Shown in pieces: positions 1 to 64,000 of a stretch of 64,000 bases of DNA. The DNA comes from Promethearchaeota archaeon. Its GTDB lineage: Archaea; Asgardarchaeota; Lokiarchaeia; Sigyniarchaeales; SOKP01. The stretch covers positions 1-64,000 of the forward strand of contig JAHPZJ010000023.1 in assembly GCA_019058245.1 (NCBI GenBank), read 5' to 3'. A program made the translations under genes and the position numbers. Each line of letters begins with the position of its first letter. The stretch's first letter is position 1. The notes under the pieces are model-generated. The model made no database searches and was not told the DNA's origin. It worked only from the letters and a program-made list of their open reading frames with translations.

Positions 1-63
1 TAATTTTTTTCTTTAAATATAGTCAACCCTAACATAGCATAATCAGTTTATAATTGTTAAATT

Positions 64-1218
64 ATGGTTCAAGTATTAAAAAAAATTGATATTAGTCAAG
101 TAAGAGTCAGAGAAGTATATGATTTAGCAGAGATTAAAGAAGCATTAGAGAGCAAGTTATATGTCCCCGATTACAATATTAGAAACAAAATAATATCTGA
201 ATTAATCACATATCTGAAATCAAAATTTAAAGATCCAAGATATAAAATTAAACCACTTATCGCTTATAATAACACTAAAATTGTAGGATTTGTAATAGGC
301 CAGATTGACCCATTTTTTACAAGTTATAGTAGGAAATGCGGTACATTTGGTTGGCTCTTTGCTGATTCATTTAAAGTGTGTCATACTTTAATAAAAGAAT
401 GTGAAATATTTTTAAAAGAAAATAAAGTAAGGAAAGTTAGAGGGAATATCAATTTTCCAAAAAATTTAGGAGGCTTTGGGATACAATTCATGGGATTTAA
501 ACAACAAATGCTTTATGGTGTTGCTTATACCAATCCTCAATCCAAATTACTTGATTATTTATCAGAGTTAGGATATCGGAAAGAATCTGAATATTCTTGC
601 GTATATGTCGCTCAAAAATCATGGGATAAAGGAAAAAAAATTGATCGAAATATTGAATTTAGATATGGATCTATGAAAGAATTATATGATTATGTGGATG
701 ATATTAGAAATTTAGCTATTGATTCTTTTCATGAAATTCTACCAGATGCCTCAGGTTCAAATCGTATTTTGGAGTTTTTTAAAGCATTTGAAAGTATACC
801 AAAATCTTTTTATAGAATAAAAGCATTTAATCCAAAAATATACTCTGATGTACCTCATTTTGTGGAAACTTGGGAGACTCAGAACTTAGAAAAAATAGAA
901 CCACTTGCACCAATGGCTTTTGATAAGAATAAAAATGAATTAATAGGTATTCTATTAGGACTTCCTGATCTATTCCAAACATGGAGAGGAGACGCTATTA
1001 CACGTTGTAATGTTGACACTGCGATGGTAAAGAAAGGATATTTTGGAAAGGGTATTTTTTCAGCATTAAATAATTTAGGGCAACTTACAGCCAATTTATT
1101 TGGAGTGAATTATTTTGAAGGAACAGGTATTTGGTCAAACAATTCACGTGCTATTAGCACGATATTTCCCCATTGTGAACAAATTAGAAAGCATTATGTT
1201 GTCCATAAACGTTTGTAA
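64..1218 (+). CDS. GNAT-like acyltransferase-fold protein
   Basis: Intact 384-aa ORF; GNAT-like VGFVIGQ and GKGIFSALNN segments. Confidence 0.6.
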   Translation: MVQVLKKIDISQVRVREVYDLAEIKEALESKLYVPDYNIRNKIISELITYLKSKFKDPRYKIKPLIAYNNTKIVGFVIGQIDPFFTSYSRKCGTFGWLFADSFKVCHTLIKECEIFLKENKVRKVRGNINFPKNLGGFGIQFMGFKQQMLYGVAYTNPQSKLLDYLSELGYRKESEYSCVYVAQKSWDKGKKIDRNIEFRYGSMKELYDYVDDIRNLAIDSFHEILPDASGSNRILEFFKAFESIPKSFYRIKAFNPKIYSDVPHFVETWETQNLEKIEPLAPMAFDKNKNELIGILLGLPDLFQTWRGDAITRCNVDTAMVKKGYFGKGIFSALNNLGQLTANLFGVNYFEGTGIWSNNSRAISTIFPHCEQIRKHYVVHKRL

Positions 1219-1242
1219 ATCATAAGAAAATCCTAAAATCCC

Positions 1243-2364
1243 TTAGCTGAAAGAAAATTTATAATGATCCAGTTTCAGTTCTTTTTGCATGGTTTTAATA
1301 TCATTCTGTAAACTTTTATTGAGTGGAATGCCTTTACTTTTTCTTATGTCTTCCATGATTTTTTCTTTTTCTCCAGCAGTATAAATTCTTTCAGCATTAG
1401 GTATTTTTCTGGATCCTCGTAAATCTCTCATTATATTTCCAGCTGTTTGTTTAAATGACTCTAGCCCTATAAAGTTATCAATATTTATTGCTAAAAAGAA
1501 ATGTCCTACCTTTAATCGTTTTTGACCATCCTCAACTATTCCAAGGGTATCTCTTAAATAAATACCCTCTTGTAATGCAGCAGACAGAAGTTCAACAATA
1601 GTAGCATAGCCATACCCTTTATATCCTGCTGTTTCCTCACCCTTGCCTCCTAAAGGCAATAAAGATGCTTTCCGTTCTAACATTTTTTCTAAAATTTTAT
1701 TAGGATCCCTCATAATATCACCATTTTCATCAATCACAGTATTTTCAGGAACCATTTTATTAATTCGTGCATTTAATTCAACTTTTCCTCTTTGAATGAT
1801 TGATGTGGCACAATCAAGAACAAATGGAAAATCTTCGTCAGTAGGAGCCCCTACTGTTAGAGGATTGGTACCTAACATTGGTTCGCTTCCAAATGTGGGA
1901 GGAATAGAAGGTCTTGCATTGGTTACAGTTAATCCTATCATCCCTTCCTTAATAGCCATAAGTGAATAATATCCCGCAATTCCAAAATGAGTAGAATTCC
2001 TAACCGCTACAGCACCTAACCCATATTTCTTAGCTTTCTTAATTGCCATTTTCATTGCTTTATAAGCTATTACGTGCCCCATTCCACAATTACCGTCTAA
2101 AAGAGCAGTTGTTGGACCTTCTTTTATAATGTCAATTTTTGTTATTGGATTATAAAGCCCTTCCTTGATACGATCATAATACATTTTACATCTCTGAATA
2201 CCATGTGACTCAATCCCTCTTAAATCGGATGTAATCAGAACATCAGCTATAATACTAGCATCTTCTTTAGGTACGCCAAGACCTACAAAGACGTCTTTTA
2301 TAAAATTCTCAAGTGTACTAGCATCTATATTTATAATATCTTCTGACATTTTAGAACCTACCAA
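1243..2364 (-). CDS. Malate/L-lactate dehydrogenase (Ldh2/MDH type 2 family)
   Basis: Family motifs SDLRGIESHGIQR, NSTHFGIAGYYSLMA, GTNPLTVGAPT, GYKGYG. Confidence 0.9.
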   Translation of the reverse strand: MVGSKMSEDIINIDASTLENFIKDVFVGLGVPKEDASIIADVLITSDLRGIESHGIQRCKMYYDRIKEGLYNPITKIDIIKEGPTTALLDGNCGMGHVIAYKAMKMAIKKAKKYGLGAVAVRNSTHFGIAGYYSLMAIKEGMIGLTVTNARPSIPPTFGSEPMLGTNPLTVGAPTDEDFPFVLDCATSIIQRGKVELNARINKMVPENTVIDENGDIMRDPNKILEKMLERKASLLPLGGKGEETAGYKGYGYATIVELLSAALQEGIYLRDTLGIVEDGQKRLKVGHFFLAINIDNFIGLESFKQTAGNIMRDLRGSRKIPNAERIYTAGEKEKIMEDIRKSKGIPLNKSLQNDIKTMQKELKLDHYKFSFS

Positions 2365-2601
2365 TTATTTATTCATTTTAAAAAATTTTTAAAGTATTAA
2401 ATAAAAATAATTTTTTCAACCAAATTTTAATTCTTGTTATGTGATGAATAGTAATTTTCACTATTTCATAAGGTTAAAAAAATATTCTCCTTATAAAATA
2501 TGTTACACATATTATTTTGGTATATATATTATCAATTGTATTAAAAATTGTAATATTTAACAATTAATTAAATGATAATTATATATAAGTTTTAGAGTAT
2601 C

Positions 2602-3456
2602 ATGAATAAAAAAGAAAAGTTAAAATGCCCACTTTGTAGTACTAAATTCATTCCAAGAACATTCTATCCAGAGGAAGCCACATTTTCTTCTAATGGTAAA
2701 TTATTATCAGGTTTCAATGGGTATATCAGTTCTAGTGGTGTGAAACCAGCAGAAGTTATTCTGAGTTCTTGGATTACCTATTGCCCTAATTGCAATTATA
2801 TTATGAAATTTGTAAAGGAAATTGTGAAAAAAGAGAAAATTCAATCTCAGACTTTTACTAAAAAAGATATTAATCAAAAATATAACAGCTATTATTTTGG
2901 GTTTCCATTTGAAGATTATTCTCAATACTTAACTGGAGTTATCCATGAGATTAGAAAAGAAATAGAAGCCTCTCTTAAAGGTTTAGATTTAAAAATTTGG
3001 AAAAATATGTATGAAATAAATGATACATTTAAACTTTTAGTAAGATTTTATGCGAATTTAGAAAATTATTGTAATTCTCAACTTGAGAATAAAGAAGATA
3101 AACCATTAGCCACAAAAATAAAAATGCTGAACCTTAATCCAGAGTTACAAAATGCTTTAATAGAGCTAAATGATTTGAGAAATAAAACCATTCAAGGTAT
3201 TTATGAACTCTCTTCTGAGGATAAAGAAAAGGTCAATAATTCAGTTGTCAATTTTACTTTAAGTTTATTAGAGAAACATATAAAACCATTAATCGATGAA
3301 AAGAAATTTAAAGAAAAATATAGCTATGTGGATATCAAAGATCTTAATTTTGAAATCAAGATCTTTCTAAATACCTTTCTAAATAGTATTTTTAATCATG
3401 GAAAATCAGCCAACCAAGAAATAACCTCGTTTCTTGAGCAAATTATTACTAATTAA
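2602..3456 (+). CDS. Zinc-ribbon protein, DUF2225-like
   Basis: N-terminal CPLC...CPNC pairs followed by a helical region. Confidence 0.5.
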   Translation: MNKKEKLKCPLCSTKFIPRTFYPEEATFSSNGKLLSGFNGYISSSGVKPAEVILSSWITYCPNCNYIMKFVKEIVKKEKIQSQTFTKKDINQKYNSYYFGFPFEDYSQYLTGVIHEIRKEIEASLKGLDLKIWKNMYEINDTFKLLVRFYANLENYCNSQLENKEDKPLATKIKMLNLNPELQNALIELNDLRNKTIQGIYELSSEDKEKVNNSVVNFTLSLLEKHIKPLIDEKKFKEKYSYVDIKDLNFEIKIFLNTFLNSIFNHGKSANQEITSFLEQIITN

Positions 3457-3561
3457 TTATTAAAATTATTATCATTTCTACCTAAATTTTTAGTTACTTT
3501 TATCGATGTATCATCACCATGTTATAGTTTTATTTGAATCTTTAGCTCATATCTTTAATTC

Positions 3562-3726
3562 ATGATTCTAAATGATTTAAAAGCAAAGGTTAAAGGAAAA
3601 TTCTATAAAGAGATTACAATCGAGGATGATGGGGAAGATCTTGTCTATATTTTTCCAGACACGAAAGAATTTCTCTCAATTATTAGAAGAAAAGAGATTA
3701 AAAAAAATCTTCATTCTTCAGATTGA
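3562..3726 (+). CDS. Small hypothetical protein (54 aa)
   Basis: My own reading of an intergenic gap: ATG...TGA, MILNDLKAKVKGKFYKEITIEDDGEDLVYIFPDTKEFLSIIRRKEIKKNLHSSD; not in the ORF track. Confidence 0.4.
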   Translation: MILNDLKAKVKGKFYKEITIEDDGEDLVYIFPDTKEFLSIIRRKEIKKNLHSSD

Positions 3727-3789
3727 TTTTAATAGATACTAAAAAAGAAACTCAATTATCTCACTGAAAATATAAATTTAAATTTTATA

Positions 3790-4125
3790 GCACATTACTA
3801 TAGTTGGACACCTTGGGCAATGTCTGAAGCCCCTTTAGCTGGGTGGACCACAAAATGCTCATAGTGGAAATTGCCTGAATTCAGATTTTATGAATAATAT
3901 TAACCAGTCTTATGTTCCGTCGAAGCATTCCCCATAATGGTAGGTATCAGAGTAGTATTTTTTGTAGGAAAAGTATAAACTCGTAATTAGAAAACCGGCT
4001 AGGCTCGGGAGAGAGCAACCGTAACTATAGGTATTTACGCTTTATGGTAAGGGTGTGGAGGGCCATGAGATCTTTTGGTCATAATATTAGGATTATAATC
4101 GAGGTTCAGGTTTTTTAAACCTAAT
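3790..4125 (+). ncRNA. Candidate structured non-coding RNA, family not assigned
   Basis: Relatively GC-rich intergenic island in an AT-rich genome. Local hairpins include GGGC(aatgtctgaa)GCCC and CCAC(aaaatgctcata)GTGG. CTATAGTT near 3797 can pair with AACTATAG near 4023. Ends in AGGTTTTTTAAACCT plus T-rich tail. No sensible ORF. Strand inferred from the tail. Confidence 0.5.
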
Positions 4126-4126
4126 T

Positions 4127-4594
4127 TTATTCATCATTTTTGTCTTTTGATTCTTTTATTAATTGGTATATACAATTTTTATGATTTGTATCTAAAATGC
4201 ATTCTATCGTTTTGATATTGTATTTAATTTCAGGTTGAGCAATAGTTATAATTGCCATAGTATATGGTTTGCAGATTGTAGCTCGAACAAGTTCACCTCG
4301 TTCTGGGTTAGGTTTTCCCCCAATTGGACAGAAATTTGAAGAATGGCGTACTGTAATTTCTATAGTATTATCATTTATGCTTTTTATTTGAGTTTTAGCT
4401 TTAAGGGCACTGTATATTTGTTTTAGAGTATTTTCTAATCCATTGATTCCTCGTTTTTTTAATAATTTACCTAATTTAGCACCTAAAGCAGTAGAGATCG
4501 ATTTAGGTAGATTAACGCCACCAATATCAATCATCTCGTTAATATATGCTTGGAAGAATTTTAAAGCATCCTTGTTTTTTGACATCTTTGTCAA
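4127..4594 (-). CDS. V4R/methanogen-output-domain-like (MetOD1-like) protein
   Basis: FCPIGGKPNPER...CKPYT and C-terminal Cys pattern; paralog of the next gene. Start is more likely the internal ATG (MSKNKDALKFF). Confidence 0.45.
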   Translation of the reverse strand: MTKMSKNKDALKFFQAYINEMIDIGGVNLPKSISTALGAKLGKLLKKRGINGLENTLKQIYSALKAKTQIKSINDNTIEITVRHSSNFCPIGGKPNPERGELVRATICKPYTMAIITIAQPEIKYNIKTIECILDTNHKNCIYQLIKESKDKNDE

Positions 4595-4790
4595 GGTATA
4601 ATTTCTTATTAGGCTAAAAGATAGATAAATCTCAATGTTAAAGTATTTAAGACTTGTTATAAGAATTATTTATTTAACAATAATTCATATCTTCATAATG
4701 AGTTGATTTTTTTTCATAAACTATGCTTTAATTTAGATTATAAAAAAGGTTTTACTTCAAAAAAAAGGATTCATAATAATTATTTGATAT

Positions 4791-5243
4791 TTAGCCATTG
4801 GTATCTTTTCTTTTAAGTTTTAAAATATAATGACAACTTTTATTATTATTTTGCAGAATGCATTTTAATATTTCTGACTTAGTTATGAATTGGGGAAATA
4901 ATTCATTCAAGAATCCTCTTGTATAAGGAATACAGATATTCTCTTGAAAGATTGGCGCTCTAGAGGGATTATAAGAACCTCCAATTGGACAAAATTTCTT
5001 AGGATATTTTATGATTACTTCATAAGTATTCTCATCTATTTGATTTATTATTGGTTTTCCATTTAGAACAGAATAGACTTGTTTTAATGTATTTCCGATA
5101 TTTAGAGATACTCCCTTTTTTTTATAATATTTACCTAGTTTTGCACCAGATTTTGTGGAAATTGCTTTTGGTAAATTTTCTCCACCTATATCAATCATTT
5201 CTTTAATATATGCTTGAAAAAATTTCAGAGCGTCTTTATTGAT
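4791..5243 (-). CDS. V4R/MetOD1-like protein, paralog of 4127..4594; proposed AUC start
   Basis: The conserved N-terminus INKDALKFFQAYIKE lies upstream of the called ATG (5198), bounded by an in-frame stop. The only plausible start is ATC at 5243, after GAGGTGAT. Confidence 0.5.
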   Translation of the reverse strand: MNKDALKFFQAYIKEMIDIGGENLPKAISTKSGAKLGKYYKKKGVSLNIGNTLKQVYSVLNGKPIINQIDENTYEVIIKYPKKFCPIGGSYNPSRAPIFQENICIPYTRGFLNELFPQFITKSEILKCILQNNNKSCHYILKLKRKDTNG

Positions 5244-5377
5244 AAAATCACCTCTTAGAAAAAATTATTATTTTGTTATTTAAAATATAATTTCCTTATA
5301 CCGTAATTTACAAGAGAAAATCATAAATACAGATATATAAATCTATCCATTAATGTCAAATTTAAGCAAAAAAGAAA

Positions 5378-5983
5378 TTATAAGATTTCATTTTCTAAAG
5401 TAAATCTTAGTAATCGATCTTTATCTTCCTCGGCATAATCTATGCCAATTCTCTTGTTTAATATGATTTTTTTATTTGATGATTTCTCTCCTTGTGTAAA
5501 ATATAACTTTGAATCAGATTTACACGAATCTTTTCCATTAAACTTTTCTTTAGTGATATTTAAAGCATTACAGAGCTTACTTGGTCCATCTACTAAATTT
5601 TTATAATTTTTCCCAATCTTAGCATTACGATTTTCAATCATTAATTCAATTCCACTGACAGGAAACAGTTGTCGAATTAAAATAGCACAAGGAATTTCTT
5701 TTGGTTCTGTAATAACGTTTAAACAATAATATAATCCATATATCATATAAATATAAAGAGTTCCTGGTTTCATATACATTGTTTTTGTTCTTTCTGTTTT
5801 TTTATAATTATAGGAATGACAAGCTTTATCATTTGGTCCAAGATAGGCTTCTACTTCAATAATTTTACCAATCATTTGTCTTCCTCGTTCTTTTCGTATC
5901 AAATATTTGCCTAATAACTCTTTCGCAATGAATTCTGTGTTCTTAGTAAAAAAATCCCTATTTAAACGTTTCAATTCAGTCAT
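5378..5983 (-). CDS. 3-methyladenine DNA glycosylase (AAG/MPG family)
   Basis: FFxxxTxxIAKELLGKYL, IIEVEAYLGPNDKACHS, GTLYIYMIYGLYYCLNV. Confidence 0.93.
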   Translation of the reverse strand: MTELKRLNRDFFTKNTEFIAKELLGKYLIRKERGRQMIGKIIEVEAYLGPNDKACHSYNYKKTERTKTMYMKPGTLYIYMIYGLYYCLNVITEPKEIPCAILIRQLFPVSGIELMIENRNAKIGKNYKNLVDGPSKLCNALNITKEKFNGKDSCKSDSKLYFTQGEKSSNKKIILNKRIGIDYAEEDKDRLLRFTLENEIL

Positions 5984-6042
5984 AAATTTTAACTTAAATA
6001 TTTTTTAGATGTTCTAAAAAATTCAGAATCTTATCTTATATT

Positions 6043-6861
6043 TTAATTAAATACATCTTTTAGAAATAATTCTAACTTAGCATTACAAGCAATAAACGGA
6101 AATTTTTCATTGATGGATAATGGTCTTTTAATTTCCGCCCCTTCAAGAGAAAAAATCCTTCCTCCAGCTTCTTTTAAAATTAGTATACCCGCTGCTACAT
6201 CGACTAATCGATTGCTTTTTCTCATGTTAATAAAAGCATCCATACTGCCTTTAGCTATTTGACATAAAGATAATGCGCTACTACCCAGTATTCGTATTTT
6301 ATAAAATTTTCTTATTATTGGATTTAACAAATTTAAATTCTTCATCAAATTTTTCTTTGGTAAATTTATCTCAAAAAAGCATTCTTGTGGAATTTCATAA
6401 TCAGAAACATAGATCCTTGAATCATTCAAATAAGCTCCTTTTCCCTTTTCTGCCGAGTAAATATCTTTTGTAGTCAAATCAAGTACTACAGCTTTTTCTA
6501 TATCATTTATATTATCTCCAATCGCATAAGCAATAGAGACTGAACAATAAGGGATACCTCTAACCGCATTATTTGATCCATCAATGGGATCAACAATTAG
6601 TACCTTTTTTTTTTTCCTTGCTATCTCTTCATCTCCGATATATTTCTCTCCAATTTCTTCACTTATCAATAATATATCAGTATTTTTATCTTCTAATAAT
6701 TTAATAAGAGTATTTTCAGCAACAAGATCAATATACATAGAAACGTCTCCTCCTGCACCTCTCTTAGATTTTTTCGCTGCTTGTTTTAATCCTACTAGTG
6801 GTTTTATTGCATCATATACAGTTATAACAAGCTGCTTTAAAAAATTTATATTATATTCCAT
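6043..6861 (-). CDS. Inositol monophosphatase/fructose-bisphosphatase family protein
   Basis: ISEEIGE, VDPIDGSNNAVRGIPYCSVSIA, ILGSSALSLCQIAKG, VDVAAGILILKEAGG. Confidence 0.9.
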   Translation of the reverse strand: MEYNINFLKQLVITVYDAIKPLVGLKQAAKKSKRGAGGDVSMYIDLVAENTLIKLLEDKNTDILLISEEIGEKYIGDEEIARKKKKVLIVDPIDGSNNAVRGIPYCSVSIAYAIGDNINDIEKAVVLDLTTKDIYSAEKGKGAYLNDSRIYVSDYEIPQECFFEINLPKKNLMKNLNLLNPIIRKFYKIRILGSSALSLCQIAKGSMDAFINMRKSNRLVDVAAGILILKEAGGRIFSLEGAEIKRPLSINEKFPFIACNAKLELFLKDVFN

Positions 6862-6916
6862 TAAAATCAGATTTTATTTTTAATTACAGAAGAAAATCCA
6901 AATAAATAATTAATTT

Positions 6917-8176
6917 TTATGAAGAATTTCCATAATTCAATTCATAGTCTATTATTTCACTTAATTCATTATAAGGTGTTATTACGATTTGAATAAAACC
7001 TTTTTCAAAAATTAAATTAGGTCCTATCTTTAATTCCTTCTTTAAATAAATTTTATCTATTCTCATTGAGATTAGCCAATCTGAAATTATAATCCCTTTT
7101 CTCTTCTCTTCATTTATATATTGATTATTAAAGATATTATAATCTAATAATTGTCTCTCTTTTTCATTTTCCTTAATTTCAAATAAAGCAAAATAAAGAG
7201 CTTCACCAAAATGATCGGATAATATAGAATTTAACCCATTATTATCGATTAATGGAACCGCCACCTTAGTTATAGGATTCGCTTGAGTTTGAAATAAGAT
7301 TAATACTTTGAAAATTTGTGGATATTTTTCTTTTATTTTGACAATTAATTGATTCTTTAACGATTGGATTTGAATTAGAGAAAGATCTTTGTTTAAACTA
7401 ATACTTATTTCTAAAAATATATATTTTCCATAGGCTCTTATATTTAAACTCTCTATTTCTTTAATTTTTGGGAAATTCTTTATCATATTATTAAGTTCAG
7501 TTCTTTTATCAAAGTCTATTACCGCGTCAAGTAAAACTTTTGTAGAGTTTAAGAAAATATCAAAACCACCTTTAATTATAAAAATAGTAATAATTAGTCC
7601 GATAAATGAATCCAAAAAATAAAGATTAAAAATGTAGCCTATAAATCCCACTAAAACAGATAATGATATAACATTGTCATAGAGTTTTTCACTTGCCTCT
7701 GACTTAATTACGGGTGAATTAGTTTTTTTTCCTACTTTTTTTAAATAGTAAGTTATGATTAAAGATACTATGAGAGAAATTATTAAAAAGATTAAAGATA
7801 AGTTTGATATTTTTATAATTCTAAAATTGCCCTGGGTAAAATTAATGATATCTTGAAAAGTTCCCAGAATAATAATATAGGCTGTATAAAAAATGAATAA
7901 TGATATGAATAAGCTTATGATATTTTCAATTTTATAATAACCATAAGGAAATTTCTCATTTGGTTTCTTTCTGGAATATAGAAACCCTATAAAAGCTGCA
8001 AATACCATAACTATATCTGTAAGTGTATCAAAAGCATCAGCTCGAAGTGCCATACTATGAGTTAGAAATGAAAACATTAATTTTAAAATAAAAAAGACTA
8101 TATTAACAATTAACAAAAAGAAGTTTAAGAATATTGGATTTTCATAAAATCTTGGATTATAATCACTATCTATCAT
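6917..8176 (-). CDS. Cation diffusion facilitator (CDF) fused to a C-terminal NifX/NifB-like domain
   Basis: TM region with SMALRADAFDTLTDI and PYGYYKIE; C-terminus TKVAVPLIDNNGLNSILSDHFGEALYFALFEI resembles the dinitrogenase FeMo-cofactor-binding fold. Confidence 0.85.
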   Translation of the reverse strand: MIDSDYNPRFYENPIFLNFFLLIVNIVFFILKLMFSFLTHSMALRADAFDTLTDIVMVFAAFIGFLYSRKKPNEKFPYGYYKIENIISLFISLFIFYTAYIIILGTFQDIINFTQGNFRIIKISNLSLIFLIISLIVSLIITYYLKKVGKKTNSPVIKSEASEKLYDNVISLSVLVGFIGYIFNLYFLDSFIGLIITIFIIKGGFDIFLNSTKVLLDAVIDFDKRTELNNMIKNFPKIKEIESLNIRAYGKYIFLEISISLNKDLSLIQIQSLKNQLIVKIKEKYPQIFKVLILFQTQANPITKVAVPLIDNNGLNSILSDHFGEALYFALFEIKENEKERQLLDYNIFNNQYINEEKRKGIIISDWLISMRIDKIYLKKELKIGPNLIFEKGFIQIVITPYNELSEIIDYELNYGNSS

Positions 8177-8178
8177 TT

Positions 8179-8904
8179 TTAAATTTTATGTCTTTCAATG
8201 ATCCATTTATCTACAATAAATTTTTGAAGTTTATTTTTTTGATTAACTTCATATTCAGAGTGTACAGTGCTCTTTGGTATCCAAAACTCCTCTCCGGATT
8301 GCAAAGTAATTAATAAAGCTTTAGGACTTTCGACTTTTATTTCAGCTTTAATTTCAACTGTGCTTCTTGATGCACTATATTCTGTAGTTTCTACTATGTG
8401 TAAACCATCTCTGGCAGTTATATGCTCAGCAAAAAGCCCAAATTCAGCTTCTTCATCAACCTCTCCTTTTTGCATCGTTTTGGTTTCAAAAGTTCCACTT
8501 GTAGCAAATTCAATTTTTTCATTAAGGATATGATCCAAAAGTAATGCCATCATATTTAGATTTGGAAATCGAAGTTTCTTAATATACTCACCTATTTTAA
8601 CACGTAAGACTTGACGAGATTCATCTTCCCATCCAACATATATCTCTGTTTTGCGATCTTGAAAAATATGATATCCTCTCCAATTTGCATTTCTCCTATA
8701 AAGAACTTCTATAATGCATATAATTTCCTCAATTGATAAACGTACTGTTTTTCCTTCTCCCTCAGAAATTTTTTCCCAGGACCCATCATTCTTTCGGTTT
8801 ATACAACTTAAGAATATATAAGGAACTTGCTTAGATGGACTACTAACTCTTAAGCTTTTTTTTTGCCCATAAAAGGTTTTAATATGAAAATCAGCCAATT
8901 TCAC
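8179..8904 (-). CDS. Hypothetical protein
   Basis: Intact 241-aa ORF, no family recognised. Confidence 0.7.
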   Translation of the reverse strand: MKLADFHIKTFYGQKKSLRVSSPSKQVPYIFLSCINRKNDGSWEKISEGEGKTVRLSIEEIICIIEVLYRRNANWRGYHIFQDRKTEIYVGWEDESRQVLRVKIGEYIKKLRFPNLNMMALLLDHILNEKIEFATSGTFETKTMQKGEVDEEAEFGLFAEHITARDGLHIVETTEYSASRSTVEIKAEIKVESPKALLITLQSGEEFWIPKSTVHSEYEVNQKNKLQKFIVDKWIIERHKI

Positions 8905-9079
8905 TCACTTCAAAAAAATATTTCAAGTTGACTCATGAGTATTCACAAAAAAAATAATTATTTATTAATTTAAATCTGAGTAATTAAACTGTTGTTTTTT
9001 AAAAATTTCTACAAAAGAGAAAAGGTTTTATAAAAATTGCTGTTATTTAATAGTAAATATCTTTTTCAAGCGAAATAAT

Positions 9080-9841
9080 ATGATTAAGAAAAATGAAGAT
9101 AATTCTGGTATAAAAGATAAGAAAAGAGCTGTAATAAGTAGCTCTGGAGATTTAATAGAATTACAGGAACATGTTAGTGCTTCTGGCTCTACTAACATCT
9201 CAGGGGGAAAAATTGATAAATCTATTCGAATCTCAGGCTCAGGAATAATTAATGGAGATTTAGAATGTAATGGTCTGACTTCAAACGGAATAATAAAAGG
9301 ATCTGGGAATTTAACTGTACATGGGGATGTTAGTAGTTCGGGTTCATTTAATATTGCTGGATTTCTTACTGGAGAGGAAGATGTTGATTTTTCAGGTTCA
9401 ACAGAGATAGGAAATTTGATAAATATTCAAGGATCTTTAGTAGTATCGGGAAGTTTTAAAGCAGGACATTTTGTCCGAGGAGATAAAGGAATTTCTCTTT
9501 CTGGTTCTTCAGAAATAAATGGGAATTTATCTTCTGAGAAAAAAATTACGATCGATGGAACCACTTATATTGAAGGGAATGTTGTAGCAGAGGATGTCCT
9601 TTTTGGAGTTTCAAGAGAAAAGATAAAAAAACAACATTATAGAATCCAAGGGAGTATACTGGCTAAGAATAATGTAGATATTATCCGATCCCATATAGAA
9701 GGAGATATTAAAGGTAAAGAAGTAGCAATCGGTCAAGGATCTGAAATTCTAGGTAACATTTATTATGTAGATAATATTGAAATCGATAAAAAAGCAAAAT
9801 TGGCTAATGAGCCAACTCAAATCGATTTAGGGGAATTATAG
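9080..9841 (+). CDS. Polymer-forming cytoskeletal (bactofilin-like) protein
   Basis: Repetitive beta-solenoid: ISGSGIINGDLECNG, VHGDVSSSGSFNIAG, EINGNLSSEKKITIDGTTYIEGNV. Confidence 0.8.
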   Translation: MIKKNEDNSGIKDKKRAVISSSGDLIELQEHVSASGSTNISGGKIDKSIRISGSGIINGDLECNGLTSNGIIKGSGNLTVHGDVSSSGSFNIAGFLTGEEDVDFSGSTEIGNLINIQGSLVVSGSFKAGHFVRGDKGISLSGSSEINGNLSSEKKITIDGTTYIEGNVVAEDVLFGVSREKIKKQHYRIQGSILAKNNVDIIRSHIEGDIKGKEVAIGQGSEILGNIYYVDNIEIDKKAKLANEPTQIDLGEL

Positions 9842-9867
9842 TTAAAAGTTATTTTAAGAAAATAAGT

Positions 9868-10173
9868 TTACATTAATTCAATTTCTACTAGTACTGATTC
9901 AGGAATCTGAATTTTCATAATAAGATGCATACTTCTTTCATTAGCAATAATCTCAAAAAGACGCTTATGGATCCGCATTTCAAACTTAGCCCAAGTACTA
10001 GTACCTTGGCCACTAGGAGCCTTTAAAACTGGGACACGTAATCTTTTTGTTGGGAGAGGTATAGGACCATTCTTTCGAATCCCTTGAGAACTACATACCG
10101 CTTGCACTTGCTCGCATACTGATTGTAATGCATTTAATTGAGTAGATGACAATCGTATGCGCGCTTTTTGTAT
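9868..10173 (-). CDS. rpsJ: Ribosomal protein uS10 (S10p/S20e); proposed AUA start
   Basis: GPIPLPTKRLRVPVLKAPSGQGTSTWAKFEMRIHKRLFEI is archaeal uS10. Conserved N-terminus QKARIRLSST is encoded upstream of the called TTG, starting at ATA (10173), with an in-frame TAA two codons upstream of it. Confidence 0.92.
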   Translation of the reverse strand: MQKARIRLSSTQLNALQSVCEQVQAVCSSQGIRKNGPIPLPTKRLRVPVLKAPSGQGTSTWAKFEMRIHKRLFEIIANERSMHLIMKIQIPESVLVEIELM

Positions 10174-10439
10174 GTTTTACTCACCACGAAAATTTATTTA
10201 AAATCACGTTTGCTGTATTATCGAAATTATTCCTATTAAATAAATTTTTTTATCGAATTATAAGTGAGAATCTATTTTTAATGATTTCTATTTGTTTGAT
10301 AAAAAAGGATAAACGCACGCTCATTTTTTGTTCATAAATTAGTTTGTATTTCATAGATTTCCATAAAATTTAAAATTGAAATTTTCAATATAATAAGTGG
10401 CATTTATTCAATAAGAAAAATAAGAATAATTAAAAAATC

Positions 10440-10802
10440 ATGAAAGAGGACCCTTTTAAGTCCAGTAACGATGATTTTACATTTAGAAAAAAAAACCTAA
10501 GAAAAAAATATGCTATAATTATAGTAAGCTTCATAGTTATAATTTCAGTTGTGAGTATTCCAGTCGTCATTTATGCATATAATGCAATAAAGATGATATT
10601 TAATTACAATCCAGAACTGCCTTGTGAGGATTTACCAGATATAAAAATCGTTAGACAAGTTGTTGAAGATCACCAGGATGTTATACAGGAAATTAAAAAT
10701 TTAAATCCTGACAATATTTGGGTTTCAATTAATGAAAGATGTAATGGAAAAGGGGAATTATTTATTTATTATGATACAGTCTCTAATAAAGAAAAAATAT
10801 AG
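10440..10802 (+). CDS. Hypothetical single-TM protein
   Basis: ORF with one N-terminal TM segment (YAIIIVSFIVIISVVSIPVVIYAY). Confidence 0.55.
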   Translation: MKEDPFKSSNDDFTFRKKNLRKKYAIIIVSFIVIISVVSIPVVIYAYNAIKMIFNYNPELPCEDLPDIKIVRQVVEDHQDVIQEIKNLNPDNIWVSINERCNGKGELFIYYDTVSNKEKI

Positions 10803-10876
10803 AGATTATAGGTTCTGATATGTTTTTTGGCGTACCTTATAGATTATTTAACGTGTGATGTATCATTATAAAATTA

Positions 10877-11263
10877 GTGAAAATAGGTTTAAGCTTAAGT
10901 ATGATTGGTGGTACTCTATTCTTTATCTTAATATATATTTTTTTTAAACATTATTATTCCATGTGGCAATTACAAGAAGAATTATTAATTTTGTTTCTCT
11001 TTTTTCTCTTCATTAATGTGGGTGCTATAACGGGTGCATTTTTAGGATTTTTTGATAAAAGAATCGGTATTTATTTATGTTTTATTGCAGGAATCATATA
11101 TCCACTATTATGTTTCTATTATTTTTTATTAAGTCCATCTACTTTTTTTATAGGTTTTTTTGAATCTTTAATTGAATCATTTTACATTTCTATCCCAATG
11201 CTACTATTATTCACTGGTGGTTCTATTAGTTTTATAAAAATGCAATTAGAATTAAAAAAATAA
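10877..11263 (+). CDS. Hypothetical integral membrane protein
   Basis: GTG-start ORF with several TM helices. Confidence 0.5.
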   Translation: MKIGLSLSMIGGTLFFILIYIFFKHYYSMWQLQEELLILFLFFLFINVGAITGAFLGFFDKRIGIYLCFIAGIIYPLLCFYYFLLSPSTFFIGFFESLIESFYISIPMLLLFTGGSISFIKMQLELKK

Positions 11264-11270
11264 TTTAGCA

Positions 11271-12413
11271 TTAAATGAATCCTAATAAGAATTTATTACC
11301 TAAATTCACATATTTTAAAGATTTTTTAGCTGCATCCAAACATTTTAAAGCCTGTTTACGAGTTGTAATTCCTAAATCTCGCATTTGATAATCCCCATGA
11401 AATATTAACAAACTATAAGGAATTTCTTTGTTAATAGAACTAATAAAGTTTGCAATTTGTTCCACTTCCTTATGATTTGTATAGTCTGGAACCATTAATG
11501 TACACGCACTCATCTCAGGTAAGTTTTTTCTTGTTCCAAAGTATTTTTCAGCTAAAAATTTAAAGTTATCGAGAGTTCTTTTGTTACTTACACCACATAG
11601 AGCTAAATTTAATTTTTCATTAAATGTTTTTAAATCAAACTTAATATTTCCTCCAGTTTTAATTGCAATTTGCATACACTTTTCAACCAAATCCTTATTT
11701 CCGGAACCATTCCATTCCCAACATATCCTCATTATCCTTTTTTCTCCCAATTTTCCAATTTTTTCAAGAATTTTATTTGCAAGATTTATTGAAAAAGGTA
11801 ATTGAGCTTCTGGGGTACCTCCAAAATAACATAAACAAGTAATCTTCTCATTTTTAACTATTTGATTTGCTAATGTGTGAACATCAAATAAATACCTCTT
11901 TGTAAACAATTTATGAGAGGCATTTTGACAAAAGAGACAGTCAAAAGTACAACCATATAAAAATGCAGCATAACTATATGTACCAAATTCAGGACCCTCA
12001 AAATTTGAATATTCTGGATAACCCGCTGAAGTTCCAGCAGGACAAAACCAACTATTACAACAATTTGTAGGATTAGCATCTATATACCCATGAATGTAAC
12101 CCTCTGATTTAGACGGATAAGGTAATTGACCTGAATTTTTAAGTTGAATATTTCTTAAACCACAATAACTAACATCATTTTCTGATAAAGCGCATTCATT
12201 AATACATAATTTACATTTCAATATGATATTAGGTTTTTCTGCTTTAGGTGGTTTTTCTGGCAAATTGACCAGTTGACGAACTTGTTTGTGGACGTTTAGA
12301 ATATGTGGTTTAATTTTATTCTCCCAATCTTCTTCTAAAATACATTTTCTACATACTTCTAAAATGTTAGAAACTACTCTATCAGTTTTGCCACAAAACT
12401 TACACGTTCCCAT
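11271..12413 (-). CDS. Radical SAM protein (PflA-like)
   Basis: CTFDCLFCQN (CxxxCxxC), additional Cys clusters, YFGGTPEAQLP. Confidence 0.85.
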   Translation of the reverse strand: MGTCKFCGKTDRVVSNILEVCRKCILEEDWENKIKPHILNVHKQVRQLVNLPEKPPKAEKPNIILKCKLCINECALSENDVSYCGLRNIQLKNSGQLPYPSKSEGYIHGYIDANPTNCCNSWFCPAGTSAGYPEYSNFEGPEFGTYSYAAFLYGCTFDCLFCQNASHKLFTKRYLFDVHTLANQIVKNEKITCLCYFGGTPEAQLPFSINLANKILEKIGKLGEKRIMRICWEWNGSGNKDLVEKCMQIAIKTGGNIKFDLKTFNEKLNLALCGVSNKRTLDNFKFLAEKYFGTRKNLPEMSACTLMVPDYTNHKEVEQIANFISSINKEIPYSLLIFHGDYQMRDLGITTRKQALKCLDAAKKSLKYVNLGNKFLLGFI

Positions 12414-12415
12414 TT

Positions 12416-13075
12416 TTACATCTTCTTCTTTAATAATAAAAAAGTTTGACCAGATTTTTGGTTTGGATTACTTTTTACCATATATCCTTCAAAATTATTA
12501 TTAATAAATGAATTATTAAACATTTTCAATTCGCTCTCATTTTGAGGATAAAATTCAATTACAATTCTTCCATTCTTCTTTAGTATTTTATGTAAATACT
12601 GTGCTGTGTCATTAAGGAGTTTAACTTTCTCCCCATATTTTTCTAATCCATAAGTTATAAAATTGTATGATGATATTGAGATAATAAAATCGATTTTATT
12701 CATTTTAAAAGGTAAATGGTTAGTATCTGCTAAAATAAATTCCAAATCATTATAACTTTTTATAAGTTTTTTTTTTTCTCTTGCCTTTAATAGCATATCA
12801 TTTAAAATATCAATTCCAATAACTCGAAAACCATTTTGAATTAAAATTTCCGATGAAAATCCTGTTCCACAGCCTAAATCCAAAATTAAAGGTGAATCTT
12901 CTGTCATTATCTCATCCTTGTTATCACCTTCTAATCTTCTATCATAAAGATATTCAATACTCTGAAGAGTAGTTTTGTTTTGGTTACGTTTCATCCATTT
13001 TGAATTATTATACTCTTCTGCCTTTTCATGTAAGTAATCCTCAGGGAATTTTGGGAGTCGATTTTTTCTTACCAT
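12416..13075 (-). CDS. Class I SAM methyltransferase, Bud23/WBSCR22-like
   Basis: LILDLGCGTGFSSEIL, GIDILNDMLLKA, IISISSYNFI, GRIVIEFYPQNESEL, C-terminal QTFLLL match the Bud23 pattern. Confidence 0.7.
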   Translation of the reverse strand: MVRKNRLPKFPEDYLHEKAEEYNNSKWMKRNQNKTTLQSIEYLYDRRLEGDNKDEIMTEDSPLILDLGCGTGFSSEILIQNGFRVIGIDILNDMLLKAREKKKLIKSYNDLEFILADTNHLPFKMNKIDFIISISSYNFITYGLEKYGEKVKLLNDTAQYLHKILKKNGRIVIEFYPQNESELKMFNNSFINNNFEGYMVKSNPNQKSGQTFLLLKKKM

Positions 13076-13215
13076 TTCTATAAAATGTTTTTCTATTCGT
13101 GATCACAAATGTCAAAAATAAGCTGATTTATATAAATAACTAAATTCAATTATATATAGAGGTTTTTATATATTCCATATAAAGACAGATAATTATTGTA
13201 AGGATTTGTACAAAA

Positions 13216-13627
13216 ATGTCATACAGGATATTAGTAGTTGATGATGAACCAGAAAAGTGAAGAACTCCTTCAACTTTGATTAGACATTGTCAACTTAACT
13301 GAAAAATTCTTAAAATTAGGGGGTTTTGAGATACTTACAAGTAATAATGCCAAGGAGGCTATGAAAATCATAGAAGAAAACTATGATAATATTGATTTAA
13401 TCTTATTAGACATAATGATGCCTGGACGATCAGGTTATAGTGTTCTTGAAGAAGTTAAGAATAATGAAAAATTTAAAGATATTCTTGTCGTTTTATTTAC
13501 TGTGAAAAGTTTTAATGAGGATGTTCAAAAAGGGAAGAAATTAGGTGCTGATGCATATATCACTAAACCATTCTCAGGTAAGGAACTCCTAGAAAGATTA
13601 AAAGAAATATTAAATATAAAGAATTAA
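13216..13627 (+). CDS. Response-regulator receiver protein, interrupted by a 31-nt insert at 13255..13285
   Basis: MSYRILVVDDEPE | insert | IVNLTEKFLKLGGFEILTSNN...LLDIMMPGRSGY...KPFSGKELLERL. Excision gives a canonical receiver domain. Confidence 0.8.
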
Positions 13628-13795
13628 AAAATTAAACACAGTATTAGTATTACATTAATTTTATTATCTTTTTATCAATATTAATTTATAATTTTAATTT
13701 AGATTTATTACTTATCTAAAAAAATATTAAATACTATTATATATAAGATTGAAATATTACCTTTTTTAATAAAAAATCGTGATTAAAATTGGTTT

Positions 13796-14476
13796 ATGAA
13801 GCAGAAAGTGATAAAATCCCCTTTTTTAAACAAACAATATTTTTCTGTAATTATATTAATTGCAAATATTGTTGTATTTATCTGGCAGATGTTAGATCCA
13901 ACAGGTAAGATGCATATTGAGTATGCTTTTGTTCCTTCTGAATTCTTTAAAGGTCAAAAATTATGGACCCTCTTTACCTCAATGTTCATGCATGGTGATA
14001 TTGTACATATATTTATGAATATGTGGTTTTTTTTTGTAATAACTGATAATTGCGAGCATGCAATGGGACATTGGTTATATCTAGTTACTTATTTTCTTTC
14101 CGGACTATTTGGGAGTTTACTTCATGCATTGAGTACATTAATTATTCCCGTTTGGGGACCTATTTTGGCGAAAATTCCTTCTTTAGGTGCTTCTGGAGCT
14201 ATATTCGGTTTAATGGCGGTATATGTTATACTTTATTCAGGCAATAAATTTTACATTCCTGGAACAACAGGTATGCGAAAAGTAAGTGCAGGTTATTTTA
14301 TAATAACATACTTTATTGCAGAATTAACTTATGCGATATATTCAATAATGGATCCGTTTAGTATAGGTCAAACGGCTCATTTTGCTCATGTTGGTGGATT
14401 CATAGCTGGAGCTATAATAGCGAGTATATTTAAAGCTGTAAAAGGATCATCATATAAAAAGAAACCAAAAGAATAA
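13796..14476 (+). CDS. Rhomboid family intramembrane serine protease
   Basis: MFMHGDIVHIFMNMWFF, SLGASGAIFGLMA, AHFAHVGGFIAG. Confidence 0.93.
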   Translation: MKQKVIKSPFLNKQYFSVIILIANIVVFIWQMLDPTGKMHIEYAFVPSEFFKGQKLWTLFTSMFMHGDIVHIFMNMWFFFVITDNCEHAMGHWLYLVTYFLSGLFGSLLHALSTLIIPVWGPILAKIPSLGASGAIFGLMAVYVILYSGNKFYIPGTTGMRKVSAGYFIITYFIAELTYAIYSIMDPFSIGQTAHFAHVGGFIAGAIIASIFKAVKGSSYKKKPKE

Positions 14477-14596
14477 TTTCGTTTTCTATATTTTCTTTTT
14501 TTTTTCATAAAGTTATTTGAATAATGGGAAATTTAGAAATTTATTATTATTAACACTAATTTTATATCCAAATAGTTCGAAATTTCCACGTATAAT

Positions 14597-15208
14597 ATGA
14601 TTACTAAAATATCATTGATTTTTTTTTGGATGGTTATGATTATCGTTTTAATACATATATTCTATAGAAAATTATCATATAAAATTGAAAGAGCAGTTAA
14701 TTTTCCTGAAATTCCTCATTGGATTTATCCATTAATAATAATTTGTATTTTTGGATATATCTATATATGCTTTTTGACAATAACTTATATTTTTAATCCT
14801 ATTTTTGCATTTAATCTTTTCTTACCAATTACAATGCTAAATATAGACCTTTTAAAAGTAATAGGAGATATTTTTGTTATAATTGGGACTATTATATTTT
14901 TAATAGCATATTTTAATCTAAATTTATTAGCAGATTTAGCAGATAAATCCAACTTATCTAAATTAAAATCAACAGGAATATATGCGATATCAAGAAATCC
15001 TATTTATCTCGGATTGCATATTATAACAATCGGATTTAGTTTAATAATTCCAACATGGATAACATTCATATGTATTATCATATTCATTATTAATTTTCAT
15101 TATAGGATTAAGTTAGAAGAAAAAGAATTAGAGGAAATATTTGGAAAGGCTTATATTGATTATCGAAGAAAAGTTTTGAGATATATTGGTCGAAGGATTA
15201 GAAGTTAA
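14597..15208 (+). CDS. Isoprenylcysteine carboxyl methyltransferase (ICMT)-like membrane protein
   Basis: GIYAISRNPIYLGLHIITIGFSL and C-terminal LEEKELEEIFGKAYIDYRRKVLRYI. Confidence 0.8.
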   Translation: MITKISLIFFWMVMIIVLIHIFYRKLSYKIERAVNFPEIPHWIYPLIIICIFGYIYICFLTITYIFNPIFAFNLFLPITMLNIDLLKVIGDIFVIIGTIIFLIAYFNLNLLADLADKSNLSKLKSTGIYAISRNPIYLGLHIITIGFSLIIPTWITFICIIIFIINFHYRIKLEEKELEEIFGKAYIDYRRKVLRYIGRRIRS

Positions 15209-15390
15209 ATTTTAATTTTAGCTTAAGATTAAAGGCTCGAAAGGATATAAACTATATTTAACTTGAATAAAAACTTTCTTTTTTCGCTTTTACTTCATAA
15301 AAAATACTATTTTATAATAAACTTTTTTTGATAATAAATTATATCAATAATGATTTATTTAGGAATTTAATAATTGTTAGAAAGAGAACT

Positions 15391-16785
15391 ATGAGTATGA
15401 CTCAGATCGTTGTCATAGGAATGGGCTATAAGTTCTGAGACTTCCTCAGTATTGGTTAAGTTGGTATTCCCATGGCAGCATTACTTGCTGATGTTGATGA
15501 TTTTAATGTCACCGGAATTCAGCGAAGATCACAAAGATCAGGGTGGAAAATCGATTGGCTCAATCAAGGAAAGAATCCTTTTGAAGGAGATGAACCAGGT
15601 TTAGATGAGTTAATTTCAAGAGTTGTTAAAAATGGGAAATTTAAAGTAACTGATAAGTATAATCTTGTAAATAAAGCAGATTATATTTTAATCGATGTGC
15701 AAACCCCTGTTGATGAAAATAAAATACCTAGGTATGAATCATTAATTGAAGTTTCTCGTAAAATCTCAAAACACTTAAAAAAAGGAGTAACAATCATTAT
15801 TGAATCCACAGTAGCTCCAGGTACTACTAATAATATAGTACAAACAATGTTAGAAGAAGGTAGTGGACTTAAAAGAGGTCAAGATTTTTATCTCGTATTT
15901 TCTTTTGAACGAGTTATGCCAGGAAAATTATTGGAATATATCACTGATTTTCCTAGAGTTATTGGAGGTGGTTGTAAGGAGGCAAATGAACGAGCAAAAT
16001 TCTTATATGGAAAGGTTGTTAAGAAAGAGCTTCAAGTTACAGATACTCTTACTGCAGAACTTACCAAATGTATTGAAAATTCATATAGAGATGTTAATAT
16101 AGCATTTGCTAATGAAATGGCTTTACTATGTGAAGATTTCGACAGAAATATATACGACATTGTTGAGTTTATAAATCACAGACATGATAGGATGATGCAT
16201 TATCCCGGTAGTGGAGTAGGAGGCCATTGTCTCACAAAGGATCCCTGGTTATTATTATACGGTTATGATAAATATACAGAAAAGAAAAACAAAGAGAAAA
16301 TAAAGCTTATACCAAACTCTAGAAATTTAAATGACTATATGCCCAATCATATGGTTGAATTGATGGAGGATATATTTAGAGAAGCTCATAAATTAGTAGA
16401 TAATATAAAAATTGTTCTTTTGGGAGTTTCTTATAAAGCAGATACTGATGATACACGAAATACTCCTACAGAAAATATTGTGAAAGTATTACAAGGACGA
16501 TATCACTCTCATAATATTATCTATATTGCTCATGACCCATATGTTAATGAGAGGGATTATAGGCTTACAGAACTTACGGATGACTTTAATGAAGCTGTTG
16601 ATAATGCTGATGTTCTTATCTTTGCAACAAATCATAGTGAATATTACAATATTGATTTAGATGATTTAAAAAAAAGAGTGAGGACACCTATTATCATTGA
16701 TGGTAGAAATATCTTTAACAAAAAATTACTACTAGAAAAAGGTTTTATTTATCGAAAAGTTGGAGAAGGTCCTGGAGTACTATAA
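15391..16785 (+). CDS. UDP-glucose/UDP-ManNAc-type nucleotide-sugar dehydrogenase, interrupted by a 30-nt insert at 15430..15459
   Basis: MSMTQIVVIGMGY | insert with TGA and TAA | VGIPMAALLADVDDFNVTGIQ...ESTVAPGTT...YPGSGVGGHCLTKDPW...GVSYKADTDDTRNTP. Confidence 0.85.
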
Positions 16786-16811
16786 AAAAATTTAAAAAAA
16801 AATTTTGTTCT

Positions 16812-16841
16812 TATCTCTGAGTTCTTGCAGAACTCAAAATT
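16812..16841 (-). promoter_or_regulatory. SECIS-like 3'UTR hairpin A (alternatively a terminator)
   Basis: Minus strand TTGA-GTTC-TGCAA-GAAC-TCAGAG; perfect 7-bp TGAGTTC/GAACTCA core (16818..16836). Confidence 0.4.
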
Positions 16842-16860
16842 AAATCCTAACATTTTTGAC

Positions 16861-17016
16861 TTAATTCTTTGAGATTTCTTTATCACTTTCGATTTTTTCA
16901 TTGCGTAGTTTTTGTAGTTTTTGAATTCTTTTATACCACATCTTAATCATATCTCAACTTGTACTGTAACACTCATCATCAAATCCAATATCTAAATAGT
17001 CAATTTCATCTTTCAT
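16861..17016 (-). CDS. Candidate mini-selenoprotein A (UGA at codon 21)
   Basis: MKDEIDYLDIGFDDECYSTS(U)DMIKMWYKRIQKLQKLRNEKIESDKEISKN, TGA at 16954..16956; paralog of 17228..17401; SECIS-like hairpin about 24 nt after the stop. Confidence 0.5.
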
Positions 17017-17174
17017 GATTTTTTAACCTTCTACTTTCTGATTTTTATGGATTAAACTAAAAATAAAAGAGTAGTGATTATAAATAATTAAAATTCAATT
17101 ATATAAACTAATTTTCTATAAAACTTTTAAGACTTTTATTTATTCTCAATAAAAAATAATAAGTCATAATGTTA

Positions 17175-17202
17175 CGTTCTCGAATTTTTTGCGGAATTCA
17201 TA
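17175..17202 (-). promoter_or_regulatory. SECIS-like 3'UTR hairpin B
   Basis: Minus strand TATGAATTCCGCAAAAAATTCGAGAACG; AUGA ... AA-rich loop ... CGAGA, about 27 nt after the stop; similar to hairpin A. Confidence 0.4.
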
Positions 17203-17227
17203 GGTTTAGATTCTAAAATTTAACAAT

Positions 17228-17401
17228 CTATTCCTTGAGAGCTTTTGATTTAATTTTTAATTGTTTTCTTAATCGATATCGTTTTTTTAGATTAACTATC
17301 CCATTTATAACACCATCAATAATACCTCAACCAGTACAAGAGATTTTACTGTAATTCGAATCATTAGTGTCATTTTCCAATTTATGTTTCCATTCTGACA
17401 T
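17228..17401 (-). CDS. Candidate mini-selenoprotein B (UGA at codon 25, CxxU motif)
   Basis: MSEWKHKLENDTNDSNYSKISCTG(U)GIIDGVINGIVNLKKRYRLRKQLKIKSKALKE, TGA at 17327..17329; C-T-G-U motif. Confidence 0.55.
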
Positions 17402-17552
17402 AGTTTGGATACTTTATAGTTTTTTTAGATAGAAAAACAAGTAAGGAAATAAATAGATTATTATTATAATTTTAAACTTAGTTTTCAATAGATTTTTAAG
17501 AGCCTAACCTAACTGTTATTTAATTCACATTTTTTTATAAGAGCTGATATGA

Positions 17553-18233
17553 TTGCTATTCGATTATTGGGATGTAATAAAAGGATTTTTTAATTGGGTT
17601 GCTGAATCCGCAGCAATAATGATGATTTTAAGTGGTATAATGGCTATTACATGGTTGGGGTATGAACGAAAACGTAGAGGATCGTTTTTAAAAAGAAAAG
17701 CTGAAGTAGAGAAATTTGATATTACAAAGTTTCTTAGAGGATTATCATATATTGGATTGATTCTTGGGATATTTGTTGTATGGTCAGGTGCAGTTAGTCT
17801 CATCTTAAATATACCTCCTAGTTTTCAATATAGAGATGTGACTAAAAATGCAGCAAATCATTTTACTAGTATTTTCTTGATTGTTATTGGAATCACTATG
17901 TTTTTTAAGCCTATTAGTGATCTTCCACTTTCAAGTATACTAGGATTATTAGCAGGTACAGTTACAATATTTATTATCGCTTTACTTGTTCCTGATGGAG
18001 TAGTACAATTAATTGGTGGTTTTATAAATCCAAAATGGATACTTGTAATAATATTTATAATTGTGACAGTTATCGTAGGACTCATGGCTAAATTTTCTAT
18101 AGGAACATTGCAGAAAGTCTCCAAATTCTTATCTTGGCCTCCAATTGCTTTAATAATTATGATATTTTGCTTTATTCAAGGTTTTGCATTATGGATTTGG
18201 GGTGTGAGTATCTTTGGGCTTAATATTTTATAA
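17553..18233 (+). CDS. Hypothetical integral membrane protein
   Basis: TTG-start ORF with multiple TM segments. Confidence 0.6.
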   Translation: MLFDYWDVIKGFFNWVAESAAIMMILSGIMAITWLGYERKRRGSFLKRKAEVEKFDITKFLRGLSYIGLILGIFVVWSGAVSLILNIPPSFQYRDVTKNAANHFTSIFLIVIGITMFFKPISDLPLSSILGLLAGTVTIFIIALLVPDGVVQLIGGFINPKWILVIIFIIVTVIVGLMAKFSIGTLQKVSKFLSWPPIALIIMIFCFIQGFALWIWGVSIFGLNIL

Positions 18234-18352
18234 ATTAATTTTATCCTTCTTCTTTTTTATTTAATTTTAAAAAACCTAGTTTTAATAAATATCTACTAAT
18301 TTTAATAAATATTAGAGATTTATTTAGATTAAGGACTATAATTGTTGAAAAA

Positions 18353-18631
18353 ATGGCAGGATTTAAAGAATTAAAAGAAGAAATTTCTGAGATGCGAAAG
18401 AGTATGGAAAAATTAACAGCAGAATTGCAAGAGACAAACTTAGCTATAAGAGAATCTTTAAAGATGACATCTCAAGCAATTAAAGAGGCAAGTGAAATAT
18501 TTTCAAAATCTCTTGAGGATGCTATGATGAAAATGTCTGATTTAACAATTCAGATGAATGTAAGAGATACTATTTTAAAGAATCTTGGAATTGATGGAAT
18601 GATTCCAGACTTTTTAAAGAAAAAGAAATAA
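18353..18631 (+). CDS. Small coiled-coil protein
   Basis: KELKEEISEMRKSMEKLTAELQETNLAIRESL heptad pattern. Confidence 0.6.
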   Translation: MAGFKELKEEISEMRKSMEKLTAELQETNLAIRESLKMTSQAIKEASEIFSKSLEDAMMKMSDLTIQMNVRDTILKNLGIDGMIPDFLKKKK

Positions 18632-18633
18632 AC

Positions 18634-18825
18634 CTAAGTCTTTTCTTTCTCCCTCCGCCTAAATGCAAAATACATAATTATTATTGAAATCAAATATATG
18701 ATAGTAATTAGTGACCATATAATAAATTCATTTGAATTATCAGTAATTACTCCCATGATCGCTTTATAAATGAAAAAGATACTAAATAAAGCTAATAATC
18801 GAATTGTCGAACTTATTTTATCCAT
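18634..18825 (-). CDS. Small two-TM hypothetical protein
   Basis: 63-aa hydrophobic ORF. Confidence 0.4.
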   Translation of the reverse strand: MDKISSTIRLLALFSIFFIYKAIMGVITDNSNEFIIWSLITIIYLISIIIMYFAFRRREKEKT

Positions 18826-18902
18826 GATTCAGTGAAAATTATATTTAATAATTAAAATAATATATACTTAAAATTAAAAGTATAATAAAGAATAATATAT
18901 AA

Positions 18903-19124
18903 TTGGATATTATTTTAAAAATGTCAGACCGAACCCCTCCTATCTGCTACATCTGTGGTAAAAATTGTGAATCATCAGTTAAATCTTCTCATTACTGCAT
19001 TTGTGATATAGCAGTATGTCATGAATGTATTAATTCTGTAAAAAAGAATGATAAAGTATGGATTTGTCCTCATTGTAATGAAGAAAATGATATTGAAGGT
19101 AGTAAATTATTCCGAACTCCTTAA
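18903..19124 (+). CDS. Small RING-like/zinc-ribbon protein
   Basis: CYICGKNC...HYCICDIAVCHECI...WICPHCNEEN: ordered Cys/His pairs. Confidence 0.5.
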   Translation: MDIILKMSDRTPPICYICGKNCESSVKSSHYCICDIAVCHECINSVKKNDKVWICPHCNEENDIEGSKLFRTP

Positions 19125-19325
19125 TCTTTGTACTTATCTTTTTTCTAATAATATTTTCTATTTCAAAATACATAGCCGATGATGAAAATTAACTCACAAT
19201 GATTCCTAAATGATTAAATCTTGGAAGACTGAGGCTTTATTCTTCAGATAAGTATTAAAAATTCAAAAAGCTAAAAAGTTATTATCATTATTCTTACTTA
19301 AAAAGAAACAAAAATTGGATTTTTT

Positions 19326-19814
19326 ATGTCAAGTAATATAATATCTAAAGTTATGGAAATAGATAACTGTAATAAAGCGTCTTTTATAAATGCTATTTAT
19401 AAACCAGAGTTTTGGTTGATAGTTAATCCAGCTAAAGAAATGCATGCCGAATTCTTAGCCCCAAATGTTTTATTTACAAAAATAACAGATGAAATCATTA
19501 ATATTAAAGTAGAAATGGAAGGAGAATTAGTATTACAAGATAAAGGTGAACAAGAAGGCGGAAAAGGTCGATTAATCGAATTAAATGTTCGGAATAATAA
19601 AGATGTTAGAGAGTTAGAAGGTCGTATTCGAATAAAGGAAATTTCGAATAATAAATCTAAAATTGGAATTTTTATAACCAGCTTTAAGCTAAGTAATGAC
19701 TTTCTTGGTTTAATTGGAAGAAACGCAGCGGAACTTGCTTTGAGGACAAAAATTACAGATATATTGCGAAATTTAGGAAGATGGTTAAAATCTAATTCTT
19801 TTGATAATTTATGA
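19326..19814 (+). CDS. Hypothetical SRPBCC-like protein
   Basis: Intact ORF; fold suggestion only. Confidence 0.4.
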   Translation: MSSNIISKVMEIDNCNKASFINAIYKPEFWLIVNPAKEMHAEFLAPNVLFTKITDEIINIKVEMEGELVLQDKGEQEGGKGRLIELNVRNNKDVRELEGRIRIKEISNNKSKIGIFITSFKLSNDFLGLIGRNAAELALRTKITDILRNLGRWLKSNSFDNL

Positions 19815-19893
19815 TATTATTCAGATACGATATATTTTAATTAACATAAAATTTTATTAATTATTGGAGAAATTTGAATAATTGGGTTTAATT

Positions 19894-20739
19894 ATGAATA
19901 TCTGGATTATGGAAAGTGACTCGGGAATTACTCTTGTCTACAAACCATATATGGATTTTCCTGTAAATGAGGATCTAGTATCTGGACTTTTAACAGCTCT
20001 AAATCAGTTTACAATGGTTGAGTTTAAGCAAGGAATTGAATCTATTGAGATGGGAGGGTTACGATGGGTTTATATAATGGATAAGGATACAAATTTATTG
20101 TTTATAGCTGCGGATTCCAAAGATGTAACCACTGAAATTTTAAGAGCTCGGTTAGATATAATTCGTACTACTTTTGTTCAGCAATATGCCAATAAAGGAA
20201 ATCGTTGGGGATCAAAGTGGGCTGGCAACGTTGAAATTTATAAACCATTTGAAAATGTAATTGATGAATATTATACCCAATGGAAGCAAGCAGAGCGTAT
20301 TACAACTGTTGCTGAATTCTTTGACATTTTAGGAATATTTCAACAAATATTAAACTTAGCAATAAATGTAATTGGAGGTCATTTATCTCAGAGTAAAAAA
20401 GAGATAATTTATGATGACATAGAAATTATGTTTAAAGATTATTCAGATGTGGAGATCGTGAAAAAAAATCCAGAATTGAACAAAATAACATTTGAAAGAG
20501 ATATAGGATTCAATATCATTAATATAGATCCTATGAATTGTGATATGTTTATTGTTGAAAAACAAATATTAGGTTTAATTAGGAGAATTATTGAAATTAT
20601 AAAAAAGGAAGAGGGTTATTTTACCAGTTTAAAATATTTTATCGAAGAAAATATTTTCGACTATTTATTATCAAACTTCAATTTATTGAATGATTTAAAT
20701 CTATTTACCTTTTTACTCAAACTTTTTTTGATAAAATGA
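19894..20739 (+). CDS. Asgard-type longin-like domain protein
   Basis: MNIWIMESDSGITLVYKPY...NEDLVSGLLTALNQF...GIESIEMGGLRWVYIMDKDTNLLFIAADSKD resembles longin-fold proteins abundant in Lokiarchaeota; ATG at 19894 preferred. Confidence 0.55.
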   Translation: MNIWIMESDSGITLVYKPYMDFPVNEDLVSGLLTALNQFTMVEFKQGIESIEMGGLRWVYIMDKDTNLLFIAADSKDVTTEILRARLDIIRTTFVQQYANKGNRWGSKWAGNVEIYKPFENVIDEYYTQWKQAERITTVAEFFDILGIFQQILNLAINVIGGHLSQSKKEIIYDDIEIMFKDYSDVEIVKKNPELNKITFERDIGFNIINIDPMNCDMFIVEKQILGLIRRIIEIIKKEEGYFTSLKYFIEENIFDYLLSNFNLLNDLNLFTFLLKLFLIK

Positions 20740-20912
20740 AATTTAATAATTCAATTTTTTAATCTTTATAATTTTTAATTAGATTTAACAAAAATATTTA
20801 TCCTCTTCAATTTATTCACGTTAAAATTAAGTCTCGCTTATAATAAATAGATTTATTAGAATATATTTATTAAATTTATTAACCGTCTTCTAATAATCAA
20901 TTTACAAAAACA

Positions 20913-22226
20913 ATGGATCTTGTACTACTTATAATCATTTTTATCCTCTTCGTCTTAATCATTTTAAGTTACTCAATTTCTAGTCTTGATTTCGTAGCTA
21001 TTTCTTTAATTTGTGGTTTTACTGCAGCTACAATAACAGGCCTAACAAAAGGTGTAGGGATAAACTTTTTTATTGGTGAAATTCAGTGGGAGGCAATTAT
21101 TATTATATTAAGTATGAGTCTTATAACTAAAATAGCTCAAGATTCGAATATATTAGAATTTGTTGCTGTTAAACTTTTTAAAATATCAAGAGGAGAACAA
21201 AGAATCTTTTTCTGGCTACTGTGTACAATAACGACTCTTTTAGCGGCAATAATTAGTGATGTAGTGGTAGTTTTAATTTTGGCTCCAATAGTTGTAAGAT
21301 TATGTCATTTCTTAAAAATAAGAGCAGGAACTTATCTATTAGGAATGACGATTTGTATTAATATAGGGTCAATTATTACTCCATTCTCAAGTGGAGAAAA
21401 TATCATAATCTCTACGGCATTTAACCTTGATACGGCGTATTTCATTCAATATTTTTGGATTTTTTCCTTTTTTCTGCTATTTATCACAATTTTCTTAATA
21501 GATAGATATATTTTAAGGAAAGAGCCAAAAGTCGAAGAAATGCAAAAAAAATTTGTTATCGATCTAGTAGATACAGATACTATGGTAAAAAATAAAAAAA
21601 TGTTTTATTTTAATAGCATTGCTATAATAATAACTATAATACTTTTTGCTATACTCCCCTTATTATACTTAACTGCGGCTATATCTGCATTAGTTTTAGT
21701 TTTAGTAAATAAAGGATATACTAAAAAGCCTATGAGTGAACTTTTAAGAGATATTGAATGGGAAATAATCTTTTTTTTTATTAGTTTATATATTGTTATA
21801 GCGTGTCTTATAAAAGCAGGATTTAACGAAATCTTTGAAGCAATTCCATTCCAAACACTTAATCCCTTTCTTGTATCTTTTCTTATACTTATAATTGTCA
21901 GCTTTATATCTGGTGTAGTTGCTAATACCCCAACAGCCTTAATATTTATACCAATTGTTAATTTATTGATAACCCCCATTGCTGATAATGGCTTTGGTTT
22001 TTCTTCAGTTCCTATACTCTTTGCTTTCATAATTGCAATAAACCTAGGAGGTAATTTTATACCTCAAGGTGCAGCTTGTGATATGATGACATTGAAGATT
22101 GCACGTGATTCAGGAGTAGAAAACCTGAATTACAAGCGTTTATTTAAAATGGGGGCTAGTTTCGCATTAATTCATTTAGGACTTGCAATAGTTTTTCTAT
22201 TGATCCTAATCCCAATTTTTGGATGA
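20913..22226 (+). CDS. ArsB/NhaD-type (ion transporter superfamily) permease
   Basis: About 11 TMs, TPFSSGENIII, NLGGNFIPQGAACDMM. Confidence 0.8.
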   Translation: MDLVLLIIIFILFVLIILSYSISSLDFVAISLICGFTAATITGLTKGVGINFFIGEIQWEAIIIILSMSLITKIAQDSNILEFVAVKLFKISRGEQRIFFWLLCTITTLLAAIISDVVVVLILAPIVVRLCHFLKIRAGTYLLGMTICINIGSIITPFSSGENIIISTAFNLDTAYFIQYFWIFSFFLLFITIFLIDRYILRKEPKVEEMQKKFVIDLVDTDTMVKNKKMFYFNSIAIIITIILFAILPLLYLTAAISALVLVLVNKGYTKKPMSELLRDIEWEIIFFFISLYIVIACLIKAGFNEIFEAIPFQTLNPFLVSFLILIIVSFISGVVANTPTALIFIPIVNLLITPIADNGFGFSSVPILFAFIIAINLGGNFIPQGAACDMMTLKIARDSGVENLNYKRLFKMGASFALIHLGLAIVFLLILIPIFG

Positions 22227-22301
22227 AAGTTAAATTAAATAAAATAACTAAGAAATGAAAATAGAAAATTCTTTAATATAGAGACTTTTGATATCCTAAA
22301 A

Positions 22302-23552
22302 TTAAAGCCAACCTCTTAGTTTCATAGCTTCAATCACCCGTTCTAAGGAGATTATATATGCACCCATTCGATTATAGGTATCAAATTTATTTGCTTCTTC
22401 AACTGTAGAACGATAAGCTCTGGTCATAACTCGATCTAATGCTTCAATTACTTCTTTTTCTGTCCAGAAATAACTATAGTATCCTTGAACCATTTCAAAG
22501 TATGAAACTGTAACTCCCCCAGCATTGCATAAAAAGTCGGGAATAACTTCGATTCCTTTTTCTTGTAGTATTTTATCTGCATCCGGAGTTGTAGGACCAT
22601 TAGCAAGTTCGGCAACAATTTTACAGTTAAGATTATTAGCATTTTTTTGTGTAATAACATTTTCAAGAGCTGCTGGAATAAGTACATCACATTCAATTTC
22701 CAATAATTCTTCGTTGGATATTTGATTAGTACCATTTAATCCAATAACAGATCTTGTTTGACTTTTATGGTCTGCTGCAGCTTGTGCATCAATTCCATTA
22801 TTTTTGAATATTGCTCCTTGAGAGTCTGAAACAGCGATAATTTTACAATTATAGTCATTTTGCAAAATTCTAGCTGCCCAAGAACCTGCATTTCCAAAAC
22901 CTTGAACAGCTACTTTTGCACCGTTTAAGTTTAATCCAATATCTTTCGCTGCTTCCCTGATTGAATAAATACCACCTTGTGCTGTAGCAATAGAACGTCC
23001 TGCACTACCACCTAAAGGGAGTGGTTTTCCTGTTATAATTGAAGGAGCATGTCTTCTGATAATCTTTTCATATTCATCCATCATCCAAGCCATAATTTGC
23101 GGATTGGTATACACATCGGGGGCTAGGATGTCAATATGGGGTCCTATAAAGTCAGCGATTTGTTGGATATAGCTTCTAGCAAGTGTTTCAAGTTCTCTCT
23201 CACTCATGATTCTTGGATCGCAAATAATACCTCCTTTTGCACCGCCTAAAGGTATATCGACACATGCTGTCTTCCAAGTCATCCATGCAGACAAGGCTTT
23301 TACAAGAGAAGCACTTTCATCAGGGTGCCACCTAATACCCCCCTTCATTGGCCCTCTTGCTGAATTATATTGAGAACGAAATCCTTGGAATGTTTTAATT
23401 GAGCCATCATCCATTTTTATTGTAATTTTTACCTGTACAAATCGTTCGGGCTCACTTAATACATTATAAATATCTCTAGTATATTCAGCAAGTTTACAGG
23501 CTTCAGAAAGTTGTTTCTGAGAAATTTTGAATGGATCCAGTATTTCACTCAA
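22302..23552 (-). CDS. gdhA: Glutamate dehydrogenase
   Basis: [65 protein letters not shown]. Confidence 0.96.
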
Positions 23553-23671
23553 AACATATCCACTCTGAAATTTTTTTTATTGTAAGTAATAAAATAATAA
23601 AGTAATAGAATAAAAGTTTGCTGTGGGATGAAGATGGGTGATTATCTATTCTTAAACCTTTGATGATGAAT

Positions 23672-25075
23672 TTATAGGTATTTTGATCGTAAATATTGAT
23701 TAATTGATTTTGCCGCTCTACGACCTGCACCCATCGCGCTGATAACTGTTGCTGACCCAGTTACAATGTCTCCACCGGCAAAAACACTTTCTAAATTTGT
23801 TTTTCCCATTTCATCTACTTCAATATAACCCCATTTAGTTAATTTTAAATCTGGGATTGATTTTGTTAAAACTGGATTTGCATTTGTACCAATTGCTATA
23901 ATGACAGTATCGCAATTAATAATATATTCCGAATTTTCTATTGGAATTGGTCTTGGTCTTCCAGAAGCATCAGGTTCTCCCAATTTCATCTTAATAACCT
24001 CCATCCGATTGACATTTCCTTTATCATCTCCAAGAAATTTTGTGGGATTTGCTAAAAATTGAAATTCTATTCCTTCTTCTACTGCATGATGGTATTCTTC
24101 TTTTCTTGCAGGCATTTCCACTTCAGTTCGTCTATATACTATAATAACTTTTTCGGCACCAAGTCTTAGTGCAACACGAGCAGAATCTAAAGCTACATTT
24201 CCTCCGCCAATTACAGTAATAATTTTGCCTATTTTGATAGGCGTATCGTATTCTGGAAATTTATATGCTTTCATTAAATTAGTTCTTGTTAGAAATTCAT
24301 TCGCAGTTAGAACTCCATTTAGATTCATTCCTGGTATTTTTCTCATTGAAGGTAATCCTGCTCCAACACCTATAAAAAATGCCTTGAAACCCATCTCCTT
24401 TAGATCCTCTATATTTAATATCTTCCCTATTATCATATTGTACTTAATTTTAACTCCTAACATTTTTAAAGTCTCAATTTCATCATTAACAATTTCTTTA
24501 GGAAGTCGAAATTCTGGGATTCCATAAGCTAAAACGCCTCCCCCTTTATGAAATGCCTCAAATATAGTTACATCAAACCCAAATCTTGCAAGATCAGCAG
24601 CGCAAGTGAGACCAGCGGGTCCTGATCCGATGACTGCAACTTTAATATTATTAGGAGCCTCACAATCAGGACATTCTTTCAATTGATTTCTTCTTTCCCA
24701 ATCTGCAACATATCTTTCAAGTGATCCAATTGCTACTGGTTCCCATCTTTTACTTAGAATACATGCTTCTTCACACTGAATTTCTTGAGGGCATACTCTT
24801 CCACATATTGCAGGTAAAATATTGTAATCTTTTATAGAGCGAATTGCTTCTAATAAATTACCTTCCTTAATTAATCGGATAAAGTTCGGGATATCAATAT
24901 TGACAGGACATCCATTTACACATTTTGGGTCACCACATTGTAGACATCGTTGTGCCTCTATTTCAGCCATTTCTTTAGTAAAACCTAAAGCAACCTCAGA
25001 AAAGTTATGTATTCTTTCCGAAGGGTCTTGTTCTCTCATTTTTTGCCTTGGTATTTTAACCATGTAATCCCTCAT
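23672..25075 (-). CDS. GltD/SudA/NfnB-like NAD(P)-dependent flavoprotein
   Basis: CLQCGDPKCVNGCPVNIDIP, CGRVCPQEIQCEEAC, GSGPAGLTCAADLARFG, GGGNVALDSARVALRLGA. Confidence 0.95.
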   Translation of the reverse strand: MRDYMVKIPRQKMREQDPSERIHNFSEVALGFTKEMAEIEAQRCLQCGDPKCVNGCPVNIDIPNFIRLIKEGNLLEAIRSIKDYNILPAICGRVCPQEIQCEEACILSKRWEPVAIGSLERYVADWERRNQLKECPDCEAPNNIKVAVIGSGPAGLTCAADLARFGFDVTIFEAFHKGGGVLAYGIPEFRLPKEIVNDEIETLKMLGVKIKYNMIIGKILNIEDLKEMGFKAFFIGVGAGLPSMRKIPGMNLNGVLTANEFLTRTNLMKAYKFPEYDTPIKIGKIITVIGGGNVALDSARVALRLGAEKVIIVYRRTEVEMPARKEEYHHAVEEGIEFQFLANPTKFLGDDKGNVNRMEVIKMKLGEPDASGRPRPIPIENSEYIINCDTVIIAIGTNANPVLTKSIPDLKLTKWGYIEVDEMGKTNLESVFAGGDIVTGSATVISAMGAGRRAAKSINQYLRSKYL

Positions 25076-25951
25076 TTATTGTGTATCAAATTTTTTGCAT
25101 TTTTTTTTATAAAGGTCATAAGATTGTTTTTCAAACTCAGCAAATCTTTTTTCTCTATTTAGTAATATATTAAAATCTACAATATGTCCGTCAATATCGG
25201 GACCTTCAACACAAGCAAAATGGATTTCACCATCCTTTGAAGGAAAACGGCATCCTCCACACATTCCAGTACCATCTATCATAATTGTATTTAAAGATAC
25301 AAAGGTCTTTACTCGTGGTAAACCTTCATTACCACTAGTTAATTCTGCAACATTCTTCATCATGATCATGGGACCTATTGCTATAACTAGACTAATTTTC
25401 TGTTTACTAATTAATTCTCGAAGTGGTTTAGTTACAAATCCTTCAATACCTTCACTTCCATCATTAGTACAAATAATTAATTCTTCACTCACACTAGCCA
25501 TCTTATCTCTCCAAAAAATCAGATTTTTTGTCCGAGCACCTAAAATCGAAATAATTCTATTGCCTGCTTGCTTTAATTCTTTTGCTTGAGGATAACAAGG
25601 TGCGATCCCTACTCCACCCCCTATTATAACTATTGGATCTTCAAATTTCTCAATATGAATCCTATTACCTAGCGGTCCGGCAATATCTAAAAGTTCATCC
25701 CCTATATTTTGATGAGAAAGTAATAATGTTGATTTTCCAACTACTTGAAATACAATAGTAATTACTCCGTTCTCCCTATCATAATCTGCAATTGTGAGTG
25801 GTATTCTTTCACCTTCTTCATTTATTCTAATTATAATGAAATTTCCAGCATATGCTTTTTTTGCTATTAAGGGTGTATGAAGATCCATTTCAAATAATGT
25901 CCCACTATCACCAAGTTGATTTTTTTTCAAAATTTTATAAGGCATTTTCAA
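25076..25951 (-). CDS. SudB/NfnA-like ferredoxin:NADP+ oxidoreductase subunit
   Basis: GGVGIAPCYPQAKELK, DGTGMCGGCRFPSKDGEIHFACVEGPDIDGH. Confidence 0.93.
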   Translation of the reverse strand: MKMPYKILKKNQLGDSGTLFEMDLHTPLIAKKAYAGNFIIIRINEEGERIPLTIADYDRENGVITIVFQVVGKSTLLLSHQNIGDELLDIAGPLGNRIHIEKFEDPIVIIGGGVGIAPCYPQAKELKQAGNRIISILGARTKNLIFWRDKMASVSEELIICTNDGSEGIEGFVTKPLRELISKQKISLVIAIGPMIMMKNVAELTSGNEGLPRVKTFVSLNTIMIDGTGMCGGCRFPSKDGEIHFACVEGPDIDGHIVDFNILLNREKRFAEFEKQSYDLYKKKCKKFDTQ

Positions 25952-26162
25952 CCACCCTTATATTAAATAATACTCATAGTTTAATTTTGCATTTTATATA
26001 CTGATGTATTGTTCTTTATGTATTAAATAAAGGCTTTCAAGACAAAAAAAGTAATTGGTTAATTGAAAAAGTTAATTTTCTAAAAAGGTTTTTTTATATT
26101 AAGAATAAATTATTTTCATAATATAAAATATAAATTAAGGCTATTTTCCAATTAAGTAGTAA

Positions 26163-27734
26163 ATGAGAGAAGTTATGGACGTTATAATTGTTTTAGATTT
26201 TGGTGGGCAATACGCACATCTAATAACCAGAAGGATTCGAGATTTAGGAGTATATGCTGAAATTCTACCTTATGATGTTAATCTCAGGATGTTGGAAGAA
26301 AATAAACCAAAAGCAATTATTTTATCTGGTGGTCCAGGTAGTGTATATGAGGAAAACAGCCCCCAATTATCTGAACAATTTCTAGAATACACTATTAAAA
26401 ACAAAATTCCTGTTCTTGGTATTTGCTATGGTCATCATTTAATTATGAAACTTCAAGGTGGAAAAGTCGAATTAAAAACAAAAAAGGAGTATGGAAAAAC
26501 TAAAATCATTATTGAAGAACCAAATCTACTATTTGATTCACTAGAGAAGGAACAAATTGTCTGGATGTCACATGGAGATCAAATAACAGAACTAGCAGAT
26601 GGATTTAAAATATATGGTAAAACAAAAACTTGCCCTGTTGCTGCTTATGGAAATCAAGAAAAAAAGTTATTTGGAGTACAATTTCATCCAGAAGTTTCCA
26701 ATACTCCAAAAGGCGATAAAATTCTTGAGAATTTTATCTATAAAATTGCACAATGTAAAAAAGAGTGGAAATTGGAAGGATGGATTGACAATTCGATTAA
26801 TGATATCAAAAAAGTTGTAGGTCCAAAGAAAAAAGTAATTTTAGGAATAAGTGGTGGTGTCGATTCGTCAGTGGTCGCTGTTTTGCTAAATAAAGCAATA
26901 GGAGATAGACTACATAGTATCTTTGTAAATAATGGAGTGTTAAGAAAAAATGAGGAAATAGAGGTTCAAGAAACATTTAAAAATAAGTTAAAATTTAAAA
27001 ACTTTCATTATATAGATGCTGAAGATCTATTTTTAGAAAGGCTTAAGGATATCGAAGATCCAGAAGAAAAACGCCGTATTATTGGTCATACATTTATAGA
27101 AGTTTTTGAAAACAAAACCATTGAACTAGAAAAAGTAAATTCAGACATAAAATTTTTAGCACAAGGTACCATTTATCCTGATCGTGTAGAAACAAGTGCT
27201 ACAAGTAAAGCATCAGCAAAAATTAAATCACACCATAATTTAACTTTACCTGATGATATGATGTTAGAAATTCTCGAACCATTGAAAGATTTATATAAAG
27301 ATGAAGTAAGAGAAATAGGAAAAAAGTTAGGAATTCCTCAGGAAATAATTTCAAGACATCCATTTCCAGGTCCAGGATTAGCAGTAAGAATTATTGGTCC
27401 AGTTGATAAAATAAAACTTGATATCTTAAGAGAAGCAGATGAGATCCTTATCGAGGAAATTAAAAAAGCTGGAATTTATGAAAATCTTTGGCAAGCGTTT
27501 TGTGTGTTCTTACCATTAAAAACTGTTGGCGTGATGGGAGATTTTCGAACCTATGAATATATATGTGCAATTAGAGCAGTTGAATCTATGGATGCTATGA
27601 CCGCTAATTTTTCTAAATTAGATTGGGCATTACTAGAAAAAATTGGTACTCGAATTATTAATGAAGTTAAGGGAATTAATCGTGTGGTTTATGATATATC
27701 GAATAAACCTCCCAGTACTATAGAATATGAGTAA
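26163..27734 (+). CDS. guaA: GMP synthase (fused GATase + ATP-PPase/dimerisation domains)
   Basis: LDFGGQYAHLITRRIRDLGVY, GICYGHHLI, GISGGVDSSVVAVLL, RHPFPGPGLAVRIIG, NKPPSTIEYE. Confidence 0.97.
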   Translation: MREVMDVIIVLDFGGQYAHLITRRIRDLGVYAEILPYDVNLRMLEENKPKAIILSGGPGSVYEENSPQLSEQFLEYTIKNKIPVLGICYGHHLIMKLQGGKVELKTKKEYGKTKIIIEEPNLLFDSLEKEQIVWMSHGDQITELADGFKIYGKTKTCPVAAYGNQEKKLFGVQFHPEVSNTPKGDKILENFIYKIAQCKKEWKLEGWIDNSINDIKKVVGPKKKVILGISGGVDSSVVAVLLNKAIGDRLHSIFVNNGVLRKNEEIEVQETFKNKLKFKNFHYIDAEDLFLERLKDIEDPEEKRRIIGHTFIEVFENKTIELEKVNSDIKFLAQGTIYPDRVETSATSKASAKIKSHHNLTLPDDMMLEILEPLKDLYKDEVREIGKKLGIPQEIISRHPFPGPGLAVRIIGPVDKIKLDILREADEILIEEIKKAGIYENLWQAFCVFLPLKTVGVMGDFRTYEYICAIRAVESMDAMTANFSKLDWALLEKIGTRIINEVKGINRVVYDISNKPPSTIEYE

Positions 27735-27833
27735 ATAATTTAGTGAAGACACGCAAATAATTATTATTAAATATTAGATTTTAATATGAGTTTTGATTAA
27801 ATCCAATAAAAACTGATTTCTTATAAAATGATA

Positions 27834-29627
27834 AAAATGACTAAAGAAAATATTACCTGGGATCTCAGCAAATTATTCAGTAGTCCTAATGATCCTAAAA
27901 TCGAGAATTTAATTAACAGTTCAAAGAATCAGGTCGATCAATTTATTAAAGATTATAAAGGAAAGATAAAAGAACCTGAGTTTAGAACAGAAGATCTACT
28001 AAATTTGTTTCAAAAACAAGAAGAATTTCAAGCAAATTTGGACGAATTATTTACATTTGTACATATTTTATATGATGCAGATATGCAAATAACCGAACAT
28101 GAAGCTTTAAAAAATAAAGTTATTGAATTTGGCACTGAAGTAGAAAAAAAATTAACCTTTTTAGAATTAGAAGTAGGAAAATTCATTTCTGAGAATAAAG
28201 ATTTAGTTAATGATCCAGTATTACAAAATTATAGCCATTATATGGATAAAATTGTCAGAGCATATCCTTATTTATTATCGGAAGTAGAAGAACAATTAAT
28301 TCTTGAGAAAGATCAGTATGGTGTCGATCAATGGGGTCAATTGCAGGGAAAATGGCTGAACACACGTCAATTTCATGTTATGGTTGAAGGCGTAGAAAAA
28401 ATCTTATCCTATGGAGAAGCAAATGCTTTATTACGTCATCCGGATAGAGAAACCAGAATTTCAGCAGAAAAATCTATATATAGTACTTTAGGAAAAGATG
28501 AATATATTTTCTCCACAGCCCTACGAAATATATGTAGTGATTGGATGAAAATGGTAGAAAGAAGAAAGTATGATAGTGCTATACATCATAGCCTAATTGT
28601 TAATGATACAGAAAAAGAAATTATTGAAAACCTAATGAAAACTATAGAAAAAAATGCGGGAATTTATCAGAGATATTTAAAACTTAAAGCAAAACTCCTA
28701 AAATTACCGAGATTAAATTATGCTGATGTTCTTGGTCCTCTTCTTGAAATGCCTGATAAAAAATATTCATGGGATGGTACAAAAAAATTAATTTTAGATG
28801 CTTATGAAGGATTTGATAAAGAATTTGCAGAAATTTCAGCAGATATGTTTGAAAAACGTCATATCGATGCTACTATCAGGATGGGAAAAAGAAATGGTGC
28901 ATATTGTGCCTCTTGGTATAAAGGAAATTCTGCCTTTATTCTAACGAACTTTAATGGGCAAATGGGTGATATATACACATTAACACATGAACTTGGTCAT
29001 GCTATTCACGATTATCTTGCTTCTGAAAAACAAACTTATTTAAATTTGCATCCAGGATATACAACTGCAGAATGTGCATCTATATTTGGAGAATTATTAA
29101 TGACTGATTTATTATTAAAAACTTCCGATTCAGATAGTCTCAAAAAAGCAATTTTAGCACATGTTCTGGATGATGCAGGAATGGCGGCATTTCAAGTTAG
29201 CGCCCGATATTGGTTTGAATGGAATTTGTATAACGCTATAAAAAATAATGAATATTTAGATGGACAAACTATTTCTAAATATTGGGTTGCTGGTAGAGAA
29301 AAAATATATGGAGATTCGATTGATTTTTTTGATGAATTGATATGGGAATGGACAATGAAACCGCATTATTTCCGTGTTGGCTTTAGGTTCTATAATTACC
29401 CTTATGTATATGCTCAACTTTTTGTATACGCCCTTTATCAAGTCTACAAAAAAGAAGGAAAAGAATTTGTTCCTAAATTTAAAAAACTTCTTGCTAGTGG
29501 AGGTAGTCTTTCCCCGAAAGAATTAGCTAAAATTGTGGGATTAGATATAACCAAACCTGAGTTTTGGGAACTAGGTATAAAACAATATGAAGAATTTGTA
29601 AACCAACTAGAGATACTAATTAAATGA
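27834..29627 (+). CDS. pepF: Oligoendopeptidase F (M3 family)
   Basis: TLTHELGHAIHDYLA (HExGH), M3B architecture. Confidence 0.93.
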   Translation, partial: KMTKENITWDLSKLFSSPNDPKIENLINSSKNQVDQFIKDYKGKIKEPEFRTEDLLNLFQKQEEFQANLDELFTFVHILYDADMQITEHEALKNKVIEFGTEVEKKLTFLELEVGKFISENKDLVNDPVLQNYSHYMDKIVRAYPYLLSEVEEQLILEKDQYGVDQWGQLQGKWLNTRQFHVMVEGVEKILSYGEANALLRHPDRETRISAEKSIYSTLGKDEYIFSTALRNICSDWMKMVERRKYDSAIHHSLIVNDTEKEIIENLMKTIEKNAGIYQRYLKLKAKLLKLPRLNYADVLGPLLEMPDKKYSWDGTKKLILDAYEGFDKEFAEISADMFEKRHIDATIRMGKRNGAYCASWYKGNSAFILTNFNGQMGDIYTLTHELGHAIHDYLASEKQTYLNLHPGYTTAECASIFGELLMTDLLLKTSDSDSLKKAILAHVLDDAGMAAFQVSARYWFEWNLYNAIKNNEYLDGQTISKYWVAGREKIYGDSIDFFDELIWEWTMKPHYFRVGFRFYNYPYVYAQLFVYALYQVYKKEGKEFVPKFKKLLASGGSLSPKELAKIVGLDITKPEFWELGIKQYEEFVNQLEILIK

Positions 29628-29712
29628 TTATAGTTAATAATATTTCTTATATAATCTTGTTAATTTTTTTCTTAATTTAAAAAATAAAAAAAAGAAGATA
29701 AAAAAAATGAAA

Positions 29713-31362
29713 TTAATAATTTCCTTCAAAAATTTCTTTCTTAACCAATTCAAATTCAAGTGATTCTTGAGATTTAATCCCTAAATTCCACTTTTCACAA
29801 ACATCCTTTGCTCTTTGAGATAAATATGCAATATCACTACGATCAATTAAATCCATATTAAATTTCCTTGTACCTGCGAGTAATTGCTTTATACCAGTAC
29901 CTAATTTACTAAAAAGATAGGTGTATACTCCAACTGCAGAAGGAGGGATATCTCTATCTGGATAAATTCTTTTTAAATTATCATATTCAACGAAAGCTTC
30001 ATTAAGTCTTAATCTCTCATGCTGCTTATGGTCTCTTAGAATGCCTAGACTTTTTAGCATTGCTGGCGATGCCTTATTTTTTTCAATTATTTCGCCAACA
30101 TATTTTGCTTTCATTGCTGCTGTTATAGGAGCTCTTGCCATGGCAATGCATTTAACAAATGGTGCGCCCATTGCAAAAGCTTTAAACATTTGAGTTTCGT
30201 TTGCAAATCCTCCTGCAATAGCTATTGTTGGAATAGAGACGTTAGGATTTCGCTCTTTAATTAGATCTAAACAACCAACTACTAAAGCTTCTAAATAGGT
30301 TGTAGGAATTGATCCTTCATTCATCATACTTACAGGACTCATGCCAGTACCTCCACCAGCGCCATCAAAAGTCATTCCATCTACTTTTCCTTCAATACCC
30401 AATCGTATAATCCATGCTGTAGCTGCAGGTCTATAAGCTCCTGTTTTAATAAAAATATTTTTAGCTCCGCCTGAACGCAATTGATCGATTTCTTCTAAAA
30501 CTTCATCAGTAGTTGATAGCCCTACTCTACTATGTCTTTCAAAATCAGGAATTAAACCCTCTTTCCATTGTTCAATAACTTTGGGATCAGATGGGTCAGG
30601 AAATACTAAATATCCTCTACTCTGTAATAATTGGGCTCTCTCTAAACTTTCCAATCTTACTTCGCCACCTATTGCTTTTGCTCCTTGACCAAATTTAATT
30701 TCAAGTGATTCTATATCTAATTTTGAGGTTACATAGTCAAAAACTCCTAATCTTGTATCTTCAACATTTTTCTGAACAATGATATCCCCATGCTTACCAT
30801 CCCATAATTCTCGATATGTATTGATTCTACACTTCATATCCTGTGTATCAATAACTTGTGGAAATGCTTGGTGATTTGCAAATTTTGCATCTGGGTCCAT
30901 ACCTACTACATTTTCTCCGATTGTAAGACTTATACCTGATAATGCGGCTCCCATTGCTAATCCATCCCAATTTCTTTTTGCAACATATGTACTTCCTAAT
31001 CCTGCTATAACAAGAGGTAATTTTTGTTTGATATTTCCCCATTTTGATGTCAGATCGACATTAGGAAAGATTACTTTATCTTCATCAGCTTCAATACCTT
31101 GGGCACCTCGAACTTCAAACTGAATTTGAAAATCACCATATGATAATCCAAAATCTTTTGGAGAACCTGCTGTAGAATCTCCAAAATATTCTCTTTGAGG
31201 ATATAACACTTCTCGACCTCTTAGAGCAGATTTTGAAACTTCACAAAAGACAGGGCAATCAGCTATACAGATTGGACATAATCCGCTTTCACAAGAATCT
31301 TCAACTCTTGTTCTCGATCCAATCATACTTGATGTGTGGGTAACCATTGAAAATTTTGTCAT
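29713..31362 (-). CDS. FMN-binding glutamate-synthase-family protein
   Basis: N-terminal Cys cluster CESGLCPICIADCPVFC; MTFDGAGGGTGMSPV, IAIAGGFANETQMFKAFAMGA. Confidence 0.88.
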   Translation of the reverse strand: MTKFSMVTHTSSMIGSRTRVEDSCESGLCPICIADCPVFCEVSKSALRGREVLYPQREYFGDSTAGSPKDFGLSYGDFQIQFEVRGAQGIEADEDKVIFPNVDLTSKWGNIKQKLPLVIAGLGSTYVAKRNWDGLAMGAALSGISLTIGENVVGMDPDAKFANHQAFPQVIDTQDMKCRINTYRELWDGKHGDIIVQKNVEDTRLGVFDYVTSKLDIESLEIKFGQGAKAIGGEVRLESLERAQLLQSRGYLVFPDPSDPKVIEQWKEGLIPDFERHSRVGLSTTDEVLEEIDQLRSGGAKNIFIKTGAYRPAATAWIIRLGIEGKVDGMTFDGAGGGTGMSPVSMMNEGSIPTTYLEALVVGCLDLIKERNPNVSIPTIAIAGGFANETQMFKAFAMGAPFVKCIAMARAPITAAMKAKYVGEIIEKNKASPAMLKSLGILRDHKQHERLRLNEAFVEYDNLKRIYPDRDIPPSAVGVYTYLFSKLGTGIKQLLAGTRKFNMDLIDRSDIAYLSQRAKDVCEKWNLGIKSQESLEFELVKKEIFEGNY

Positions 31363-31440
31363 AGTTATAATTTAATTAAATTAATTTTGGGGAATATAAT
31401 CCCATTATATTTAGTTATATTATATTAGAAATATTCATTA

Positions 31441-31620
31441 ATAAACTTTAAGGTGAAAAATTAAACAACTATGTAACAATTATTAAATTTTCAATAATTT
31501 TCTTTAGTATTTTGAACTCTAATATGAACAAACTAAAAGAAAAGATAAAGCTTGTTGAAAAGGTTTTAATAATAGATATTTTATTATTAAAACTTAATGG
31601 TTTTTATTGAACAAATTTTA
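31441..31620. repeat. Upstream element shared with 36869..37050 (glutamate-synthase-family promoter regions)
   Basis: ATAAACTTTAAGGTGAAAAATTAAACAA ... ATTAAAACTTAATGGTTTTTATTGAACAAATTTTATA. Confidence 0.55.
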
Positions 31621-31733
31621 TATTTTTAAAAAAATGAATGATAAAATTACTACGATAGGGAATTTTTTCTATATTTTACATCCTATAAGATAGTAATTAT
31701 ATGAACCATTGAACTATAACTCTAAATAAGAGT

Positions 31734-32585
31734 TTACACTAAGTAACCGCAGTAATTTGATTCAAAAGGTCTTTTTGAAATTGGTTTAATAACTTTAAAA
31801 GGTTTTTCATCAATAGTGGTAATAGGAATATTAAATGTTTCACAGAAATCTTTTATATCATTTTCGATTTCTTTTTGATCTTCTTCTGAAAGTTCAAAAA
31901 TTTTAGCTCCAACTCCTAGTCTGTCTTCAATATTTTCATCTGTTCGAAGAAATATAGCACCCCTATGAATACCTGTACCTAGTTCTGAACCACAAATTGG
32001 TTGCGGATTCTCAATTATAGTACCATCTTGCAAAATTTTCAGACCAAGTACAATAATTTTACCACCAGCCATAGATTCACCTAAGAAATCTTTAGCGGTG
32101 CCACCGATTATTAAAGTGGGGAATTGATCTTCATATTCTTTCATATGTATACCAACCCTATAACCTACATCTCCCTTGACATAGATTTTCCCTCCTCTAG
32201 AAGACAATCCAATAACGTCTCCACCATCACCGTCAATAATCATTTTCCCGTGATTCATGGTATTTCCTGATTGATCCTCACAATTACCATTAACCTTGAT
32301 TATTGGACCATCCATAAAAATACCTAAATCATTTCCGGGAATACCATTAATCGTAATTTCAATATTTCCTTGTAGTCCAGCACCTATAAATCTCTGCCCA
32401 CAAACATTATTCAAGATGATATTTGTGAAATTTTCATTAATTGCTCCATGGATCTGTGTATTAAGATTTCTATAATCAATTGGATTTCCATTTGGAGCAG
32501 CATCTATCTCTATCATATCATCCATTCCAATTTCGTAAATTTTTTGTTTTGTTTTCTCAACTATCATATTTTTATTCACCAGCAT
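31734..32585 (-). CDS. Glutamate synthase GXGXG domain subunit
   Basis: Beta-helix IDGDGGDVIGLSSRGGKIYVKGDVGYRVGIHMKEY...GESMAGGKIIVLGL. Confidence 0.88.
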   Translation of the reverse strand: MLVNKNMIVEKTKQKIYEIGMDDMIEIDAAPNGNPIDYRNLNTQIHGAINENFTNIILNNVCGQRFIGAGLQGNIEITINGIPGNDLGIFMDGPIIKVNGNCEDQSGNTMNHGKMIIDGDGGDVIGLSSRGGKIYVKGDVGYRVGIHMKEYEDQFPTLIIGGTAKDFLGESMAGGKIIVLGLKILQDGTIIENPQPICGSELGTGIHRGAIFLRTDENIEDRLGVGAKIFELSEEDQKEIENDIKDFCETFNIPITTIDEKPFKVIKPISKRPFESNYCGYLV

Positions 32586-34092
32586 GTTTTACTCCTAAAA
32601 TTTCCGCAATATGCGGATTTGGACCAATATATCTTAATCGGTCTCTATTTGAGCGGAGCGATTCTACTGAATCAATACCCATCGCTCCTAAAACTTCTTT
32701 TAATTCTTCATTCCAAGAATGAAATAAATTTTTTATCCTATTTTTTGCTATATCAACATCTAATCTTTTTACTAAATATTTTTGCTGAGTAGCTATACCC
32801 CAAGAACACAGCCCTCTAAAGCATTGCTGACAGACTCTACATCCCATTGCTATTAAAACAGGCATAGCACACATACCAATATCTGCCCCTAAAGCAATAG
32901 CTTTTATCAGATCAGCAGAATATCGAATCGAACCACCAGCAATTAAGGTGACTTGATCTCTTAGTCCTTCTTGCCTTAATCTCTCATCCACAGCAGCAAT
33001 GGCCAGCTCAATGGGAATCCCTGCATGGTTCCTAATAATTCTTGGAGCTGCCCCAGTTCCACCACGAAAACCGTCTAATGTTAAAAAATCGGCTCCACCT
33101 CTAACTATACCTACGGCAATTGGAGCAGAATTATGAACTGCTGCTATTTTCACTCCAACTGGTACTTTGTAACGTGTAGCTTCTTTTAAAGCAGCAATCA
33201 GTTGAGCCAAATCTTCAATTGAATATATATCATGATGAGGATATGGTGATAACGCATCACTTCCCTTAGGAATCATTCGAGTTTGGGAAATTAAACTACT
33301 AACTTTCTCACCTGGTAAATGCCCACCATGACCTGGTTTTGCACCTTGTCCTATTTTTATTTCTAATGCAGCAGCATTGTGTAGATAATTCAAATCCACC
33401 CCAAATCTTCCTGAAGCAACTTCTGTAATGATATTTGGAGCGTATTCAAAAAAATCGGGATGTAATCCCCCTTCACCTGTACCTGCTACAATATTTAATT
33501 CCTTTGCTGCTTTATAGATTGCATGACATGCATTATAACTAATGGAGCCTAAAGACATATGACCTACCATAATAGGCATGTCCATTTCAAAATTTGGCAT
33601 TAATTTTGTTTTTAAAGAGACTCCTTCCAAATCATCTTGATCAGAGACAAAAGTTAATTTCTCTGGTCTTCTTCCAAAAAATATCTTAGTTTCAATTTTT
33701 TCTCTTAAAGGATCAATGGAGGGATTGGTAACTTGACATGCATCTAAAAGCAAATCATCAAATATTGAACGTATTGGTCTATCATTACCAGTAGCAGCTA
33801 ATAAAACACCCCCATCTCCAGATTGGGCCCATATAATGTTTCTAATTTTTCTTGTATAATTTCCATGAGGAGGCAGAAATGATTCATTTTGAACTATTCT
33901 TATTGCATTTCCAGGACACATAACAGCACACCTCTGACAAGCAACGCATTTTTGATCATCAGACACAATTTTTTCCCCATTGAAGGATAAAACTCCATAT
34001 GAACAGTGATTAACACATCGTTTACACTTTTTGCATTGTTCTCTGTTTATCTCAACCTTAAAATAATTAAGGATTTCATGCACAATTGCCAT
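32572..34092 (-). CDS. Glutamate synthase FMN-binding central subunit with N-terminal 2x[4Fe-4S] domain
   Basis: CKKCKRCVNHCSYGVL, CVACQRCAVMCPGNAI, GQGAKPGHGGHLPGEKVSSLIS, LTLDGFRGGTGAAPRIIRNHAGIP. Confidence 0.95.
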   Translation of the reverse strand: MAIVHEILNYFKVEINREQCKKCKRCVNHCSYGVLSFNGEKIVSDDQKCVACQRCAVMCPGNAIRIVQNESFLPPHGNYTRKIRNIIWAQSGDGGVLLAATGNDRPIRSIFDDLLLDACQVTNPSIDPLREKIETKIFFGRRPEKLTFVSDQDDLEGVSLKTKLMPNFEMDMPIMVGHMSLGSISYNACHAIYKAAKELNIVAGTGEGGLHPDFFEYAPNIITEVASGRFGVDLNYLHNAAALEIKIGQGAKPGHGGHLPGEKVSSLISQTRMIPKGSDALSPYPHHDIYSIEDLAQLIAALKEATRYKVPVGVKIAAVHNSAPIAVGIVRGGADFLTLDGFRGGTGAAPRIIRNHAGIPIELAIAAVDERLRQEGLRDQVTLIAGGSIRYSADLIKAIALGADIGMCAMPVLIAMGCRVCQQCFRGLCSWGIATQQKYLVKRLDVDIAKNRIKNLFHSWNEELKEVLGAMGIDSVESLRSNRDRLRYIGPNPHIAEILGVKHAGE

Positions 34093-35323
34093 TAACTAAA
34101 CCTCCTTCATATTTTGATTTTAGTTTCATCAAAGATGGTTCGAGACCATTTCTGACTAATCCTTTCCCTAACATGGCAATAGTTGCTGTCCCGCTTTTGG
34201 GATGCCAAATTTCTTTCATTGAAAAATTATTATTTGAGGAAGTCAATCGTTTAAATGAGGCTTCTTCACTACTCATGTATATAGTATTTTCATCATCCGA
34301 AATTGCTGCAACTAGAGGTCTTAATTTCTTTCTATCAGTTAATCCAATCATTGTAGGAACGGGGTTTGAATACCCAACAACAATGGAAAATGGTCCATTT
34401 AACATTGCACTCCTGTATGTTGCTCTTATTGATTTAAGAATTATTTGATCTTTCTTGTCTAACTTTTCAATCTCATCATATAATGGAGGTGCCAATGCCA
34501 TAGTTGCAATGGATAATGGTAATTTGTGTTTACGACATAATAAATCGAATAAGTATGCAATGACTTCTGTATCAGTGAAAAGAGTGCATTTATACCCATA
34601 TGAACTTAAATATCTTTGATTCGTTCCATAAGAAGTTATTTCTCCATTATGTATAACTGAACAATTTAACAAATTAAAGGGATGAGCACCCCCCCACCAT
34701 CCAGGAGTATTAGTAGGAAACCTAGAATGTGCTAACCACATATATGCATTATAACCTGAAATCATGTAAAAATCAGCAATCTCATGAGACCAGCCATTTC
34801 CTTTAAATACACCCATATCTTTACCAGATGACATAACAAATGCATTATTAATATTTGCATTGATTTCCATTACAATCTTTAATATTATTTCATCTGGTTC
34901 AAGATTATTGCTTTTTTTAGGATCGAAAAAAGCTCTCCAGATAATTGGGGGATTATCAATATTAGTTGGTGTATTTGTTGGAATAGCTTCTGATGCGATA
35001 ATTGTACCATTATTTCCTAAATAATGCAAAGTGTTTGTTTTTGCCGCAATAGTGTCGAAAAGGAAATGAAATGCGTAGTAATCCTTATATTTTGGATAGA
35101 TACCGTAAGCCGCAAAACCCGCTCCTAATCCATTTTCTCTTTCCTTTAGAATACTTATCATATCAATAACTTTATCACCTGAAACTCTACTACCATCAAT
35201 ATTAATAAAACCAGAGATTCCACATCCATCAAATACCCTCTGATTTCTGTATTGTTCTGGTAATGATGTATAGTTTTCCCATCTCATGTTATTACTCCTC
35301 CAGTTTGGTATTTTCTCTTTCAA
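34076..35323 (-). CDS. Glutamate synthase amidotransferase (class II GATase) subunit
   Basis: CGISGFINIDG, HSRFPTNTPGWWGGAHPFNLLNCSVIHNGEITSYGTN. Mature Cys start likely further downstream than the called ORF start. Confidence 0.93.
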   Translation of the reverse strand: MKEKIPNWRSNNMRWENYTSLPEQYRNQRVFDGCGISGFINIDGSRVSGDKVIDMISILKERENGLGAGFAAYGIYPKYKDYYAFHFLFDTIAAKTNTLHYLGNNGTIIASEAIPTNTPTNIDNPPIIWRAFFDPKKSNNLEPDEIILKIVMEINANINNAFVMSSGKDMGVFKGNGWSHEIADFYMISGYNAYMWLAHSRFPTNTPGWWGGAHPFNLLNCSVIHNGEITSYGTNQRYLSSYGYKCTLFTDTEVIAYLFDLLCRKHKLPLSIATMALAPPLYDEIEKLDKKDQIILKSIRATYRSAMLNGPFSIVVGYSNPVPTMIGLTDRKKLRPLVAAISDDENTIYMSSEEASFKRLTSSNNNFSMKEIWHPKSGTATIAMLGKGLVRNGLEPSLMKLKSKYEGGLVNGNCA

Positions 35324-36617
35324 TTATATTAAATAGTTCTTTTAAATCTCCAACATCAGGTTTAACGGTTGGCAATCCAACCCTTTTTCTAGCTGTTTTT
35401 GAAAGCATTCCTATGATTCCTTTGTCATGGAATGTGTTAAATTCATTTTCATATCCTTTAGTAATAAACCCTCTTTCTTTTGCTAAATTTCTTAAAACTG
35501 TAAAAATTTTGATTAATCCGACATCAAATGGACAAAGCTCAAAACATAAATAACAGTCGAGACACATCCAAATAGCAGGATCCGAAATTACTTCATTTAA
35601 TTTTCCTTTAAGAATCTTACCTATAATCATATTAGGACTAAATTCAGTCATCTTTGAAATGATGCAATCATTATCACATGCCCCACATGAGTAACATTTA
35701 ATTAAAAAATTTAAATCAAAGAATTTTTCTATCTCTTTGTTCTTTTCCTGGATAAGATCAATCTTTTCAAAAAATGAATCTACTTGAGTTCTATGATGTT
35801 TCTTAATAATATCTTTGATGTCTAAACCTAATGCAATACATAATAGTTCAGAATAATATAACACAGGGATGTCATATATAGCATCATTTTTTTTTAATTC
35901 CTGTTGCAGATGATCAAATTGCATATAACATTGAGGACAACAGACAACAATGCAATCGATATCTTTTTCTTTTATACTGTCTAATTTCGCCTGAATAATT
36001 TCTAAAGATAAACTCGTATTTCCGGCTCTCTCAAGACTGCCTCCACAACAATCCATTTTAAGATCATAATCAATACTCTCAGCACCCAAATCTTCAATCA
36101 ACTCATCAAAAATTTTTGGTTCTATAGGATCATCTGTCTGGACTTTATTGCTTGGTCTGAGGAAATGGCATCCATAATGCACCGCAACTCTTAATCCAGT
36201 CAAGGGGTATCTTAAATTATCTGCAATTGTACTTCTTTTGAACTTATAAATAAATTCAACCAGATGAAATACTTCAGATTGACCCTCTGCTTTAATGTCA
36301 ATCTTATCTAAGTAATTATTTATTTTCCTTTTGAAATGGGAATCTGTATTAAGTTCTATTTTTATTTTTTTTAATGTTGTAAAACAACCATTACAAGGTG
36401 TTAAAATTGCTTTATTTTCAACCTCGGCAAGTCCAAGATTGCGAGCAGCGGTAATAGAATATAACAACTTATCACTATTTTTAATCCCATTTGGATCTGG
36501 ACAACAAGAAAATTTAGGGTTTTCAGCAAATGGTATTCCGAGATTATCTAACACTTTTCTTATTGAAACTTCAATAAAGGGAAATCTGTTTGCTATCACG
36601 CATCCCGGGAATAACAT
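35292..36617 (-). CDS. HdrB-HdrC-like fusion (CCG domains + [4Fe-4S])
   Basis: LFPGCVIANRFPFIE, NPKFSCCPDP, HYGCHFLRP, MDCCGGSLERAG, VVCCPQCYMQFD, then CYSCGACDNDC and CLDCYLCFELCP. Confidence 0.9.
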   Translation of the reverse strand: MLFPGCVIANRFPFIEVSIRKVLDNLGIPFAENPKFSCCPDPNGIKNSDKLLYSITAARNLGLAEVENKAILTPCNGCFTTLKKIKIELNTDSHFKRKINNYLDKIDIKAEGQSEVFHLVEFIYKFKRSTIADNLRYPLTGLRVAVHYGCHFLRPSNKVQTDDPIEPKIFDELIEDLGAESIDYDLKMDCCGGSLERAGNTSLSLEIIQAKLDSIKEKDIDCIVVCCPQCYMQFDHLQQELKKNDAIYDIPVLYYSELLCIALGLDIKDIIKKHHRTQVDSFFEKIDLIQEKNKEIEKFFDLNFLIKCYSCGACDNDCIISKMTEFSPNMIIGKILKGKLNEVISDPAIWMCLDCYLCFELCPFDVGLIKIFTVLRNLAKERGFITKGYENEFNTFHDKGIIGMLSKTARKRVGLPTVKPDVGDLKELFNIIERENTKLEE

Positions 36618-36868
36618 TATTTCTTGCTGAATTTTTTTTAAACCTCTTGTATTATTTTAATTTTTTAGAAAAATATAGAGAAAAATTAAGTAAAAAAGCT
36701 AAAAATATAACTCAATATTTTTAAATTAGTATAGTACCATCTTTACTATCGGGTTCTTATACTTTTTATCAATCAATATCATAATTTTTTGCTTTTTTTT
36801 CAATTTCATTTTTTTATTTATGGGAAAAAAATCCCTTTTATTTTAATAATATAAAGATAATGTTATTT

Positions 36869-37050
36869 ATAAACTTTAAGGTAAAAATTAAACAAAAAAG
36901 TAATGTTTCTAATTTTTATAATATTTTTTTTTAGATTAAATTTAAAAACCTGAAAATATTTAGGAATAATCCAAAAAAAATGAAAATCTTTTTTTTCCAA
37001 AATAACTCATATTAAAACTTATTGTTTTTTTTTGAACATTATTATAAAAG
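36869..37050. repeat. Upstream element shared with 31441..31620
   Basis: ATAAACTTTAAGGTAAAAATTAAACAA ... ATTAAAACTTATTGTTTTTTTTTGAACATTATTATAA. Confidence 0.55.
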
Positions 37051-37328
37051 TTATATTAATATATATTATGAAATTTTAAATAATTAATTTTTTGTTGAAA
37101 TTTGTATATAAAATAATAGATTTTGTTTTACAAAATAAAATTTTGTTTATGCTATATTATATCGTAAAGACATACCTGGTTATGGTTATAATATAAACAT
37201 AAAAAATCCCCATAACAAAGATTTTAACCTATTTTTTTGATATGCTTTTTTTCATTGCTGTAAATACAATAATATAATAGTTTGAATTTTATATTTGAGT
37301 ATAATAAAGAGTACGAATAATCTTCAAT

Positions 37329-37529
37329 TTATTCAAGGATATAAATTGAAGAGTCAACTTTTTTAGAAATTTGATTATTATTACAGTTCATTTTAGAAGT
37401 ACAATTCCATTTATATTCTTTCTGTTTCTCACTAAATATACTTCCAAAACAAATAGTATTATTTTCGCATTGATGGAAAATAAACTTACCATAGGAATAC
37501 TCATTCCTACAACATGGACATTTTATCAA
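37329..37529 (-). CDS. Small zinc-ribbon protein, paralog of 44146..44499
   Basis: CPCCRNEYSYGKFIFHQCENN...YKWNCTSKMNCN. Confidence 0.5.
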   Translation of the reverse strand: MIKCPCCRNEYSYGKFIFHQCENNTICFGSIFSEKQKEYKWNCTSKMNCNNNQISKKVDSSIYILE

Positions 37530-37577
37530 TTTTTAATTACCTCGTAAGATTTTTATCGTTTTTTCTATTTCATCAAT

Positions 37578-37799
37578 TTAATTTTCTTCAGAAACTTCAT
37601 ATAAACGTGGCTTCGTATTATTATATATTTTTAATTTTTCTGGTGTGGTTTCTTGAATTCTCTTTATGATTTTTATCAAACCATTAGAACTATTATACCC
37701 CATTGCTGTCGACCATTCTGCTACCGATGATCTTCCAAGTTCTCTCAATTTATCTAAGCATATTTGTTCGTATGTTTTAAACGTTTCCTGTGAAGTCAT
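37578..37799 (-). CDS. Small winged-helix-like protein
   Basis: ICLDKLRELGRSSVAEWSTAMGYNSSNGLIKIIKRIQE; wHTH-like pattern. Confidence 0.4.
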   Translation of the reverse strand: MTSQETFKTYEQICLDKLRELGRSSVAEWSTAMGYNSSNGLIKIIKRIQETTPEKLKIYNNTKPRLYEVSEEN

Positions 37800-38249
37800 A
37801 CTTAATATTTCAATTTATTATCTTAGTTTTTTAATTTTAAACTTACATTCTTTATAGAAATATATCTTATATTAATGGGATGTCTCTCCCATATTTAAGT
37901 TTTTCTAAACAATATTATAATTTTTTAGATATTTTATAAAATATATTACAACAAAAACTTTAACCAATGAACGGATCATTAGGAGTCATGGTTTTTAGTA
38001 AACAAAGTTTAAATGACTAGAATTTAATTAAAATATTTTATCAATTTTGTTGAACAAATTTTAAATTTTCAAATTGGAAATGATTGAATCTAAAGAAATA
38101 TGATAAACAATAAAAAATCTACTTAACTAAAGAAAGTAAAAAAATTATGAAATGAATAATAATTTAATAAAATAGAAATCTTAAATATTATATCCAAAAT
38201 TTCATATTTCTAATCTAACAAATCAACTAAAAATCCAATTAATTAAAAG

Positions 38250-40706
38250 ATGTTTGAAAAAAAAACCCTAATAATTATTATTTATACGATTATTAGTATA
38301 TGTCTTTTAATATCATCAATGTACTTCCTATCTTGGTTATATAGTTTAAAAGATCCTACATGGATGATTTCCTGGGGGTATGGAAATAGAGATAATTGGG
38401 GTCATGATATTACCGTAGATGCAAATGATAACCTATATGTTGTTGGTGATACAGAATCATATGGTGCTGGAGATGAAGATATTATAGTTCTTAAATTTGA
38501 TGATAAGGGAAATATTTTATGGTCTACAACATGGGGTGGTAATAAATTAGATAATGGTTATGCAATCATCTCAGATTCATTTGATAATTATTATATAACT
38601 GGAAGAACTCAGAGTTATGGACAAGGAAATGACGACATTATTCTATTAAAATACAATAAAGATGGTTTTTTGGTTTTTAATAAAACATGGGGAGGAACTA
38701 GAAGCGATATTGGGTATGATCTAATAATTGATCAGAATGAAAACATATATATCACGGGAGAAACTTGGAAAGCGGGAAATCTTTATGGAGATATCGTATT
38801 AATAAAATTTAATAGCACTGGTTCAGAAGTATGGAATGTAACTTGGGGTGGAGAATATACACAAGAAAGCTATGGAATAGCTCAGGATTCAAATGAGGAT
38901 ATCTATATTGTAGGATATTCTACTGGTTATTCGGAATTGGGAACAACTGAATTGGTAGTTCTAAAGTATAGTTCATCTGGTAATCTTATTTGGAATTTAA
39001 CTTGGTCTCCATATTTTGAAACATTTGGTAGAGATATCGTAATTGATTCAAATGATAATCTGTATATTGTTGGAAATATTCAACAATCAGGTAGTTTATC
39101 TCAAGAAGGGGTGGTATTAAAATTAACCAAAATGCGAGATATTTTATGGAATAAAACATTCTCAGGAGGAGTTTATGATATTAAAATTACTTCTGATCAA
39201 TCTATTTATTTACTAGGAGGAAAAAGTATGGGTTTTACTAGACGTTCTATTATCTTATATCAGATTGATAATAATGGAAATCAAAAAAATCAATACACAC
39301 ACTATGTAGAATATGGATATTATGCCTATGGCGAAAATATTATATTTGACTCCAAAAATAATTTCTATATTATTGGCTATTATCATACTTTAGATAATGG
39401 TAAGAATTCATTACTTTTTATTAAAAATCCAGCACCTTCTCTTAATTTACCATTGATTATTTCAATTTCAATTGGGATATTAATATTTTTACAAATGCAA
39501 TTTTCTTACTTTACATTTAGAAAGAATACAAGGATTTTTCTCACATTAGAGAAATTAGATGAATCCATAAGTGCCCCCCTCCCTCCTGAAATTAAGTCTA
39601 TGACATCTTCGAAGGAAATCTCGTTACTTGGAAAGAATTTGGAACATAGTTCCGACAATTTTCAAATTGTTTTCATAAGTGGCATAATACTCCCTATAAT
39701 TTTTGGTATCATGACTTTTCTTATTAGTTCATGGAGTATCACAGATATATCTTTAGAGATCTACTTATTTTTTCCACTTTTAATGTTCATATTTATAATT
39801 ATATCTTTGTATTTTCTAATAAGACCTTTGAGTATTAAAGAGAGATTTTTGGCAATTACCAACAGAGATGTATTTTATAAAAATTATAACAAACAAAATG
39901 TATTTGTTAAATCCCTAAGTATTAGTCAAATAAAAATAGTGATATTTAAAAAAAAACGATTTAAAAGGGATAAAGATTTGGGTTCAATTCTCTTTATTCC
40001 TAATGAAAAGGATAATGAAAGCTTAAAAATTTTAGTAGAAAAAGTTCCTCAATTTTCTTTAATTCAAAATAAAATCGAATCCATAATATATCATCATAAT
40101 GATATAGAAGGAAGACTAAATGAATTACAAACTAAGCTTAAAGTAATTATTCCACATGAATTGAGAATTTCCAAAGAACTGATAAGAGAATTAATAAGAT
40201 TTAGCTCTATATATTTGATTGGTGTGATTGTAGCAATTACATGTTATATCCTTTTTGGAATATTAACTTTAAATTTAATAGAGAATGAAATTGATTGGAT
40301 TGATTTGATTATAGAGTTTTTTCTAATCATAAGTATATTTTTATTTTTCTTTCTTATACAAATAATTATTAGAATTTTCTATAGTATAAAGTCGATTTTA
40401 CACCAGAATCGAAAATTAATAATTAGAGGAAATAATATTGAATGTTGCTCTAGTAAATATTCACTTGTTCTTCCTTTTGATCCGGCATTCTCTATAAATT
40501 TTTCTTGGACAAAAAAGCTTTATTCAAGAAAAGCAAATTGGTTTAATGCAACTCATTTTGTTATAGTTTCCCCAAGTATAAAAAAGAAAATTAGATTTGG
40601 TCCAGTTGATAATTTTCCTGAGTATCTTGAATTTTTATATTGTTATCACTTAACTTGGAAGGCTAAAAATAATTTTCTAATACCAGAGACAGATATTCTA
40701 AAATAA
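38250..40706 (+). CDS. SBBP-repeat beta-propeller membrane protein
   Basis: Repeated WGG...D.GYDI..D...NIYITG...YG.GD.DIIVLK blocks, then TM segments and a cytoplasmic region. Confidence 0.8.
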   Translation: MFEKKTLIIIIYTIISICLLISSMYFLSWLYSLKDPTWMISWGYGNRDNWGHDITVDANDNLYVVGDTESYGAGDEDIIVLKFDDKGNILWSTTWGGNKLDNGYAIISDSFDNYYITGRTQSYGQGNDDIILLKYNKDGFLVFNKTWGGTRSDIGYDLIIDQNENIYITGETWKAGNLYGDIVLIKFNSTGSEVWNVTWGGEYTQESYGIAQDSNEDIYIVGYSTGYSELGTTELVVLKYSSSGNLIWNLTWSPYFETFGRDIVIDSNDNLYIVGNIQQSGSLSQEGVVLKLTKMRDILWNKTFSGGVYDIKITSDQSIYLLGGKSMGFTRRSIILYQIDNNGNQKNQYTHYVEYGYYAYGENIIFDSKNNFYIIGYYHTLDNGKNSLLFIKNPAPSLNLPLIISISIGILIFLQMQFSYFTFRKNTRIFLTLEKLDESISAPLPPEIKSMTSSKEISLLGKNLEHSSDNFQIVFISGIILPIIFGIMTFLISSWSITDISLEIYLFFPLLMFIFIIISLYFLIRPLSIKERFLAITNRDVFYKNYNKQNVFVKSLSISQIKIVIFKKKRFKRDKDLGSILFIPNEKDNESLKILVEKVPQFSLIQNKIESIIYHHNDIEGRLNELQTKLKVIIPHELRISKELIRELIRFSSIYLIGVIVAITCYILFGILTLNLIENEIDWIDLIIEFFLIISIFLFFFLIQIIIRIFYSIKSILHQNRKLIIRGNNIECCSSKYSLVLPFDPAFSINFSWTKKLYSRKANWFNATHFVIVSPSIKKKIRFGPVDNFPEYLEFLYCYHLTWKAKNNFLIPETDILK

Positions 40707-40781
40707 AAAGTGGTTGCTGGGTAATGCTATCGTTTGGGCTGATGGTTTTTTTTAGTCTACTTTTATCTAAGAAAACTAATA

Positions 40782-41282
40782 TTACTTTTTTTCCCTTTCT
40801 TTCCCAATCAAATCCACAAAAGAACTGGATTCTTTAATGGTGTTTAATACAAAATGAGTATTTGTACGCTCTACATTTGGAGATTTATGAATTTGCTTTA
40901 TCATTTTACTTAATTCCTCTCGCGTTTTAAACTTTGCTAATATAAGAGCATCATAAGTTCCTGTGATATCGTAAACAGCAAAAACATTAGGATTGTTAGC
41001 AATTTCTTCTTCAACTTCGAACATTTTTCCTTTGGAAATGGTTACTTCAATAATTGCTACAACTTCATATCCTAATCGCTCAAAATTAATCTTGGCACCA
41101 TAATCTACTATAATACCATTAGTCTCTAGATTTTCAAGGTGATTTTTAATAGTAACTGGGGATTTATTGCCTAAAGCTTTAGCAATTTGTCGAAGAGAGA
41201 ATCGACCATCTGTACTTAGTTTTTTCAGGATCTCAATATCTAAGTCAGATAAATCATAAGTACTCATTCGTTCAGTCATATT
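40782..41282 (-). CDS. Lrp/AsnC family transcriptional regulator
   Basis: LSDLDIEILKKLSTDGRFSLRQIAKALGNKSPVTIKNHLENLE + RAM domain VYDITGTYDALILAKF. Start near MTERMSTYD preferred over the called 41357. Confidence 0.93.
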   Translation of the reverse strand, partial: NMTERMSTYDLSDLDIEILKKLSTDGRFSLRQIAKALGNKSPVTIKNHLENLETNGIIVDYGAKINFERLGYEVVAIIEVTISKGKMFEVEEEIANNPNVFAVYDITGTYDALILAKFKTREELSKMIKQIHKSPNVERTNTHFVLNTIKESSSFVDLIGKEREKK

Positions 41283-41313
41283 ATTAGTAAGATAATTAAT
41301 TAATATAAAATTA

Positions 41314-41329
41314 TTCATTTGTCCATTAA
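41314..41329. promoter_or_regulatory. TTCATTTGTCCATTAA putative operator upstream of AsnC gene
   Basis: Matches TTCATTTTGTCCAATGAA seen in the glnA/AsnC intergenic region. Confidence 0.45.
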
Positions 41330-41471
41330 ATATAAGAAAAAAGACCCATATGATCATGTTATTGTCTTTATCTTACAAGTCCTTCAATAATGATTTTATT
41401 ATAATGATTTAAATTTTCTAGATTCTTGATTTCTATTATCATTTAATTTGTTATATAAGAGAGTATTTTTT

Positions 41472-42174
41472 ATGAAAAATGTATCATATATTAGATTTAA
41501 CGAGGCGGATATACTTCAAAAAGCAAGCAACGAAAAGTGGATTGGAAATGGAACTTCAGAAAAGCCTTTTATAATCGAATCTAGCACAGCGTATTACTAT
41601 ATCCCTCCATACTTAAAAATATCTCTCTATACATTGTAATAAAAAACTGCACATTCGATAAGATCTTTTTATCTAAATGTAAAAATTTCAGGTTTGAGGA
41701 TGTTCTTTTAACTATTTAGAGTTATCTAAATGTTCGGAAATTGAAATTAATAATTGTTCCTTTGAAGACAGATTAAAACTTCATAAAATTGCTAATGTGT
41801 CTATTCAAGATTCTCTTATACCATCTCTTTTTCTTTTTGTATGTTATGAAAATCATTTTAATAAATGTACAATTACTGAAATCCGTAATAAATTTAGTAG
41901 AGCTAATAAATTTTAAAATAATTCTACTCATGTTGATTTATATAATATTTTAAGTGATAATTTGATATCTATTCTTCTTAAAAATTTAGGATTTGTTGGG
42001 CTAGGAATCATTTTCTTACTAGGTCTAATATTTTTATATTATACTTATTCCGATAGTTTTCCCCATATGAAGACTCTTTTTTTTAGACTTAGTATTATTT
42101 TTTTTGTAATCCCTATTATTAATTACCAAGCTTATAATAAAACGAAAAATTATCCAGATAATCAAATTAGTTAA
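41472..42174 (+). pseudogene. Degraded beta-helix-repeat protein paralog
   Basis: KWIGNGTSEKPFIIES then stops/frameshifts; downstream DNA continues homologous to 42420..42965 in broken frames. Confidence 0.6.
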
Positions 42175-42264
42175 AAAAGATTAGGATAATTTAAATATAT
42201 AAATAATTAAACCTCTGTGGCTCTCAAATTTAAATATTAATAAACTTATATAATACATGAAATC

Positions 42265-42965
42265 ATGAACCAAATGAATAATGAATTTGTCTTATACAAA
42301 GGGGCAAAGATCGAAGTGAAAAATGGAGTGGAAATGGAACTTCCGTAGATCCCTTTATCATTGAAACTACTCATTCATTCTCAGATGATTCTGTTATCAG
42401 AAACACATATTTACACATATTGGTAAGGAATTGTGAGTTTGGTTTATTATCTTTAAAAAAATGTAAAAATTTCAGATTTGAGAGTTGTACATTTGAGGTT
42501 TTAGGATTATCTAAATGCTCGGAAATGAATGTTAAGAACTGTTCTTTCAATCATTCAATAGAGATTCGATATGGTCAAAATATACATATTCAGAACTCTC
42601 ATATACCATTTCTTATCTTTTCCATGAGTTATGGAAACTATTTTAAAAACTGTACAATTAACAAAATTTTTAATTACTTCAGTAGAGCAAATAAATTTGA
42701 AAACATTAATTCACCTGGTAATTTTAGTATTATTTTAAGAGAAAGTTTGAAAAAATATTATCTAAAATGCCTAGGACTTATTATAGTAGGAGTTATTTCT
42801 CTATTATCTGCCATTATAATTTTTTCTAATAATTATGCGGATTCAGTTGATTGGTTATTAGTAGGAGGTCTAAGCTTAATGACTATTATCACTTTTACAA
42901 TAACTATCGCTCTTTACCTTGATTCTAGAAAAATGAATCATCTTTCAGATAATCAAGTTATTTAA
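42265..42965 (+). pseudogene. Chimeric beta-helix-repeat protein with an LRR-family leader
   Basis: Leader MNNEFVLYKGAKIEVKNGV matches the LRR gene at 43052; breakpoint near AAATGGAGTGG (42321..); then KWSGNGTSVDPFIIET in another frame. Confidence 0.6.
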
Positions 42966-43051
42966 ATAAGATTAGTTATTTTTCAAAAAATATAAAGAAT
43001 TAAATCTTCTTAACTCTTAAATATAAGTATGAAAAAAACTTTCACGAAATT

Positions 43052-43774
43052 ATGAATAATAGTAAAGTAGAGTTTGTTTTATACAAAGGAAATAAGATCG
43101 AAGTAAGAAATGGAGTATTAGAACTCCCATATGATATTGAATTTGAAACCTTCGATGAAATTGAAGGGCTTGAAAAAATGACCTCCTTGAAGAAATTGAA
43201 ATGCAAATCATTTTACCTTAAAAAAATAGATAACCTTGAACACCTCCAAAGTCTAGAGTCTTTAATTCTTAAAGAAAGCCCTTGGCTCACTAAAATTGAA
43301 AATCTTGGCACCCTTACTAATTTAAAACTCCTCAATCTTACTGATAGTCATATTGCTGAAATCGAAAATTTAGAAAACCTTAGAAATTTGGAAGTCTTGA
43401 TTCTAAGAAAATCATTTTTTAATAATACCTACGAAAATTATATTACAGAAATTAAAGGCCTTGAAAATTTAATTAACTTAAAAAACCTCGACCTGTTTGG
43501 TAATAAAATCAAAATAATTAAAGGCCTCAATGCTCTAATCAATCTTAAAATTTTATGTCTTACCTGTAATCAAATTACGGAAATTAAAGGGCTCGAAAAT
43601 TTAATCAATCTAGAACAATTATATCTTGAACATAATAAAATTACTAAAATAAAAGGACTTGAGAACTTTGGCAATTTAAAGGTATTAAGAATCCAAGATA
43701 ACGGTCCTTTTGATGAAGACTCTATTAGTCGCTTAAAAGATATGAAAAATTCAGGGATTGACGTCTGGTATTGA
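43052..43774 (+). CDS. Leucine-rich repeat protein (internalin/SDS22-like)
   Basis: Repeats such as ITEIKGLENLINLKNLDLFGNKIKIIKGLNALINLKILCLTCNQ. Confidence 0.88.
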   Translation: MNNSKVEFVLYKGNKIEVRNGVLELPYDIEFETFDEIEGLEKMTSLKKLKCKSFYLKKIDNLEHLQSLESLILKESPWLTKIENLGTLTNLKLLNLTDSHIAEIENLENLRNLEVLILRKSFFNNTYENYITEIKGLENLINLKNLDLFGNKIKIIKGLNALINLKILCLTCNQITEIKGLENLINLEQLYLEHNKITKIKGLENFGNLKVLRIQDNGPFDEDSISRLKDMKNSGIDVWY

Positions 43775-44062
43775 GAATATTTTTACTACTCAAGTTAGCG
43801 AATATCCGTTTTTAAAAGTATGAGTTATTAATTGATCTTTTAATGTATCCTACTTCTGTTAAAAATTTTAGAATTTTTATATTAATTTATGCAGGTGTTC
43901 ATTATGAAATAAATATATTGACCCATGTGATCATTTTATATCTCGACAAAAATCATAGGTTAAATCAATTGATCACTTTCTAAGTATAATATATATCAAG
44001 CACTAATATTTGTTTCCAATTATGTAAGCAAATAAGGTAAAAAATGTGAAGGTTTATATATA

Positions 44063-44072
44063 TGTGATCACA
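44063..44072. promoter_or_regulatory. TGTGATCACA palindrome upstream of the zinc-ribbon gene
   Basis: Perfect 10-bp palindrome about 75 bp upstream of the 44146 ATG. Confidence 0.35.
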
Positions 44073-44145
44073 ATTATATTTATAGAACAAAAAATGAGGG
44101 AATTAATTCCCTTTAAATAATAAAAAATTTGAAAAATGGTTAAAA

Positions 44146-44499
44146 ATGTCATTAAAATGCCCTGTTTGTGGAACGGAATATTATCATGACCGAAAAATAT
44201 GTCAAGTATGTGAAGATAAATCAATCTATAGTGGTTTAATATGTACTGATGAAAATAAACCTCAAAAGTGGAATTGCGATATCTTCTTAGAATGTGATAC
44301 ATTAGCATTTGGAAGATATAAACCAAATAATGCTTATGTTCAAATCGCCAGTGAACCGAAATTTTCAGACTTTAATACAAAAAATGCATACAACTGGAAT
44401 TGTGTTTCAATAAATAAAATTGAAAGTATAGAAGCACCATTAATAACATTTCCAACGATTCCTAAAAGAGATGTAAATACTTCACTGGTTTATGAATGA
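44146..44499 (+). CDS. Small zinc-ribbon protein
   Basis: CPVCGTEYYHDRKICQVCEDK...QKWNC. Confidence 0.5.
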   Translation: MSLKCPVCGTEYYHDRKICQVCEDKSIYSGLICTDENKPQKWNCDIFLECDTLAFGRYKPNNAYVQIASEPKFSDFNTKNAYNWNCVSINKIESIEAPLITFPTIPKRDVNTSLVYE

Positions 44500-44897
44500 A
44501 AACTTGAAGATTATGTTTCGTATAATCTTAACCAAATTTCAAATCAAATAATTTTATTAGAGTTTTTTGATAATTTTTTTCTGTATTGATTTTCTGTAAG
44601 AGGAGTACCACTATCAATTAATCCATTATTTTTACAATATATTAATTTCGAATATATTTCAAAACGTGCTTTTAACACTACCTATTGTTTAAATCTTGTT
44701 TTTAACTATTTTTACTTGGATAGAAGCTTCTTTGAAAATGCTACTTCGCTAGAATTTCAATTGATTTATTTCTTTTTTTATTTCTCTTTTAATTTTCTTT
44801 TGTTGAAAGCTGAATAAATTTTTTTCAATTAAAATACCATAAGAAGTTTTGAGAATCAATTTTAAAGTGGATTTTAAAATTTAAAATTTAATCTTAA

Positions 44898-45383
44898 TTA
44901 TTTCTGCTCGGATAATAGTTCCTCTGATTGTATCAATTGATTAAAATCAGTTCGTTCTTTAATTACATTGAGTACTAAATGAGTATTAGTTTTTACTATA
45001 TATTCCAAACTGTTTAAATTTTTTACAAAAGTATTCAAATCTTTACGAGATTTAAATCTTGTTAAAAGTACTGCATCATATTCTCCAGTTATGTCATATA
45101 CGCCAAAAATGTGTGGATCTTGGGATATTCCGCGCTCTATCTCAATCATCTTACCTTTAGAGATGGTTAATTCGATTAGTGCAATTATATCAAATCCCAG
45201 TTTTTCATAATCAATATTTAAACTATAATTTTTTATGATTTTAGCTTCTTCTAATTCATTAATATGTTTATTAATGGTGGTTGGAGATTTATTTAATCTG
45301 TCAGCGATGGGACGTAGCTTTAATCGTGAATCTTCATTTAAAATACCCAAAATTTCTAGGTCTAATTCCTCTGCTTTTTTCAT
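44898..45383 (-). CDS. Lrp/AsnC family transcriptional regulator, divergent from glnA
   Basis: LDLEILGILNEDSRLKLRPIADRLNKSPTTINKHINELEEAKII + RAM domain. Confidence 0.94.
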   Translation of the reverse strand: MKKAEELDLEILGILNEDSRLKLRPIADRLNKSPTTINKHINELEEAKIIKNYSLNIDYEKLGFDIIALIELTISKGKMIEIERGISQDPHIFGVYDITGEYDAVLLTRFKSRKDLNTFVKNLNSLEYIVKTNTHLVLNVIKERTDFNQLIQSEELLSEQK

Positions 45384-45438
45384 TTTTTATCTACCTATTA
45401 ATAATATTGTACGATCTTAAATATAAATTATTTCATTT

Positions 45439-45547
45439 TGTCCAATGAATTTGGAGATATATTATAATATTTCCAATTTAATTATTTATTGTTATTAAAA
45501 TTAGATCACTTGTCCAGAATTTATTTTAATATAATTGTATATGTCCA
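45439..45547. promoter_or_regulatory. Three TGTCCA sites upstream of glnA-1
   Basis: TGTCCA at 45439, 45511, 45542 (spacing 72 and 31 bp); first within palindromic TTCATTTTGTCCAATGAA. Confidence 0.65.
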
Positions 45548-45667
45548 AAAATACTTAATATTATTGAACAGAGGCAAAGTTTTTATAATGATTATACAAT
45601 ATTTGATCATAATATAACTTTTAAATAAAAATATAACTAGAAAAAAAAATATAATTTAAGAAATATT

Positions 45668-47170
45668 ATGACATCAACAAAAGTTAGTCTTCAAAGCGGT
45701 AAGATTAGTCCAGATTTAGAAACGATTAGTACCGCGAAAAAGATATTAGAACAAGAAAAGGTAAAATTTGTCCTATGTGCATTTACTGACGTTCGAGGAA
45801 TATTTCAGAGTTTTACTACTCCTGTACACCATTTTTTGAAAGGAGATCAATATTTTGAAACTGGAATTGGGTTCGATGGTTCTAGCATAAGAGGCTTTAG
45901 AGAGCTTCATACAAGTGATATGATTTTTTATCCAGATCCTCAAGCACTATATGTCCTCCCATGGACAGAAGGAATTCAAAAAACAGCGGTTATAATAGGT
46001 AGTATAAGAGAGCCTTTTGGGAGTATAGAAGCGGCAGATTGTGATCCTCGAGGTTATGTTGGTCAGCGAGCAGTAGATAAAGCTGCTAGTATGGGATATA
46101 CCCCATATTTTGGACCTGAAATTGAGTTTTTTGTGTTTAAATCGATTGATCCAAGTACCTTACACTATGATCTTTTTGTTAGTCCTAAAGGCGGTGCTGG
46201 CGACAGTTGGGGACCCCCTCGGGTTGATCCAGTATCACCAGAAACGGATATTGGAGGGTACATCTTACGACCTAAGGAAGCATATTTTAGAAATCCCCCA
46301 GAAGATACAACTTATGCTTATCGTAATGATCTCACATATGCTCTTGAAACAATGGGATATACCGTTGAGATGCATCACCATGAAGTTTCAACAAAAGGTC
46401 AAGTTGAACTTAATTACCGATATAGCGATTTAATTGATACAGCGGACAAAGTCCAAATATACAAACTCGCAGCAAGAAACATTGCTGCTAAATACGGATG
46501 GATCGCAACATTTATGCCGAAACCTATTTATTTAGATAACGCAAGTGGAATGCATGTCCATAATTCAATATTTAAGGACGGTGAGAACGCTTTTTGGGAT
46601 CCTGATGATGATTATGCGGAAATAAGTCAAATATGTCGGTATTATATTGGAGGTCTTTTAGAACATGCTGAAGCTCTAACAGCAATCTGTTGTCCAACTG
46701 TTAATTCATATAAGCGATTAGTACCTGGTTTTGAAGCACCAATAAACATTATGTATAGTAGAAGAAATAGATCGGCATTAATCCGTATACCAATGTATCT
46801 AAAAGGTGAAAAATATAAAAATCGTCGAAGACTAGAATATCGAGGGGTGGATCCTTCAACAAACTCTTATTTTGCATTTGCTGCTATTCTTACTGCAGGA
46901 TTGGATGGAATAAAGAAGAAAATCGATCCTGGTGATCCAGTAGATAGAGATGTTTATGAAATGTCAGAATCAGAGAAAAAAGCCGCAGGGGTAAAACAAT
47001 TACCAACTACTTTAAAAGATGCGCTAGATGTATTAGAGAGTGATTCAATATCTAAAGAAATTTTAGGTTCACATCTCTATGATGCTTTTGTAGAATACAA
47101 AACAAATGAATGGAATCAGTACTGTCTTTATGTAACTCCATGGGAGATTATGAAGTATCTAGATTACTAA
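45668..47170 (+). CDS. glnA: Glutamine synthetase (first copy)
   Basis: GIGFDGSSIRGF, GPEIEFFVF, NASGMHVHNSIFKDG, VNSYKRLVPGFEAPINIMYSRRNRSALIRIP. Confidence 0.96.
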   Translation: MTSTKVSLQSGKISPDLETISTAKKILEQEKVKFVLCAFTDVRGIFQSFTTPVHHFLKGDQYFETGIGFDGSSIRGFRELHTSDMIFYPDPQALYVLPWTEGIQKTAVIIGSIREPFGSIEAADCDPRGYVGQRAVDKAASMGYTPYFGPEIEFFVFKSIDPSTLHYDLFVSPKGGAGDSWGPPRVDPVSPETDIGGYILRPKEAYFRNPPEDTTYAYRNDLTYALETMGYTVEMHHHEVSTKGQVELNYRYSDLIDTADKVQIYKLAARNIAAKYGWIATFMPKPIYLDNASGMHVHNSIFKDGENAFWDPDDDYAEISQICRYYIGGLLEHAEALTAICCPTVNSYKRLVPGFEAPINIMYSRRNRSALIRIPMYLKGEKYKNRRRLEYRGVDPSTNSYFAFAAILTAGLDGIKKKIDPGDPVDRDVYEMSESEKKAAGVKQLPTTLKDALDVLESDSISKEILGSHLYDAFVEYKTNEWNQYCLYVTPWEIMKYLDY

Positions 47171-47457
47171 TTATTTTTTTTTTTCAAAAATTTTAAGAAG
47201 AAAAATCTAAGAAATAATAAAAAAAATTATTATAACCATAGATGTATTGGTTGTTATATTATTACAATTTTCAAAAAATAGTTTTGAGCAATAATACCAT
47301 TATTAAATCAAATTTTAGAATAGTAAATTATCGAAATATATCGTTATGAGTCTAATGTAGGAGATATATTAATCAAAAAGTGATTAATTAATTTTCCAAC
47401 TCAGAAAATTTATCCAAGGATATAAATAAATTAAAAAAAGAAAAATGTGAAAAGAAT

Positions 47458-48417
47458 ATGGTATATAGTAGAAGTTTTGAGAGAAGTATAATTAAACTTG
47501 GTAATTCTATGGCAATAACATTTCCTCAGGAATGGTTCCAAAACTCAGATTTACAGGAACATTCAAAAGTATTTGTTCTCCCCGTTGATGATGATACCTT
47601 AATTATTCAAAGAAATAATTATATAGATTCTGACTCAATTTTGCACATAGATTTAAATAAATGGCCTTCAGATCTATCAGAGCAATTAATTTTAACTGCT
47701 TTCAAACTGAATGTAGATCAATTATATGTGAAGTATGATCTCAAGAAAAACAAACAAGATTATTTAGTTATGATTAACAAGCTTCAAAGAAAAATAATAG
47801 GCTTTGATTATAGTGTATTAAATGATAATAGTGGTATAATTATTCGATTTTTATTAGATTCTACAAAAACCACCTTACCTGAAATTTTGATTGAATTGTT
47901 TAATACTCTGAAAGAATTTATTATAGGGGTGCTTGATAAATCATTGGTAATTGATCAAGGTATTTATCAAGAAAAATTTGCGCGAAAATATCATCTAGGA
48001 ATACGATTATTGCTTGCAACTCTTTTAAAATATCCTAAATTAGAAGGTGCTATTAATAGACCAATTATTCGTACACTTGGAGATAGAATTACATTGTTAT
48101 ATTCTAGAGAATTAATGAATCATGTTCTTGCAATAAAAAATCTACCAAAAGAAATGTTGGAAAAATATTCACAAATTCTAATTGATTTCTCTGATCTAAT
48201 CTTGAGTATCATTGAAAAATATAATAATAATATTAAGGAGGAGCTTTTAATATCTTTTCAAAAAAAAATAGATAAATTAAAAAAATCACTTGATACCATT
48301 GATCTTGACATAAAACAAGAGGAAAATATGATTAGAAATGTTATATCAAGATTCTTCAGTATTTGTACAGATTTAATAGAAATATCAATTACAAGAATAT
48401 TAGAAGCGAAATTGTAA
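47458..48417 (+). CDS. AbrB-like + PhoU-domain protein
   Basis: SFERSIIKLGNSMAITFPQEWFQN N-terminus and PhoU-like helical repeats. Confidence 0.75.
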   Translation: MVYSRSFERSIIKLGNSMAITFPQEWFQNSDLQEHSKVFVLPVDDDTLIIQRNNYIDSDSILHIDLNKWPSDLSEQLILTAFKLNVDQLYVKYDLKKNKQDYLVMINKLQRKIIGFDYSVLNDNSGIIIRFLLDSTKTTLPEILIELFNTLKEFIIGVLDKSLVIDQGIYQEKFARKYHLGIRLLLATLLKYPKLEGAINRPIIRTLGDRITLLYSRELMNHVLAIKNLPKEMLEKYSQILIDFSDLILSIIEKYNNNIKEELLISFQKKIDKLKKSLDTIDLDIKQEENMIRNVISRFFSICTDLIEISITRILEAKL

Positions 48418-48423
48418 TAAAAA

Positions 48424-49011
48424 ATGAATGAATTAGAAAATAGTCACAAAATAAAAAATAGGATAACTATTGCAATAGATGAAGATACAAAACTAATATT
48501 AAATAAGCTAAATAATCACTCGGAAAGTTCTCGATCTGAAACAATAAGAAAAGCAATTAAATTTTATCATAAATTTAAGAAAGTGTTTGATAAAAAAGAA
48601 AATGGAGTATCTGCTAAGGTGAACACTTACTTAGAATTACTCTCTCATGGAGAACACATTATTTTAGATGTAGATCATTATTTAAGTTTCTTAAAGTTCA
48701 TAGAAAATTCACCTGAAAGAGAAAAATTTGAGGACATAAATAAATCAATAGGAAGAGCTCATGCGGAAGAATTTTCTCAGGATCTTGATATTACAACTGT
48801 ACAGAAAGTGGTGGAACGTCTTGAAGCATGTAATTTCTTTAAAATTGTTAAAGATTCATCAAATAGATACACATTATTATTGGGTTCTGATATTCAAAAA
48901 AACTTCATTAAAACTTTTCTTGAAGAAGTGTTAAGAGGTATGGGTTTCAATGTTCAAGTAAAAGAAGGCTTCTCAAAACTTAAAATTAGTTTGGATAATA
49001 TGTCTTATTAA
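48424..49011 (+). CDS. Ribbon-helix-helix DNA-binding protein
   Basis: ITIAIDEDTKLILNKLNNHSESSRSETIRKAIKFY. Confidence 0.7.
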   Translation: MNELENSHKIKNRITIAIDEDTKLILNKLNNHSESSRSETIRKAIKFYHKFKKVFDKKENGVSAKVNTYLELLSHGEHIILDVDHYLSFLKFIENSPEREKFEDINKSIGRAHAEEFSQDLDITTVQKVVERLEACNFFKIVKDSSNRYTLLLGSDIQKNFIKTFLEEVLRGMGFNVQVKEGFSKLKISLDNMSY

Positions 49012-49060
49012 AATAATTTTAAAAAAAAATTAAAAAAAAGACTAAAAAATTAATTTGTAT

Positions 49061-49402
49061 CTATAAAATATCTTCACCTTTCTCTTTTGTCCTGATTCTT
49101 ATTGCATTTTCAATGGGAATTATAAATATTTTTCCATCGCCAGGTTTGCCTGTTTGAGCATTTTCTATAATGGTATTAATAATTTCATCGATATTTATTT
49201 TATCGCTAATAACTATCTCCAGTTTCAATTTATCAATCCATTCGACACAATATTCCCCAGTTCTCCCCACAAACTTTATTCCCCTTTGACTGCCATGTCC
49301 TTTGACTTCATTTACGCTCATTCCTTTAATTCCTTTATCAAATAATCCAGATTTTACAGCTTCTAATTTTTCTGGTCGTATAAAACATTCAATTTTTTTC
49401 AT
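49061..49402 (-). CDS. glnK: Nitrogen regulatory PII protein
   Basis: MKKIECFIRPEKLEAVKSGLFDKGIKGMSVNEVKGHGSQRG, TGKPGDGKIFIIPIENAIRIRTKEKGEDIL. Confidence 0.97.
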   Translation of the reverse strand: MKKIECFIRPEKLEAVKSGLFDKGIKGMSVNEVKGHGSQRGIKFVGRTGEYCVEWIDKLKLEIVISDKINIDEIINTIIENAQTGKPGDGKIFIIPIENAIRIRTKEKGEDIL

Positions 49403-49420
49403 TTTTATTTTATACCTCCT

Positions 49421-50620
49421 TTATACTTTTTCTCCATGGATTGAAATATCTATTCCAACATACTCTTCTTCCTCAGATGCTCTTAAACCCATAAATTTAT
49501 CAATCACTTTAGCTATTACCCAAGTTACTACAAAAGTATATACAATTGTAACTATAACTCCTACTGTTTGAGTCCATACTTGTCCAGAGTTGCCTGTAAT
49601 TAAACTTGTAGCCCCCACACTAGCAAAAATTCCAGTAGCAATTGCTCCCCAGATACCACCCCATCCATGAACAGCCCACGCATCTAAAGATTCATCAATT
49701 TTCGATTTTGAACGCCAAGTAAGTGCACCATAACAGATTGCAGCAACAACAGCTCCAATTATCAATGCAGCCCATGGTTGAACATAGCCAGCAGCAGGAG
49801 TAATTGCAACTAGTCCCGCTAAACCACCTGTTGCTAATCCAAGAACACTAAATTTTCCTGTTTTATAGTATTCTATAATCATCCAAATTAAACCAGAAGT
49901 ACTCGCCGCTATGTGAGTATTAACCATAGCTAATACCGCAGTACTGTTTGCAGCTAAAGCACTTCCACCATTAAATCCAAACCATCCAATCCAAAGTAGT
50001 CCCATTCCAAGTAATACATAAGGAATATTTGAAGGCTCCATGGGTTCTTTCTGATATCCTTTCCTTGGACCAATAACCAAGGCGATTGCTAAAGACGCAA
50101 ATCCTACATTTATATGAACGACCGTGCCTCCAGCGAAATCTAGGGCGCCTAGAGCTTTTAACCACCCGCCATCACCCCAAACCCAATGAGCTATAGGAGA
50201 ATATACTATTACGAGCCAGATTGAAATAAATATCATGAATGCCTTAAAATTTACTCTCTCTGCGAAAGGACTTGCTATAATCGCTACAGTAATTATTGCA
50301 AACATTAACTGAAACACCATATATAATAGATGTGGTATTGCATCAGAATATACTGGATATGCATCCGTTCCTACTCCAAAAAGTCCAAGGAAATTAAAAC
50401 CTCCAATAAATCCACCACCAATATCAGGAGCAAAAGCAAAACTATAACCAATTATAAACCATGCAACTGTTACAATTGATATTGAGACAAAACACATTGC
50501 CATCATATTTATAATATTCTTTTTACGTAATAGCCCCCCATAAAAGAATGCTAGACCCGGAGTCATAATAAAAACTAACCCAGTACATATTAAGACAAAA
50601 GCTATATCTGCACCCGCCAA
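49421..50620 (-). CDS. amt: Ammonium transporter
   Basis: FVMTPGLAFFYGGL-like N-terminus, IAHWVWGDGGWLKALGALDFAGGTVVHINVGFASLA, DAWAVHGWGGIWGAIATGIFA. Confidence 0.97.
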   Translation of the reverse strand: MAGADIAFVLICTGLVFIMTPGLAFFYGGLLRKKNIINMMAMCFVSISIVTVAWFIIGYSFAFAPDIGGGFIGGFNFLGLFGVGTDAYPVYSDAIPHLLYMVFQLMFAIITVAIIASPFAERVNFKAFMIFISIWLVIVYSPIAHWVWGDGGWLKALGALDFAGGTVVHINVGFASLAIALVIGPRKGYQKEPMEPSNIPYVLLGMGLLWIGWFGFNGGSALAANSTAVLAMVNTHIAASTSGLIWMIIEYYKTGKFSVLGLATGGLAGLVAITPAAGYVQPWAALIIGAVVAAICYGALTWRSKSKIDESLDAWAVHGWGGIWGAIATGIFASVGATSLITGNSGQVWTQTVGVIVTIVYTFVVTWVIAKVIDKFMGLRASEEEEYVGIDISIHGEKV

Positions 50621-50904
50621 ATTTATCCACTTTTTTAATATTTTAATTTTATTAATATAATTACTTTTAATTTAGATAATATATATTAAATCTTAAATAT
50701 AATGAAGAATATGAACTATAAAAGGTTAATTGAGAATTAAAATTATAGGTTAAGATCATTTAGTTAATTTTATTAACAATTATGCATTGTATAATAACAA
50801 ATTCTTTCATTTTATGAAAAAGTATGAATTACTCATAATAGTATAAATAAATAATAATCATTAATCAAATTATAAAGGAAAATTATCTAAATTCTTATAA
50901 TATC

Positions 50905-52560
50905 ATGAGAAAATTAAAAATTTGTATAGGGCAAATTAATCCAATTGTTGGAGATATTGAATATAATGCAGATAAAATCATTACAATTATTAGAAAAAAT
51001 CAAGATGTTGATATTATTGTATTTCCGGAAATGGGTCTTGTGGGATATCCTCTGATGGATCACATTCATGATCCGTTAATTAAACATAAAAACTCAGATG
51101 CTATTAAAAGAATCAAAAATCTAAATTCTAAAGCTTCTGTTATTTTAGGAACATTTACAGAACCTAAAGAATTAAAAGGTAAGTTTCAGCCTTTTTACAA
51201 CTCAGGTTTAGTTATTGAAGGTGAAGAATTAAGTTATATTGAAAATAAAAGACTATTGCCAAATTATGATGTATTCGATGAGAGAAGATACTTTTCTTTC
51301 GATAACAAGTTTAAACCTGTGAAAATTAAAGGAGTGAAATGTGGGATCTTAATTTGTGAGGACATATGGGATGAACATTATGAGAAAAATGTTTCAGAGA
51401 ATTTGGTGATGAATGGAGCAGAAATATTGATAGTAATTAATGCTTCTCCATATCATATTAATAAATTTAAACAAAGGGTTGAACTTATTTCTGATAAAGC
51501 TAGAAATCTAGCAGTTCCTATCTTTTATATTAATATGGTTGGGGGTCTTGACGAAATTATATATGATGGACAGAGTTTTGTAAGTAATAAGTATGGTCAG
51601 ATAATTTTCAAAGCGAAAGCGTTTGAAGAAGATGACCCTATTGTAGAAATAGCAATTGATTCAGATAGTCCTATTGAAGAAATAAATTATGAAATAGATT
51701 GGAGAGAAGAAGTACTTGAAGCACTTAAATTAAATATAAGAGATTATTTTTCTAAAACGGGTTTTTTTAAAGGTATAGTTTTAGGATTAAGTGGGGGAAT
51801 TGATTCAGCTTTTACTGCTTATACTTGTGCTAAGGCAATTGGATCGGATAAAGTAACGTGTATTATGATGCCAACCCGTTTTACTTCAGAACAGAGTATT
51901 AATTTAGCTCGTGATTTATGTGAAAACTTAGATATAAAATATATCATTCATCCAATTGACGATATTTTTCTGAGCTATAATCAGGATTTTAAGAAAAATT
52001 TGGGAGATTTACCATTTGATATTGCAGATGAGAATCTACAGGCTAGAATTCGTGCAACAATATTAATGTATTATTCCAATAAATTTAATTGGCTATTAGT
52101 TTCCACAGGCAATAAATCTGAGATAGCTGTTGGATATTGCACGCTTTATGGAGATACCTGTGGGGGAAAGAATATTCCAGGAGATCTTTTAAAAATACAA
52201 ATCTATGATATTTGCAAATGGATTAATCGAGAAAAAGAAGTAATCCCTAAAGGTATTATTGAAAGACCTCCAACTGCTGAATTGAGAGAAAATCAAAAAG
52301 ATGAAGACTCATTACCACCTTATAACATATTAGATCTTATTTTGAATGAGATTATTAAACATGGAATAGGCAATGAATTAAATCACTTGGAAAAAAAAGC
52401 AATTGATAAAGAAACCATAAATTATGTAAGAAAATTATACTTGAATTCAGAATTTAAACGTAGGCAATTAGTTCAATCAATAAAAGTGAGTGAAAGTGCC
52501 TTTGGTATAGGACGTCGATATCCAGTATTAAAAAAAATAAATTTAGATAATGAAATTTGA
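50905..52560 (+). CDS. nadE: NAD+ synthetase (glutamine-dependent, nitrilase-domain fusion)
   Basis: IVFPEMGLVGYPLMDH, LICEDIWDEHYEKN, VLGLSGGIDSAFTAY, STGNKSEIAVGYCTLYGDTCGG. Confidence 0.96.
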   Translation: MRKLKICIGQINPIVGDIEYNADKIITIIRKNQDVDIIVFPEMGLVGYPLMDHIHDPLIKHKNSDAIKRIKNLNSKASVILGTFTEPKELKGKFQPFYNSGLVIEGEELSYIENKRLLPNYDVFDERRYFSFDNKFKPVKIKGVKCGILICEDIWDEHYEKNVSENLVMNGAEILIVINASPYHINKFKQRVELISDKARNLAVPIFYINMVGGLDEIIYDGQSFVSNKYGQIIFKAKAFEEDDPIVEIAIDSDSPIEEINYEIDWREEVLEALKLNIRDYFSKTGFFKGIVLGLSGGIDSAFTAYTCAKAIGSDKVTCIMMPTRFTSEQSINLARDLCENLDIKYIIHPIDDIFLSYNQDFKKNLGDLPFDIADENLQARIRATILMYYSNKFNWLLVSTGNKSEIAVGYCTLYGDTCGGKNIPGDLLKIQIYDICKWINREKEVIPKGIIERPPTAELRENQKDEDSLPPYNILDLILNEIIKHGIGNELNHLEKKAIDKETINYVRKLYLNSEFKRRQLVQSIKVSESAFGIGRRYPVLKKINLDNEI

Positions 52561-52639
52561 AGAATTTCAATATAATTTTTACATAAAATATTATCTTATT
52601 AATAAAATTGTATCATCTTCATCTTAAATGGGATTCTTT

Positions 52640-52748
52640 TGTCCAGTGAATTTTATCAATTATCATAAATTTTTCATTATAATTTAGGTTCTATAGAAAA
52701 TTTAATAATCTTGTCCAGAGAATATTCTAGGATTTGCTTTTCTGTCCA
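52640..52748. promoter_or_regulatory. Three TGTCCA sites upstream of glnA-2
   Basis: TGTCCA at 52640, 52712, 52743 (spacing 72 and 31 bp, identical to the glnA-1 promoter). Confidence 0.65.
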
Positions 52749-52884
52749 TAATATATAGGTTTTACTGGTCAAATATAAACCTTTATATATTGTTTCACAC
52801 TATTTGTTCATAATATAATTTAAAAAAGAAAATATAATTTAGTATAATAAAATATATTTGAAGAAAAAAATAGAATGAAAAGAA

Positions 52885-54237
52885 ATGATTGAAAAAGATG
52901 ATCCAGAACGCTGGAAAATTTGCGATAAAGTTATAGAGACGGTAAAAGAGCAGGATATCAAACTAGTTTACTTTCAATGGACCGATATTCATGGTATACT
53001 TAAATCATTTGAGATTAATGCAAAACGAATCGAAGATTTTCTCCAAGATGGAGAACATTTCGATGGAAGTTCAATTACTGGATATGGAGCTATAGAAGAA
53101 TCCGATAAAACTGCTATACCAGATCCTAGTACTTTTGCAATTATGCCTTGGCGAAAGGAGAAAAAAGTCGCTAGATTCATCTGTGATATATACAAACCAG
53201 ATGGAAATAGATATGAAGGTGATCCGCGTTATATCCTTCAAAAAGCAGTTAAAAAAGCTTCTGAATTTGGATATACTTATTATTGCGCTCCTGAACTTGA
53301 GTTTTTCGTAATCGATACAGATACTGAGAAGGCATTTAAACCTGGCGATTTGCGTGGATATTTTGATTATGATCCTTATGATATCAACGAACGAATGAGA
53401 TATAGGATTAATGAATATTGTGATGCTATGGGAATTGAAACTGAAGCAATACATCATGAAGTTGCCTATGGTCAACATGAAGTAGATTTTAAATATGATA
53501 AAGCAGTAACATCAGCGGACAATACGGTTACCCTTAAAACCATAATTAAAACTGTTGCAGCTGAAGATGGTATGATTGGAACCTTTATGCCAAAACCATT
53601 TGCAGGTATCAATGGTAGTGGTATGCATGTTCACCAAAGTATGATGAAAGATGGAAAAAACGCTTTCTATGATGAGAAGGATAATAATTATATATCAATG
53701 ACCATGAAGAAATTTATCGCAGGACAATTAAAACATGCAAAAGCGATGTGTGCAGTGTTAAGTAGTTGGCCAAACTCTTATAAACGTCTAGTTCCTGGAT
53801 ATGAAGCTCCAGTATATATAGCTTGGGGTTTTAGGAATAGATCACCATTAATAAGGGTCCCCGATTTTAGTGGAAAGCCAAGTTCTGCTCGCTGTGAGAT
53901 ACGATGTCCAGATCCTGCAGGGAATCCCTATCTTCAATTTGCTGTTTTATTAGCGACAGGTTTGGAGGGAATAATATCTGATGATATTGAAGTTCCTGAA
54001 GCTACTGATAAAAATGTATATCATTTTTCATCCAAAGATCTTGAAAAAGCAGGAATTGATGCATTACCGGGAAGTTTAAGGCAGGCCATTATAGAATTTA
54101 GGAATTCAGAATTTATGAAAGAAATATTTGGAGAAGAGCCTTGGAAAAACTTCTATTATGCTAAATTGGAGGAATTTGACGCCTATAGAATTAATGTAGG
54201 TCAATGGGAAAGAGATAGATATATTGTAAAATTGTAA
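52885..54237 (+). CDS. glnA: Glutamine synthetase (second copy)
   Basis: HFDGSSITGYGAIEESD, APELEFFVID, GSGMHVHQSMMKDGKNAF, NSYKRLVPGYEAPVYIAWGFRNRSPLIRVP. Confidence 0.96.
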   Translation: MIEKDDPERWKICDKVIETVKEQDIKLVYFQWTDIHGILKSFEINAKRIEDFLQDGEHFDGSSITGYGAIEESDKTAIPDPSTFAIMPWRKEKKVARFICDIYKPDGNRYEGDPRYILQKAVKKASEFGYTYYCAPELEFFVIDTDTEKAFKPGDLRGYFDYDPYDINERMRYRINEYCDAMGIETEAIHHEVAYGQHEVDFKYDKAVTSADNTVTLKTIIKTVAAEDGMIGTFMPKPFAGINGSGMHVHQSMMKDGKNAFYDEKDNNYISMTMKKFIAGQLKHAKAMCAVLSSWPNSYKRLVPGYEAPVYIAWGFRNRSPLIRVPDFSGKPSSARCEIRCPDPAGNPYLQFAVLLATGLEGIISDDIEVPEATDKNVYHFSSKDLEKAGIDALPGSLRQAIIEFRNSEFMKEIFGEEPWKNFYYAKLEEFDAYRINVGQWERDRYIVKL

Positions 54238-54401
54238 TTTTTTTTTTATTTTTTTTTTTTAATGAGTTCAGATGATAAAAAATATTAAAATCAGCAAAAG
54301 CTTTTTTAGATTTATAATAGATTTTCTTGCTTTTAATAAGATAATAATTATCTTACAAGATAATGAACAATATTAGACTAAAAAAAAACGATGGACGTTA
54401 C

Positions 54402-54653
54402 TTAAAATAAATCTGGGTACATCTTTTCGATATTTTCCATAGTCTCAGAAAACAAATTGTATAAAACAATATTGTCATAAACAAGTATATTCTCATAAAA
54501 ATAATCTAAAATTTCATTAGCAAGTTTCTTATCATTCTTAGGATCAATTTTAGGTTTTAAATTGAATAAAATTTCAAATTCTTCTCTCAACCATGTTAAT
54601 TCATTTTTTAAGCTTTCCTCTAAAACTTGTAGATAATTTATACTAACTTCCAT
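54402..54653 (-). CDS. Small hypothetical protein
   Basis: 83-aa intact ORF. Confidence 0.5.
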   Translation of the reverse strand: MEVSINYLQVLEESLKNELTWLREEFEILFNLKPKIDPKNDKKLANEILDYFYENILVYDNIVLYNLFSETMENIEKMYPDLF

Positions 54654-55004
54654 ATCAATACCTCAATCCCTTAATTTATTTTAATAAATCCTTTTTCTTT
54701 GTATTAAATGAAATAATATGGTTATTTATAATTTTCATAGACCAATCTTTACATAAACTAAGATTTGAAAAAGCTTTTCTTTGGAATCTATTATTATTTT
54801 TTTTTTAATTCTTTTGAGTTATAACCATACTATCTGAAGTATATTATGGTATCAAAAATAAAGTCTTAATCTATATATATAATGAGCATGGTTATTTCAG
54901 CCTTAATTTATGTTGTGTTGAAAATATTATAAGTTTTTTAAAAATTGTTTATTATTTCTTGTAATCTCAAAATTTTAAGAAATTTTAAGAAGGTTGGAAA
55001 TTAA

Positions 55005-55532
55005 ATGTCTGGAAAATGGATAGGAATTTTTCCTATTATATGTGTTGTGTTACTGATCGTTTCATTGTTTTTACCAATAATGGGGCTAAGTATTTTTAGT
55101 TTTGGATTGATAGATCCTGCTATAACTGGAGATATCATGCCTTTTGGAGGAGGAATCTTAGATGAGCTTGAGCCATATGTTGCGACAGTTCCAAAAGCTG
55201 GTGACATACAAAATGCTTTTTTTTGGGTTGGGATAATTTTTGCTGTATTCTTCGCGCTTGATGCTTTATTCTTGTTTATTGGAGGAATTAGAGTAATGAC
55301 TGGAAGCAAAGAACTCGAAAAAGCTAGAAAAAAGTGGTTAACGGGAGGATTATCAAGGATTATAAGTCAAGTTATCCTAATTGTAGTGCTGCTTTTTTTT
55401 GTTCCCGACTTAATATCAGATTATGCCCCTGGACTAGAAATAACTTTTTCAATAGGACTAGGGATGATAATGATAATCATTGTAGGCGGAATTTTAGTTT
55501 TCGCATGGATCTTAGCCAAAATCGCTGATTAA
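55005..55532 (+). CDS. Hypothetical four-TM membrane protein
   Basis: Intact 175-aa ORF with four predicted TM stretches. Confidence 0.65.
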   Translation: MSGKWIGIFPIICVVLLIVSLFLPIMGLSIFSFGLIDPAITGDIMPFGGGILDELEPYVATVPKAGDIQNAFFWVGIIFAVFFALDALFLFIGGIRVMTGSKELEKARKKWLTGGLSRIISQVILIVVLLFFVPDLISDYAPGLEITFSIGLGMIMIIIVGGILVFAWILAKIAD

Positions 55533-55686
55533 ATAAAGATATAATTATAAATCATTTTTTTTAAGTAAAAATAATCAATCTAATTTTACAGCCTCGAATA
55601 TTATTTATTAACTTATTTTTCTTATCAACTTTCTCATTAAAGAGGAATTTTCTTTCTTTAGATAGATATCAAGTATATTTTCTCTT

Positions 55687-57519
55687 TCAGATTTGTTTTA
55701 TTTCCTTCATTTTTTCTATATATTCTAAAGATTGGTGGCGGAAATATGTATTGTAAAGCTCAGCATACATTCCACCCTTAGCCATTAACTCTTCGTGATT
55801 TCCTTCTTCTATAATTTTCCCATGATCAAGTACAATTATTCTATTGACATGTCTTACGGTCCAAAGATGATGAGCAATTATAATTGATGTTCGTCCTTCT
55901 ATTGTTTTTTGCAAGGCATCTTGTATTTTTGTTTCGGTGAAGGGATCAACTGAAGCAGTAGCTTCGTCTAAGATGAGAATCGCTGGGTTTTCTAATAGAA
56001 CTCGGGCAAAAACCACTAATTGTCTTTGACCCATTGAAAGACGGCTACCCCTTTCACCAGTATCAGTTTCTAATCCTCTTGATAAATCCTCGATCCAATC
56101 AGAACCACTAGTTGCATTTAATGAATTAATAACATCTTCTTTTTTTGCATTTGAACAACAATATTTTATATTATTTTCAATTGAATCTGCAAAAAGAAAT
56201 GGTGATTGAGGAATAATTCCAATTTGTCTACGATATTCTTTAAGGTCATAATTTCTGATGCTTATCCCATCTATTAAGATATCTCCGCCTTGGAATTCAT
56301 AAAATCTTGCTAGAAGCTTAGCTAAGCTAGATTTTCCAGCACCAGTATGCCCAACAATGGCTATAGATTCTCCAGAATTAATTGATAAATTAAAATTATT
56401 AAAAACACCCTTATTATTTTCATACTGGAACAAAAGGTTCCTGATTTCTATATTACCTTTTAATCTTGATGGCTTAATACTATCGTTTTGAATGATCAAT
56501 GGTAAAGTATCTATTAGTGCAAAAATTCGTTCGGATGCCGCCATTCCCGCTTGAAAAGTTGGCCAAAATGCAGCAATCGATAATAACGGAAAAAATAAAT
56601 AATTCACACCTTGAAGAAATAAATTCAGGTCTCCAGCGCTTATTGTCCCTCCCAAGACATTTTTTCCACCAAAAAGAACTAATAAAGTTATTGTAATTCC
56701 TTGTATGATTCCTAAGGATGGGAAAATGGCATTTAATATAAATGCCCTTCTTAAATTGACCTTATAAGAAGTATCATTTACTTTATTAAATTTTTCATAC
56801 AATTTTTCTTCTTGACGAAATGTTTTTGCTATTTGAATGCCAGAAAAACTCTCTTTAACAAAATCATTAACAGATGCTAGAGCTCTTTGACCTAATAATG
56901 TCTTTTTTCTAGCTATTTTTCGAAATGATAATGCTAGGATAAAAAAGATTGGAACTGCAATTATTACTGCTAATGTTAATAAAATATTTATAAAGAACAT
57001 AATGATCAGTAAAAAAAAGACAATCAATATTGATGAAATTAATTGAATAGATAAATCTACAGTAGTTCCAAAAGTCTCACTATCTGAATTTACTCGACTA
57101 ACTATTTTACCTGTTGGATTTCTGTCAAAAAACGAAAGATCATGATTTAAAACGGCATCCGTGGCATTTTTTCTTAGATCTAAAACAACACCACCTATAA
57201 CTCTAAAAGCATATCGTTGCTGAAAATAATTAAAAACATAACTTAATAAATTAAAAATAAGAATTAGAATAATTACAGCGAATATACTGAAAATATTTCT
57301 ATTTGTCTCTAAATTATTAATAATTATACTGGTTAAAACTGGAACAAAAGCAGAAGTAATAGATGCAACAGATATAAAAAAAATAACAATTGACATTGAA
57401 CGTTTATATGGATGAAAATAAGATAATATCCGTTTTAATAAAAACCTATCAGAAAATTCTCTATCATATTCTTCAGCTTCTAAAGCCCACCCATACGCCA
57501 ATAACTTATGCCTCCTCAC
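55687..57519 (-). CDS. ABC transporter, MDR-type (TMD-NBD), subunit 2
   Basis: VGHTGAGKSSLAKLLARFY, LSMGQRQLVVFARVLLENPAILILDEATASVD. Confidence 0.95.
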   Translation of the reverse strand: MRRHKLLAYGWALEAEEYDREFSDRFLLKRILSYFHPYKRSMSIVIFFISVASITSAFVPVLTSIIINNLETNRNIFSIFAVIILILIFNLLSYVFNYFQQRYAFRVIGGVVLDLRKNATDAVLNHDLSFFDRNPTGKIVSRVNSDSETFGTTVDLSIQLISSILIVFFLLIIMFFINILLTLAVIIAVPIFFILALSFRKIARKKTLLGQRALASVNDFVKESFSGIQIAKTFRQEEKLYEKFNKVNDTSYKVNLRRAFILNAIFPSLGIIQGITITLLVLFGGKNVLGGTISAGDLNLFLQGVNYLFFPLLSIAAFWPTFQAGMAASERIFALIDTLPLIIQNDSIKPSRLKGNIEIRNLLFQYENNKGVFNNFNLSINSGESIAIVGHTGAGKSSLAKLLARFYEFQGGDILIDGISIRNYDLKEYRRQIGIIPQSPFLFADSIENNIKYCCSNAKKEDVINSLNATSGSDWIEDLSRGLETDTGERGSRLSMGQRQLVVFARVLLENPAILILDEATASVDPFTETKIQDALQKTIEGRTSIIIAHHLWTVRHVNRIIVLDHGKIIEEGNHEELMAKGGMYAELYNTYFRHQSLEYIEKMKEIKQI

Positions 57520-59344
57520 ATCTTTTAATTAATGTATCAATTTCAACATCAAATTTTTTGATAAAAATTCGTTGATAATCTTCTGAAGTTTTTAATAATT
57601 CTTCATGAGTTCCTTTTGCTACAATCTCTCCTTTATTCAATACAATTATTAAATCAGCCCATCGAATTTGACTTAAACGATGTGTGATAAGAATTGTTGT
57701 CCGATTTTTGAGGATATTTCGAATAGCTCTCTGAATTTTATCCTCTGTATTAGAGTCAATTGCTGAAGTAGAATCATCCAATATTAAAATCTTGGGGTTT
57801 ACAAGAAAAGCACGAGCAATAGCGATTCTTTGTCTTTCACCACCACTTAATTGAACACCTCTCTCTCCAACTTCTGAATAATATTGATTTGGTAAATTAG
57901 AGATAAATCCATGTGCTTGAGCTTCTTTTGCCACTTCAACTACTTGTTCTATTGAACCTGTATATCCAAATGATATATTTTCAAAGATAGTTGTAGAAAA
58001 CAAAAATACATCTTGATCTACATATGAAATTTGATTTCTCAACGAATTTAAAGCATAATTACGAATATCAACATTATCAATCAAAATTCTGCCTTCATCG
58101 ACATCATATAATCGTGAAATTAATTTTGTTAAAGTTGTTTTACCTGATCCAGTAGTTCCTACTAATGCTAATGTTTGACCAGGTTTAACTTCAAAACTAA
58201 TATTTTTTAATACTTTTTTTTCACTCCCAGGATAGCTAAAAATTACATTTTCGAATTTAATATCACCTTTAATTTCATTTTTATAACCTCCAACATTTTC
58301 ATCAATTTCTGTTTTCTTATTCATGAATTCAAGTAATCTTTGAGCACTGGACACCGCTAGTCTAATTATTGCAAAAACAAAAATAGATATAAATGTAGGA
58401 AATCGTAATAATGCTAATAATCCTAAATATGCTATTACTTGACCGATATTCATTAACCCTATTAAATTAAGGATTATAGCATGTATGAGCCCTCCAGTTA
58501 TAGTTAAAGCTAAAATTAGCAGTGGGAGATATTTTGCTTCAACATCACCTTGTTCAACATATGCATCTCGATAATTATTAGCATTTTCATAATATTTTTT
58601 ACTTTCTCCGCTTTCTTGGGCACTTGCTTTAACAACTTCAATTCCAGTTAAAGCTTCATTCAATGTTGAGTTCATCATTCCATAGAAACTACGCAATTTC
58701 CCAGTGATAGGGCCAATTTTTCTAGTATATGATTTTAGAGCAAAGAAAAACAATAATGAGAAAATTAATGGAGCTAAAATTAATTGCGAAGGATAAAAAG
58801 CGAGAATATAGAAAAGAGGGACTATTAATGAAGTAAAGGACTCAAAAATAAGGGAAATTGCTGGACTAATTAAGAAATTCATTGTTCGAACATCATCGGT
58901 TGCACGAGCCATTAATTCTCCAATTTTCTGTTGATCATGAAATGATTGACTTTTGCCCAGTAGATTAGAAAAGAATTCTTTTCTACAATCTCTCTCCAAT
59001 CTCTGTGCTATTACTTCACGTAACATATAATTAATTAAACGTAATATAGGAGTTCCTACACTTAATAATAATATAAAAGTAGTATAAAAAAGCAAACTTG
59101 ATTGTTTACCAATTAGAAAATCTGTAATAGCGTTCCCAATAACTACTAGGATAGCTGATGATAGATTAGCTGCTAAAATTGTTGTAAATAATACAATAAT
59201 AAATAAAAGTTTATTAGAGCGATAAAAAATATGAGATAAAATCCATCTTCTCGACCCTATCTGTCGTGCTTTTTCAAAAGGATCGTTTCCTGGAGAAAAT
59301 TCAACGTAATTTGTATTAATATTTTTATTTGTAATGCTCCGCAT
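57506..59344 (-). CDS. ABC transporter, MDR-type (TMD-NBD), subunit 1
   Basis: VGTTGSGKTTLTKLISRLYDV, LSGGERQRIAIARAFLVNPKILILDDSTSAID; overlaps the next subunit. Confidence 0.95.
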   Translation of the reverse strand: MRSITNKNINTNYVEFSPGNDPFEKARQIGSRRWILSHIFYRSNKLLFIIVLFTTILAANLSSAILVVIGNAITDFLIGKQSSLLFYTTFILLLSVGTPILRLINYMLREVIAQRLERDCRKEFFSNLLGKSQSFHDQQKIGELMARATDDVRTMNFLISPAISLIFESFTSLIVPLFYILAFYPSQLILAPLIFSLLFFFALKSYTRKIGPITGKLRSFYGMMNSTLNEALTGIEVVKASAQESGESKKYYENANNYRDAYVEQGDVEAKYLPLLILALTITGGLIHAIILNLIGLMNIGQVIAYLGLLALLRFPTFISIFVFAIIRLAVSSAQRLLEFMNKKTEIDENVGGYKNEIKGDIKFENVIFSYPGSEKKVLKNISFEVKPGQTLALVGTTGSGKTTLTKLISRLYDVDEGRILIDNVDIRNYALNSLRNQISYVDQDVFLFSTTIFENISFGYTGSIEQVVEVAKEAQAHGFISNLPNQYYSEVGERGVQLSGGERQRIAIARAFLVNPKILILDDSTSAIDSNTEDKIQRAIRNILKNRTTILITHRLSQIRWADLIIVLNKGEIVAKGTHEELLKTSEDYQRIFIKKFDVEIDTLIKRCEEA

Positions 59345-59484
59345 TTTCTGAATCTTCTTTGGTAAACATTTTAATTCACTTTATATTATTTACGAAATAT
59401 TTAATTCTTAATAGGTTTTTTACATTTAAATTATAAATTTTTATAATTCTATATTATTAGAGTTAACTTTGGAGTAGGAAAACT

Positions 59485-59979
59485 TTGGAATTCTTGATTA
59501 GAAAAGCCTCTGTTGAAGATGCTGAGAAAATAGCCTCTATATGGTCAATTATTTGCTCGGAAAGAACGTATTCTGCTGTAAATAAACCTTTTACCCCTGA
59601 ACAAGAGAAAGAATATATATCTAATCTTTCTGATCGTGAAGGTATCTTTGTGGCTGAATATAAAAGCCAAATTATAGGATTTCAGTCATTAGATATATGG
59701 ATGGATTATATAGATTCATTTGACCATGTTGGGACTATCGGGACTTTTATCCATCCTAATTGGCGTAAAAAACAAATAGGAAAAAAATTAGCTACCTTTA
59801 TGTTTAATTTTGCCCGAAATAACAGCTATGAAAAACTTGTTATATATGTTCGAGCTAGAAATAAAATTGCAATAGATTTCTATAAAGATCTAGGTTTTGT
59901 CGAAAAAGGTGTCCTTACAAAACAAGTAAAAATTGATAATGTTTATGAAGATGAAATATTTATGGAAAAGTTTCTTTAG
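59485..59979 (+). CDS. GNAT family N-acetyltransferase
   Basis: MEFLIRKASVEDAEKIASIW, GTFIHPNWRKKQIGKKLATFMF, IYVRARNKIAIDFYKDLGFVEKG. Confidence 0.93.
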   Translation: MEFLIRKASVEDAEKIASIWSIICSERTYSAVNKPFTPEQEKEYISNLSDREGIFVAEYKSQIIGFQSLDIWMDYIDSFDHVGTIGTFIHPNWRKKQIGKKLATFMFNFARNNSYEKLVIYVRARNKIAIDFYKDLGFVEKGVLTKQVKIDNVYEDEIFMEKFL

Positions 59980-60098
59980 TTTTGCTGATACTTTTTGTAC
60001 ACAAAAAATATTGCTAATGTTAACCAGTTAATAATTCCGACAAATTTCTATGATTTATTAAGGATTAATTTAAATATAAAAACAATTATAAACTAGTT

Positions 60099-60239
60099 GT
60101 GTCCGATAAAGTAATTGCATATGATATAAGGTTGGAAGAAGAACTAGAGAAAGCAAAGCTTAAAATCTGGTTATTAGAAGAGTTGCAACTAATTCCAAGA
60201 GAATATCATAAATTGATCCTAGAGAATTTATCTAAATAA
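60099..60239 (+). CDS. Small hypothetical protein (46 aa, GTG start)
   Basis: My own reading: VSDKVIAYDIRLEEELEKAKLKIWLLEELQLIPREYHKLILENLSK; not in the ORF track. Confidence 0.4.
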   Translation: MSDKVIAYDIRLEEELEKAKLKIWLLEELQLIPREYHKLILENLSK

Positions 60240-60278
60240 TTACAACGTTCACATACTTTCTAAATTTCTATAATATTC

Positions 60279-60563
60279 TTAATCTTCATAATTCCTCTTT
60301 GTACTAATTAAAGTCGTCGTTGTTTCTATACATTGAGATAATTCTATGTCAGTTCTGCAAAATGTGACAATTTCATCTAAATCCTCTAGATTGCTAAATT
60401 TACATTCAATTAATAGATCCCAACCACCATATAATGGCGTTACATAAGTGATCTGCCATTTTTCACTTTTTTTCTCAAAATTCAAATTTCTTAATTTTTC
60501 TGATACTTTCCACTGTGTTCCAATGATTTTCAGTCGAATTAAAATGTAGCCACGATAATAGAT
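60279..60563 (-). CDS. Stand-alone RAM (Lrp ligand-binding-like) domain protein; proposed AUC start
   Basis: IYYRGYILIRLKIIGTQWKVSEKLRNLNFEKKSEKWQITYVTPLYGGWDLLIECKFSNLEDLDEIV. The first beta-strand lies upstream of the called TTG; an in-frame TAG immediately precedes ATC at 60563. Confidence 0.6.
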   Translation of the reverse strand: MYYRGYILIRLKIIGTQWKVSEKLRNLNFEKKSEKWQITYVTPLYGGWDLLIECKFSNLEDLDEIVTFCRTDIELSQCIETTTTLISTKRNYED

Positions 60564-60722
60564 CTATTTAACACCTAAATTATATCTTTAGATATAGCAT
60601 AAATAATAAGTTGAATTATATATACAATATTTTTCAAGATTTCTATTAATCTCAAAATTAAAGATTTATTACCTCACTTACTTGTTAAAATTATAAAAAG
60701 TGCATAATTACAGAAAACTCTT

Positions 60723-63700
60723 CTACCAGTAAATCTCTTTTAATGTTTTATGGTATTCATTAAGCGATTTAATTTCAAGTTCTTTTCTGCGAAATTTCTC
60801 TATAGCATCTACTAATGCTTCGGCAAGTTGTAAGTTAATAAATACAGGGATATTATAATCAACAGCCATTCTTCTAATTTTGTATTCATCTTCCATTATA
60901 GTCCTGAATTTTTCTTGAACAGTTGTAGGAAGGGGAATATTAATTACGAGATCAATAGCTCCGTTTTGCAGACATTCCATGATGTTTGGTTCCATACCAT
61001 ATTCATGTATCTTATAAAGTTTGACAGCATAGATGCCATTATTTTTTAACGCAATAGAAGTGTCTTCTGTTGCAAAAATTGTAAAACCTAAATCCTTTAA
61101 TTTATGTGCTAATGGAATTACTTTCTTTTTGAGCTCTTCTCCGCCTACAGATATTAAGACATTACCTCCATTAATTGGGATATTCATCTCTGCAGCTTCC
61201 ATTGATTTAATTAACGCATCAGAAAAATCATCCCCAATGCATGCAATTTCACCTGTTGATGCCATCTCAACAGAAAGTATTGGATCGGCTTTATCTAATC
61301 TCATAAAGGAGAACATAGGAGATTTGATTGCGACATAGTTTCCATATGGCATATTCATTAATCTATCTGGAATCTGCTTGCCCATAAACACTTCAGCAGC
61401 TAGACGCATTAGGTTGATACCACGAGTTTTTGAAACATAAGGCATACTACGACTTGATCGAAGGTTACACTCAATTACATAGACTGCTTCATTCTTTACA
61501 AGGTATTGGACATTGAAAGGACCCTTAATTTTTAATGCTAATGCAATTTCTTTAGTGTTTTTCTCAATTGTTTTAATAACTTTATCAGAAATCGTCTGTG
61601 GAGGGATTGTCATTGTTGCATCGCCACTATGCACCCCTGCATTCTCTATGTGCTCAACTATTGCACCTATAAAGACATTAGTTCCATCAGATACTCCATC
61701 AGCTTCCACTTCCCTTGCTCCGGTAAAGAATTTAGTGATTACGACAGGATATTCTTGAGAGACTGCTGCTGCGAGGTCAAGAGTATCTCTTAGAGTCTTT
61801 TCATCATATGAAACTCTCATTGCAGCACCACTTAAAACATATGAAGGTCGTACTAATACGGGATATCCTACTTTTTTAGCGAATTTAAGAGCTTCCTCTT
61901 TATTCATCAACATGCTCCATTGAGGCTGACTAATCTTTAATTGATCTAATAGGTTACTGAATTTTGAACGGTCTTCTGCCATGTCAATTCTGCTACCATG
62001 TGTCCCTAATATGTTTAGATTTACCTTTCTGAAAAATTCAGAATATTTTGAAAACTTTGCAGCAAGATTTTGTGCAATTTGACCACCTACAGATACTATT
62101 ACTCCATCGGGTTTTTCAAGTTCAACAATATCTAATACTCTCTCTCCAGATAATTCTTCAAAATAAAGTTTATCGGAAGTGTCATAATCAGTAGAGACCG
62201 TTTCTGGATTGTAATTTACCATAATTGCTTGATCAATCCCTAACTTTTTTAAACCCCAAAGGCAATTCACTGAACCCCAATCAAATTCTACAGAAGCTCC
62301 AATACGATAAGTTCCAGAACCAAGAACAATTAACTTTCTTAAATTTTGTTTACTTTCATGTTCAAAGTCAATATCATGTTCAGACGCTGCATAGGTCAAA
62401 TAAAGATAATTAGTAATTGCAGGCCATTCTGCAGCTAACGTATCTATTCTTTTTACATATGGTTGAATTTGATATTTTCTCTTTAAAATCTGTCTTATTG
62501 TAATTACATCTAATCCCATAATTTTAGCTATTTGCCCATCTGAGAATCCAAAACGCTTTGCTCGTTCAAACCAATAGATTTTATCATCATCACTGGTCTC
62601 TAAAAATTCGATATTTTCTAATTCTTTTTCAATACCAATAATATTTTTTATTTTATAGAGAAACCATTTATCTATTCGAGACAGTTGGTATATTTCATGA
62701 ATAGAAATTCCTTTCTTTATTGCTTCTACTATTCTAAATATCCTTAAATCTGTAGGATTATGCAATGCATATTTTAATTCATTAATATCTTCAATTAAAT
62801 TTATCTCATTCCCCACTATTCCTTTCATACCAATATCTAACATGCGGATACCTTTTTGAAGAACCTCCTCAAAAGTACGACCAATTGCCATTATTTCTCC
62901 AACACTTTTCATTTGTGAACCGATTTTTCGATCTACTCTTTGGAATTTTGTTAAGTCCCATCTAGGTATTTTTAAGACTAGATAATCCAAAGCAGGTTCA
63001 AAGCATGCTGTAGTAATCCCAGTAATTTTATTCTTTAGCTCTGGTAACGTGTATCCAATTGCTAGTTTTGCTGCAATATATGCCAATGGATATCCCGTAG
63101 CTTTTGAAGCCAACGCAGAAGAACGGGATAAACGAGCATTTACTTCTATTGCTCTAAATTCTTTTGAAAATGGATCTAATCCATATTGGATATTGCATTC
63201 ACCAATAATTCCAAGATTTCTTATAACACGGATAGAAGCCGAACGTAACATTTGGTATTCTTCATTTGTTAAGGTTTGGCTAGGAGCAACAACAATAGAT
63301 TCGCCTGTGTGAATTCCTACAGGGTCAAAATTTTCCATATTACAATTAATAAAACAATTATCTTCAGTATCTCTTACTACTTCATATTCTATTTCCTTCC
63401 AACCCCATATACTTTCTTCTATTAATATTTGGTTTATTCTTGATTGAGCAAGTCCTTTCCTAGCCATCTTTTCAAATTCCTTCATATTACTACATATCCC
63501 TGATCCTCTGCCACCCAATGTATAAGCCACTCGAATCATACATGGAAATCCAATCTCTTCTGCTGCTTTTATCGCATCACTATAAGAAGATACAGCTTTA
63601 CTTTTACACACTTTAACTCCCGATTTATCCATAGCTTGTATAAAAAGATCTCTATCTTCTGTTGCTTCAATGGCTTCTATTGGAGTACCTAAAACCTGCA

Positions 63701-64000
63701 CATTATACTTCTTAAGAATTCCCAATTCGTTCAATTCAACACCAACATTTAAGGCAGTTTGTCCCCCAAAAGCTAATAAAATTCCATTAGGTTTCTCTTT
63801 TTTGATTACCTCCTCTACATAATTTACATTAATAGGTAATAAATAAACCCTATCCGATAATTCAGGATCAGTTTGAATAGTTGCGATATTAGGATTGATT
63901 AGGATAGTTTCTATACCTTCTTCCTTAAGAGCTTTAAGTACTTGAGAACCACTATAATCAAATTCACCTGCTTGACCGATCCTAATACCTCCACTTCCTA
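60723..64000 (-). CDS. carB: Carbamoyl phosphate synthase large subunit (5' end beyond window)
   Basis: Two ATP-grasp halves (MIRVAYTLGGRGSGIC, LVRPSYVLSGAAMRV), VIVSVGGQIAQNLAAK; reading frame continues open to 64000 (GSGGIRIGQAGEFDYSGSQ). Confidence 0.97.
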   Translation of the reverse strand, partial: GSGGIRIGQAGEFDYSGSQVLKALKEEGIETILINPNIATIQTDPELSDRVYLLPINVNYVEEVIKKEKPNGILLAFGGQTALNVGVELNELGILKKYNVQVLGTPIEAIEATEDRDLFIQAMDKSGVKVCKSKAVSSYSDAIKAAEEIGFPCMIRVAYTLGGRGSGICSNMKEFEKMARKGLAQSRINQILIEESIWGWKEIEYEVVRDTEDNCFINCNMENFDPVGIHTGESIVVAPSQTLTNEEYQMLRSASIRVIRNLGIIGECNIQYGLDPFSKEFRAIEVNARLSRSSALASKATGYPLAYIAAKLAIGYTLPELKNKITGITTACFEPALDYLVLKIPRWDLTKFQRVDRKIGSQMKSVGEIMAIGRTFEEVLQKGIRMLDIGMKGIVGNEINLIEDINELKYALHNPTDLRIFRIVEAIKKGISIHEIYQLSRIDKWFLYKIKNIIGIEKELENIEFLETSDDDKIYWFERAKRFGFSDGQIAKIMGLDVITIRQILKRKYQIQPYVKRIDTLAAEWPAITNYLYLTYAASEHDIDFEHESKQNLRKLIVLGSGTYRIGASVEFDWGSVNCLWGLKKLGIDQAIMVNYNPETVSTDYDTSDKLYFEELSGERVLDIVELEKPDGVIVSVGGQIAQNLAAKFSKYSEFFRKVNLNILGTHGSRIDMAEDRSKFSNLLDQLKISQPQWSMLMNKEEALKFAKKVGYPVLVRPSYVLSGAAMRVSYDEKTLRDTLDLAAAVSQEYPVVITKFFTGAREVEADGVSDGTNVFIGAIVEHIENAGVHSGDATMTIPPQTISDKVIKTIEKNTKEIALALKIKGPFNVQYLVKNEAVYVIECNLRSSRSMPYVSKTRGINLMRLAAEVFMGKQIPDRLMNMPYGNYVAIKSPMFSFMRLDKADPILSVEMASTGEIACIGDDFSDALIKSMEAAEMNIPINGGNVLISVGGEELKKKVIPLAHKLKDLGFTIFATEDTSIALKNNGIYAVKLYKIHEYGMEPNIMECLQNGAIDLVINIPLPTTVQEKFRTIMEDEYKIRRMAVDYNIPVFINLQLAEALVDAIEKFRRKELEIKSLNEYHKTLKEIYW

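What the first reader, a model, noticed from the sequence alone, without database searches (positions are those of the whole stretch)
13255..15459. The two inserts look like members of one family, both at coding nucleotide 40
Both inserts begin AAGT, both lie after exactly 39 nt (13 codons) of the reading frame, both are 30-31 nt, both contain a 5-bp stem with a 5-nt loop (CTGAG ACTTC CTCAG; TGAAG AACTC CTTCA), and both continue to TTGRTTA. The gapped pattern is roughly AAGT..GA.GA.CT.CC.TCA...TTGRTTA. Because one length is not a multiple of 3, simple stop readthrough cannot rescue both. Hypotheses are an unusual mini-intron or a programmed translational bypass element (analogous in concept to T4 gene 60 or yeast mitochondrial byps). 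I tried to fold a canonical bulge-helix-bulge and it does not fit well. They lie only 2.2 kb apart.
Basis: inference. Interest (0 to 1): 0.9.

Follow-up and report, generated by a model that had tools for sequence, protein, structure and literature searches.

The report
Thirty-base spliced introns in Lokiarchaeal genes
Two neighbouring genes of a Lokiarchaeon are each interrupted by about 30 extra bases that fold into the shape cut by the archaeal tRNA-splicing enzyme, and the same kind of tiny intron turned up in other genes of ten related genomes, although introns in archaeal protein genes have been thought very rare.

Summary
The inserts are real and best explained as bulge-helix-bulge (BHB) introns, the class removed from archaeal tRNAs by splicing endonuclease (EndA) and ligase (RtcB). 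Insert-free relatives fix the junctions: 31 nt in a response-regulator gene (13253-13283), 30 nt in a UDP-glucose-dehydrogenase-like gene (15430-15459). Cutting after the second base of each 3-nt bulge restores both frames exactly. I found 15 intron instances at 7 sites in 10 Lokiarchaeal genomes: these two genes (same sites again in other genera), RtcB itself, a conserved 88-aa protein and a Ras-family GTPase. Most share one plan: 1 + 9-nt stem + 5-nt loop + 9-nt stem + 4-nt central strand + 2 = 30 nt. Pairing is 97% canonical in register, 30-49% when slid. For the first six introns the empty site ranks in the top 0.1-1.7% most stable 40-nt windows of its gene. One intron was predicted from the plan alone, then confirmed by homologues; the same plan occurs in a tRNA T-loop. 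Two EndA subunits (one catalytic) and RtcB are encoded. Bypass, readthrough and decay are disfavoured. No RNA data were available. BHB mRNA introns are known (crenarchaeal cbf5); I found no report of them in Asgard archaea.

The parts
13216..13252 (+). Exon 1 of response-regulator gene (MSYRILVVDDEP + first nt of D)
   Evidence: orthologues contiguous ILIVDDEPDIVNLTEKFL; PF00072 on the joined protein
13253..13283 (+). 31-nt BHB intron 1, AAAAGTGAAGAACTCCTTCAACTTTGATTAG
   Evidence: homology-defined junction; core register ranks 1 of 682; strand folds with z = -4.2
13237..13246 (+). 5' strand of the outer exon helix, pairs with 13285-13294 (10 bp)
13247..13250 (+). AACC, exon strand of the central 4-nt helix (pairs GATT 13278-13281, one C.A mismatch)
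13254..13277 (+). Inner intron hairpin: 9-nt stem, loop AACTC (13263-13267), 10-nt 3' strand with one bulged A
13285..13294 (+). 3' strand of the outer exon helix
13284..13627 (+). Exon 2 of response-regulator gene
15391..15429 (+). Exon 1 of UDP-glucose/GDP-mannose dehydrogenase family gene (MSMTQIVVIGMGY)
   Evidence: orthologues read GMGYVGIPMA; PF03721/PF00984/PF03720 on the joined protein
15430..15459 (+). 30-nt BHB intron 2, AAGTTCTGAGACTTCCTCAGTATTGGTTAA (in-frame TGA and TAA)
   Evidence: unique junction, no slide; core register ranks 1 of 682; R1/R2 matches (a training member)
15424..15427 (+). GGCT, exon strand of the central 4-bp helix (pairs GGTT 15454-15457)
15431..15453 (+). Inner intron hairpin: 9-nt stem (one U.U mismatch), loop ACTTC (15440-15444)
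15418..15422 (+). GGAAT, 5' part of exon outer helix (pairs ATTCC 15466-15470); continued by 15409-15416 with 15472-15479
15460..16785 (+). Exon 2 of the UDP-glucose dehydrogenase-like gene

Best explanation
Both inserts are compact bulge-helix-bulge (BHB) introns in protein-coding genes. In the pre-mRNA, exon sequence on both sides forms a hairpin. The last exon bases before the intron pair with the intron's 3' part (central 4-nt helix), and the rest of the intron folds into a 9-nt hairpin with a 5-nt loop. The tRNA splicing endonuclease cuts after the second base of each 3-nt bulge, and RtcB ligates the exons, giving an unbroken reading frame. The empty site resembles a tRNA anticodon arm with the intron at the position equivalent to 37/38. 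Shown here: insert boundaries and frame restoration by homology, the BHB in the correct register, covariation, recurrence in other genes and genomes, genes for a two-subunit EndA and for RtcB, tRNA BHB introns in the same clade. Inferred: actual cleavage, ligation and translation of the spliced mRNA.
For: Frame: insert-free orthologues fix the junctions. Register: the homology-defined junction is the best of 682 BHB registers in four of the first six introns and within the best six in the other two; shuffled introns reach the observed core with P = 5e-5 to 0.02 each, Fisher 4e-14. Recurrence: UGDH-like GMGY^V also in G022 and GVGG^H in G018; RtcB LPD^A in G035; RR DDEP^D also in G051; an 88-aa gene in 7 genomes plus a second site in G007; a Ras-family GTPase in G007, whose joined protein scores PF00071 at 156 bits against 36 and 111 for the pieces. 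Blind prediction: the 88-aa gene intron in G000 was found from the plan alone and confirmed by contiguous homologues up to 97% identical. Covariation: 97% canonical at register 0, 30-49% when slid; for the 88-aa gene alone 98.6% against 31-53%, three pairs changed on both sides. Exon hairpin: empty site in the top 0.1-1.7% most stable 40-nt windows of its gene in six of six. Machinery: two EndA paralogues, one matching solved catalytic archaeal EndA chains, one without the catalytic His; RtcB. Same plan in a tRNA T-loop, 30 nt, loop ACTTC. Purifying selection: dN/dS 0.03-0.07.
Against: No RNA-seq, cDNA or protein evidence; everything is from MAG sequence. RR intron 1 has a C.A mismatch in the central helix and RtcB a G.A mismatch (relaxed BHB). 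The minimum-energy fold of the UGDH-like site pairs GGCU differently from the BHB register. The UGDH_G022 core is weaker (P = 0.02). The inner hairpin drives much of the shuffle significance; the central helix alone is P = 0.03-0.40. An ab initio BHB scan of 400 kb showed no excess over decoys, so most BHB-like sites are chance. The 37/38 analogy follows from BHB geometry and is not independent evidence.
Confidence: 0.93

Rival explanations
1. Programmed translational bypassing: ribosomes skip the ~30 nt as in T4 gene 60 or yeast mitochondrial byps.
For: Non-triplet lengths (29, 31, 37, 38) and in-frame stops need more than readthrough; each insert contains a hairpin.
Against: No matching take-off/landing triplets (CCA/TTA, TAT/TAA and others, read directly and the loci). 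Bypassing does not predict pairing of exon with intron in a fixed register, 3-nt bulges at the junction, a strong exon-exon hairpin, or the same plan in a tRNA gene.
Confidence: 0.03
2. The genes are decaying pseudogenes, or the inserts are assembly errors.
For: Single MAG for the window; 76% completeness.
Against: dN/dS 0.03-0.07 with closest relatives; no other lesion in either gene; independent MAGs carry inserts at the same codons; the sequences covary; RtcB and GTPase genes with such an insert are otherwise intact.
Confidence: 0.03
3. Another intron class (spliceosome-like GT-AG mini-intron, group I or II remnant).
For: Intron 1 can be drawn as GT...AG.
Against: No shared terminal dinucleotides across the instances; far too short for group I/II catalytic cores; no Rfam match above gathering in 12500-17700; the splice site is fixed by secondary structure.
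Confidence: 0.01

Closest known systems
BHB intron of crenarchaeal cbf5 pre-mRNA (PMC2738675)
   Same: BHB at the exon-intron border of a protein gene, predicted cuts between second and third bulge residues, lineage-specific gain and loss, hetero-oligomeric EndA
   Different: There a single gene (cbf5) in Desulfurococcales/Sulfolobales; here several unrelated genes in Lokiarchaeota, mostly a fixed 30-nt plan, same-site recurrence in distinct genera
Archaeal tRNA BHB introns, including the abundant tRNA introns of Atabeyarchaeia and Freyarchaeia (PMC11291895)
   Same: Same motif, same expected enzymes; one Lokiarchaeal tRNA T-loop intron has exactly the 30-nt plan
   Different: That report covers tRNA genes; 'protein-coding' does not occur in it
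Artificial BHB introns placed in mRNA hairpin loops (PMC8707768)
   Same: BHB intron within an anticodon-arm-like hairpin of an mRNA, cut by an archaeal endonuclease in yeast
   Different: Engineered; here it appears to be natural
T4 gene 60 / mitochondrial byps (recalled, not tested against a database)
   Same: Short non-coding gap with a hairpin inside a gene
   Different: No matching take-off/landing codons; exon-intron pairing instead

Membership tests
Archaeal BHB intron | Two 3-nt bulges separated by a 4-bp helix at the exon-intron border | tested here: met
   4/4 central pairs in UGDH_G000, UGDH_G022, UGDH_G018, RR_G051 and the 88-aa gene introns; 3/4 (relaxed) in RR_G000 and RtcB
Archaeal BHB intron | Junction after the second nt of each bulge | tested here: met
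   Agrees with homology-defined junctions; no slide freedom in UGDH_G000, UGDH_G022, RtcB, RR_G051
Archaeal BHB intron | Exons join to an intact product | tested here: met
   Joined proteins match contiguous orthologues and Pfam domains
Archaeal BHB intron | EndA and ligase genes present | tested here: met
   PF01974 twice and PF01139 once in the own genome
Archaeal BHB intron | Cleavage by EndA and ligation shown on RNA | not testable with these tools
   no RNA data or assay
Broad-specificity (alpha-beta)2 EndA | One catalytic and one non-catalytic subunit | tested here: met
   L296 protein aligns over its length with solved catalytic chains including the Tyr, His and Lys regions; L295 protein lacks the His
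Broad-specificity (alpha-beta)2 EndA | Assembled as a heterotetramer; specific loop with Lys | not tested
   no structure predicted
Programmed bypass element | Matching take-off and landing codons | tested here: not met
   no match in the six introns first found, read from sequence
Group I/II intron | Catalytic core | tested here: not met
   29-38 nt; no Rfam match above gathering score

The most novel reading that the evidence does not exclude
A family of ~30-nt BHB introns of common origin spreads in Lokiarchaeota by reverse splicing into anticodon-arm-like hairpin loops, moving between tRNAs and mRNAs (including RtcB and a Ras-family GTPase), so that an Asgard lineage has a living, still mobile form of pre-mRNA intron independent of the spliceosome.
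Probability: 0.35. Interest if true: 0.9.

Novelty: new variant of a known kind. Interest (0 to 1): 0.8.

Why it matters
Introns in archaeal protein genes are known from very few cases. Recurrent, structurally uniform mini-introns in several protein genes of Asgard archaea, among them a Ras-family GTPase and the splicing ligase itself, would show that mRNA splicing by the tRNA machinery is at work in the group closest to eukaryotes. It would also mean that gene callers truncate such genes or miss their first exons. The same-site recurrence and the hairpin-loop location make the mechanism of intron gain testable.

Tried and rejected
Gapped sequence pattern AAGT..CTC..TTGRTTA: 7 genome hits, only the two known ones real. 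Ab initio BHB plus coding scan of 400 kb: no excess over decoys. L095/G013 'insert' of 23 nt is a run of N. L072/L078 'insert' lies antisense to another gene. Model R1, built on four introns and chimeras of them, missed intron 1 and the G022 intron at default settings. R2 is broader, but its training members score high by construction; its new hits were read one by one: L372 (GTPase) and L358-L361 (tRNA genes) kept; L357, L366 and L220 rejected because an unspliced frame is open; the others left as unsupported. Aligning unrelated introns with MAFFT fails, hence the chimeras. PolD large subunit as a yardstick: no insert of this kind flagged among 81 genomes.

Full report
WHAT THE WINDOW HOLDS. 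The window is contig C23 of a Lokiarchaeal MAG (own genome 3.09 Mb, 31 contigs, 76% complete); named relatives are Candidatus Lokiarchaeota. The first gene is a receiver-domain response regulator (RR; PF00072) and the second a UDP-glucose/GDP-mannose dehydrogenase family protein (UGDH-like; PF03721/PF00984/PF03720). Relatives read ILIVDDEPDIVNLTEKFL and IVVIGMGYVGIPMAALL without interruption. The window genes carry 31 and 30 extra nt. The UGDH-like gene has no freedom in the junction; RR allows four registers.

BULGE-HELIX-BULGE. Taking the junction demanded by the protein, each insert forms a BHB: 4 nt of exon 1 pair with 4 nt near the intron's 3' end, flanked by 3-nt bulges with the junction after the second base. 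For RR: outer exon helix GUUGAUGAUG/CAUUGUCAAC, central AACC/GAUU (one C.A), bulges AG|A and AG|A. For the UGDH-like gene: central GGCU/GGUU, bulges AU|A and AA|G. PMC2738675 gives the same cut rule for the crenarchaeal cbf5 pre-mRNA intron. Over all registers within 15 nt and lengths 24-45, the homology-defined one is best (1 of 682) in four of the first six introns and within the best six in the other two. Shuffling the insert gives P = 5e-5 to 0.02 per intron, Fisher 4e-14. Much of this rests on the hairpin; the central helix alone is P = 0.03-0.40.

OTHER INSTANCES. UGDH-like gene: G022 (29 nt, same GMGY^V site, one base further) and G018 (30 nt, GVGG^H). RR: G051 (30 nt, same DDEP^D site). 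RtcB: G035 (30 nt). A scan using only the plan 1+9+5+9+4+2 re-found the known introns and pointed to one new place on contig C13. A search with the joined 88-aa protein then found contiguous homologues at up to 97% identity, and same-site introns in G012, G018, G007, G056, G070 (33 nt) and G049 (37 nt); G007 has a second, 38-nt intron at LKIPL^IDERV with central CCAC/GTGG. Model R2 found a Ras-family GTPase intron in G007 (30 nt, VGV^N, loop AATTC). The joined protein matches PF00071 at 156 bits, the two pieces at 36 and 111. Total: 15 instances, 7 sites, 10 genomes. Frequencies: RR 2 of 57, UGDH-like 3 of 50, RtcB 1 of 73, 88-aa gene 7 of 72, PolD large subunit none flagged in 81. About 316 kb of homology-covered DNA in each of G000 and G009 gave none besides the window's two, but that survey used ORFs of 100 aa or more and misses short first exons and small genes.

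COVARIATION. Over nine 30-nt introns the plan is 97% paired in register and 30-49% with the partner slid by 1-4 bases; each of the 13 pair positions of the central and inner helices uses two to five standard pair types. For five orthologous introns of the 88-aa gene: 98.6% paired against 31-53% slid, three pairs changed on both sides.

WHERE THEY SIT. With the intron removed, the 40 nt centred on the junction rank among the most stable windows of the gene, top 0.1-1.7% in all six first introns. In insert-free orthologues the UGDH-like sites are also stable (median rank 0.036 and 0.05), while at the RR site they are not (median 0.28; best of 36 is -9.9 kcal/mol against -11.1 and -11.5 in the two intron-bearing genes). 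So hairpins either attract the intron or are kept by it. BHB geometry places 6 nt before and 1 nt after the junction in the exon loop, as in an anticodon loop with an intron at 37/38. PMC8707768 reports that artificial BHB introns in mRNA hairpin loops are cut by an archaeal endonuclease.

MACHINERY. The own genome has two PF01974 proteins; one aligns over its length with solved catalytic archaeal EndA chains, the other lacks the catalytic His. This is the two-subunit type, described as having broad specificity (PMC6379350). RtcB is present. tRNA genes of the sister genome G009 contain BHB introns, such as elongator tRNA-Met with central CTCA/TGAG. A tRNA of G076 carries in its T-loop a 30-nt intron with exactly this plan and loop ACTTC, and related genomes carry a tRNA-like gene with a 31-nt one.

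SELECTION. dN/dS against closest relatives is 0.03-0.07 for both genes, which argues against decay, though it averages over time before and after insertion.

NOVELTY. BHB introns in archaeal mRNA are known (cbf5). In the held library I found no report of them in Asgard archaea; subscription papers and preprints are mostly not held, so this is not proof of absence. New here are the host group, the variety of genes, the fixed 30-nt plan shared with a tRNA intron, and same-site recurrence in different genera.

LIMITS. All evidence is genomic. Models R1 and R2 were trained on natural introns plus chimeras of them, so high scores of training members are by construction. E-values are rough. Whether same-site introns reflect repeated gain, transfer or old presence with loss is not settled.

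Noticed in passing
window 17100-17560, minus strand: Small ORF MSEWKHKLENDTNDSNYSKISCTG(TGA)GIIDGVINGIVNLKKRYRLRKQLKIKSKALKE with the TGA conserved in relatives (L024, L030): a candidate small selenoprotein with a CTGU motif; G009 has tRNA-Sec. No Pfam match.
   Followed up: partly
window ~17150-17200 (minus strand) and ends of L009, L011, L017, L019, L021: Conserved GTTCCGCAAGAAC-type stem downstream of the small ORF, possibly a SECIS-like element; no Rfam match.
   Followed up: partly
L358 1415-1555; L359-L361: tRNA genes with introns in the T-loop and elsewhere, some apparently with more than one intron; those of L292/L294 and L358-L361 were not found by ARAGORN without an intron option.
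   Followed up: partly
PolD large subunit in G013, G021, G049, G050, G057, G080: Open frames of about 1600-1720 aa with the match broken near residue 921: probable inteins.
   Followed up: no
L017/L091 (G018): Upstream of the intron-bearing UGDH-like gene lie fragments of a second UGDH-like copy.
   Followed up: no
L095 6915-6930 (G013): Scaffold gap (run of N) inside the UGDH-like gene, mimicking an insert.
   Followed up: yes
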